Shown here piece after piece: positions 1 to 42,055 of a DNA stretch of 42,055 nt (positions are counted from its first letter, which is position 1; the number at the start of each line of letters is the position of its first letter). The DNA is taken from contig JAAYNE010000102.1 of NCBI GenBank assembly GCA_012521015.1, positions 1 through 42,055 on the forward strand, read 5' to 3'. The position numbers and the translations under genes were made by a program. The notes below the pieces were generated by a model. That model saw only the letters and a program-made list of their open reading frames with translations. It was not told the origin of the DNA and searched no databases. Source of the DNA: Clostridiaceae bacterium (lineage in GTDB: Bacteria > Bacillota > Clostridia > Saccharofermentanales > DTU023).

Positions 1-118
1 CCGTGGAGAAACAATAGTGTGACCCGCACGTTTCGTGGAGGTGGCTTGAATCCGGGCGAAATCCCGGATCTAGATAGATGATTGTCCTCGACAGAACCCG
101 GCTTACAGGTTTACTCAG
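1..118 (+). ncRNA. rnpB: RNase P RNA, 3' part (5' end outside window)
   Basis: This is the catalytic RNA of ribonuclease P, which removes 5' leaders from tRNA precursors. The recognisable part is the conserved 3' end: AGATAGATGATTG at about 73-85, followed by ACAGAACCCGGCTTA at about 91-105, which matches the near-universal end of bacterial RNase P RNA. The GAAA-type loop within the pairing arms at 50-68 also fits. The RNA probably ends near 115-120, where a T run (120-125) follows. The 5' part is cut off by the window edge, so the structural class cannot be judged. Confidence 0.9.
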
Positions 119-277
119 ATTTTTTCAAATAATTATTTTTCTTTCGCTAATGGCCATCTAAAATTATAACGATAGTGTTAAACAAATTTATATGATGAGA
201 ATGATATCACAAATTGAGGAAATTCATCATTATGTTACTTATTTCACAAAATAGTTTTAATAAAGATATATTTCATG

Positions 278-283
278 TATAAT
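278..283 (+). promoter_or_regulatory. possible -10 box for the ytxH-like operon
   Basis: A perfect TATAAT lies 45 bases before the ATG at 328, in an AT-rich stretch. The expected -35 position (about 255-260, TTTTAA) is a poor match, so this is only a candidate. The rest of the 119-327 gap shows nothing else recognisable. Confidence 0.3.
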
Positions 284-327
284 AATCCATATTATTTGTT
301 AATAAACGTTTTGAAAGGAGTAAATAT

Positions 328-636
328 ATGGGAGAATTATTTGGAAATTTATTTGGTTATCAAAAAAAATCAGAAGCTAGGGCTAATGTTGTAATCGGTA
401 CTTTAGCAGGCTTATTGCTTGGTACAGCAGCCGGACTTTTACTTGCCCCGCAATCAGGTAAAGAAACTCGTGAAGATATCGCCAGATTAGCTGAAAAAGG
501 TTACGAAAAAGCTGTTGCAGCTTCTCACACCGTTGTTGATTTTGTTAAAGATAAAAGCCAAGAAGTTTCAGAAAAATTTATCAAAAGAAAAGATAAAGCT
601 GCTGAAGATGTAGCTGAAGTAACAGAAGAAGCTTAA
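328..636 (+). CDS. YtxH-like general stress/envelope protein
   Basis: This is a 102-residue protein of the YtxH type, small Gram-positive proteins often linked to general stress but without a known biochemical activity. A glycine/alanine/leucine-rich hydrophobic segment at about residues 22-41 is followed by the family-typical LLLAPQSGKETRE motif, then a long charged helical tail (about 50-102) rich in Lys, Glu and Ala, likely amphipathic or coiled. The start is fixed by GAAAGGAG at 312-319, 8 bases before ATG. It is 28 bases upstream of a DUF948-like gene on the same strand, a pairing common in Bacillota. The family call is from sequence; envelope association is inferred from the membrane segment. 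Confidence 0.8.
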   Translation: MGELFGNLFGYQKKSEARANVVIGTLAGLLLGTAAGLLLAPQSGKETREDIARLAEKGYEKAVAASHTVVDFVKDKSQEVSEKFIKRKDKAAEDVAEVTEEA

Positions 637-664
637 GCTCAAGAAAACTAAAGTTGGTGGTTTC

Positions 665-1201
665 ATGTCTTATGTAATTTTTAGTGAAGTTACAATTTCC
701 TTAGATCAATTATTGAGTGTGCTATTGTCTTTGGCGGGTATAGTTGCACTAGTTTTTCTTGCGATTTTATTCTATCGTATGGCCGCTGCTTTGAAAAAAG
801 TAAAAGATCTGTTAGATGAAATGGCTTTGCCCTTAGCTCAAACAGTAAATCAATTACCCGAAGTAATTAAAAAAACTGATCAGAGTTTAGCCGATGTAAA
901 TACGATCACGGAATCTGCGGCAAAAAATGTACCTGTTATTTTGGATGAGGTTACAAATGTGACCAGTTCAGTAGGTGAGACAGTTGAAACGGTTGCAGAT
1001 ACAACAACCAATATTGTAGGAACTGTCAATAAACTCTTTAGCAGAGGTAAAAAAACTAGAGATCAAAAAGTAACTTCCAGGCCTAATCTTGAAGGTATCT
1101 TTTCCAAATTTACAAAAGTTGTTGGTATAATAAATTTTTTGAGAAGATTTAGACGTAAACGTAAAAGATCGAAATCAAGGAAAGCGAAAAGTAAATCTTA
1201 A
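665..1201 (+). CDS. DUF948-like membrane-anchored protein
   Basis: This is a 178-residue protein of unknown biochemical role. It has one N-terminal membrane span (about residues 14-37, VLLSLAGIVALVFLAILFY) and then a long helical region with alternating Leu/Val/Thr heptads (about 45-120, including LAQTVNQLPEVIKKTDQSL) that looks like a coiled coil, as in DUF948 proteins. The C-terminus (about 150-178) is very basic, with many Arg/Lys residues, and could touch nucleic acid or acidic lipids, which is inference. It follows the YtxH-like gene by 28 bases, in the same operon, and is closed by the terminator at 1313-1362. Confidence 0.7.
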   Translation: MSYVIFSEVTISLDQLLSVLLSLAGIVALVFLAILFYRMAAALKKVKDLLDEMALPLAQTVNQLPEVIKKTDQSLADVNTITESAAKNVPVILDEVTNVTSSVGETVETVADTTTNIVGTVNKLFSRGKKTRDQKVTSRPNLEGIFSKFTKVVGIINFLRRFRRKRKRSKSRKAKSKS

Positions 1202-1312
1202 TATTAAAGCTTTGTTTTAGAGAAAATCTTTAGCTTGAAAGATAACCTTAGTTTTTAAAGGATTTTCTTAGTTTTGCAAATCAATCTTAATTATTAAAGA
1301 TATTTTTTAAAT

Positions 1313-1362
1313 GGGCTATCTCAAAAGAAATAAGCTTTTGAGGTAGTCCTTTTGTTTTTTCC
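1313..1362 (+). terminator. intrinsic terminator after the DUF948-like gene
   Basis: A 15-base-pair stem (1313-1327 with 1335-1349, including one G-T pair) has a 7-base loop and is followed by a T-rich tail at 1350-1360. It ends the two-gene operon and separates it from the YfhO-family gene. Confidence 0.9.
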
Positions 1363-1471
1363 TCAATCAATTTCTGTTAGAATAAAAAACAGGTTTAATT
1401 AATAATTGAAAGAATCGTTTTATTTATAAATAGTAATACAAAAATACAGATTTGATTTGGAGCATTTGTTT

Positions 1472-4400
1472 ATGGAAAAATCCCAACCGGCATTCGCAAC
1501 TCAAACTTTATTTGATCCCCCGAAAAAACTTAGTAAATTAGGTCAAGGTAAATATTTTTTTCTGGCTTTCTTGATACCTTTACTGATTATAGGTTTAGCA
1601 TATGCAATCCAGAAGATTTATCCCTTCGGTTCAAAACATATCTTAACTATTGACTTATACCATCAATATGCACCATTTTTGCGCGAATTGAGATCAAAAT
1701 TATTGAGTGGAGATTCATTGTTCATCAGTTGGTCCGGCGGTATGGGTTTTAACTTCTTTGCAGTAATTACTTATTATCTGGCAAGTCCGTTTAATTTTTT
1801 ATTATTGTTATTCTCGGAGCAACAAATAAGTGAAGCAGTCTTATTACTTACAGTTTTGAAAATTGCAACCAGTGGTTTAACTTTTTATTGTTTTAGTTAT
1901 TTTTCCCAAAAACGCCATAGTTGGTTTTATATGGCAATAGCTTGTGGATATGCGCTTTCAGGATATACATTAGCTTATTCTTGGAATATAATGTGGCTGG
2001 ATACGATAATATTATTACCAATAGTAATCTTAGGATTAATATATTTGATCAGGAATCAGAAGACATGGTTATATGTAATCAGTCTTACCCTAACTTTGAT
2101 CGTCAATTACTATACAGCATTTTTTGTATGTGTCTTTTTAATTTTTTATTATTTTGTCTTATACATTCAAGAAACAAGTAAAAACAGAGAACTTAAAACA
2201 ATCAAAAAACATGCCGGGAAAAGTTTGCTGAAATTTGCCGGCGGATCACTACTTGCAGTAGGAATGGCTGCCATAACATTATTACCGACAATCATAGCTC
2301 TGACCAGAACTTCCGCTTCAGGAGATGTCTTCCCGCAAAAAATAGAATTTTTTCAACCGTTTATTGATTTTATCAGCAGGTTGATGACCTTGGCGTCTTT
2401 ATCAATTCGAGATGGAATGCCGAATCTCTATGTCGGGGCGATTTTACTCTTAATGCTTCCTCTATTTTTCAATAGTAAAAGAATCTCTTATTCTAATAAA
2501 ATAGCTCACACAGTCCTGATTTTCTTTTTGATAATCAGTCTGAATAATAATGTTTTGAATTTTATTTGGCACGGATTTCATTATCCGAATCAATTACCGT
2601 TTCGCAACTCTTTTGTGTTGATTTTTCTTTTATGCTCAATGGCTATAACGGCTTATGATTCTTGGCACGGCTCAGATAAAGTACCTTGGTTAAAAACTCT
2701 AGGTATTTGGATTGTTCTTTTACTATTTTTACAAAAAATTGATCAGGAAAAATATGAATTTTCTTTAATTTTAGTAACAATTCTGATCTTGTTCATTTTT
2801 GCTTTAATTCTTAATTCTGCCGAAGATCCTAGGGTAAAAAAAAGATTTATCTCTTTAGCCTTATTGTTCACCATGATTGTTGAACTTACAATCAATACAA
2901 TGGTTGGAATTGCTTCAATTAACGATAATGAATATTACGGGTCACGTGATGGATATTTAGCAGGTGAGTACCCTACCTCTGTTTTGCAAAGGGTAGAACA
3001 GATAAAGCAGGAATCGCCCAATGCAAGAGCGGCATTATGGCCGGATAAATGTGTAAATGACCCGATGTTGTTCGGTTTTCCCGGATTAACCATATTTGCT
3101 TCGACTTATCCCAAACAGCCGGTTCAATTATTTGCGAATTTAGGCTATGACAATAATGGAATTAACAGTTATCAAAATACCGGTTCTAATATTATTATGG
3201 ATTCTTTGTTTGGAATTAAATATAAAATTCTTGATCAAAACAGGGAAGAACAGGTTTCATTTTATGACGCAAAAGAAACTGACGGTATCACGGCACTATA
3301 CGAAAATAAATACGCTTTACCTTTATTATATTTTGTTCCCGATAATGCAGAAACATTCCAAACCTATTCTAACGATACAAGTTTTACTAATCAGAGAAAC
3401 CTAATTAAAGTATTGAATGGTGAACCTGAAATGTTGCAGCCCACAGATTTTTATTCTAATAATTCTGTCGGTTGTACTGTTGTTGAAGTATCGAATAATA
3501 AATTCCAAGTTGATCTGTTAGCTGAAGATCAAGCCGAATTTTCTTTTGAAATACAAGCGAGTCAGTCCGGCTATCATACTATTGCTTGGGATGCATCAGG
3601 CTTGCGATTTGATCAGGTTTATTTAAGTAAACCGGTAACCGAACAGAATGAAAATATTTCCGATTCAACCGCGGCAACTTTCAAACAAAACTTCAGTCGA
3701 AAAGGCACCTCTATTTCAGATTTAGGTTACTTAAATCAAGGCGAGAGAGTACAGGTTGTCTTTATGATTAACAAAAATGATTCCAATAACGGAAATATTG
3801 AATTCGAAGCAGCAGTAATTGATCAGGAAAAATTTGAAAGTTGGAATAACAGATTAGCAAAAATTTCTGTTAATCCAACTAAACATAATTCTGATTATTT
3901 ATCGGCAGAAATTGAATGCCCGGAAGCCGGGTATCTATTATTTACCTCAACTTTTGATCCGGGTTGGTCTGCCGAAGTTAATGATCAACAAATTGAGATC
4001 AGGTCTTTTGCCGATTCTTTAATGTTAATTCCGGTCACAGCCGGACATAATCAAATTGAATTGAAATTTATTCCACAAGGATTTTATCTTGCCGCAATTA
4101 TCAGTGGTGCGAGTATATTATGCGGATTGATCTTATTGATAATAATTATTATCGTAAAAAGCCAAAAAACTAAAAGAAAAGCTTTGTTATTACAAACAGA
4201 ATTAGCAACTAAATCCGGTTCACAGATTAGACCGATTGCTTTTGAAGTTAGTGAATCTTTAGAAAATAAACATCATCAATATACCGAATCTTCAAAATCT
4301 GATGAACTGTTCCAGTTTGATGAACCAATAAACGATCAAACTGATGAGTCTTCAGGATCCGATAACCCTCTTCAGCCTGATGTCACCGCAAAAACTTTTG

Positions 4401-4642
4401 AAGTAAAATTACCAGAGATTATTGAATTGTCTCAAAACAGCTATTCTCAAGAAAAACAAATATTTGACATGAAAAAGCATGAAGATCGAATTAACGAAAG
4501 AACTGTCAACGCCGATAAGGTTAATAGTGATATGGGAAATAATGAAGAAATAGAAGTTGGAGATGATAAAAATGTTACGGAGTCTTTGAATTTTAAAGAT
4601 AATGAGGACAATATAGTCACCAAAGATGATGAAACTGTATAA
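1472..4642 (+). CDS. YfhO-family multi-pass membrane protein with acidic tail
   Basis: This is a large polytopic membrane protein of the YfhO family (DUF6044-like/YfhO). In Bacillus, YfhO acts with a glycosyltransferase to put sugars on lipoteichoic acid, so a role in cell-envelope glycosylation outside the membrane is plausible but inferred. About a dozen hydrophobic helices fill residues 25-480. The first extracellular loop carries the family signature TIDLYHQYAPFLRELRSKLL and the SWSGGMGFNFFAV stretch. A soluble beta-rich domain follows, then a last span at about 870-895 and an unusual hydrophilic, Asp/Glu-rich tail of about 160 residues. The reading frame is open from a TTG at 1457, but GGAG at 1459-1462 sits 9 bases before ATG 1472, so that start was chosen. 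It appears to be transcribed alone. Confidence 0.85.
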   Translation: MEKSQPAFATQTLFDPPKKLSKLGQGKYFFLAFLIPLLIIGLAYAIQKIYPFGSKHILTIDLYHQYAPFLRELRSKLLSGDSLFISWSGGMGFNFFAVITYYLASPFNFLLLLFSEQQISEAVLLLTVLKIATSGLTFYCFSYFSQKRHSWFYMAIACGYALSGYTLAYSWNIMWLDTIILLPIVILGLIYLIRNQKTWLYVISLTLTLIVNYYTAFFVCVFLIFYYFVLYIQETSKNRELKTIKKHAGKSLLKFAGGSLLAVGMAAITLLPTIIALTRTSASGDVFPQKIEFFQPFIDFISRLMTLASLSIRDGMPNLYVGAILLLMLPLFFNSKRISYSNKIAHTVLIFFLIISLNNNVLNFIWHGFHYPNQLPFRNSFVLIFLLCSMAITAYDSWHGSDKVPWLKTLGIWIVLLLFLQKIDQEKYEFSLILVTILILFIFALILNSAEDPRVKKRFISLALLFTMIVELTINTMVGIASINDNEYYGSRDGYLAGEYPTSVLQRVEQIKQESPNARAALWPDKCVNDPMLFGFPGLTIFASTYPKQPVQLFANLGYDNNGINSYQNTGSNIIMDSLFGIKYKILDQNREEQVSFYDAKETDGITALYENKYALPLLYFVPDNAETFQTYSNDTSFTNQRNLIKVLNGEPEMLQPTDFYSNNSVGCTVVEVSNNKFQVDLLAEDQAEFSFEIQASQSGYHTIAWDASGLRFDQVYLSKPVTEQNENISDSTAATFKQNFSRKGTSISDLGYLNQGERVQVVFMINKNDSNNGNIEFEAAVIDQEKFESWNNRLAKISVNPTKHNSDYLSAEIECPEAGYLLFTSTFDPGWSAEVNDQQIEIRSFADSLMLIPVTAGHNQIELKFIPQGFYLAAIISGASILCGLILLIIIIIVKSQKTKRKALLLQTELATKSGSQIRPIAFEVSESLENKHHQYTESSKSDELFQFDEPINDQTDESSGSDNPLQPDVTAKTFEVKLPEIIELSQNSYSQEKQIFDMKKHEDRINERTVNADKVNSDMGNNEEIEVGDDKNVTESLNFKDNEDNIVTKDDETV

Positions 4643-4798
4643 TTTTATTATTAAAAATATTGCAAATAATATGAATAGTAACATTCTGACTTGTGCAAAA
4701 TTGAGATCGATCAGCTTGATATATTGTCATTAATAAGGTCTTTTTTGATTTATTTGTTAAACTACAACAATTTGCTAACATCTGCGAAACAAGTAAAA

Positions 4799-4827
4799 TT
4801 GACATTGATTTTTTTCTTTGTTATATT
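4799..4827 (+). promoter_or_regulatory. sigma-A promoter of the tRNA-Leu/tRNA-Trp unit
   Basis: TTGACA at 4799-4804 and TATATT at 4822-4827 are separated by exactly 17 bases. Transcription would begin near 4834, a few bases before the mature tRNA-Leu 5' end at 4841. Confidence 0.85.
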
Positions 4828-4840
4828 TGTTTAGTAACTC

Positions 4841-4927
4841 GCCGGAGTGTCGGAACTGGCAGACGAGATAGACTCAAAATCTGTTGTCCGTAAGGGCGTA
4901 TGGGTTCAAGTCCCATCTCCGGCACCA
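4841..4927 (+). tRNA. tRNA-Leu (anticodon CAA), CCA encoded
   Basis: This is a class II tRNA with a long variable arm. The acceptor stem GCCGGAG pairs with CTCCGGC at 4917-4923, the discriminator is A and CCA is encoded at 4925-4927. The anticodon loop CTCAAAA gives anticodon CAA, which reads UUG leucine codons. The T arm contains GGTTCAAGTCC. Confidence 0.97.
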
Positions 4928-4932
4928 AAATT

Positions 4933-4960
4933 AAATCAGCATTTTCAATAATGCTGATTT
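4933..4960 (+). other. hairpin between the two tRNAs
   Basis: A perfect 11-base-pair inverted repeat (AAATCAGCATT at 4933-4943 with its complement at 4950-4960) has a 6-base loop. It lacks a proper T tail, so it is more likely a processing or spacer hairpin, or a leaky terminator, in a two-tRNA transcript. Confidence 0.6.
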
Positions 4961-4970
4961 ATATATTTAT

Positions 4971-5045
4971 AGGGGAGTGGCTCAACGGTAGAGCAACGGT
5001 CTCCAAAACCGTCGGTTGCGGGTTCGAATCCTGTCTCCCCTGCCA
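4971..5045 (+). tRNA. tRNA-Trp (anticodon CCA), CCA encoded
   Basis: The acceptor stem AGGGGAG pairs with CTCCCCT (5035-5041), the discriminator is G and CCA is encoded at 5043-5045. The anticodon stem ACGGT/ACCGT encloses the loop CTCCAAA, giving anticodon CCA for UGG tryptophan codons. The T arm contains GGTTCGAATCC. It shares a transcript with the tRNA-Leu upstream. Confidence 0.97.
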
Positions 5046-5056
5046 AATTTGAAACG

Positions 5057-5105
5057 CAGTCGTTAATACAATTTTATATATGACGGCTGTTTATTTTTCT
5101 TTTTG
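5057..5105 (+). terminator. intrinsic terminator after the tRNA pair
   Basis: CAGTCGT (5057-5063) pairs with ACGGCTG (5083-5089) through one G-T pair, with an AT-rich loop, followed at once by a T-rich tail (5090-5104). Confidence 0.75.
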
Positions 5106-5404
5106 TAAATTCCAGACAAGCTTTGCGCTTATTATCAATGTAACGATTTGATAGATCTAAAACATCTTGATATTTCTTTAGATCGTCTATGTTTCTTCGT
5201 GAGTGTCAAATTAGCCATATAGCTAATACCATATCTAAAGACTGATTTCTCAGCTTATTAAGAATTAGACCATTGGCTAATAGACAAGTGCTGAGGAAAG
5301 ATTAAAATCAGGGTATTAAAAATAGCCTTTAATCCTAATAACACTAAAATCCTAATAACACTAAGAAATACTGGTTCTGAATAAACCATAAAGGAGAAAA
5401 TATC
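5106..5404. other. non-coding gap with a 17-bp direct repeat
   Basis: No gene was found here. The stretch contains a small perfect hairpin (ATTAGC 5210-5215 with GCTAAT 5222-5227) and a 17-base direct repeat, one copy starting at 5334 (CCTAATAACAC...) and the next at 5351. The repeat sits about 40 bases before the ribosome binding site of the first lipoprotein gene and could be part of its 5' leader; no convincing promoter was identified. Confidence 0.5.
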
Positions 5405-6481
5405 ATGAAAAAAGTAATTATTCGAAAAGGAGCTTTTTTGCTATTAGCTCTGATTATTCTGTTTTCTATTTCCGCTTGTGTCGATAAGTCGAAGCCGGAA
5501 AAACAAGATAAGTCTCTGGCGAGCAAAGTTGCGCTTGAAACCAAAGGTAAATCGGATAACAACCCACAGAATCAGGATCCTTCTGAATCTCAAGTTCAGG
5601 AATCAGGTGCGACAACGACAAAGCAGGATCCTTCCGAATCTCAAGTGCAGGAATCAGGCACGACAATGACAAAACCGGATGCCAAAGATGAGCCACTGGA
5701 ATTCGCTGTGAACAGCGATGAAGAGCAAGGTATTACTTTTGCCCGGCTGCAACCCGGGATAATATATGAGGACGAAATGGCGAAAATCAGCGTAGACGGA
5801 ATGGAGACGGTACAAGGCTACGGTTACCCGAAAATCTTGTTCAGCTTGGAAAATAAAAGCGATTTGACTCTTAATTTTTCAGACGATTATGTGATCGTCA
5901 ACGGAATAGTCCTTAACCTAAACATTTCCGATAGCATCGTGGATCCCCGCACCACAAATCAGGCTATCCTGGAATTAACTACATACGAATTGGAAAAGGC
6001 CCAAATTACCCATATCTCATCTGTCAAAATTGAGATGACCCTTGTTGACAATGAGACATGGGAAGATATTTATCCACTTCCCAGACTGACTGTTTCGTTT
6101 AAAGAAGATGAGGGAACTATCAAACCACAGAAGGAAGAGCGAGTACTGGCAGACAATGAGGAGGTGCGGATAACCCTGATCAAAACCGTACAGATTGAAG
6201 ATGGCATTATCTGCGATATGTTTGTTGAAAATAAAGGTAGTGAAGAAATCTCCGCTTCGGTTTCCGATTTTGTTCTTAATGGGGTCGAGATAGGGGGTTA
6301 TGGCTTCTATGCGGATATTCCCGTTGATTGTAAGGGAATCTTAGAAATCTACTTAAGTAGCATTCAGCTGAAAGACAATTATCACATTGACACTATGAAA
6401 GATTTTAGCGTTACGGTTGAGCTGACCAGCGATTCCAAACCAGATTATACGTTCATTGATGATTTACCGGTTTACCCGTAA
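5405..6481 (+). CDS. lipoprotein with two Ig-like domains
   Basis: This is a 358-residue surface lipoprotein of unknown function. The signal peptide (about residues 1-24) ends in the lipobox SISAC, making Cys25 the lipidated residue. A low-complexity linker (about 30-95) contains a repeated QDPSESQVQESG element. Two similar beta-sandwich-like domains follow (about 105-235 and 240-355). Each carries the pattern of hydrophobic strands around ENKS/ENKG and a VNG/LNG strand seen in clostridial Ig-like domains of secreted proteins. The ribosome binding site AAAGGAG lies just before ATG. It is the first of three consecutive lipoprotein genes with similar linkers, which suggests a shared extracellular role. 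The domain reading is by eye and the function is not known. Confidence 0.75.
   Translation: MKKVIIRKGAFLLLALIILFSISACVDKSKPEKQDKSLASKVALETKGKSDNNPQNQDPSESQVQESGATTTKQDPSESQVQESGTTMTKPDAKDEPLEFAVNSDEEQGITFARLQPGIIYEDEMAKISVDGMETVQGYGYPKILFSLENKSDLTLNFSDDYVIVNGIVLNLNISDSIVDPRTTNQAILELTTYELEKAQITHISSVKIEMTLVDNETWEDIYPLPRLTVSFKEDEGTIKPQKEERVLADNEEVRITLIKTVQIEDGIICDMFVENKGSEEISASVSDFVLNGVEIGGYGFYADIPVDCKGILEIYLSSIQLKDNYHIDTMKDFSVTVELTSDSKPDYTFIDDLPVYP
5573..5674 (+). repeat. 51-bp tandem duplication in the lipoprotein linker
   Basis: Two in-frame 51-base copies begin at 5573 and 5624 and differ at only a few positions. They encode QDPSESQVQESG followed by a Thr-rich stretch, lengthening the linker between lipid anchor and domains. 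Confidence 0.85.
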
Positions 6482-6641
6482 AAAACTATATAGATCAAGG
6501 CGGTCCGGTCCGCCCTCTGAATTGGATGTAATTTACGACACTGACACATACATACTACTGTTTTCCAAGTATCAATGTCGATATTAAAGAATCTACTGTA
6601 AGTAAAAGAAATGCAATTCATTGATTAAAGAGGTATTAAAA

Positions 6642-7490
6642 ATGAAGGATATAAACAGAAATATAAAATATAAGTTGCTGAGTTTCGCGTTGGCATTACT
6701 GCTGGTATTGGTTTCCTCGGCCTGTGGCAGAAAAAATGAAAACAGTTCATTATCGATAATAGACAGTACTGAGAAAACAGAGCCTGTAATCATTGCGAAT
6801 CCAACTACCCCAACAAGTTCGAATATAACTACTACGACAAGTTCTATTATAGCCACAACAACCCCGATTATAACATCTGAGACAAGTCAGATTATAACTA
6901 CCACAACAACAAGCCCGATAACTACCTCTGTAACCAGTTCAGATATAACCACTGCAACGAGTTCGGCTGCGCCTACTGCAACAAGTTCGAATACAAATAT
7001 CGAGATTGATTTGAACGCACCGGCCGACGAACCACCATTATTTAACTGGGCGTGTGGATCGTATTCGATCATGTTATATGATGAGTGGTTTTATGATGAA
7101 GAAACCAGTGGTGATACGCATGATCGTTTTATTCCGGAAGGTGATGACCGCCAAGGAATTATGATCGAAAACATTCCGATTCCGCTGGTTGATTTCTCTG
7201 AGGTTTATCAGGAATATGTCGATGCGTGGCTGGAGGGCGACTGGGCAACGGGTTCCGATCTTATTTTCGCAGGAGATGCCCATTATGACGCATTTCCAGG
7301 TGCGTTGACGCTTACTTATGATATTTATAACGGATCCGAAATAATCGCCGATATGATTATTATTGCAATCCAGGGAAATCACGCCGATACATTTGCACTT
7401 ATATACTGGGAAGAAATTGAACATGAGGGTGTGCCTTCCTACTACTATCAGGCGATGCGGATTTTTGAATCTTTTACCTTGTTAAACTGA
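6642..7490 (+). CDS. lipoprotein with Ser/Thr-rich linker and PsbP-like domain
   Basis: This is a predicted surface lipoprotein of 282 residues. The signal peptide ends in VSSAC, so Cys28 would be lipidated. A Thr/Ser-rich linker (about 45-120) consists of loose repeats of the type ITTTTSS. The C-terminal domain (about 130-282) begins FNWACGSYSIMLYDEWF and ends AMRIFESFTLL. This layout resembles the PsbP/DUF1795-like fold found in many clostridial lipoproteins; that assignment is tentative. The frame opens at a TTG (6621), but AAAGAGG at 6627-6633 is 8 bases before ATG 6642, so that start was taken. It lies between the Ig-like lipoprotein and the OppA-like lipoprotein, all on the plus strand. 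Confidence 0.75.
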   Translation: MKDINRNIKYKLLSFALALLLVLVSSACGRKNENSSLSIIDSTEKTEPVIIANPTTPTSSNITTTTSSIIATTTPIITSETSQIITTTTTSPITTSVTSSDITTATSSAAPTATSSNTNIEIDLNAPADEPPLFNWACGSYSIMLYDEWFYDEETSGDTHDRFIPEGDDRQGIMIENIPIPLVDFSEVYQEYVDAWLEGDWATGSDLIFAGDAHYDAFPGALTLTYDIYNGSEIIADMIIIAIQGNHADTFALIYWEEIEHEGVPSYYYQAMRIFESFTLLN

Positions 7491-7535
7491 TTTGAATCCG
7501 ACGTTGTCTGATTGTTATTGCATTAGGAGAAAAGA

Positions 7536-9476
7536 ATGGAAAAATCAACAAAATTACTTGCTATGCTTTTGATCTTGGTAATGGCCGTTGGTCTGTTTAC
7601 CGCTTGCGGATCTAAAGAGACGAAAACGAAGAATAAAACAACTAAAGTATCTGCTGAGCAATCAGATACAGAGCAGACTGATACGACAAATATAGAAAGT
7701 AAAATAACAAAATCCCATCTTAAGCATACTAATGCAGCGGCTGTAGACGAAACAAACGTTAAAACTAAGCCGGAGCAAACAGATACACTTAAAACAACGG
7801 ATGCTCTGAAATCAACAGATACACCGAAAGCATCGGATGCTTCGAAAACAACAGATGCGCCAATAGAAACGGATACATCGGATAAAACTGAAGATCCGGA
7901 ATCTGAACAAGAAGTCCTCGCAAATGGAGTTGTTGCCATCGACTGGGCTCCATATAACAATCTTATTGCTGATATTAAAGCTGAGACTGATCCGGTTGTG
8001 CGTGAACATCTGATGCATCAAGCGGAGGATATGCTGATGGAAACAGGCATATTTGCTCCACTTACTAATATCAATAACTTCTATCTGATGAAAGATCATG
8101 TAGAAGGTGTATATGCGACGCTTTCCGGTGGGAAGTATTTTATGTTTGCAAGCAATGGAGATGCTGAATCTTTACGTATTAATCTTACGGGTGAACCGGC
8201 TCGTCTTGATCCTGTACTAAATCATTCGATTGATGGTTTGATTTTAGCACTGAACTCTTTTTCCGGTCTTTATACTTATGATAAAAACGGTGAATTGGTG
8301 CCGGATTTGGCGGAAGGTGTTGAGATTTCAAAAGATGAATTAACTTATACTTTTACACTTAAACCTAATCTGAAATGGTCTGACAGCAGTGAACTTACCG
8401 CCGCCGATTTCGAATGGTCATGGAAACGTGCAGCCACCACCTGTGATGCCCTTGCTCTGAATGTTATCGAAGGTTATCCGGATAAACTGAATGTTAAAGC
8501 GTCTGATGACGGAAGGACTTTGGCTGTAGTTCTGGATACACCGAACGCATACTTCTTGAATATAATATGCGAATCAGCATATCTGCCGGTACATCAGGCA
8601 ACTGTAGAAGGTACTGAGGGCTATAAAGATACTGAGGGTAAGATCCTCGATGCCGGTGCCTGGGCGCTGGAATCCGGTTTCATCTCGAACGGTGCATTCA
8701 CGCTTGCAGAGTGGAAACACAATGAAAGTATGAAATATGTCAAAAATCCGAACTACCATCGTGCTGACGAAGTAACACTGGAATCACTCGAATATATTCT
8801 GAATGAAAATGCAGATGCTGTCCTGACGATGTACGATGCCGGTGAGCTGGACTTCGCCAACAGGGTGCCACGTTCTGAAATACCGGATCTGATCGGGCGA
8901 CCTGATTTATATGAGGTTGAGAGTTTAACTATCGATTTCATTATTTTTAACGAAAAGTCCAAAATTTTTGCAGGCAAAACCGTACAGCAGGCGAAAGACA
9001 TAAGGCAAGCACTCTCACTCTTGATTGATCGTGAATCAATTTTTATGTCAGGTGAGGGAACAGGACAAGAGATTGCAACCTCTTTTGTTCCGGCGAGTAT
9101 GTCTGACGGACACGGTGGTATCTTTAAAACAAATGATGAAGACTATACTTATCCGGTGGGAGATGGTTACTTTACGACAGGTATGGATGAAGCGAAAGCC
9201 ATTGAACTGCTCGAGGGGGCAGGATATGTCTTTGAAGGCGGTGTGCTTTCTGCGGATACGCCACTACGTTTTGAATTTCTGACAGCCGCTAAAGGGTCAG
9301 TGACTGATGACTTGCAACAGGGCTTTGCCCAGTACGGTATCACGATGGATATCCGGCAGGTTGCCTGGAATGTCTTTCTCAATGAATTTGAAACAGATAA
9401 CTATGATGTAGCCCGCACTACTTGGATTGCGCCATTCAATGATCCGATCAACATGCTTGAGATAAATCATGATTAA
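7536..9476 (+). CDS. oligopeptide-binding lipoprotein, apparently circularly permuted
   Basis: This protein resembles the peptide-binding lipoprotein of Opp/Dpp ABC importers (SBP_bac_5 family). The signal peptide ends LFTAC (Cys24) and a Thr/Asp/Lys-rich linker runs to about 125. Residues 132-207 then read like the normal C-terminal end of an OppA protein (PYNNLIADIKAETD, LMHQAEDMLMETG, then FYLMKDHVEGVYATLSGGKY). The usual N-terminal start of the domain follows only at about 211 (LRINLTGEPARLDP, then YTFTLKPNLKWSDS). The main domain continues to WIAPFNDPINML at about 636 and stops at 646, exactly where the displaced segment would be expected. No Opp permease or ATPase genes are adjacent, so it may be a sensor or scavenger. 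The family is clear; the permutation is inferred from motif order. Confidence 0.85.
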   Translation: MEKSTKLLAMLLILVMAVGLFTACGSKETKTKNKTTKVSAEQSDTEQTDTTNIESKITKSHLKHTNAAAVDETNVKTKPEQTDTLKTTDALKSTDTPKASDASKTTDAPIETDTSDKTEDPESEQEVLANGVVAIDWAPYNNLIADIKAETDPVVREHLMHQAEDMLMETGIFAPLTNINNFYLMKDHVEGVYATLSGGKYFMFASNGDAESLRINLTGEPARLDPVLNHSIDGLILALNSFSGLYTYDKNGELVPDLAEGVEISKDELTYTFTLKPNLKWSDSSELTAADFEWSWKRAATTCDALALNVIEGYPDKLNVKASDDGRTLAVVLDTPNAYFLNIICESAYLPVHQATVEGTEGYKDTEGKILDAGAWALESGFISNGAFTLAEWKHNESMKYVKNPNYHRADEVTLESLEYILNENADAVLTMYDAGELDFANRVPRSEIPDLIGRPDLYEVESLTIDFIIFNEKSKIFAGKTVQQAKDIRQALSLLIDRESIFMSGEGTGQEIATSFVPASMSDGHGGIFKTNDEDYTYPVGDGYFTTGMDEAKAIELLEGAGYVFEGGVLSADTPLRFEFLTAAKGSVTDDLQQGFAQYGITMDIRQVAWNVFLNEFETDNYDVARTTWIAPFNDPINMLEINHD

Positions 9477-9529
9477 AACAATAAATAAGTAAGTAAGTTT
9501 AGTCGTTAGGCTTATAGACGGCAAAAAGA

Positions 9530-10960
9530 TTACCCTGGCGGTTCATTATCTTGGGGAACTTGGAAAGATTCGCCGGATTCTTGGTTTAGCTTTGCTAATA
9601 ATTCAACGCGATTTTTTACATTACAACGTGAAAGCAAACGACTGATGTAATATTTTACAGTACTTTGAGAAATGAATAAAATTTGTGCAATTTCTTTAAC
9701 TGAATGACCAACCAGTACTTGCTCCAGAACTTCGCGCTCCCTTTGGTTAAAGTCATAGCTATCGATTACCGCCTTTAGTCTAAGTTGAGGTCCGTTTTTA
9801 TTCTGTTTTATTGCCATAGCCGAGACATTTGCATAATTAAGATATATCTGTACCGCTAAAGAGGCAATAATCAGAACAAATAGACCGAGACGCAGGCGGA
9901 TATCGAGTTTGGGATAATCGCCCAGGCTGAAGGAAAGGCTGGTTCCTAAGCCCAGTGCAATGTTGTAAAGGATACCGGAAAGACAAATCGTAAACAACAC
10001 GTTCTTAGCTCGATGTCCGATTCTAACCAGAGAAATCATGACAAAAATATTGGCAATGCCGGCACAAAAAATGATAGGTACCATATTAATTGGTTGTAAA
10101 TTAGTCAGATCCCAGACGGGGAGAAGAGGTAAACAGAACAGTGCGGAAAAAAAGGTCAATACGGAAAGAAAGAAACTCTGTCGTAGGTCTGCCAGGTATG
10201 CTGCCAGCATATAACCAAACGTGAAGATTATGAGCAGCCAGTTGAAGGAGTCATAGCTTTTAAATGCATAAGTCATGTACACATTGTTCTCAAAAAAACC
10301 TAAGGCAAAAGAAATTAAAAAAATGCTGACAGCGGTACTCCATAAACTTGAATATTTTATTCGGTCCGGTATGTTAAGCGAGTGAAAGATATCACTCTCA
10401 TTTTCGAAAAGAATATTGATAGGAAAAGAGAAAATGATTAACCAAGCTAGTATTAAAAAAGGCAACAAAGTTCCTAAAGTCATTATTATAGGGGTGCTCT
10501 CAGGCCAAAGTGAAAGGAATATGTTCACCATGACAAACATAAGAATACCTAACGTGCCAGAACCTGCCACAATTAAACCGGTCCTAAGACCCTCGCGCAT
10601 GCAGCGGAACAACAAATAAATACAAAAGGCAGTTTGGACTCCCATAAGTAAATGGACAAAACCAAGATTCAGAGTATAAAGAAAGGTGTTCTGAATAAAG
10701 GCTATACCTACCAAACTGAGACTACCCAGTAAGAAAAACACAAAAGAAACCGGAAACCTTTGATCTGTTTTATAGATATATTGCTTGAATACATAAAAAA
10801 GCAAGATGCCACATGCGATCAGGCTATAGTTAATAAACGTGAGAAAGTTGTTGGTAACCAATGTAGGAAAATCGTCTAAACGATAATCGCTAAAGATGAT
10901 AATCATGTAGCGACAAAAAAAGCTCAAACCAAAACAAGCAACAAACTTAAAGTTTTTCAT
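9530..10960 (-). CDS. membrane-anchored LuxR-type transcription regulator
   Basis: This is a 476-residue protein with about twelve hydrophobic spans (residues 1-395) and a C-terminal LuxR/GerE helix-turn-helix (about 402-458: [20 protein letters not shown], then [14 protein letters not shown]). Proteins of this build are found in Clostridia and Actinobacteria and are thought to sense a signal through the membrane part and bind DNA with the tail. AGGAGGT at 10971-10977 (complement) sits 10 bases before ATG. It converges on the OppA-like lipoprotein gene with only 53 bases between the ends, so it may respond to or control the lipoprotein cluster; this is inference. The short low-complexity tail after the HTH ends in EPPG. 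Confidence 0.85.
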
Positions 10961-11192
10961 CTAAATTTTCACCTCCTGAACCATTTGTTATTTAACGTCA
11001 AAAGGATCAATTAATACTATAGATATTATATCACCGAAGACATTATATCACCTAAGATTCTTATTAGTAATGTGAAGCAAAAGGCATCTGAGAAATTTAA
11101 CAAGATAAAAAAATTTGCAGCTCATAAATTGAATCGTTTCAAATGAGAGAATGACGAGGAATAAACATCTGTTTACTTACAGTCTGATATGA

Positions 11193-11399
11193 ATGGCTGT
11201 AGAGACTGATTTTAGAAGATTTAACTTGCCGCGCTGGACGATCATTATTTTACTGATTTTGCTATTGCTAACAATAATCCATGTTGTACAGATAAGTTCA
11301 AAAATTTTTGAATTGAGAGGTTTTTACAATGCCACAAACGAAGATGTTGTTTCTAAACAGCGGGATTTGATTGGTATTTCACTGGATAAAAAACACTGA
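11193..11399 (+). CDS. small single-span membrane protein, unknown
   Basis: This is a 68-residue protein I do not recognise. It has a short N-terminal stretch (MAVETDFRRFNLPRW), one strong membrane span (about residues 16-34, IIILLILLLLTIIHVVQIS) and a polar C-terminal tail ending in DKKH. The positive charge before the span suggests the N-terminus stays inside. No good ribosome binding site precedes the ATG, which lowers confidence. It is 95 bases upstream of the CorA-type gene and might accompany it. The 230 bases before it hold no recognisable gene. Confidence 0.45.
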   Translation: MAVETDFRRFNLPRWTIIILLILLLLTIIHVVQISSKIFELRGFYNATNEDVVSKQRDLIGISLDKKH

Positions 11400-11494
11400 A
11401 TTGCTGAGCTGACGAATGCAAAACAATCAGGTTGCAGTTAGTAGCTATCTGGTGATAAAATGCTCTTCAAGAATAATTTTGAAAAGGTTGTTGT

Positions 11495-12409
11495 ATGATA
11501 ACAATTTATATCAACGGTAAAGAAATTAAAGACGAGATGATGCCGGATAAAAGTGAGCAGAATGAGGAAACTTTATATGTCGGCAAAACTGATACTAGAG
11601 AACAAATCCTCAAGGAGTATAACATTAGTGGCGGAGCAAAAATTAAACATGAAAACACTTGTTTTGAAAGTCACAAGGGATTTGATTATCTATATTTTTT
11701 AGTACCGGATGAAGATTTGTCAGATCTAAAGTCCGAACAGATCGAAATTTATCTTACTCATAAAACAATGCTGTTGTTTTATGAGAAATGTTCTTTTATT
11801 GTTGAAACATGGCTTGAGGACTTTTTGTCTACGGATGAGAAAACGGATAGTCTGAAAGAAAACTTCCTCAATCTTCTAAACTTACTAAATACTCGACATC
11901 TTGTTTGTATGGATAAGATTGAGGATAAAATTACTGATTTAGAGGATGCTTTAGCCAATGAAGAAGATAAAGACTACGTCAGTGAAATTAGTGTACTTCG
12001 AAAACAGCTACTGATCCTGCGACGATATTATGAAAGTATGCTAGCTCTCATGGATGATTTAGAGGAAAATCGCAACGGTTTGTTTAACGAAGATGAACTT
12101 CGTTTACTGCATTTTCAGACTCAGAAGGCAGAACGTCTCTATCATAACACTCTGAACCTTCGTGATTATTTGACTCAGGTAAGAGAGGCTTATCAGGCTC
12201 TTTTAGATATTGAATCAAATAAGGTGATGAAGCTGTTTACGGTGATTACATCCATTTTTTTACCTCTAACTCTTTTGGCCGGTTGGTATGGTATGAATCT
12301 ATTTATGCCGGAGATGGCATTTCGCTATACCTACCTTATTGTGATCTTTGTTTCAGTTATCATTGTAGTGGGATTAATTGTCTACTTTAAGCGTAATCGC
12401 TGGTTTTAA
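11495..12409 (+). CDS. CorA-family divalent metal ion transporter
   Basis: This is a 304-residue membrane protein of the CorA superfamily, pentameric channels for Mg2+ or related ions. The long N-terminal soluble domain (about 1-240) ends in charged helices (DKIEDKITDLEDALANEED and following), as in the funnel domain. Two C-terminal membrane helices follow: the first ends in the diagnostic YGMN motif (GMN at 266-268), the loop is LFMPEMAF, and the second ends in the basic KRNRWF. A weak ribosome site (AAAAGG) lies before the ATG. Ion specificity cannot be told from sequence; a Mg2+ channel is the usual family role. Confidence 0.88.
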   Translation: MITIYINGKEIKDEMMPDKSEQNEETLYVGKTDTREQILKEYNISGGAKIKHENTCFESHKGFDYLYFLVPDEDLSDLKSEQIEIYLTHKTMLLFYEKCSFIVETWLEDFLSTDEKTDSLKENFLNLLNLLNTRHLVCMDKIEDKITDLEDALANEEDKDYVSEISVLRKQLLILRRYYESMLALMDDLEENRNGLFNEDELRLLHFQTQKAERLYHNTLNLRDYLTQVREAYQALLDIESNKVMKLFTVITSIFLPLTLLAGWYGMNLFMPEMAFRYTYLIVIFVSVIIVVGLIVYFKRNRWF

Positions 12410-12539
12410 TTCAATTACAAGTTTTACTTGAAACTAAATCGGGTATAAACTCGTTTTAACAGAAATTTGTTAATTTTATTTTGGTGTTATATTGTTAAAA
12501 TGATTAATTTTATTATTTTTGAAATGGAAAGATCAGGTT

Positions 12540-13244
12540 ATGAAGAATATAAATATAAGTAAAATTATTTGGGGCCTGGCACTTGTGATAGTTGGTGCTG
12601 TTTTTGCTTTAAATGCACTGGGGCTTACTGATATAAGTATCTTTTTTGACGGTTGGTGGACTTTATTTATTATTGTTCCATCTATTGTCGGTTTATTTAG
12701 CAAACAGGGAAAGATCGGAAGCTTAATCGGACTTGTAATCGGAGTTGCTTTACTTCTTTCTGCTCAAGGCATTCTAGATTTCGTTACGGTATGGAAATTA
12801 TCTATTCCAATTATCATTATTCTAATCGGTTTGAAAATGATATTTGCTTCCACCTTTAATAAAAGGACAAGTGAAAAAATTAAAGAATTAAAACACAAAG
12901 ATACTGCTCCCACTAAAGATGCTGTGGCTTTCTCATCACGTAAGATAGATTATGACGGACAAATTTTTGAAGGTGCTATATTAGATGCTGTTTTCGGAAG
13001 TATAACTTATGACCTTAGCAATGCCATTATAGATAAAGATTGTGTAATTACTGCTTCTGCCGTTTTTGCAGGCATAGATATAAAAATGCCGAATTATGTA
13101 AAAGTTAAGATTGATTCCAATGGACTTTTCGGGGGTGTCTCCGATAAAAGAAAAAAGAAAGAATATCAAGACAATAAGTCGGATCACACCTTAACTTTGT
13201 ATGTTGAGGCAACTTGTATCTTTGGGGGTGTTAAAATTATATGA
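12540..13244 (+). CDS. LiaF-like membrane protein
   Basis: This is a 234-residue protein with an N-terminal block of about four hydrophobic spans (residues 1-100, starting with the typical IIWGLALVIVGAVFALNALG of DUF5668). The C-terminal beta-strand domain (about 130-234: GAILDAVFGSITYDL, then ITASAVFAGIDIKMP and CIFGGVKII) resembles the C-terminal domain of LiaF, the inhibitor in LiaFSR cell-envelope stress systems. No LiaSR two-component genes are nearby, so a stress role is inference. An upstream TTG at 12519 is also in frame, but ATG 12540 fits the family start better. It overlaps the next gene by 4 bases, implying translational coupling. Confidence 0.75.
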   Translation: MKNINISKIIWGLALVIVGAVFALNALGLTDISIFFDGWWTLFIIVPSIVGLFSKQGKIGSLIGLVIGVALLLSAQGILDFVTVWKLSIPIIIILIGLKMIFASTFNKRTSEKIKELKHKDTAPTKDAVAFSSRKIDYDGQIFEGAILDAVFGSITYDLSNAIIDKDCVITASAVFAGIDIKMPNYVKVKIDSNGLFGGVSDKRKKKEYQDNKSDHTLTLYVEATCIFGGVKII

Positions 13245-14050
13245 AATCTTGGCATGATATTATAAAATATGCTGCGATAGCCTTAGCTATCATTTTGATA
13301 GTTAGTATAGTTAGCGGAATTATGCATGTTTTATCTTTTCTTATCTCAACTTTTACTTCTAATGTTACCGGTGAATATAAAACATACGAAATTGAAAATG
13401 AAATAAGTGTTTTAGATATAGATATGCATGGAATTGATCTTGAAGTTAAAACAACGACTGATTCCAAAATTAAGGTAGAAAGCAATTATAAACACTTAAC
13501 TGTGAAAGAAAAGAAAAATGAACTTTTCATTAAAGATAAAAAAGCATTTTATTTCAACATACATGGTAAGGCTATGCTTACGCTTTATATTCCCGAAAAC
13601 ATAGTTTTGGACAAAGTAGAAATTAGTACCGGTGCAGGTAGAACGGATTTGAAAAATCTTCAAGCAAATCTTATTGATATGCAATTTGGCGCGGGAGAAG
13701 CCATACTACAAAATATATCTGCAAGTGACAATACTTTTATAAAGGCCGGAGCAGGAAAACTTATTATCAAGGACAGTAAGTTTCATAATTTAGATTTAGA
13801 TATGGGTGTAGGTCAATTTGAGTTTTCCGGTATGCTTTTGGGGAGTAACTCATTAAAAATGGGAGTTGGTTCAAGTCAAATTGATCTAACAGGTTCTTTG
13901 GATGATTATAAGTTGAATATCGAAAAGGGACTTGGCGATATTTATGTAAACGAAGATAAAATAAATAACAATACACAACTTGGGCAAGGTGATAGAGAGC
14001 TCTTTTTTGAAGGTGGTATAGGTTCTGTCAGGATAAATTTTTCAGAATAA
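13241..14050 (+). CDS. DUF4097-type beta-repeat protein with membrane anchor
   Basis: This is a 269-residue protein with one N-terminal membrane span (about 10-40) and a long right-handed beta-repeat region like DUF4097 adhesin-type domains (IDMHGIDLEVKTTTDSKIKV, LDKVEISTGAGRTDLKN, FGAGEAILQNI and so on). Repeated GAG/GVG turns are spaced about 20 residues apart. DUF4097 proteins usually sit next to LiaF-like or PspC-type proteins and are placed in envelope stress modules; their activity is unknown. Its ATG overlaps the stop of the LiaF-like gene (ATGA), so the two are co-translated. Confidence 0.8.
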   Translation: MKSWHDIIKYAAIALAIILIVSIVSGIMHVLSFLISTFTSNVTGEYKTYEIENEISVLDIDMHGIDLEVKTTTDSKIKVESNYKHLTVKEKKNELFIKDKKAFYFNIHGKAMLTLYIPENIVLDKVEISTGAGRTDLKNLQANLIDMQFGAGEAILQNISASDNTFIKAGAGKLIIKDSKFHNLDLDMGVGQFEFSGMLLGSNSLKMGVGSSQIDLTGSLDDYKLNIEKGLGDIYVNEDKINNNTQLGQGDRELFFEGGIGSVRINFSE

Positions 14051-14066
14051 TCAAGCGTAATAGTAT

Positions 14067-14228
14067 TCATAGTTTTCTTCTTTGTCTGATAGTTTTTGCA
14101 GTGGAAAAGCTTCTTTTTTTCTGTTTTTTACTCATCTGTTGCCGGGTCATTTCATTAGCCATGAAACGAAGAATACGAATGTTGTTGGTGATCCGGATTT
14201 TTGCGCCATAATTACAGGCCTCTCTCAT
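14067..14228 (-). pseudogene. possible remnant of an XRE-type HTH regulator
   Basis: A 53-codon minus-strand frame contains ITNNIRILRFMANEMTRQQ. This resembles the first two helices of small XRE regulators (the NNIRxLRxxxNMTQQELA pattern). The expected continuation (IGVTRQTI and the rest of the HTH) is missing and the tail turns into a basic, low-complexity stretch. No ribosome binding site is evident. A decayed fragment is the best reading; a chance frame is possible. Confidence 0.3.
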
Positions 14229-14262
14229 AACCTATGATGTAAGTTATCCACATCTTAATAAC

Positions 14263-14291
14263 TTGACAGACATTAGCGATCATATTATTCT
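14263..14291 (+). promoter_or_regulatory. sigma-A promoter for the FMN-binding protein gene
   Basis: TTGACA (14263-14268) and TATTCT (14286-14291) are 17 bases apart. Transcription would begin near 14298, giving a leader of about 35 bases that carries AGGAGG at 14322-14327. Confidence 0.65.
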
Positions 14292-14332
14292 CAAATAGGT
14301 AACATATTACTTAATTAGAGTAGGAGGTTTCT

Positions 14333-14749
14333 ATGAAAATCAAACGGTTTCTGATTTTAATTGTGATTCTGTTGTTAGTGGCTGGTATTACTGTTTTCTT
14401 TTTGATGAGTCAACGAATCAATAAATTTGCAAAACAAGATTTTAATATGATAAATCTTGAAAGTTTGCCTAATGGTGTATATCAAGGTAGTGCATCTGCA
14501 TTATTGGTTACTGCGCAAGTAGAAGTGACTGTACAGGCTGGACAAATTTTGAAGGTAAAGTTGCTGAATCATAGTCATGGGCCCGGTCATGGCGCTGAAG
14601 AAATTTGTGATAACATTGTTAAAATAAATAGTCCGGATGTGGATAGTATAAGTGGAGCGACTGCGTCAAGCGTAGTTATTAAAGCAGCTGTGTTGGAGGC
14701 GTTAAAAAGCGGGATTCCTCATGAAACAGAAAACAATCCGACCAGATAA
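14333..14749 (+). CDS. membrane-anchored FMN-binding domain protein
   Basis: This is a 138-residue protein with an N-terminal signal anchor (about 5-25) and an extracytoplasmic FMN_bind domain (about 45-135). The covalent flavin motif is visible as SGAT at 107-110 in DSISGATASS, where the Thr would carry FMN through a phosphoester bond. The GVYQG and GHGAEE segments fit the family. Such proteins serve as extracellular electron carriers, as in NqrC/RnfG or the flavin-based electron transfer systems of Gram-positives. The ApbE-type flavin transferase it would need is not in this window. AGGAGG is placed 5 bases before ATG. Confidence 0.85.
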   Translation: MKIKRFLILIVILLLVAGITVFFLMSQRINKFAKQDFNMINLESLPNGVYQGSASALLVTAQVEVTVQAGQILKVKLLNHSHGPGHGAEEICDNIVKINSPDVDSISGATASSVVIKAAVLEALKSGIPHETENNPTR

Positions 14750-14791
14750 TATTCATATGTCCGTTACCCTAAGTGATATCGAGGACCGGTA

Positions 14792-14810
14792 TTACCTTTG
14801 ATGAAGGTAA
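14792..14810 (+). promoter_or_regulatory. hairpin covering the ribosome binding site of the next gene
   Basis: TTACCTT (14792-14798) and AAGGTAA (14804-14810) form a perfect 7-base-pair stem with the loop TGATG. The 3' arm contains the AAGGT Shine-Dalgarno-like sequence for the ATG at 14816. The hairpin could limit translation of the hydrolase gene. Confidence 0.5.
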
Positions 14811-14815
14811 GATAG

Positions 14816-15592
14816 ATGGAAGTCGTTAGAGTAATTTTAAAAATTGTTATGTGGATTTTGATTATCGGCTTTTTGAGTAATTCTATTATGCTAACAATTT
14901 CCTACTCTTTTTATAAAGGGAAGAAGCAGATGGATAAAGTCAATGTGACTCCACAGAAAATAAACTATAAAGATAAATTAACAGGATACGGTTATAATCT
15001 GACCAATGAATCGAATACCATTATTTTATGCTTTGGCGGTTCGCTTTATGTTGCTTACAATACCGTAGGTATTTATGCTCCTTTCTATGATGTTCCATTC
15101 CTCGCTGTTGACTATTACGGCACTCAAGACAGCCGGGGGAAAATGAATTTGCGTACAATGCAAACATCAACTGAGGAGCTTTATGATTGGGCTAAGGAAC
15201 ATTATCCGGGGAGAAAAATCGTTGTGATTGGTCATAGTTATGGTTGCGGTATGGCTGCCTACCTAGCATCTGTTCGCAAATGTGATCAATTATTTTTATT
15301 GGCTGGTTTTCGCGATTTTTCCGATCTTTACAATAAAATCATACCGATTTTTCGGGGACCGTTTAAGGTATTTATATCCAACAATATTACAGTAACTGAA
15401 TATGCGAAACGTACCACTTGTCCGGTAACAATTATTGGTTCAGATGCGGATCAAACGTTAAAAAGTGATATTCAAATAAAATTGACCGAGAGCTACAAAA
15501 CAGCTGATTTACAAATTTTTTCAGATATTGAACATGAAGATTATTTGATAGATAAAAGAGTCATTTCGATAATTCAAAAATCAATTGACTAA
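14816..15592 (+). CDS. membrane-anchored alpha/beta hydrolase
   Basis: This is a 258-residue serine hydrolase of the alpha/beta fold with an N-terminal membrane span (about 5-32). The nucleophile elbow is GHSYG (Ser141). An acid is likely in GSDADQ (about 214) and the catalytic His in IEHEDYL (about 240). The oxyanion region CFGGS lies near 72-76. The substrate cannot be inferred. It follows the FMN-binding protein by 66 bases and may be co-transcribed with it. Its only ribosome-binding-like sequence (AAGGT, 14804-14808) is caught in a hairpin. Confidence 0.8.
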   Translation: MEVVRVILKIVMWILIIGFLSNSIMLTISYSFYKGKKQMDKVNVTPQKINYKDKLTGYGYNLTNESNTIILCFGGSLYVAYNTVGIYAPFYDVPFLAVDYYGTQDSRGKMNLRTMQTSTEELYDWAKEHYPGRKIVVIGHSYGCGMAAYLASVRKCDQLFLLAGFRDFSDLYNKIIPIFRGPFKVFISNNITVTEYAKRTTCPVTIIGSDADQTLKSDIQIKLTESYKTADLQIFSDIEHEDYLIDKRVISIIQKSID

Positions 15593-15614
15593 GATCTAAA
15601 TTGTGTGTTGAACT

Positions 15615-15671
15615 TCTGCTCATAATTCGGAGCTATACAAATTTTTTTGCAGAACTCCCAAAATGAGCAGA
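15615..15671. repeat. inverted repeat between convergent genes
   Basis: TCTGCTCAT (15615-15623) pairs perfectly with ATGAGCAGA (15663-15671), and inside it GGAG (15629-15632) pairs with CTCC (15655-15658). It lies between the converging hydrolase and ABC permease genes and could act as a two-way transcription stop, although T tails are poor. Confidence 0.5.
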
Positions 15672-15682
15672 CCCTAAGATAG

Positions 15683-16474
15683 TTATTTTATATTGCTATA
15701 CTTTATCTCAGCACCACGAAATAGTATGGTGCCTAAGATAAGACAAATTATTATGATTACAGCACTTGCCATAATAAAGTTGCCGAGGCTTTGCAGAATC
15801 CAATTGATGCCATTGACAAAGGGCTTGGCGAGAAGAAGGGAAGGAACGTCCAAATCTTCGATTGCTACTTTGTCAGTCAGATATTCCAAGCTGCCAATCA
15901 GACCATTCAGAGTAATAATACCAAAAGGCACCCAGAAAATAATTCTGCCAAGCCAATTAAGACGATAATTAATCGTGGCAAGCAAAAGACCGATAAAATA
16001 TATCGTTACGTACAAGAAGATGAGAATTATTAATTTCCGACCGAAACCAATCAAACCACCTTGATCTATTTGAGTAGGGATCAGAGCAAAGAAGCCCGGT
16101 GTATAAAGACCCAAACTATGACTGATCCATTGCATTAGGTGAAAGTAAATATTGACCATAAAACTTGTAAGTATTCCAAAACAGAAGCCTTCAATAATAA
16201 AAGCCTTCACAATCGTAGCTTTGGGTACCTGGTTCTGTGCTAAAAAATAGTATTCCTCTTTGAAGGTGATTAATCCGGATACAAAGCAGGCAATGAAATA
16301 TATACCTTCAATACCACCAATTTTTACATTACCGCTACTAAGTGCAACAATAAATTCTACAAGATACATAAACGTCATTACACCTAAGAAGCTGAGTAAG
16401 TACTTCTTGTAGTCACGTGCTAAAATCTTAACTGATGTCAGTAATAAAGAATGATTTTTTTTATTAATCTTCAT
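15683..16474 (-). CDS. ABC transporter permease (YtrC/ABC-2-like)
   Basis: This is a 263-residue membrane protein with six predicted spans, for example near residues 24-44, 60-80, 95-112, 155-175, 185-205 and 232-255. It is the permease partner of the ATPase encoded directly upstream, from which it is separated by 9 bases. A GGAGG ribosome binding site lies in that gap. It is co-transcribed with the ATPase and the YtrA-type regulator. In this kind of operon the exporter often responds to cell-wall-active antibiotics or bacteriocins. The sequence itself is not strongly conserved, so the role rests on context. Confidence 0.75.
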   Translation of the reverse strand: MKINKKNHSLLLTSVKILARDYKKYLLSFLGVMTFMYLVEFIVALSSGNVKIGGIEGIYFIACFVSGLITFKEEYYFLAQNQVPKATIVKAFIIEGFCFGILTSFMVNIYFHLMQWISHSLGLYTPGFFALIPTQIDQGGLIGFGRKLIILIFLYVTIYFIGLLLATINYRLNWLGRIIFWVPFGIITLNGLIGSLEYLTDKVAIEDLDVPSLLLAKPFVNGINWILQSLGNFIMASAVIIIICLILGTILFRGAEIKYSNIK

Positions 16475-16483
16475 ATGAACCTC

Positions 16484-17344
16484 CTACTTATCTCTCTTCT
16501 TACTGTATGCCACAAAAATATCTTGTAAACCGGCCCGGCTTGTTTTAATGTTATCTGATAAGTCCGGAATCAAAGAAGACCGGTGTACGAGTAAGGAAAT
16601 AAATCCAAAATTTTCTTTCTTTTCGATTACCGAATATAATCTTTCAATCTGTTCAACCTGCTCTGAAGGACCCGTTAGATAAAAGTGAGATATGATAATA
16701 TTTTCCAGATTGTCTTCCAGGAAAATCTGACCTCGGTCAATGAATATAACCTCTTCTAATAAGTTGCTAATCTCATCAATCAGGTGCGTTGAAAGAACAA
16801 TTGTATTTTGCTCTTCCCTATAGATACGCAAAACTTCATTATAAAATAACTCTCTATTGACGGCATCATGCCCTAAGGTTGGCTCATCGAGGAAGATAAA
16901 TTCAGCTCGAGTATGTAGGGCAACAATAGAGCGGACAATCGCATAGTTTCCGGTCGACAATTGGTTAAGTCTTTTTTTCTCGTTAATACCAAAATCTTTT
17001 AAAATCTTCTGTACTTCATCAAAATTGAATCTAGGATAGAATTGACTCGTGTAGTAACAGAGTTCCTTTACCTTGAGTAGCTCAGGAAAAGTTTTATCAG
17101 GTTCAGAAAAGTATAGCTGGCGCGAAGTAGTATCATCTAAAATGGTCTTACCATCATAGAGTATTTGTCCACTTGTAGGTCTAATTCGATCGGCAATAAT
17201 CTTAAGCAAGGTTGACTTGCCTGCTCCGTTTCGTCCTAACAGACCATAAATTTTTCCTGCTTGTAGCTCGAGGTTGACCTTATCTAAAGCTAAAACATCA
17301 CCATAATTCTTTGAAACATCACATACTTTAATTGTTTGCATCAT
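16484..17344 (-). CDS. ABC transporter ATP-binding protein (YtrB-like)
   Basis: This is a 286-residue ATPase that powers the adjacent permease. Walker A is GRNGAGKST (37-45). The signature motif reads LSTGN rather than LSGGQ (about 135), Walker B is FIFLDEPTLG (about 150-159), and the H-loop His is in STHLIDE. The C-terminal 70 residues are an accessory domain. The frame begins with two adjacent ATG codons; AAGGAGG is 3 bases before the first and 6 before the second (17341), so the second may be the true start. The gene overlaps the end of the regulator gene by 17 bases, a sign of translational coupling. Confidence 0.9.
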   Translation of the reverse strand: MMQTIKVCDVSKNYGDVLALDKVNLELQAGKIYGLLGRNGAGKSTLLKIIADRIRPTSGQILYDGKTILDDTTSRQLYFSEPDKTFPELLKVKELCYYTSQFYPRFNFDEVQKILKDFGINEKKRLNQLSTGNYAIVRSIVALHTRAEFIFLDEPTLGHDAVNRELFYNEVLRIYREEQNTIVLSTHLIDEISNLLEEVIFIDRGQIFLEDNLENIIISHFYLTGPSEQVEQIERLYSVIEKKENFGFISLLVHRSSLIPDLSDNIKTSRAGLQDIFVAYSKKRDK

Positions 17345-17702
17345 CTGCCTCCTTAATCCACCGGATAAGATTTTCCATAGAAATATCTAACTGCTTTGCC
17401 TCTTTGATCAGGGGAGACAGGTAAGTCTCCTTAAAAGCAGTTTGTCTTTTTTTCTTCAACATTTCACGTGCTCCTTTTTTAACAAAAATACCAATACCAC
17501 GCTTCTTGTAACAAAAGCCTTCATCAACCAAGGTGTTAACTCCTTTGCCGGCTGTAGCCGGGTTAATTTGAAAGGCTTGGGACAATTCTGTTGTTGATGG
17601 AATTTGTGTTTCTTCCGCATAAGTTCCGGCAAGAATTGCATTTTCCAATCCTTCCTGTATTTGTAAGTAAATAGGTTTTTGGTCCTGAGTGTTCAGTTTC
17701 AT
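17328..17702 (-). CDS. GntR-family (YtrA-type) transcription regulator
   Basis: This is a 124-residue repressor of the YtrA subfamily. A winged helix-turn-helix fills residues 8-75 (PIYLQIQEGLENAILAG, then IPSTTELSQAFQINPATAGK and the wing KRGIGIFVKKGA). Only a short helical tail follows, with no large effector domain. YtrA-type regulators control the ABC genes of their own operon and are relieved by cell-wall-active compounds. It is the first gene of a three-gene operon and has GGGAG 5 bases before ATG. Two TTAACCAGTTAA operators sit directly upstream at 17720-17755, overlapping its promoter's start region. Confidence 0.9.
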   Translation of the reverse strand: MKLNTQDQKPIYLQIQEGLENAILAGTYAEETQIPSTTELSQAFQINPATAGKGVNTLVDEGFCYKKRGIGIFVKKGAREMLKKKRQTAFKETYLSPLIKEAKQLDISMENLIRWIKEADDANN

Positions 17703-17719
17703 GGGCGCTCCCTTCTTGC

Positions 17720-17755
17720 TTAACCAGTTAACTACTTCACTAATTAACCAGTTAA
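17720..17755. promoter_or_regulatory. twin operators for the YtrA-type regulator
   Basis: Two identical copies of TTAACCAGTTAA occur at 17720-17731 and 17744-17755, 24 bases apart. Each has perfect TTAAC/GTTAA arms around CA. They cover the transcription start and the leader of the gntR-ABC operon, which is where a repressor would act. Confidence 0.75.
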
Positions 17756-17759
17756 GTTA

Positions 17760-17788
17760 ATATTAGATTAAAAAAAAAGACCTGTCAA
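17760..17788 (-). promoter_or_regulatory. sigma-A promoter of the gntR-ABC operon
   Basis: On the minus strand, TTGACA (complement of 17783-17788) and TATAAT-like TAATAT (complement of 17760-17765) are separated by exactly 17 bases. Transcription should begin near 17753, inside the first operator copy met by the polymerase. Confidence 0.8.
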
Positions 17789-17798
17789 GGTCTTTTTT
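17773..17798 (-). terminator. intrinsic terminator of the hydrolase gene, sharing its loop with a -35 box
   Basis: AAAAAAGACC and GGTCTTTTTT form a 10-base-pair stem (17773-17782 with 17789-17798) with an A/T tail in both directions. On the minus strand it ends the hydrolase gene that stops at 17821. The 6-base loop is TTGACA, the -35 box of the next operon. Confidence 0.8.
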
Positions 17799-17820
17799 AA
17801 AATTTAGGTATAGAAGCACC

Positions 17821-18750
17821 CTACTTATTTTGATTGAGGAAATTATCAAGTGCTTGATCAATTTCTTCACCATGACCGGTCATCATATGTCCGCCATCAG
17901 GGAAAGTAACGAGTTTAAGATTTGGAAAACGGTGCTGAACATTTTCCACTTTTTCAAAAATTGCTACAGGATCATCTTCTGAATGTAGAATCAAAACCGG
18001 TAGATTTAATTCTTCAATAGGGTACTGATCAAAATTTCTTTCCATATCGGGGTTTGTCAACTTACCATCTAAAACAACTCCAACTTTTCTCTCAGAAATT
18101 GGCTGAATAGTTTCTACTGTCGATGCCGGCATACCCATTAAGGCAGGCATAAGGGGACTGATTAAATACATAGCATAGTCAGACAGAAGTGGTTCCGGGG
18201 GGGCTTGATATTCAAGATAAGTTTCCGGTTTTTCATTGACCGGCATAGCAGAACAAAATAGAATTAAGCCTTTAACACGCTCCGGATAGTCAAGAGCAAA
18301 ACGGATAGCAGGAGTACCTCCGGCGGATGTTGCTAAGACAAAGACTTGATCAATTCCCAAATATTCGAGTAGTTCATTAAAAGCAGTAGCCTGATCTTCG
18401 GGTGTTCCGGTTCCTTTAACAGCAGAACCAAGGTAACCGAAGCGTGACGGTGCGAGCAAGCGATTTTTTGCTTCTCTGTTTTTTATACTTTCATAAGCCT
18501 GATCGTATCCACCGAAAATACCATGGACAGATAAAATAACCTCACCTTGACCTTGATCGATATAAGTCATCGTACCATATGAGAGATCTGCGGTCTTTAC
18601 CGGATATGAATTTAGTTTATTTTTTGCCTTATTCAATCCTTTGCTACAACGTATACCTTGAATCAGGAAATATAATACAATTATCATTAAGAACGCTGAT
18701 ATTACCCATTTCATTTTAAACTTCCTCACTTTTTTATTCTCTTTAAGCAT
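17821..18750 (-). CDS. membrane-anchored alpha/beta hydrolase
   Basis: This is a 309-residue hydrolase with an N-terminal membrane anchor (about 14-32) and an alpha/beta fold. The oxyanion region is VHGIFGG (75-81). The nucleophile lies in LATSAGG with Ser142, where Ala replaces the first Gly of the usual GxSxG. The acid is likely in HSEDDP (about 255) and the His in PDGGHMM (about 285). It resembles small esterases or peptidases of the proline iminopeptidase type, but the substrate is unknown. AGGAG lies 11 bases before ATG. It follows the TetR gene by 113 bases on the same strand and may be controlled by that regulator. The gene ends at the terminator at 17773-17798. Confidence 0.85.
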   Translation of the reverse strand: MLKENKKVRKFKMKWVISAFLMIIVLYFLIQGIRCSKGLNKAKNKLNSYPVKTADLSYGTMTYIDQGQGEVILSVHGIFGGYDQAYESIKNREAKNRLLAPSRFGYLGSAVKGTGTPEDQATAFNELLEYLGIDQVFVLATSAGGTPAIRFALDYPERVKGLILFCSAMPVNEKPETYLEYQAPPEPLLSDYAMYLISPLMPALMGMPASTVETIQPISERKVGVVLDGKLTNPDMERNFDQYPIEELNLPVLILHSEDDPVAIFEKVENVQHRFPNLKLVTFPDGGHMMTGHGEEIDQALDNFLNQNK

Positions 18751-18863
18751 CTTTGAAAACTCTCCTGTATTTAATATTTGTGTCTAATTCCATTTCGGGA
18801 AATTTCGATTTATGTATTATTCAGTGTATATTTTCCAAAAAATATCGGACCTCGGGTCAATCT

Positions 18864-19484
18864 TTATTTAATATTCAGTATTTCTGTCACAAGGTGAAAA
18901 AAGTGATAATATTCGTCGGTCTTATATAAATTAAACCCCAAAAGCTGATCGATTATTTGGCGATTTAAAAATGCGGATTGAATACTTGCTAAAAGCATAA
19001 AAGCCTTCAGCTTTCTGACATTTTCTTGCTCGGTAGCAGGAAGTGCTTTAAAAATCGCTTTATAGCTTACAGATGAATTACTTTCTGCGTTTGGTTGCGT
19101 AAGATCTGCCAGCATAGAAATTTTTGAGATCTCCGGATTATTTAACAAAAAAGTAAAAACACTTGTAATAAAAGATGTCATATCTGATTTATTCTGATGA
19201 CTTGCAGGTTGATTTTTCTCAGAATTTTCTATCCCGGAAAAAGTTTTCATCACTTGACTGATGATTCGCTGTACACAAATTTCAATCAATCTATTTTTCG
19301 AACCGAAGTGATAGTTTATAAGCCCAACAGCAACGTCTGCTTTTTGGGCAATTTCTCGTATGGTGATATTTTCAACTAAACCGTCCGAAGTTTTTATTAA
19401 TAAGATCGTAGTCTCGATAATTTTTTCTTTTATGCACGAGTGATTTTGAACATTTTCGTTGTCTTTATTAATATTATTGTTCAT
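18864..19484 (-). CDS. TetR-family transcription repressor
   Basis: This is a 206-residue repressor. The N-terminal TetR helix-turn-helix is at about residues 18-65 (IIETTILLIKTSDG, ITIREIAQKADVAVGLINYH, then FGSKNRLIE). The rest is an all-helical ligand-binding domain ending in FFHLVTEILN. The frame is open further upstream to 19544, but AAGGAGGT is 4 bases before the ATG at 19484, and the longer form would be translated through the operator, so the shorter start was chosen. A strong promoter with a paired operator precedes it. The likely target besides itself is the hydrolase gene downstream on the same strand. The inducer is unknown. Confidence 0.9.
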   Translation of the reverse strand: MNNNINKDNENVQNHSCIKEKIIETTILLIKTSDGLVENITIREIAQKADVAVGLINYHFGSKNRLIEICVQRIISQVMKTFSGIENSEKNQPASHQNKSDMTSFITSVFTFLLNNPEISKISMLADLTQPNAESNSSVSYKAIFKALPATEQENVRKLKAFMLLASIQSAFLNRQIIDQLLGFNLYKTDEYYHFFHLVTEILNIK

Positions 19485-19498
19485 AGAAACCTCCTTTT

Positions 19499-19552
19499 TT
19501 GAACGGTGTTCAGTTTTATTTTCATTATACTGAACATCGTTCAAGAAATCAA
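19499..19552 (-). promoter_or_regulatory. tetR promoter with paired operator
   Basis: Minus-strand TTGATT (complement of 19547-19552) and a perfect TATAAT (complement of 19524-19529) are 17 bases apart. Two 15-base half elements, TTGAACGGTGTTCAG (19499-19513) and its near-perfect inverse (19530-19544), lie just downstream of the -10 and within the spacer. Each is itself a partial palindrome, TGAAC-N4-GTTCA. This is a classic autorepression layout. Confidence 0.85.
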
Positions 19553-19690
19553 TCCTTATATACCTAAATATAAATTAATCTTATGGGAATATATGAAAAT
19601 AATTGATATTAAAATAAAAATGTTCTCAGGCTTCATTTTGCATTATTATATAATTGAAAAATTATATTTTTCTAATCTTGTCTTCATAAG

Positions 19691-20028
19691 ATCTCACACA
19701 AAATTTAAGGTTGTACCGGAAAATAATATACAACCTTGAAAAGTGTGTGAGATAAGCCTTTAAACTAGAAATCAAATAATTTATTGCACAGAATTTAAGT
19801 TTGTTCTGTTAAATTGCTGAATTAACTTAAAAAGTGTGCGAGCATAATACAATAAAGCTGGTTTACTATATAAAAATGCACACATTTCAAGTTTATACAA
19901 CAAAACGATTGGATAACCTTAAAAAGTGTGCGAGTATAATACAATAAAGCCGGTTTACTATATAAAAATGCACACATTTCAAGTTTATACAACAAAACGA
20001 TTGAATAACCTTAAAAAGTGTGCAAGCC
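19691..20028. repeat. array of four hairpin repeats with a 92-bp period
   Basis: The gap between tetR and the nitroreductase gene is filled by four successive inverted repeats: about 19691-19753, 19786-19839, 19878-19931 and 19970-20023. All end in a GTGTGC/GTGTGTGAG arm paired with GCACAC/CTCACAC. The last two units (from 19826 and 19918) are nearly identical 92-base direct repeats with a partial third from 20010. The first two are diverged copies about 91 bases apart. There are no genes inside, no transposase and no spacers of variable sequence, so it is not a CRISPR array. Confidence 0.85.
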
Positions 20029-20030
20029 TA

Positions 20031-20549
20031 TTAAACGCGATTTATTTTTACTTTGCTGATTAATTCTGTTTTTGGCAGTTTAGCTTGGCTCTGAACAGGG
20101 TATCCGATGCCCAATGCTGCTGCTGGTACATAACCTTCCGGTAAGTCTAGAACATCGAGTTGTGGCGTGTTTTCTTGAACCATATCACGGATAAAACCGT
20201 AGAGATAACAATTTCCTAATCCTAAGTTGCTGGCAGCCAATGCCATGTGATCAACTGCACAGGCTACGTTCTCATAAGAAATCAGATTTTCCAAGTTATT
20301 CGATGATACAAAAATTATAACTTTCGCACCAAGACTTCTATCACGTCCGGTTTTAGCCGAAAACTCACGAATTCTATTTAATGCAGATTCACTTTTAACC
20401 ACAGTGAAAATTAAGCTATCATATGCACCGTTGCCAACAGGAGCATTACCTCCAACAGCTAAAATTTCATCGATCAAATGATCAGCAACCGGCTGATCTG
20501 TATAAGCCCTGCATGAATAACGCGACTTTACTAAATCTAAAAAATCCAT
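20031..20549 (-). CDS. nitroreductase-family FMN oxidoreductase
   Basis: This is a 172-residue member of the nitroreductase fold, homodimeric FMN enzymes that use NAD(P)H to reduce quinones, nitro compounds or flavins. Visible signatures are SRYSCRAYTDQPV near the N-terminus (FMN phosphate contact), the VGGNAPVGNGAYD segment (about 32-44) and NLGLGNCYLYGF (about 107-118). It is at the short end for the family. GGAGGT is 7 bases before ATG. The gene ends just after the hairpin repeat array. The physiological substrate is not evident. Confidence 0.88.
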   Translation of the reverse strand: MDFLDLVKSRYSCRAYTDQPVADHLIDEILAVGGNAPVGNGAYDSLIFTVVKSESALNRIREFSAKTGRDRSLGAKVIIFVSSNNLENLISYENVACAVDHMALAASNLGLGNCYLYGFIRDMVQENTPQLDVLDLPEGYVPAAALGIGYPVQSQAKLPKTELISKVKINRV

Positions 20550-20707
20550 AAAAAGACCTCCATATTAAAAAACATTCATTTGTCTTAGTATTGTAACATA
20601 AGCTTAACAATATAGATGTTTTATAAAACATTTATAAAATTATATTATGGTTCATAATTTGAGTTTAAGTTATAATAATATAAACAAAAAGAGGAACCCG
20701 TTTAATA

Positions 20708-21382
20708 ATGATAATTACAAATTTTTTAATATTAATCACAGCACTTTTTCTCATTATATATGGGAATCTTAGTATCTGGCTCGGTTTGCCCCTATTGATT
20801 TTATCTGTAAGCGGATTGACATTTCAAACATTCAAAGTAATTAGTCTTAATTTTCGCCTAAATAGAATCAAAAGAAAGTCTAAAGTAAAATGGGTTGGTG
20901 AGTTTGTTTTAATTGAAGGTTTGAATCTTGTCACGAATCAAAATATTTATTTAATTTTGACACGTCGAGATGATCTGTTTTTAAAAGCTGAACAAGATGA
21001 ATTCAAAGTTAACTTATCAGAAGTAGATGGTATATTCGTTACCAAAGGACAATATTTATTAAATTTAACTGATAATGAAATTAAGGATTTTGTAAGCCGT
21101 GAATCCGGTAAACCGGTTTTTAACAATATTAGAAATCTGATTCGTAACAACCGTAATTATGCGCACAAATTTGTTATGTTAATTTCTTTAAAGCTAAAAA
21201 GTGAGGTTTATTATAATGTCCGTATGAATCAAGATTTGATAATTATGATCTTAATGTACGGCAACAATAATTTTAGACGCTTTATCAAACGTCCTGAGAT
21301 TAGAAGTAAGGTGCGTTTTTATAATAAAAGAATGGATCATACACGCTCAAGAGAAGAACTCAGATTGAAAGAACTGGGTTAA
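20708..21382 (+). CDS. conserved membrane protein of the MoxR operon, unknown
   Basis: This is a 224-residue protein I do not recognise. Two hydrophobic spans lie at the N-terminus (about 2-20 and 25-45). A soluble part of mixed strands and helices follows, with a strongly basic C-terminal half (RNNRNYAHKF, RFIKRPEIRSKVRFYNKRMD). It is the first gene of a run with MoxR, DUF58 and transglutaminase genes and is 27 bases from MoxR. A role at the inner face of the membrane with these partners is inferred from position only. GAGGA lies 11 bases before ATG. Confidence 0.6.
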   Translation: MIITNFLILITALFLIIYGNLSIWLGLPLLILSVSGLTFQTFKVISLNFRLNRIKRKSKVKWVGEFVLIEGLNLVTNQNIYLILTRRDDLFLKAEQDEFKVNLSEVDGIFVTKGQYLLNLTDNEIKDFVSRESGKPVFNNIRNLIRNNRNYAHKFVMLISLKLKSEVYYNVRMNQDLIIMILMYGNNNFRRFIKRPEIRSKVRFYNKRMDHTRSREELRLKELG

Positions 21383-21409
21383 TTCTTATTTTTGGAAAGG
21401 TATTTTTAG

Positions 21410-22360
21410 ATGCAAATACAAGCTCAGACTTTTAAAAAGTTATGCAATATAATTGAACAAAATATTAATCGCGTCATGATTGGTAAAGAAAATGTTATTG
21501 AATTTTTACTAATTGCTTTAACTGCGGGTGGGCATGTCTTAATAGAAGACGTTCCGGGTATAGGCAAAACTACACTAGTTTCTGCATTAGCAAAATCTTT
21601 AAATCTGACTTTTAAGAGAATCCAGTTTACTCCCGATTTAATGCCCTCAGATGTAACCGGTTTCAGTTTGTTTAATCAAAAAACAGGAGAATTCGAATTC
21701 CAACCCGGTGCAGTTATGAGTCAAATGGTCTTGGCAGATGAAATTAACCGTACCTCGCCAAAAACACAATCTGCATTACTCGAAGTTATGCAAGAAAATC
21801 AAGTTACAGTTGATGGTATAACTTACAATATCCCACAACCGTTTATCGTTTTAGCAACCCAAAATCCGGTAGATCATGTAGGGACTTATCCTTTGCCGGA
21901 AGCTCAATTGGATCGTTTCATGCTAAAAATCGATCTTGGATATCCGACGATAGAACAGGAAGTAGCAATTCTTACTTTATATTCCAGTGATCAACCATTG
22001 CAAAAACTGCAAAAAGTTGCTGATAGTAATGATGTCCTTTGGATGAGAGAACAAGCTTTACAAGTTCATTGTGCAAATTCAGTAAAAAGATATATTGCCG
22101 AATTAACTGCTGCTACGCGACGTCACCCGGATATCAGTTTAGGTGCAAGCCCTAGAGCCTCTAACATGTTAATGCAAGCTGCCAAGAGTAGAGCATTAAT
22201 TAAAGGGCGTGATTACGTCAGACCTGATGATGTGCAAGCTTTGGCAATTCCAGTATTATCACATCGGATTACCCTGACACCGGAGAGTCGGTTGAAAAGA
22301 ATTACTAATGATGATGTAATTTATTCCGTATTAAAACAGGTTCCGGTCCCGGAAAGATAA
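21410..22360 (+). CDS. MoxR-family AAA+ ATPase
   Basis: This is a 316-residue chaperone-like ATPase of the MoxR class, thought to remodel or activate partner proteins. Walker A is DVPGIGKT (47-54), Walker B is MVLADEINR with Asp110/Glu111, sensor 1 is in LATQNP, and LPEAQLDRFML holds the arginine-finger region. The C-terminal lid includes SPRASNMLMQAAKSRAL. A DUF58 protein and a transglutaminase-type membrane protein follow directly, the usual company of MoxR in Bacillota. Its exact client is unknown. Confidence 0.93.
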   Translation: MQIQAQTFKKLCNIIEQNINRVMIGKENVIEFLLIALTAGGHVLIEDVPGIGKTTLVSALAKSLNLTFKRIQFTPDLMPSDVTGFSLFNQKTGEFEFQPGAVMSQMVLADEINRTSPKTQSALLEVMQENQVTVDGITYNIPQPFIVLATQNPVDHVGTYPLPEAQLDRFMLKIDLGYPTIEQEVAILTLYSSDQPLQKLQKVADSNDVLWMREQALQVHCANSVKRYIAELTAATRRHPDISLGASPRASNMLMQAAKSRALIKGRDYVRPDDVQALAIPVLSHRITLTPESRLKRITNDDVIYSVLKQVPVPER

Positions 22361-22368
22361 TTTTATTT

Positions 22369-23580
22369 ATGTTTCGTTTACGTTTTGTTTTTTGGCTATT
22401 TGCTGTTGCAGCAACATTTATCGGTAATCAATTAATTGAACATAAATTTATCATGACCTTGTTGCTTTTTTTATTATCTTTGCCGATTTTTTCGGTTCTT
22501 TATGGTTTTTGGATAAGCAAAAAGTTGATTGTTGAAGCAATTCCTGAGTCGGAATTTATTGAACGCGGTCAACCTGCATGTTGGTATGTAAGATTTACCA
22601 ATCGGAGCAAATTACAAACGATGGCATTGCGTATTGTGATTAAAGCAAACACCTTACATGTGGGTCAAGAGCAAATAAAATCTATTCTCTTCGTTTCACA
22701 GAATAGTCATCAGGATATTCGTTTGACCGTCATTCCAACATTTACCGGACCTTTTACCGTGGACGGATTATCCATTACAATTAACGATATTTTCGGTTTT
22801 TTTAGATTGAAATCTTTCTCTGCTAACCAAGTTAATTTTCCCAATATTTATGTTTTACCACTTGAAGATAAAAGTGAAAACTATCATGAGTATCTTAGTA
22901 ATCAATTAGCAACAGGAGAATTTCCTGCCGGTAAGAGCCAAACTTTACAAGATGAAATTGATCGTTTGCGTAGCATGGAAAACGGTGATTCAATTAAATA
23001 TATCCACTGGAAACTATCAGCTCGTATGCAAGAATGGATGGTTAAAGAATACGACAAAGAAGATGATCATACCGTTACAATTTTGTTAAATTTACCGGAA
23101 GTTTTTTTCAAAACATATAATAAAGAGAGTAATCGTCTGTTGTATTTGAGAAATTTCATGCTTGATCATACCTATTCCGCAATCAAAATTTTTCTTAGCA
23201 GGGAAGCTACGGTCAGACTGAAAACATATCAACCTGAACTTGTGATTGAAGAAGCTATTCATATGAATGAATCCGATTTATTGAGAAAACAACTGTCATT
23301 TGTGCCTTATCGCTTAGTAATTCCTTTTTCAGAACAAATACATGATGAAAAACTCGGTAATGAACAAAATATTCTATATATTATAACTTATGAGCTAAAT
23401 CACAGTTTGGTTGCCGATTTAAGAGCATTGAGGACCAGAATAGGTAGTTTGCATCTCGTATTTGCAATCGATCAAAAGAGCACTTTAGAAGCTGCCAGAG
23501 AACATATTGAGCGTTTATCAAGCTTAAATATCAATGTCGAGATTGCTCACTCAAGAGAGGTGAATAATTATGCGAAATAA
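22369..23580 (+). CDS. DUF58-domain membrane protein
   Basis: This is a 403-residue protein with two N-terminal spans (about 3-20 and 25-45) and a beta-rich region. The DUF58 domain is centred on LRSMENGDSIKYIHWKLSAR (about 200-225), followed by a vWA-like segment (VTILLNLPE). DUF58 proteins are the standard partner of MoxR ATPases and are probable clients, with a cell-envelope role assumed. It starts 9 bases after MoxR and overlaps the next gene by 11 bases, so the three are co-translated. Confidence 0.9.
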   Translation: MFRLRFVFWLFAVAATFIGNQLIEHKFIMTLLLFLLSLPIFSVLYGFWISKKLIVEAIPESEFIERGQPACWYVRFTNRSKLQTMALRIVIKANTLHVGQEQIKSILFVSQNSHQDIRLTVIPTFTGPFTVDGLSITINDIFGFFRLKSFSANQVNFPNIYVLPLEDKSENYHEYLSNQLATGEFPAGKSQTLQDEIDRLRSMENGDSIKYIHWKLSARMQEWMVKEYDKEDDHTVTILLNLPEVFFKTYNKESNRLLYLRNFMLDHTYSAIKIFLSREATVRLKTYQPELVIEEAIHMNESDLLRKQLSFVPYRLVIPFSEQIHDEKLGNEQNILYIITYELNHSLVADLRALRTRIGSLHLVFAIDQKSTLEAAREHIERLSSLNINVEIAHSREVNNYAK

Positions 23581-26056
23581 ATTTGCCTCAATTGAAATTG
23601 CCTCTAATAATCTCGGTTATAAAAAAGATAAACAATTTAACCATAGCTTCAAAATTGTTTTGGACACTTTGTTTTATGCCGGAATAGCTTATGTTTTTTC
23701 GTTGGTTTGGTTTGAATTATTAATTAAGTCGGTCTGGCTGGATTATCCATATTCTTATGCCTGGCTTCTTAAGTTAATCGTTACTCTGCTATTTCTCTTC
23801 TTGGTGAACTATCCGAAAATTGTTGGTTTAAGCAGTTTAGGAATTTTGACTTTAACTTCGGTTTTAGGCTTGCTTTTTAATGAATCAATTGGTCAACCGT
23901 TTTTCGGTTTTATCAAAACACATGCTCTCGGAATTGTAGATTCCGTTAAATGGAGCTTGGCATTAGATCCGGCAATTGAAGTTATGCCGCCATATTTTCC
24001 GATTTATGTCGCCCTTTTATCAATAATTGTTGCTCTGTTGTTTATCTATGTCAAACCTGCACCAATCAATTTAATTATTGTATGGATTGTACCAATTGTG
24101 ATTATAGTTCACATTAATCAACAGGACATTTCGCTTCCGGCTTTTTTTCTCGGATTGTTGTGTATTATCATAACTTTTGCCAGACAGAGTACTTTTGGTT
24201 TTTCTTGGCGTAAAATATGGCAAATTCCACCTTTGGCTCTAATCACAATTGTTTTAGCTTTAATTTTTGCTCTGCAATCTTTTCTGCCACAAGATGTTTT
24301 CCGCAATGAAAAATTAAGCAACCGTCTTAATCAATTGATAAAATCAAGTCGAAAAATGCCGGATACGGTTCATTACTTTGAATTCAGTATTCGAGATGCC
24401 GGGTATTATCCGCAAGATGTAAGACTTGGTGGACCGGTTGAATTGATGAATGTTCCTTTTATGAATATATCGGGACCCGGTTCATCTTTTTATTTGCGGG
24501 GAACAGTATTCAGTGAATTCGAGCAAAATATTTGGCATGCATCTTCGATGAGCACCAATTATTTATTTTACAATGAAGATCCAATTGATCAACAAGCTGA
24601 AGCTTTCGGTTATCCTAGTCATTCACACCTTCCGGAAGGAGTGATTGCAAACTATTTTACTGATACCCCGCTTAAAATTACACCGATTTATCAGCCAATA
24701 CAAGCAATATTCCACGGCGGGAAGCCCTTAGAGATTATCAATTTAGCAACCGCAAACGCAGATTTGCAACACTCAGAAAATACCGAAAAGGATTCAACTT
24801 CTACTAAAAATACTTCTGAAGTTATGTACTATTTTAATCCTGCCGGACAAATCTATGCTTCTTTACAAATACCTGCTGACGGCTATATAATCAATGGCTA
24901 TGTTTCAAGACTTGGTTCAACTGCTAATTATCTAAATTTAATTGCAAATGATGCCAATGTGGGAAATTTAGTTTTCTCAAAACAAACAATGGCTAATTAT
25001 AAAAACTATCAAAGTTTTTTAGAAATTACAGAGCCTAATTTGGCAAATATTGTCTATCAAAATATTACTGAACCCACTGCAAAGGCTAATCAATTGATTG
25101 AAATAATCAATTATCTGAAAAATAATTTTAGCTACGATTTAAATGTAGAAGCAATGCCTGCCAATCAAGATTTTTTCGAACATTTCATCTCAACAAAAAA
25201 AGGTTATTGTACATACTTTGCAACAGCATTAGCTGTCTTGACAAGAGAAGCCGGTTTTGAATCACGCTATGTAGAAGGTTTTTTAGTCAAAGGCATCAAG
25301 AATCATAATTTACCGAAAGATCAATATGAAAGAGTGGTCTCAACCGATCAAGCACATGCTTGGGCTGAAATCAAAATTGAAGGATTAGGTTGGGTACCTT
25401 TTGATGCAACACCGACTGCAGCATTGGATGAAATCCAGACCGATCAGGAAAAAGAACAAGAACTATCTGCCTTGTTGCCGAAACCTACTGAAACCGAGCC
25501 AACTCAAACGGAGCCGACACAACCATTGCCTACCGAAACCCCAGATGTTCAAACTGAACCGAGCGAACATAAATTAAATCCGGAAGAACAACATAAAAAA
25601 ACTATAAGTAAAACACTGCTAATAATTATTTCTATTTTAATATTAATAACTATCTTAGTCCTTTATTTATTATGGAGGAAAAAAGTTTATACCAGACGCC
25701 ATGATCCGAATTGGCTATCCGAGAAATTTGATGGAGATATGAAACAAAGTGTGCTTTATATTTGGCAAGATTTAAAATATCTCTATAAGCTTAACGGTGG
25801 AATCTACGAACCGAATAATACAATTCTAACGATATTTGCAATTATGCTAAATACTTTCGAGTGGCAAAAAGAAGACACATATTCAGCATATCAAGCTATT
25901 GAACAGGTTTTGTATGCTGAACGCGAGCCCAGTTTAGCCAATTTTGAAAGCTTGCTGAATATTTATAATCAATCTGAATTATTTACTTCAGAAAAAATTC
26001 CGAAATTAAAATGGATTATGCGACGCTTTCTGTTTTCAGTTGAACCTAAATTATGA
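23570..26056 (+). CDS. transglutaminase-like membrane protein (TgpA type)
   Basis: This is an 828-residue protein with about seven N-terminal spans (residues 28-245) and a large extracellular part containing a transglutaminase-like domain (about 500-620). A Pro/Thr/Glu-rich linker (about 640-675), one span (about 682-702) and a cytoplasmic tail follow. The catalytic triad is visible: Cys547 in KKGYCTYFATA, His596 in QAHAWAE and Asp612 in PFDATPT. Family members are putative cysteine peptidases or acyl transferases at the cell surface, paired with MoxR and DUF58 proteins. The real substrate is not known. It closes the operon. Confidence 0.9.
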   Translation: MRNKFASIEIASNNLGYKKDKQFNHSFKIVLDTLFYAGIAYVFSLVWFELLIKSVWLDYPYSYAWLLKLIVTLLFLFLVNYPKIVGLSSLGILTLTSVLGLLFNESIGQPFFGFIKTHALGIVDSVKWSLALDPAIEVMPPYFPIYVALLSIIVALLFIYVKPAPINLIIVWIVPIVIIVHINQQDISLPAFFLGLLCIIITFARQSTFGFSWRKIWQIPPLALITIVLALIFALQSFLPQDVFRNEKLSNRLNQLIKSSRKMPDTVHYFEFSIRDAGYYPQDVRLGGPVELMNVPFMNISGPGSSFYLRGTVFSEFEQNIWHASSMSTNYLFYNEDPIDQQAEAFGYPSHSHLPEGVIANYFTDTPLKITPIYQPIQAIFHGGKPLEIINLATANADLQHSENTEKDSTSTKNTSEVMYYFNPAGQIYASLQIPADGYIINGYVSRLGSTANYLNLIANDANVGNLVFSKQTMANYKNYQSFLEITEPNLANIVYQNITEPTAKANQLIEIINYLKNNFSYDLNVEAMPANQDFFEHFISTKKGYCTYFATALAVLTREAGFESRYVEGFLVKGIKNHNLPKDQYERVVSTDQAHAWAEIKIEGLGWVPFDATPTAALDEIQTDQEKEQELSALLPKPTETEPTQTEPTQPLPTETPDVQTEPSEHKLNPEEQHKKTISKTLLIIISILILITILVLYLLWRKKVYTRRHDPNWLSEKFDGDMKQSVLYIWQDLKYLYKLNGGIYEPNNTILTIFAIMLNTFEWQKEDTYSAYQAIEQVLYAEREPSLANFESLLNIYNQSELFTSEKIPKLKWIMRRFLFSVEPKL

Positions 26057-26128
26057 TTTTTAAGTTTTCTGTTATATAATTTATTACTCAGGTTATAATA
26101 AACTATTAACAAGGAATTCTTTGAATAT

Positions 26129-27670
26129 ATGAACGAAATCACAAATGATCAGCAGGTGATTCTTGATACAAAATCCCAAAAAGATGTGTCGAACAGTGAA
26201 TTACAACAGCTGTATTTAACCAAACTTCAGGCTTATAGTGAACAATTGACACTACAGAAGTCAAAACGACCTACATATTTTATTCAAACATTTGGTTGTC
26301 AACAAAATGAAAATGACAGTGAAATAATTGCAGGGATCATGGATGCCTCAGGTTTTGCTTTAGTCGAAAATTATGAAATTGCCGATATTTCGATTATTAA
26401 CACTTGCAGTATTCGCGAAAATGCTGATAAGCGGTTATTCGGTCATCTAGGTATTTTAAAAACTTTACGACAACAAAATCCGCAACGTTTTACAATGCTT
26501 TGTGGTTGTATGATGACACAAGATCAACATTTAGAGAAAATTAAAAAGAGTTTTTCCTTTGTTAATTTAATTTTCGGTCCACATGATATTTTTCGATTAC
26601 CTCAGTTATTATGGGATAGCTTGGTAAATGAAAAGCAGGTGATTGCTGTTTCTAAACAAAACCTGATGGTAGAGCAAGAACATTTACCGATCACACGTTC
26701 ACGTAAATTTCGAGCCTTAATTTCTATCATGTATGGCTGTAACAATTTTTGTACTTTCTGCATTGTTCCGTACACACGAGGCAGGGAATTGAGTCGCAGT
26801 TTTACATCAATTTACCAAGAAGTAGTAGGTCTGGCTAAAGAAGGTTATACTGAAATTATGTTACTTGGACAAAATGTAAATGCTTGGGGAAAAGATTTTC
26901 GAGGACTAATAGAAGGACCTAAGAATTTTTCTGAATTACTGGAAGCGGTAGCTCAAGTCGATGGTTTGAAAAGAATTCGCTATATGAGTCCTAATCCGCG
27001 TGATATAGATCAACAATTAATTGATATTATCGGTAAATATCAAAATATCGAGCCACATATGCATTTACCGTTACAATCAGGCAGTGATCGAATTTTAAAG
27101 TTGATGCGTCGCAAACATGATCGAGCAAAATATTTGGAGATTGTACAGCAATTACGCAAAGCAAGACCCGATATTAGTCTAACTACTGATATTATTGTCG
27201 GCTTTCCGGGTGAAACCGAACAAGATTTTGCCGACACATTGGATTTAATGCGTCAGGTTAAGTTTGACAGTGCTTTTACCTTTATTTATTCACCGCGAGA
27301 AGGAACACCGGCTGCTAAATATCAAAATAATCTTGACCCGCAAGTTATTAAACGACGTTTTGAACGTTTAGTTGAATTACAGAACGCTCACAGTTTAGAA
27401 GCTAATCAAAAAGTAATAGGTCAAACGGTTGAGGTTTTGTTAGAGGGGGTCAGTCATGGTGATTCAAACATTTTGACTGGGCGAACAGCAGATTTTAAAT
27501 TAATCAACCTTGCTATTCCTGAAGAAATTAGAGAAAAACTACCAGTTGATGCAACAATAGATAAAAACACATTAAATAGTGATTATTTTGAAGGCAAGTA
27601 TTGTCTGGTAAAATTAATTAAAGCGAAAACTTTTTCCATAGAAGGAGTCATGAAACAATTAATATGTTGA
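26129..27670 (+). CDS. miaB: tRNA-2-methylthio-N6-dimethylallyladenosine synthase
   Basis: MiaB is a radical-SAM methylthiotransferase that converts i6A37 to ms2i6A37 in tRNAs reading U-starting codons. The N-terminal domain has three cluster cysteines (Cys57 in TFGCQQN, Cys93 in INTCSIREN, Cys127 in LCGCMMT). The radical-SAM domain has the CxxxCxxC motif at 204, 208 and 211 (YGCNNFCTFC). A TRAM domain closes the protein (about 430-510). About 45 extra residues precede the usual start. The gene overlaps mutS by 7 bases, and miaA, which makes its substrate, lies in the same cluster. Confidence 0.95.
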   Translation: MNEITNDQQVILDTKSQKDVSNSELQQLYLTKLQAYSEQLTLQKSKRPTYFIQTFGCQQNENDSEIIAGIMDASGFALVENYEIADISIINTCSIRENADKRLFGHLGILKTLRQQNPQRFTMLCGCMMTQDQHLEKIKKSFSFVNLIFGPHDIFRLPQLLWDSLVNEKQVIAVSKQNLMVEQEHLPITRSRKFRALISIMYGCNNFCTFCIVPYTRGRELSRSFTSIYQEVVGLAKEGYTEIMLLGQNVNAWGKDFRGLIEGPKNFSELLEAVAQVDGLKRIRYMSPNPRDIDQQLIDIIGKYQNIEPHMHLPLQSGSDRILKLMRRKHDRAKYLEIVQQLRKARPDISLTTDIIVGFPGETEQDFADTLDLMRQVKFDSAFTFIYSPREGTPAAKYQNNLDPQVIKRRFERLVELQNAHSLEANQKVIGQTVEVLLEGVSHGDSNILTGRTADFKLINLAIPEEIREKLPVDATIDKNTLNSDYFEGKYCLVKLIKAKTFSIEGVMKQLIC

Positions 27671-30285
27671 GTTTTGAACAAGTAAATTGTGAAGAATTAA
27701 CACCTATGATGCAACAATATGTTGCAGAAAAGAAAAAACGACCGGATTGTCTAATTTTCTTTCGTTTGGGCGATTTTTATGAATTGTTTTTTGATGATGC
27801 GGTATTGGCATCTAAAGAATTAGAATTAGCCTTAACCGGCAGAGAATGTGGTCTTGGGGAAAGAGCACCCATGGCAGGTGTACCACATCATGCTGCAGAC
27901 AATTATATTCTACGCTTAGTCAATCGTGGGTATAAAGTAGCTATTGTCGAACAGGTTGAAGATCCGCAAGAAGCCCAAGGTTTAGTTAAAAGAGAAGTTG
28001 TAAAAGTTATCACTCCGGGAACTTTAACTGATCAAAGCGCAATTGATGAACAAAAATATTTGTTTTTAGCTTCAATCATTCAAAAAGGCGTATATTACGG
28101 ACTTGCTGTTTGTGACATCACTTCAGGTTTATTTGAAACTACAGAAATTACTTATGGTGCAACGACACCTAAACTTATAGATGAACTATCACGCTTCCAA
28201 CCATCAGAAATCATTTGCAATCAAGAATTTGCCGATTCGAAAACTTGTCATGATCTCTTACAGAAAGAAACAATAACCTTGTCAGTACAACCTGACATTG
28301 ATTTTAATCAAGATTCCATTGCGAGATTTCCGATGATTGATACTACAGATTATGCTTTATGGGCTGCGGCAACGGCCGCTCTGTTAAATTATATTGAATC
28401 TACACAATTTACTCTGCCGAATGATATTAAAACTATTAAACCCTATCAACTAGATGCTTTTATGATACTTGATCAGAATGCTAGACGTAATCTTGAACTA
28501 ACTGAAACACTACGTGACAGGCAACGTAAGGGGAGTTTACTTTGGGCGATAGACCGTACTAAAACCAGCATGGGAGCAAGATTATTACGCTATTGGTTGG
28601 AACAACCTCTCTTAGACATCAAGACGATTACACATAGACAAGATGCGATTTCTGTTTTGCTTGATAATTTTATTTTACGCCAAGAATTAATTGCACAATT
28701 AACCGGTATTTATGATTTGGAGAGGTTGAGTGGACGTATTGCATTAGGACAAATCAATGCCAGAGACCTTGTATCTTTAATTTCTGTTTTAGAAAAAATT
28801 AAACCTATTAAAAACATTTTAAACAATTTTGATGATCCATATATTAATTCTTTGAATGTTCAATTACAAGACTTGCCAGATTTAATGGATTTACTTAAAT
28901 CGGCGATTGTTGATGAACCGCCAATTACAATTAAAGAAGGTAATTTAATCCGTACAGGTTTTAATTCTGAAATAGATGATTATCGCGATGCTACGCAAAA
29001 CGGTAAACAATGGATTCTTGATCTTGAAACTCAAGAAAGAGAAAGAACCGGAATTAAGTCACTCAAAATCGGTTATAATCGTGTTTTTGGATATTACATC
29101 GATATAAGAAAAACCAATTTAGATGCAGTACCACAAGAATATATCAGGCGTCAAACCCTGACTAATTCAGAACGATATATAACAGAAGAATTAAAAAATA
29201 TGGAAGATAAGATTCTCGGTGCTGAACAAAAGCTAATTTCGTTAGAATATGAATTGTTTTTAGAGATCAGAAACAAAACGATTTCTTATTTACCTCAGTT
29301 GAAAGCTAATGCTGATGTCTTATCACAAATTGATGTGTTGTCAGGACTAGCTGAACTGGCTGAAAAAAATGATTATTGTAGACCATTATTAACGGAAGAT
29401 TTAAAAATAGAAATCTCTAATGGGAGACATCCGGTAGTTGAACAAACTTTAGGTTATGGACAATTTGTGCCTAACGATTCTTATCTTGATCATCATGATA
29501 ATAAAGTGATGATTTTAACCGGACCTAATATGTCGGGCAAATCTACATTTATGCGTCAAGTTGCTTTGATTGTTTTATTAGCCCAAATCGGAAGTTATGT
29601 ACCTGCAGATTCAGCAAAAATTGGAATTGCCGATCGGATTTTTACGAGAGTTGGTGCTGCCGATGACTTAGCAGGTGGACAATCTACATTTATGGTTGAA
29701 ATGAATGAAGTTTCGCAAATAATGCGTAACGCTACAACCAGAAGTCTTTTAATTTTAGATGAAATCGGGCGGGGGACAAGCACGTATGATGGTTTATCAA
29801 TTGCTTGGTCAGTAATTGAACATATTGTAGACCCCCATTATATCAATGCCAGAACTTTATTTGCTACACATTATCATGAGTTAACAGATTTAGCAGAATC
29901 GACTCAAGGTGTTTTTAATTGTCACATTTCAGCAACCGAGCAAGATGGTAAAATTGTATTTTTACATCGGATTGAAGAAGGCTGTGCAGGACAAAGTTAT
30001 GGAATAGAAGTAGCTGAATTAGCCGGAGTTCCGGACTCTGTGGTGTCTAGAGCCAGAGAAATTCTCTTTCAACTTGAACGAGATAATCAGGGTCGTAGAT
30101 TAACCGTCAAAAAGTCTGCCAGACCTTTCGATGGTCAAGTTGACTTATTTTCGGCTGCTCAAAGTTTTAATCAAACCAATAAAGTAATCGAAAAACTGAA
30201 AAATATTGATATGGATTATATTAGTCCGGTAGATGCCAGAAAAATTCTTGAAGAGTTGATCGCTGAGGCAAAGGGTAAAGTGTAA
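27664..30285 (+). CDS. mutS: DNA mismatch repair protein MutS
   Basis: MutS recognises mispaired and looped bases and starts mismatch repair. The N-terminal mismatch-binding domain has the GDFYELF motif, with the Phe-x-Glu pair that contacts the mismatch, followed by LALTGRECG and AGVPHHA. The ATPase domain has Walker A TGPNMSGKST (619-628), the signature DDLAGGQSTFMVEM, Walker B ILDEIGRGTSTYDG (about 697-709) and TLFATHYHE. At 873 residues it has full family length, including the C-terminal helix-turn-helix. It overlaps miaB by 7 bases, and mutL follows after 47 bases. Confidence 0.97.
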   Translation: MLSFEQVNCEELTPMMQQYVAEKKKRPDCLIFFRLGDFYELFFDDAVLASKELELALTGRECGLGERAPMAGVPHHAADNYILRLVNRGYKVAIVEQVEDPQEAQGLVKREVVKVITPGTLTDQSAIDEQKYLFLASIIQKGVYYGLAVCDITSGLFETTEITYGATTPKLIDELSRFQPSEIICNQEFADSKTCHDLLQKETITLSVQPDIDFNQDSIARFPMIDTTDYALWAAATAALLNYIESTQFTLPNDIKTIKPYQLDAFMILDQNARRNLELTETLRDRQRKGSLLWAIDRTKTSMGARLLRYWLEQPLLDIKTITHRQDAISVLLDNFILRQELIAQLTGIYDLERLSGRIALGQINARDLVSLISVLEKIKPIKNILNNFDDPYINSLNVQLQDLPDLMDLLKSAIVDEPPITIKEGNLIRTGFNSEIDDYRDATQNGKQWILDLETQERERTGIKSLKIGYNRVFGYYIDIRKTNLDAVPQEYIRRQTLTNSERYITEELKNMEDKILGAEQKLISLEYELFLEIRNKTISYLPQLKANADVLSQIDVLSGLAELAEKNDYCRPLLTEDLKIEISNGRHPVVEQTLGYGQFVPNDSYLDHHDNKVMILTGPNMSGKSTFMRQVALIVLLAQIGSYVPADSAKIGIADRIFTRVGAADDLAGGQSTFMVEMNEVSQIMRNATTRSLLILDEIGRGTSTYDGLSIAWSVIEHIVDPHYINARTLFATHYHELTDLAESTQGVFNCHISATEQDGKIVFLHRIEEGCAGQSYGIEVAELAGVPDSVVSRAREILFQLERDNQGRRLTVKKSARPFDGQVDLFSAAQSFNQTNKVIEKLKNIDMDYISPVDARKILEELIAEAKGKV

Positions 30286-30332
30286 TAATATAAAGTATAA
30301 TAAAACGAAATATAATAAGGGAAAATATTGTT

Positions 30333-32327
30333 ATGATTCGGATTTTAGATAACACAACAGCAAATGGAATTGCTGCCGGAGAAGTAATCGAAAGACCGGC
30401 TTCAGTAGTCAAAGAATTGATTGAGAATTCGTTAGATGCAGGTGCTTCCATTATCAATTGTGATATAGAACGAGGTGGTATTAAACGAATTTTAATCAGT
30501 GACAACGGTTGTGGTATGACACCGGAAGATGCAGTTTTGGCTTTTAAGAGACATGCGACCTCAAAATTACGTAAGATTTCCGATTTAGATCACTTAGTGA
30601 CGATGGGTTTTCGTGGTGAGGCTTTGGCCAGTATTGCTGCAGTTTCAAGAGTTAATTTACATACTCGACAAATTGGGCAGGAACAGGGCTTTGAAGTGAT
30701 AGTTGAAGGCGGAAAATTAATTAAATCTCAAAAAATCGGATGTCCTGAAGGAACTCAAGTTGAAATCCGAGATTTATTTTATAATGTTCCGGCAAGATAT
30801 AAATTTTTAAAACGTGATCAGACTGAACAAGGATATATTGCAGATTTAGTAATGCGCTTAGCATTAGCAAGATCTGATGTATCTTTTCGACTAACATCAA
30901 ATCAAACAAGTCTGCTCCATACTCCAGGTAACAATAACTTACTTAGTGTAATCTATGTTTTATACGGCAAAGAAACTGCTGAGGCTATGGTTGAAGTAAA
31001 TTATTTCTTAGAGCCGATCAAATTGTCAGGTTATATTACAACGCCGCAGGTTACCAGAGGAAATCGGAGTCGTCAAATTGTATTTGTAAATGGTAGAAAT
31101 ATTGCATCAAAAATCATCTCCGCAGCAGTTACCGAAGCAAGTAAAACATGGTTTATGAAAGGCAAGTTTCCCAGTTTAGTAATCAACTTGGAAATTCCTT
31201 TAAATTTAGTTGATGTCAATGTCCATCCGCAAAAAACCGAAGTCAGATTCTGGGATGAACAAATTGTCTTTCGGGCTGTATATCATGGAATTAGGGAAGC
31301 ATTGGAATCCGGTTCAACTGTTATTAAAGGAGAAATTACCAGTAACCACTATCAAACTGTTACACCGTTAACATCAGATTTTAAAGAAACTCCTTTAGAG
31401 TATAGTTTAAGCCAAAGAACATCACAGTCTAAGGAGAAATCTGAAGAGACATCTAAAGAAGCAATTAGTGAATCAAGTAAACTTAAATATGATGCAGACG
31501 AACGTATTAGTTCTGCCGAGCAAGCTCAAGCATTCATGATGTATCAGAAAACAGATCAAATTGCTTCTCAAACATGTTCGTCAATAGGATCTCAAACAAT
31601 TTCACAAACTGAATCTCAAACAAACAATAATTCTGTTTTTCGGAGTGAATCTAATGAATCACAATCTGCAGATATTTCTCAAGTGACACAATCCGAGATT
31701 GTGTCTGAAACACAATCTCGGCAGTCCGAATTGGCATATTTAAAAGAGGCAAGATTGATTGGTCAGGTTTTTCAAACCTATTTATTATTAGAACATAAAA
31801 ATCGTTTTATAATTATAGATCAACATGCAGCACATGAAAGAATAATCTATGAACAATTGCATGATCAATATTTGGCTAATAAAAATCGACCTTTTAAAAA
31901 ACAGATTTTATTGCAAAATGAAACTTTGGAATTAACTGCACATGAAATGGCTTTAGTAGAGGAAAATCTGGATGAATTAGATCGTTTAGGATTCGAAATT
32001 AATCTGTTTGGCAATAACACAATTATCATTCGAACTGTTCCAGATACCGGTAAAAAGTTTTCAAGTCCGGTTTCTGCTGTTAAATCTTTAATTGATTCTT
32101 TAATCGATCAATCTTTTTTTCAAGAAGACAAACATGATGAGCTGCTTTATACCGTTGCCTGCAAAGCTGCAGTTAAGGCTCACGATAACCTTAGTTATAA
32201 TGAAATGAAAAAACTAGTTGCTGACTTAACCAAATTGGTGAATCCTTACCATTGTCCGCATGGTAGACCTTTGATTATTGAATTAAGTAAAACAGATTTA
32301 GAAAAACTTTTTAAGAGAATCGTTTAA
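30333..32327 (+). CDS. mutL: DNA mismatch repair protein MutL, endonuclease type
   Basis: MutL links MutS to strand removal. The GHKL ATPase domain is complete: ELIENSLDAGAS with Glu31, DNGCGM, RHATSKL and GFRGEALASI. After a Ser/Gln/Thr-rich linker (about 345-470) the C-terminal dimer domain carries the nicking endonuclease motif DQHAAHERIIYE (from residue 496, fitting DQHA-x2-E-x4-E), ACKAAVKA and CPHGRP (from 641). Presence of the motif means strand nicking is intrinsic, as in organisms without MutH and Dam. The linker is a run of SQT-type repeats. It is 664 residues long and in one operon with mutS. Confidence 0.97.
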   Translation: MIRILDNTTANGIAAGEVIERPASVVKELIENSLDAGASIINCDIERGGIKRILISDNGCGMTPEDAVLAFKRHATSKLRKISDLDHLVTMGFRGEALASIAAVSRVNLHTRQIGQEQGFEVIVEGGKLIKSQKIGCPEGTQVEIRDLFYNVPARYKFLKRDQTEQGYIADLVMRLALARSDVSFRLTSNQTSLLHTPGNNNLLSVIYVLYGKETAEAMVEVNYFLEPIKLSGYITTPQVTRGNRSRQIVFVNGRNIASKIISAAVTEASKTWFMKGKFPSLVINLEIPLNLVDVNVHPQKTEVRFWDEQIVFRAVYHGIREALESGSTVIKGEITSNHYQTVTPLTSDFKETPLEYSLSQRTSQSKEKSEETSKEAISESSKLKYDADERISSAEQAQAFMMYQKTDQIASQTCSSIGSQTISQTESQTNNNSVFRSESNESQSADISQVTQSEIVSETQSRQSELAYLKEARLIGQVFQTYLLLEHKNRFIIIDQHAAHERIIYEQLHDQYLANKNRPFKKQILLQNETLELTAHEMALVEENLDELDRLGFEINLFGNNTIIIRTVPDTGKKFSSPVSAVKSLIDSLIDQSFFQEDKHDELLYTVACKAAVKAHDNLSYNEMKKLVADLTKLVNPYHCPHGRPLIIELSKTDLEKLFKRIV

Positions 32328-32471
32328 TTTTAAATTGTTTAAGTTTTAAGTAATTGTTGTTCACATTTGAACTTATCTGATTATTTCGAACTATAGCTTA
32401 GTCTAATAGTTCTTTAATTAACTGTTAGGTTGTGTTTTAAATTGTTGGTTACTAAATAATGGAGAATTGAT

Positions 32472-33413
32472 ATGATTTTAAATCCGTCAAATCAGGTAAT
32501 TGTTATTTGCGGACCAACAGCTTCGGGCAAATCCGGTTTAGCTGTAGAATTAGCAAAATTAATTGATGCAGAAATAGTCTCGGCTGATTCAATGCAAATC
32601 TATCGTGAATTAGATATTGGCACAGCAAAAGTGTCGCCTGAAATTCAAGCCATTATATGTCATCATATGATTGATATTATTGAGCCTGATCAAACATACA
32701 GTGTAGCTCAATACAGCAAAACGGCAACTACTGTAATCAAAGAGGTTCTGGCTAAAGGCAAATCAGTAATTATCTGTGGGGGGACCGGACAATATATTAA
32801 TGCTTTATTAGACGGCTTGATTTTTGTCGAAACTCAGGTAAATAAAGCTGTGCGTAAAGAAATAAATAAAACAATTACTACAGATAATGCTTTAAGCTGG
32901 CATTCAAAATTAGAAAAATTAGATGCTCAAGCCGGAGAAAGGATTTCAGTCAATGATTTGCGGCGTATACGCCGATTTTTTGAAGTATATCAAACTACCG
33001 GTTTAACTCAAACTCAAATTTATAATAAATCTCATGCGAAAGGACCGGATTTTAATTTTTTATCTTTTTATTTATATCCGGATAGACAACAATTATATAC
33101 TTGTATTAATCAGAGAACAGAAGAGATGTTTGAATTAGGACTGGTAGAAGAGGTAAAAAATATTTTGAATAAGTATCCTCTTGTTCGTAAAGCTCAGAGT
33201 TTTCAAGCTATCGGTTACAAAGAAACCACTTTATATCTCGACGGAAAAGCTGAACTCAGCACAATCAAAGAACGAATCAAACAGGTTACCCGCAATTATG
33301 CTAAAAGACAATTTACTTGGTTTAATGCCCGAAATGACTTAAATGTGATAAATGATTTCGGTAACTTGAATTCTTTAGAGCAAATTCTCAAATTGCTAGG
33401 CTATTATAAATAA
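32472..33413 (+). CDS. miaA: tRNA dimethylallyltransferase
   Basis: MiaA transfers the dimethylallyl group from DMAPP to N6 of A37 in tRNAs that read UNN codons, making the substrate of MiaB encoded upstream. The P-loop is GPTASGKS (14-21), followed by EIVSADSMQIYRELDIGTAK. The substrate region includes GGTGQYI, and the C-terminus has QAIGYKE and RQFTWFN. It is 313 residues long, the usual length. The gene stands 144 bases after mutL, with a weak ribosome site (GGAG) before ATG, and is followed by a terminator. Confidence 0.96.
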   Translation: MILNPSNQVIVICGPTASGKSGLAVELAKLIDAEIVSADSMQIYRELDIGTAKVSPEIQAIICHHMIDIIEPDQTYSVAQYSKTATTVIKEVLAKGKSVIICGGTGQYINALLDGLIFVETQVNKAVRKEINKTITTDNALSWHSKLEKLDAQAGERISVNDLRRIRRFFEVYQTTGLTQTQIYNKSHAKGPDFNFLSFYLYPDRQQLYTCINQRTEEMFELGLVEEVKNILNKYPLVRKAQSFQAIGYKETTLYLDGKAELSTIKERIKQVTRNYAKRQFTWFNARNDLNVINDFGNLNSLEQILKLLGYYK

Positions 33414-33416
33414 TTG

Positions 33417-33452
33417 AAGGGAATAGCAGTGGCGCAAAGTCATTCCTTTTTT
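33417..33452 (+). terminator. intrinsic terminator after miaA
   Basis: AAGGGAAT (33417-33424) pairs with ATTCCTTT (33442-33449), with some G-T pairs, followed by T residues through 33452. It separates the repair/tRNA operon from hfq. Confidence 0.65.
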
Positions 33453-33984
33453 CTAAATTCAAATTTATAGAGCTTGAAATATTGAGACAATTTTCTAAAG
33501 TATATTGCTATTTCGCATAAAATAATTACAAATTATTGTTTAAATTATCAGTTTCTATTTGTAACATTATATAATATAATAAAAACGCTTATAAAAAATA
33601 GAATAATTTTATATTTAATTTATTTTATTTATATATAATCGTTTTTATTCCAAGTTTTATCAATTTCTATTAATATTTACGAATAAATTTTCAATATTTA
33701 GTGAATTTCTATTTTAGAATATTTGTAACTTGAAGCTTATGCGAAGTTTTAAAATTGAGCAAACAAGGAGGCATGATAAATTGCAAACAGATAAGTGAAG
33801 CCATATCTCCCTGTTATTAAAATAAATTAAACAGTGAGACAAAGTAGAGACAGATAGCGCATTCTTTGTAGTCAAGTAGTGAATACAAACCATATATCTT
33901 ATAACTCGACAAGAGTTCAGAGCAGAACGAATGTTATATATTAAAAAAATCACAACAAACAGCTTAAATCTGTTTAACTTTTCT
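33453..33984. other. AT-rich leader region before hfq
   Basis: No gene was found in over 500 bases. The stretch is very AT-rich, with several TATAAT-like sites (for example 33570-33575) but no clear -35 partner. A short frame after AAGGAGGC (about 33764-33771) encodes only about 15 residues and starts too close to the site to be convincing. Inverted pieces such as ACAAAG/CTTTGT (about 33839-33884) suggest a structured leader for hfq, which is not proven. Confidence 0.4.
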
Positions 33985-33996
33985 AGGAGAAATGAA

Positions 33997-34320
33997 ATGA
34001 AAAATAATAAAATGAACGAATCGGACAAGCATTCTTTAACCAGTGGAAGAAGGATGCAGGATAGCTTTCTAAACTATTGTAGAAAAAAAGAAATACCCGT
34101 AACTTTAGAAATGAACAATGCTTATACTGCAGATGGTTACATAGTAGGTTTCGATCAAGATAGTATTGTATTAGAGCAAAACGGAGCTCAGCAATTATAT
34201 TTTTTATCATCATTGTGCTGTATTAAGCCCAAAAACGATGTTAATTATATTTTCAATGAAGCATATCGTTATAAAAAAGTACTAAATCGATACCCTGAGT
34301 ACACCACGAACTATTCCTAG
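33997..34320 (+). CDS. hfq: divergent Hfq-like RNA chaperone (Sm fold)
   Basis: Hfq forms hexameric rings that bind small RNAs and A-rich RNA. Here residues 21-78 follow the Hfq pattern: QDSFLNYCRKKEIPVTLEMN, then GYIVGFDQDSIVLEQNG and QQLYFLSSLCCIKP. The proximal-face residues QD (21-22) and the GFD loop are kept, but the family YKH motif after the QQL is replaced by FLS (69-71). A basic N-terminal extension and about 30 C-terminal residues flank the core, giving 107 residues in all. AGGAGA sits 6 bases before ATG 33997; an ATG at 33992 stops at once. Position after miaA supports the call. Its 3' end overlaps lexA by 39 bases on the opposite strand. Confidence 0.8.
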   Translation: MKNNKMNESDKHSLTSGRRMQDSFLNYCRKKEIPVTLEMNNAYTADGYIVGFDQDSIVLEQNGAQQLYFLSSLCCIKPKNDVNYIFNEAYRYKKVLNRYPEYTTNYS

Positions 34321-34914
34321 AATTCTACAACCTTCGTGATCAAAGGGGATAGGCTTGTAAGCTGAGTTTTGAGGAATCAGAAATGGTTTGTCATCAATAA
34401 TTTTGAACGTTTTGACTGTTGCCTCATCTTCAATCAAGGCCACCACAATTTCGCCGGGATTTGCAGAGTCTTGTTTGTCAACAAATACGATATCCCCATC
34501 CATGATTGCAGCATCAATCATGGAATCCCCTTTGATTTCGAGAGCATATATATTAGGATAACGATCGAAATAATCAGGAATCGGAATGTTTCTTTCAATA
34601 TTTTCTACTGCTAAAATAGGTGAACCGGCTGTAATTTTGCCAATTAAAGGTGCTTGTCTGATGTCAGTTTTTAAATCTAATTCGGGAACAACAATAGCAC
34701 GACGCTTTCCATCGCTGTAAGTAATTCTGCCATCATCTTGCAGTCGATTTAAATGATTGTGAATGGTCGAAGTGGATTTAATCCCTACTCCTCTACAAAT
34801 ATCACGAACAGAAGGTGAGTAGGTGTTTTCACTTATATATTCGACAATAAAATTGTAAATTTTGTCTGAAGTTTCATCGACATTCGCTCTGGTAAAACGA
34901 TATTTTTCACTCAT
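34282..34914 (-). CDS. lexA: SOS repressor LexA
   Basis: LexA represses DNA-damage genes and cleaves itself when RecA filaments form. The winged HTH fills residues 1-70 (SPSVRDICRGVGIKSTSTIH). The cleavage site is Ala96-Gly97 in KITAGSPI, and the catalytic dyad is Ser131 (KGDSMIDA) and Lys168 (EATVKTF). At 210 residues it is full length. GGGAG lies 6 bases before ATG 34914, so the longer frame to 34935 was not used. Its promoter carries two palindromes, so it is likely autoregulated. The 3' end overlaps hfq by 39 bases, tail to tail. Confidence 0.96.
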   Translation of the reverse strand: MSEKYRFTRANVDETSDKIYNFIVEYISENTYSPSVRDICRGVGIKSTSTIHNHLNRLQDDGRITYSDGKRRAIVVPELDLKTDIRQAPLIGKITAGSPILAVENIERNIPIPDYFDRYPNIYALEIKGDSMIDAAIMDGDIVFVDKQDSANPGEIVVALIEDEATVKTFKIIDDKPFLIPQNSAYKPIPFDHEGCRILGIVRGVLRVSI

Positions 34915-34962
34915 AAGTAAACTCCCGAAAATCAAATAATAATCACATTAATTCTTAATAAA

Positions 34963-35002
34963 AATATAACAAAACAATTGTTCTATGTCAAACGATTGTT
35001 CC
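34963..35002 (-). promoter_or_regulatory. lexA promoter with two SOS-box-like palindromes
   Basis: Minus-strand TTGACA (complement of 34986-34991) and TATATT (complement of 34963-34968) are 17 bases apart. AACAATTGTT (34973-34982) lies inside the spacer and AACGATTGTT (34991-35000) overlaps the -35. Extended, both read GAACAAT(T/C)GTTT, 18 bases apart on the minus strand, and are likely LexA-binding sites for autoregulation. The rest of the 34915-35226 gap shows a TATAAT at 35183-35188 for the divergent gene but no good -35. Confidence 0.8.
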
Positions 35003-35226
35003 TTTTTAAAAAAATAACAAATTGATATATATTTTTAACAATTCATAATTGTAAATATAATGTATATAAGCATATTTATTGTATGTGTTAAATTGCTACA
35101 TTATGATTTCACATGCTTTGATATGATATATTTTTGATTTTTGAATGTGATTTCGAATGATGACTTCAAATTGGAAGATTGTTATAATATTAAAAATTGA
35201 AAAACAATATTTTAAGGGAATAATTA

Positions 35227-36033
35227 ATGAAATCAGACAATTTATACAGTTCAAATAGTTTAGACGGTTCAATTTATTTAGATAATTCAAATTTTGATAG
35301 CGAGCAAAATATCAATGACAATGCCGGAAATATTGAAAGCGATCAAATACCGATTCAAATCAAACGTGTCAATATATCAGAAAGCAATTCTGAACCCAAT
35401 GATTCTATAGCAAATAATATTGCCCCTAATCAACCAGCTCAACCTGCCGAATTAGAAATTGCAGAAATGATTACAAAGCCTTTAAAATCAGACCTTGTAG
35501 GATCGAATAGAAATGTTGTAAATGATGATACCATCATAAAAAAGCAAGCCATTGGATTAAATACTGAGACATTGAAACAATATTTGAAACCTGTGGAAAA
35601 AATTGATTCGCAAAATTATAATCCGGATAGAGATTTTGAGAAACCATGGGAAATTGATCGAAGAAAAGGTTCAAAAGTTTATGAGCTCATTGGTTATACA
35701 ACATTGAGTAAAATTCATCACGGTATAAAAAAAGATAATCGCCAATCCCTTTTAAAAAGAATCCTAATTGCGTTAATGTTATTCGTGATTATTTTTATTA
35801 TTTTATATGTTATGAATCCGATTAAAGATTTAGTTGATTTCAAAAGAATTATCGGAATCGAAAGTATGTATGGAGAAGATTATAGTGAACCGAAAAACAA
35901 TCGGGAACAAAGAGACATTAATAATGTAGAGAATAATATAGAAAAAAATCCAAATAATAAACGACAAATTTCAGATCCTAATTCTGAATCGTCAGAATTT
36001 CCAGAATCTACAGATGCTATAGAAACTGAATAA
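35227..36033 (+). CDS. single-span membrane protein divergent from lexA, unknown
   Basis: This is a 268-residue protein I do not recognise. The N-terminal 130 residues are hydrophilic and low in complexity (Asn, Ser, Asp, Ile). A short conserved-looking core (NPDRDFEKPWEIDRRKGSKV, then YELIGYTTLSKIHHGIKK, about 137-172) precedes one membrane span (about 180-197, ILIALMLFVIIFIILYVM). The last 70 residues are acidic and Asn-rich with no signature. Basic residues before the span predict a large cytoplasmic N-terminus. AGGGA lies about 10 bases before ATG. It is divergent from lexA, a place often held in Bacillota by the SOS division inhibitor gene yneA, but no LysM domain is seen. Confidence 0.65.
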   Translation: MKSDNLYSSNSLDGSIYLDNSNFDSEQNINDNAGNIESDQIPIQIKRVNISESNSEPNDSIANNIAPNQPAQPAELEIAEMITKPLKSDLVGSNRNVVNDDTIIKKQAIGLNTETLKQYLKPVEKIDSQNYNPDRDFEKPWEIDRRKGSKVYELIGYTTLSKIHHGIKKDNRQSLLKRILIALMLFVIIFIILYVMNPIKDLVDFKRIIGIESMYGEDYSEPKNNREQRDINNVENNIEKNPNNKRQISDPNSESSEFPESTDAIETE

Positions 36034-36615
36034 TGTTAACTAAAATATCCGTTTTGTCTAAAATATCCGAATAAATAATTCCATAAAAATTTATACCGAT
36101 TATATCTGGGATTTAATTGAATAATTTTATTAAAAGCAAGTTTAACTTTATTTTTCTTGCCAAACTTCGTAAAACTATTATTTTGCGAAGTTAAATTTGT
36201 CCACCTGATTAATTTAATAAATTTTTAAAATAATAATTATATATGGTAATTTTCTTTTTCTTCTATTTTAAATGCCTTTTTACTTCTGCCTTTACCTTCA
36301 CTTCTTCCTTTAAAGCTTTTGTCTTGCATCATAAGTTTCTATTATTTAATTATTTTTGATTTTTTTTAAAACAAAAATTCCTGATAATTTTCTAGAGAGT
36401 ATCTTTTTTATTTCCTCATTCATGTTATATATATTATTTATTCGGCATTCGATAACTTTCATTTCAAAATATTTAAATTCGACATCTGTTCTTGAATACT
36501 GGTAAAATGTTAAGACGTTTTAGAATGATTAAATTATAGAGTGAAATTTTACTGATCCCTCTTAACAATTTACTTATTCGACTGTAATTAATTTATAGAG
36601 GGCTAATCTTAATCT
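36034..36615. other. AT-rich gap with hairpin and possible promoter
   Basis: No convincing gene was found. A 12-base-pair inverted repeat (36163-36174 with 36181-36192, AACTTCGTAAAA and near complement) could end the upstream gene, though its T tail is poor. A minus-strand frame at 36237-36332 could encode 31 basic residues with a repeated KGRS motif but has no ribosome site. TCGACA (36479-36484) and TAAAAT (36503-36508, with TG one base upstream) are 18 bases apart and may be the promoter of the lipid kinase gene. Confidence 0.45.
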
Positions 36616-37635
36616 ATGAGAAAACATGTTTTATTTCTTTTTAGTAATCGCGAGGCAAAAGTTCACAAAGATGTTATTGCTACTATCAAAGATTTTTCTG
36701 ACAAAAACCACAACTTGGGTATCTACTATTTAATCACCCAGCATGCTGACCATATAAAAGAATTAGTCAGAGATTTTGTTCTTAAATATGCTGAACAAGG
36801 CATTGTTTTTATTGCCGGAGGAGATGGTAGTATTAACGAAGCTACTAATGTAATCGCGAATTTACAGACTAAAACCGCTCTGGGTGTTCTCCCCTTCGGT
36901 ACAGCAAATGATTTTTGCAAATTACATTATAAAAAATTTAATTTAGATAATTTCTTAAATGATTTGTCTCAACTAAAAATTGCTCCGATTGACCTCTTAC
37001 AACTTACCGGAAATTTGCAGCTTATGGGTGATGGTCCGGATACAATTTTCAATAATGATTCGGTATTAATTCAATCGACATATGTCGTGAACGTTGCGAG
37101 TATCGGACTTGATACAGAAATTCTTAATACAGCCTTTCATTACTTGTATAAATATCCTTGGCTCAAAGGTTCTGCTTATACATTTGCAGTTTTAAAACAT
37201 TTTTTTGCTTTACATAGCAGAGAATATATTTTTTCGTTTAATGATCAAAATCATCAGATTGATAGCCTATTAGCTGCTTTTTGCAACGGTGGTTTTTACG
37301 GTAACGGCTTTAACCCGGCTCCTAGCTGTGATCTGCAGGACGATCTATTAAATTATGTAATTGCTCCTAAGCTAAGCCACTTACAATTTGCCAAGTTAGC
37401 AATTCATTACAGTAAAGGCTCAATCGAAACTCAGAAAGATAAGATGAAGATAGGTTTATTAAATAAAATTTCGGTCAGAGCAGCTGACGGCAAAGCTTTT
37501 ATTGGCAATTTTGACGGAATCATCTTTAAAACGGAGCATTTGCAAATTGATGTTATTTCCCGAAAAATACTGTTTGCTTTTGTCGGTGACTACTCACAAA
37601 GGCTAATTACAGATAAATCAACGATAATTGATTAA
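36616..37635 (+). CDS. diacylglycerol/lipid kinase family protein (DgkB/YegS-like)
   Basis: This is a 339-residue kinase of the DAG-kinase catalytic family, which phosphorylates diacylglycerol or a related lipid at the membrane. The nucleotide-binding motif is GGDGSINE (68-75), then PFGTANDF (about 93-100). The C-terminal beta-sandwich includes FCNGGFYGNGFNPAPSCDLQ (about 223-242) and FIGNFDGI near the end. Whether the substrate is diacylglycerol (as for DgkB) or another lipid cannot be told. It stands alone; the next gene is on the other strand. Confidence 0.9.
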   Translation: MRKHVLFLFSNREAKVHKDVIATIKDFSDKNHNLGIYYLITQHADHIKELVRDFVLKYAEQGIVFIAGGDGSINEATNVIANLQTKTALGVLPFGTANDFCKLHYKKFNLDNFLNDLSQLKIAPIDLLQLTGNLQLMGDGPDTIFNNDSVLIQSTYVVNVASIGLDTEILNTAFHYLYKYPWLKGSAYTFAVLKHFFALHSREYIFSFNDQNHQIDSLLAAFCNGGFYGNGFNPAPSCDLQDDLLNYVIAPKLSHLQFAKLAIHYSKGSIETQKDKMKIGLLNKISVRAADGKAFIGNFDGIIFKTEHLQIDVISRKILFAFVGDYSQRLITDKSTIID

Positions 37636-37706
37636 TACAAACTAGAGAACAAGCTCGGATTCGTATAATGCAGATCGGAAATAAAACGTGTTTTTATTTT
37701 GTCTTC

Positions 37707-38450
37707 TTAGAAAAATAATTTTAATGAAGCAACAAAAGTCAAGGCTATCATAAGCTTCCTAAAAAGATTCTCGTTCATTTTTTTCACAATAATTGCTCCC
37801 AATATTCCTCCGATAATAATAAGCGGGGTCATATACAGAGCGATGAGTAGAGTTTCATTAGTTATATTTTTCCAGAAAAATATCTGCAGAGGAACCTTTG
37901 AGACGTTGACTATAAAGAAAAACCAAGCAGTTATACCTAAATATTTTGCTTTGTCCACCCCTTTAGCAAGGAGATAAACGCTAAAGATCGGACCTGCTGC
38001 ATTGCCTATCATGGAGGTAAATCCGCAGAGAATTCCTGTCAAGGCATAGAACCACCAGCCTGAAGGAAGATGAACTTTTCCTTTTTTTACTTCAAAATAA
38101 ACGAGAATAGCCAGACCGATAAGTACAGATATGGCTATAAGGATTTTAAACTCATAATCATTTATTTGATTACCTAAGACAAGCCCTAAGCCAACTCCCA
38201 TATAAGCCCAAGGCAAAAGATTGAGTATATCCTTCTTTTCCGCTGATTGTCTATAATAGAAAAGCCCCAATATATCTCCAACAATTAGCATAGGCAGCAA
38301 AATCCCCGTAGATGCCATTCCGCCAAATATTTCAGCAAGAATAGGAATAACGAGGGTTATAATGCCGGTAAGCCCGGTCTTGGAAATGCCTATTACAAAG
38401 GCGACGACCATCAAAGCTATCCATTGACTTATTTCCAATTGATTTAACAT
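37707..38450 (-). CDS. TauE/SafE (TSUP) family membrane transporter
   Basis: This is a 247-residue protein with about eight hydrophobic spans typical of the TauE/SafE family, linked to export of sulfite, sulfoacetate or related anions. The first span contains VVAFVIGISKTGLTGIITL, and the mirrored second half has TGILCGFTSMIGNAAGPIFS, matching the two-fold repeat of the family. The frame is open up to 38567, but AGAGGA is 6 bases before ATG 38450, and the longer frame would run into the neighbouring gene, so the shorter start was chosen. Substrate unknown. Confidence 0.88.
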   Translation of the reverse strand: MLNQLEISQWIALMVVAFVIGISKTGLTGIITLVIPILAEIFGGMASTGILLPMLIVGDILGLFYYRQSAEKKDILNLLPWAYMGVGLGLVLGNQINDYEFKILIAISVLIGLAILVYFEVKKGKVHLPSGWWFYALTGILCGFTSMIGNAAGPIFSVYLLAKGVDKAKYLGITAWFFFIVNVSKVPLQIFFWKNITNETLLIALYMTPLIIIGGILGAIIVKKMNENLFRKLMIALTFVASLKLFF

Positions 38451-38530
38451 ATTATTTCCTCTTCTTCTTCCTATACTTGGTTCTGTTAGCTTTAAAATTA
38501 AAGATAGATCTGAAAAAGCAAATTTGCTTT

Positions 38531-38890
38531 TTATCTTTTTTCCCATTTGTAGCCACACGATTGGCAAACTGCAAAGGATTTTTGCACATTATAAATTTTA
38601 TTTGCTTTTCGCATTATTTTTGTAACAAACTCCGGATCTCTCATATTTAATGTGGTAATTTTTTCTTTTCTGATTATAACCCAAATAACCTTAACCGGAA
38701 AAATCAAAAACCATTTAAATATCAAATAAGAAATATAAAATAAATACTTTAAGCCCCACTTAAATACTAACCACGCCCAGTAAAAAACACCAAATAGTAT
38801 AGTAAGTATACATCCATATCCTTTTTTATAATGTTGTTCATTGATGATTTGGACACTAATGTTTTCCGATGAACACCTTGGACATTTCAT
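38531..38890 (-). CDS. small membrane protein framed by a split zinc ribbon
   Basis: This is a 119-residue protein with a CPRC pair at the N-terminus (Cys3, Cys6) and a CQSC pair near the C-terminus (Cys109, Cys112, in CQSCGYKWEKR). Together they would make one zinc ribbon. Between them lies a hydrophobic stretch of two to three aromatic-rich spans (about 24-73, ILTILFGVFYWAWLVFKW and WFLIFPVKVIWVII). Both ends would be cytoplasmic. GGAGG is 8 bases before ATG. It is 80 bases upstream of the TauE-like gene on the same strand. Function unknown. Confidence 0.7.
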   Translation of the reverse strand: MKCPRCSSENISVQIINEQHYKKGYGCILTILFGVFYWAWLVFKWGLKYLFYISYLIFKWFLIFPVKVIWVIIRKEKITTLNMRDPEFVTKIMRKANKIYNVQKSFAVCQSCGYKWEKR

Positions 38891-39159
38891 TTTTATCCTC
38901 CGCTATCTTTAAACATAATTAGTCACTTTAACTATTTAAATAGACTGAAAGTACCTCTTTCTAACATTCGTCCTCTATTTGAATGAAAGATTGAACTTTC
39001 TATAAAAGATGTTTATTATACTTTAAATGTTAGCTTGGATTTCCATCCAATCAGCATAATAAATTTACACCATTTCTAGTGGTTTTACAAATCGAATACT
39101 TAACAACCGGAAAACAGGATGATTGAAATATTAAGTCAGATGTGTGAAGGAACTGATAA

Positions 39160-39696
39160 ATGCGACTGTTCATAGCCATAAACTTCAATACGGAAATACG
39201 ATCGCGATTAGTCACACTACGTGACGAGTTGCGGATTGATTCGACAAAAGGACGCTTCAGCGCGCCAGAAAACTTACACCTGACACTTATCTTTTTAGGA
39301 GAATGCGATGAAAAACAAGCTGCTGATGTGAAGGCCGCTATGGATGCGGTCGAATTCAAAGCTTTTACACTTAATATTGGTTGTACCGGGCTTTTCAAAC
39401 GAAGTGGCGGCGACATATGGTGGGCAGGCGTAAGCGGCAGCAAACAGTTGACAAAACTATACGACAAGCTGATAAAAAAACTGACTGAATTCGGTTTTCG
39501 AATAGAAAAACGCAAATTCAGTCCGCACATTACGCTTGGAAGAGAGATCATCACAAAAGCTTCTCCTCGCATGTTCGAAGAATTCGGACAAACAATTGAC
39601 AGAATCGAACTCATGAAATCGGAACGAATTGCCGGTAAACTGACATACACGGTGATACACGTGACTAACGCCGGCAGGTGCTATAAAAGTAACTGA
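39160..39696 (+). CDS. thpR: RNA 2',3'-cyclic phosphodiesterase
   Basis: This is a 178-residue member of the 2H phosphoesterase family (LigT/ThpR), which hydrolyses 2',3'-cyclic phosphates on RNA ends and can act as an RNA ligase in the reverse direction. Both catalytic HxTx motifs are present: HLTL with His40/Thr42 and HITL with His123/Thr125. The start MRLFIAINF is typical. AAGGA lies 9 bases before ATG. It stands alone between minus-strand genes and is by eye richer in G+C than the core block. Confidence 0.92.
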   Translation: MRLFIAINFNTEIRSRLVTLRDELRIDSTKGRFSAPENLHLTLIFLGECDEKQAADVKAAMDAVEFKAFTLNIGCTGLFKRSGGDIWWAGVSGSKQLTKLYDKLIKKLTEFGFRIEKRKFSPHITLGREIITKASPRMFEEFGQTIDRIELMKSERIAGKLTYTVIHVTNAGRCYKSN

Positions 39697-39819
39697 AAAA
39701 GAGATTATGACAAATAGCCTAAATTCGAACCAATCTTCAAAACCACCAAATCAAATTGAATAAAAACTATACCAAAACGCAAACTCTTAAACAATAGAAG
39801 TTTTCGTTTATAATAAGGT

Positions 39820-40287
39820 CTATTTATCGAACAAGACAAGATTTACTTCAATATCATGCTCCTTCAGAAAATCTTGAATTGCAGAAGTTGCAACTTGAAG
39901 AGCTTCGTTTTTAGGGTAACCGTAAATCCCGCTTGAAATGAGTGGAAAAGCAATGCTTTCGCATTCATTTTCGATTGCAACTCGGAGAGATTCCGTATAG
40001 GCGGAACGCAGGAGTCTTTCACTTTCTTCGGGACTCTGTTTTTTATAAACAGGACCTGCTGTATGAATAACAAACTTAGAGGGCAAATCGAATCCCGGAG
40101 TGATGACCGCCTCCCCTGTTTGAATTGGAGCAAGCTTGTCACAGGCTGCTTGAAGTTTAGTTGGTCCGGCCGCCCTAAAAATAGCTCCGCAAACTCCGCC
40201 GCCCATTTTCAGTTCAGTGTTGGCAGCATTGACTATCGCATCAACTTCCATTTTTGTTATGTCTTGACGGATTATAGTAAACGGCAT
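39820..40287 (-). CDS. macro-domain protein (ADP-ribose derivative hydrolase)
   Basis: This is a 155-residue protein consisting of one macro domain. It binds ADP-ribose and probably removes acetyl or ADP-ribose groups, as in YmdB-type O-acetyl-ADP-ribose deacetylases. Signatures are DAIVNAANTELKMGGGVCGA (about 15-34), the TPGFDLPSKFVIHTAGP strand and FPLISSGIYGYP (about 118-129). It ends at LVLFDK, about ten residues short of many relatives that continue past this strand, so a slightly truncated tail is possible. AGAAGGA lies before ATG. Confidence 0.9.
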   Translation of the reverse strand: MPFTIIRQDITKMEVDAIVNAANTELKMGGGVCGAIFRAAGPTKLQAACDKLAPIQTGEAVITPGFDLPSKFVIHTAGPVYKKQSPEESERLLRSAYTESLRVAIENECESIAFPLISSGIYGYPKNEALQVATSAIQDFLKEHDIEVNLVLFDK

Positions 40288-40542
40288 AATAATTCCTTCT
40301 CTCAGTCATTTGTGAATTCACCCCTTAATTCTAACATCAGATAAGCAAATTCACATAATTATAAACACCTTAAAATAACATTAGATTATTTCTTATTGAC
40401 TCCAGACCCAGACTATACGTAATATCCTAATATCTTTGCTTATATCCTTTTAGTCTGCACTTCTCTGCACTTTGTTGTCTTAGAAAAATATGACTATAAC
40501 TCAGGAAAAATCAATTAACTTCATACGAAATCTTGATAAGAT

Positions 40543-40573
40543 AAAAAACGGCTCTGCAAGAAATACAGAACCG
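40543..40573 (-). terminator. intrinsic terminator of the two-gene membrane operon
   Basis: On the minus strand CGGTTCTG and CAGAGCCG (complement of 40566-40573 and 40549-40556) form a stem with one mismatch and a 9-base loop, followed by TTTTTT. It lies 16 bases past the stop codon at 40589. The rest of the 40288-40588 gap shows nothing recognisable. Confidence 0.75.
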
Positions 40574-40588
40574 CCTATCTGCTATCTT

Positions 40589-40903
40589 TTATTTTTTCTT
40601 AAATAGCGTTGCCTTAACAACACCCTTGGGATCTTTCACAAGCAGAATAATGAGCCAAATGATAAGGCCCAGAGCGACAACGGACAATCCAAGATAAAAA
40701 TCGTTAAGCATATCAAGTGGATCCGGAGTGAAGTACTCAGCTCCAAGTTCGGCATACTCAAAGATCGCATCAATAAGCCACATGAGAGAAGCACCCCAAT
40801 ACATCCAGCAGAGGATGCTGACCTTCATCTCGCTTTTGGGAGCACCTTTGTACCAGAGGATTGTACAGATTATTGCTGCAAATACAGTTGTTAATAGAGT
40901 CAT
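40589..40903 (-). CDS. small membrane protein, second of a pair, unknown
   Basis: This is a 104-residue protein I do not recognise, with about three hydrophobic spans (2-17, 27-45 and 71-90) and an acidic loop between (EYAELGAEYFTPDPLDM). Its short basic tail ends KATLFKKK. It overlaps the preceding gene by 4 bases (ATGA) and has GAGGAGG 10 bases before ATG, so the two are made together and probably form one complex. Confidence 0.65.
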   Translation of the reverse strand: MTLLTTVFAAIICTILWYKGAPKSEMKVSILCWMYWGASLMWLIDAIFEYAELGAEYFTPDPLDMLNDFYLGLSVVALGLIIWLIILLVKDPKGVVKATLFKKK

Positions 40904-41322
40904 TTTAATATATCCTCCTCTGCTATTTTAGGAGCACGAAGCGCTCTCTTTTCAATAACAGAAGAAACTGCAAGCATACCAACCCAAACAGCTGTGATAA
41001 GAGCTGCCATCATTACACCGGCGCTGCCCATTTCTGCAAACATTTCAGCAGTTTCGCCACTTTTGACCGCAGTCAGGAACGGGAAATAAGGAATAACTTC
41101 ACCATGCCACACATGCTCAAAAGCAAGTAAGACCGAGCCACCCCAAAGCAGCTTGTTAAGCCATCCAAGTTTGGTGGAAAATGGAATTTTGGTTGCTTCC
41201 TCAACAGAACCATCAGCAGAAAGAGATACCTCGACAGACTCTTCCTTTTCCTTGGATTTCATTACCTTTGCAGCTACCGTTGTGATGACTGCTTCAGCAG
41301 CCGGAACAAGAAAACAGGCCAT
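40900..41322 (-). CDS. membrane protein, first of a pair, unknown
   Basis: This is a 140-residue protein I cannot name. It begins MACFLVPAAEAVITTVAAKV, which looks like a hydrophobic helix carrying one Cys. An acidic linker (about 22-45) and two more spans follow (about 55-70 and 97-118). HVWHGEVIPYFPF lies in an aromatic-rich loop between them and contains two His that could bind a metal or cofactor. AGGAGGT is 8 bases before ATG. It is co-translated with the next gene through an ATGA overlap. Confidence 0.65.
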   Translation of the reverse strand: MACFLVPAAEAVITTVAAKVMKSKEKEESVEVSLSADGSVEEATKIPFSTKLGWLNKLLWGGSVLLAFEHVWHGEVIPYFPFLTAVKSGETAEMFAEMGSAGVMMAALITAVWVGMLAVSSVIEKRALRAPKIAEEDILK

Positions 41323-41582
41323 AATTATGTACCTCCTAATATTTCAGGTAGCAGTATACAAAAAAGACCTACCATTTCTCTCCTGAGAAATCCGTACGCC
41401 CTCATAGCACACATAATCTACCTGTGTTTTCGTTGAAAATTTGTCTACATTTTTGGACACTTCAGCGTCCTTGTTTAGCTTCATGCTGAACACATATATT
41501 CTATCATTTTTTCGGCAAATCATCAATAATACGAATCGAATCAAAAAAATGTACCTGAAAAATTATACGTTATATCAGAATA
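41323..41582. other. leader and control region before the membrane pair
   Basis: The stretch contains a short perfect hairpin (TTTCTC/GAGAAA, about 41375-41390). A minus-strand frame (41344-41544) whose inner ATG would encode about 46 residues (MKLNKDAEVSKNVDKFS) lacks a ribosome site, so it was not called as a gene. No clear promoter was found. The upstream SH3-repeat gene on the same strand ends at 41583. Confidence 0.4.
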
Positions 41583-42055
41583 TCAGACAGAATCTTTTTG
41601 AAGTAATGAGGCATATACGTAACTTGTTTTGCCGTTGTAGGTAAACCTGACCATGTTACCAACCAGCACTCCGCTTACTTTGTATCCCCTCGGAATAGTT
41701 CCCACGACACTTCCGTTTGGTGTGTTTCTTACATAAAGTTTCTGTTTGGCATAGCCGGTCATCGCAGGATTATTTGTCGTAGTCAAACTCATTGCCACAT
41801 AGGCTGTTCTGCTGTTATAGGTAAACTTGAGCCAGGCTCCTTCGATTGTTCCGCTGACCAACAGCGGACGCCATGTTCTGATAATTATGCTGCCGTTAGG
41901 TGCACTTCTGATGATCGAATTGGCAATTATATAGCGCGTTACTTTAACCGGGGTTGCTTGCAACAAGGAAGCGGAGATATAGCCGGTCCTGTTGTTATAG
42001 GTAAATCGCACCATGTTACCGACCAGAACACCTTTTACCTGACGTCCGATCGGAA
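41583..42055 (-). CDS. bacterial SH3-repeat protein, N-terminus outside window
   Basis: The open frame continues past the right edge (IGRQVKGVLVGN precedes the first in-window Met), so only the C-terminal 157 residues are seen. They contain two complete SH3-like repeats and part of a third. The repeated strands are NMVRFTYNNRTGYISASLL, WLKFTYNSRTAYVAMSLT and NMVRFTYNGKTSYVYASLL, each preceded by an RxxPNGSxI/V segment. Such repeats bind peptidoglycan and usually sit at the end of cell-wall hydrolases or surface proteins; the catalytic part, if any, is not in view. The protein ends QKDSV. Confidence 0.85.
   Translation of the reverse strand, partial: PIGRQVKGVLVGNMVRFTYNNRTGYISASLLQATPVKVTRYIIANSIIRSAPNGSIIIRTWRPLLVSGTIEGAWLKFTYNSRTAYVAMSLTTTNNPAMTGYAKQKLYVRNTPNGSVVGTIPRGYKVSGVLVGNMVRFTYNGKTSYVYASLLQKDSV

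Follow-up and report, generated by a model that had tools for sequence, protein, structure and literature searches.

A circularly permuted OppA-like lipoprotein gene in a Clostridiaceae bacterium and its relatives in opp operons

Introduction

The window, a 42,055-nucleotide stretch of contig from a Clostridiaceae bacterium, raises the question of whether a binding protein of the OppA family can carry its segments in rotated order, and whether such a protein is an accident of one genome or the product of a wider history. Few binding proteins have been studied as thoroughly as those of the OppA type, and all the solved OppA-type structures compared here share one chain order. A first-pass annotation of the window had proposed that in one lipoprotein gene the segment that normally closes the protein stands ahead of the remainder. 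Combined sequence, structural, and genomic context analyses assign the window protein, with a probability of roughly 0.9, to a widespread permuted OppA clade (SBP_bac_5, cluster C). Intact members of this clade are encoded in opp operons, whose binding proteins they would be. Rotation in the OppA family as a whole has at least five origins, and the window copy has become an orphan secondarily.

Segment order in the window protein

Features of the window gene are listed in Table 1. The Pfam model PF00496 (SBP_bac_5) matched window residues 253-642 with 201.6 bits, against a cut-off of 32.4. Using phmmer, residues 211-645 aligned to chain positions 20-441 of Bacillus subtilis OppA (8are_A, 138 bits), and residues 140-203 gave a separate match to positions 457-520 of the same chain with only 4.4 bits; against DppE (8ay0_A) this second piece scored 16.4 bits, which is weak by itself. 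The decisive comparison was made with a profile of 32 rows comprised of canonical OppA relatives only. Residues 128-209 fall on columns 471-538 of this profile (43.8 bits), and columns 38-455 are matched by residues 206-645 (290.8 bits). Aligned separately, the body and the displaced segment each matched the OppA family, as had been predicted for residues 132-207 as the family's C-terminal end and for a body that starts only after them. The displaced segment is real and the order in the window protein is rotated. Each remaining segment occurs once, with no duplicated columns, while columns 456-470 are lost; in the closest relative (genome G016) columns 470-539 are followed by columns 38-469.

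Table 1. Parts of the permuted gene in the window, with positions and supporting evidence.
Feature	Position	Strand	Basis
Permuted OppA-like lipoprotein gene, 646 aa	7536..9476	+	ORF list, Pfam, canonical profile
Lipobox-bearing (FTAC) signal peptide, then a Thr/Lys/Asp/Glu-rich linker of ~100 residues	7536..7910	+	
Displaced OppA C-terminal segment, residues 128-209 (profile columns 471-538)	7917..8162	+	43.8 bits; phmmer
Junction of old C-terminus (KYFMFA) and old N-terminal strand (LRINLT), few residues between	8151..8175	+	
OppA remainder, residues 206-645 (profile columns 38-455)	8151..9470	+	290.8 bits; Pfam
Pro codon cca (within IAPFNDP), profile column 445, equivalent to Asp419 of Salmonella enterica OppA	9432..9434	+	
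Divergent, truncated end INHD-stop; relatives have MWTTxSGNNDAQFGR there	9459..9476	+	

The anticipated lipobox and long linker were also found, the latter being a low-complexity stretch, and the G016 relative has a shorter, dissimilar leader of 35 residues. The protein had further been said to end where the displaced segment belongs; this was only partly right, as the family cut lies ~14 residues farther on, after SGNNDxQFGR, and the window copy is truncated. There is no NCBIfam model specific to permuted OppA, and matches to the general OppA models were sub-threshold. Standard annotation hides the permutation because domain models hit only the larger piece, so that the protein is listed as an ordinary binding protein.

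Occurrence of the rotated order in other genomes

Homologues with the same order are present in many independent genomes. Relatives from other genera of the host's family share the order at 45-65% identity, the same-genus genome G004 also has it, and a junction profile matched in 12 of 38 genomes of the family. A scan of public genomes yielded 583 relatives, the best 80 of which all matched across the junction. Cut sites were assigned by mapping every ORF to the canonical profile, with the exception of locus L068, for which the order was read by eye. In 79 of these best 80 of 583 loci the cut lies at columns 469|470 (type A), and the remaining locus is of type C (see below). The same 80 loci belong to Bacillota (75), Spirochaetota (3), and Chloroflexota (2) and include the cultured isolates Treponema bryantii XBD1002 and Blautia caecimuris DSM 29492; being the best of 583, they carry no statement on prevalence. 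When 398 genomes were drawn evenly from the phylum, the full junction was found at a strict cut-off only in the host and in G228 (type D). Five listed matches in phage records all start past the displaced segment, so that none of them is shown to be permuted.

These data bear directly on the possibility that two oppA fragments were misjoined during assembly, or that genes were fused, and that no permuted protein exists. The draft assembly has 156 contigs, the window being one of them, and the window gene is truncated and without an operon, as such an error might leave it. Against this, dozens of unrelated assemblies have the identical order and junction with no duplicated columns, among them those of the two isolates as well as G004. 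An assembly artefact was rejected for the window junction because the same order recurs across independent genomes, and the probability left to a misjoin or fusion is negligible. Circular permutation, as originally proposed, is thus supported by the canonical profile, by the same-order homologues, and by the confident fold described next.

Predicted fold, position of the cut, and membrane tether

The permuted core of the window protein was modelled with AlphaFold2 from an alignment of 52 permuted rows, yielding a pLDDT of 93.5 and a pTM of 0.89; confidence over most of the displaced segment was about 92-97. Foldseek and VIA-align both placed OppA, MppA, and DppE among the top matches. Against OppA 8are_A the model gave a VIA Z score of 28.0 over 398 residues at 2.5 A, both aligners being sequential and VIA leaving out model residues 1-82. 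The core is confidently predicted to fold as a bilobed OppA; residues 1-82 of the model would sit in lobe I, a placement that rests on the confidence values and not on the superposition. A type C protein, modelled from an alignment with a canonical bridge, reached a middling pLDDT of 73.8 and pTM of 0.71, and its first 400 residues matched OppA at Z 18-21, which is supportive but weak.

In S. enterica OppA, domain I comprises residues 1-44, 169-270, and 487-517, domain II residues 45-168, and domain III residues 271-486. Structural mapping on 1ola put the type A cut near OppA residue 438-450 and the type C cut near 125, which by these limits places the former in domain III and the latter in domain II. 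In type A proteins the chain is therefore cut in the third domain, just past SGNNDxQFGR, the last ~70 residues come first, and a very short junction leads into the old N-terminus. Since the signal peptide or lipid anchor now attaches at the cut, the tether may enter from the lobe with domain III and not from lobe I. Approximately 12 type A proteins in the set, after FALCAC-like lipoboxes missed by the pattern were set aside, have a plain signal peptide and no lipobox, which weakens the tether argument. Lipobox-less permuted OppA proteins of Bacillota include those at L002, L003, L056, L058, L062, L086, L096, and L109, and others.

Operon context of the permuted relatives

The order oppB-C-D-F-permuted oppA was found in five of five host-family relatives examined. 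Within the best 80 of 583 public loci, 62 have oppB, C, D, and F all within 8 kb on the same strand, 10 have one to three opp genes, for the most part where a contig ends, and no opp gene is present in the other eight. Nearly all intact type A relatives are accordingly encoded together with oppBCDF. With these four genes nearby in 62 of the 80 loci, permuted OppA would be the regular binding protein of an opp operon that is widespread. The first-pass annotation had described an orphan permuted protein with no adjacent permease; this holds for the window copy and fails for its relatives, and it misses both an ancestral permutation in an oppBCDF operon elsewhere and the degeneracy of the window copy. 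Intact type A members are encoded at the end of an oppB-C-D-F-A operon; the proteins most likely adopt the ordinary OppA fold, bind peptides, and hand them to OppBCDF. In most of the nearest canonical relatives the genes likewise run B-C-D-F-A, the oppA being unpermuted, and for this reason the rotation most likely happened in place within the operon.

Several proteins carry permuted OppA in larger architectures. A 1320-aa protein from an Anaerolineaceae MAG (L068, 5631-9593) contains two permuted OppA modules in tandem with low-complexity linkers. In a Lachnospiraceae MAG (L120, 5223-8441), a Ser/Thr protein kinase with one transmembrane segment was seen by eye to have a permuted OppA outer domain, and this fusion is likely a peptide sensor. 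A permuted OppA in a Clostridia MAG (L131, 4564-6450) has an N-terminal dockerin-like repeat (GDVNGDGDRGADDARLAL / ADTNGNGVIEASDARLIL), also recognized by eye.

Independent origins of permuted OppA

Cuts at other positions were also detected. Type B (378|379) is represented by one family of the same order (f3), located near oppBCDF on the opposite strand. Type C (148|154) was found in an Oscillospiraceae MAG (L127) and again in an assembly of a Subdoligranulum variabile strain (L223), with oppBCDF upstream. Type D is cut at 304 (G228) and type E at 306|307 (G177), the G178 copy of the latter being broken by stops. Forms B-E, like type A, also occur beside opp genes.

A binding protein tree built from re-ordered columns required six changes between canonical and permuted order, and a single clade of all permuted rows was rejected (AU p=0.0005). 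Union of the main type A clade with the pair L125/L130 (A2) was not rejected (p=0.215), and the count is therefore given as at least five events rather than six. A tree of concatenated OppBCDF, which involves no re-ordering of columns, gave the same placements: type A formed one clade with a support of 100, types D and C were nested among canonical operons, and types B and E stood apart. Rotated OppA arose at least five times independently, at four or five cut sites. It is somewhat probable that rotation is a recurrent and tolerated move of OppA, its cuts falling in domains II and III, its products standing beside opp genes, and the resulting move of the membrane tether away from lobe I, to the opposite lobe, being open to selection.

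A more economical history would have one permutation for the main type A clade together with L125 and L130, and a reversion in the canonical clade nested between them. The two permuted groups do share a cut site, their union was tolerated by the tree test, and the intervening canonical clade has an insert of ~25 residues exactly at the cut. Nevertheless, A2 adjoins canonical sequences in both trees and the inserts bear no likeness to linker remnants, making reversion rather unlikely. The members of the canonical clade nearest the permuted proteins in which the insert lies precisely at the type A cut site are L008-L012, L016, and L145.

Route of permutation

Two main routes to circular permutation are described, duplication or fission and fusion (PMC3320104). 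The permuted oppA probably arose by tandem duplication, fusion, and subsequent loss of the outer ends, and the earlier proposal of recombination between tandem oppA copies is plausible. Locus L117 is a tandem pair of permuted genes and L068 encodes a fused tandem protein, indicating that duplication, giving tandem and fused copies, is at work in the permuted group. No half-way form in canonical order, either tandem or fused canonical oppA, was found. Simple duplication of the segment, as distinct from permutation, was rejected: no leftover second C-terminal segment was detected in the 1.5 kb flanks of permuted genes, the tandem locus L117 excepted. This lack of second-copy remnants would also suit fission and fusion, in which a split gene was rejoined in the other order; that route is considered unlikely, given that none of the relatives showed a split oppA and that L117 and L068 reveal tandem duplication and fusion of oppA in the permuted group. 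Permutation by duplication has been invoked as one route for saposin/swaposin and for DNA methyltransferases (PMC3320104). Permuted OppA differs from these in having no canonical-order intermediate, only tandem or fused copies that are already permuted.

Comparison with known systems

The window protein is alike in family and predicted fold (Z 27-28) to OppA/SBP_bac_5 proteins such as B. subtilis OppA (8are), S. enterica OppA (1ola), and Escherichia coli MppA (3o9p), and its intact permuted relatives further share the oppBCDF neighbourhood and the Asp that binds the peptide amine. In contrast to canonical OppA, the permuted form has the last ~70 residues before the first strand and new termini in domain III, and the window copy has neither the peptide-amine Asp nor the operon.

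No report of permuted OppA was found in the literature searched, and one precedent exists in another cluster. TpMglB-2 (Tp0684) of Treponema pallidum is a natural circularly permuted glucose-binding protein of cluster B; its kind is reported to occur in treponemes and Gram-positive bacteria, and its authors suggest an adaptation to tethering (PMC4990184). Both cases are natural circular permutations of an ABC-importer binding protein and mostly concern tethered proteins, whereas TpMglB-2 belongs to cluster B, binds sugar, and has a type I fold and another cut. It is described as one permuted family, compared with at least five independent events in the OppA family. The presence of permuted OppA in the same kinds of bacteria fits the tethering idea; the lipobox-less type A proteins do not agree with it.

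The permuted clade would serve peptide importers in gut Lachnospiraceae and Oscillospiraceae and in treponemes. Together with the repeated rotations it offers a natural experiment on chain order, tether position, and fold, and a tether shift from lobe I to the other lobe, if true, would be a selectable change in the contact between protein and permease. Furthermore, the permutation-by-duplication model becomes testable, as the cut sites are known along with the canonical sister genes and the operon setting.

The window copy as a degenerate orphan

Of 105 near-invariant columns the window copy is changed at 30, the median for the family being 2. It also lacks ~14 C-terminal residues and has an end branch of 0.70 in the binding protein tree compared with 0.12 for its sister. 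Profile column 445 holds Asp in G016, in 64 of the 67 permuted type A rows that have a residue at this position, and in 44 of 46 canonical rows; it is Pro in the window and G004 copies. In the OppA of Gram-negative bacteria and of Borrelia, this Asp (Asp419 in S. enterica) binds the amine of the peptide (PMC5736914). No oppBCDF genes accompany the permuted gene in the window, and no close OppB or OppF that would mark a cognate operon was detected in the host genome, which is 89.5% complete so that an opp operon could be missing from it. The G004 orthologue (L026, 2214-3332) has an in-frame internal deletion of ~240 residues, leaving 372 aa, and is still open. Between the window gene and this orthologue dN/dS is lower in the displaced segment (0.2) than overall (about 0.36). 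From these values, which apply to the conserved parts, some constraint remains, and the gene need not be dying.

Having lost its operon, the strip at its C-terminus, and the Asp that anchors the amine, the window copy probably no longer serves peptide import. It may be a relic that is slowly being lost, or else a lipoprotein repurposed for a different task. Continued function as a peptide-binding lipoprotein, with the permease encoded elsewhere, would account for the open frame, lipobox, confident fold, and dN/dS well below 1, and the host does have one other dpp/opp-like operon (contig C137). That operon is distant (OppB 31%, OppF 41% identity), both copies have Pro in place of the anchoring Asp, and the losses from the window and G004 proteins remove the C-terminal strip and ~240 internal residues, respectively; retained peptide binding is accordingly improbable. 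Directly upstream of the permuted gene and in the same orientation lie two lipoprotein genes (window 5405-6481 and 6621-7490) without a clear Pfam family, one of which encodes a Thr/Ser-rich linker. The trio formed by these two genes and the binding protein gene is kept in G004, where the binding protein gene is the shrunken one.
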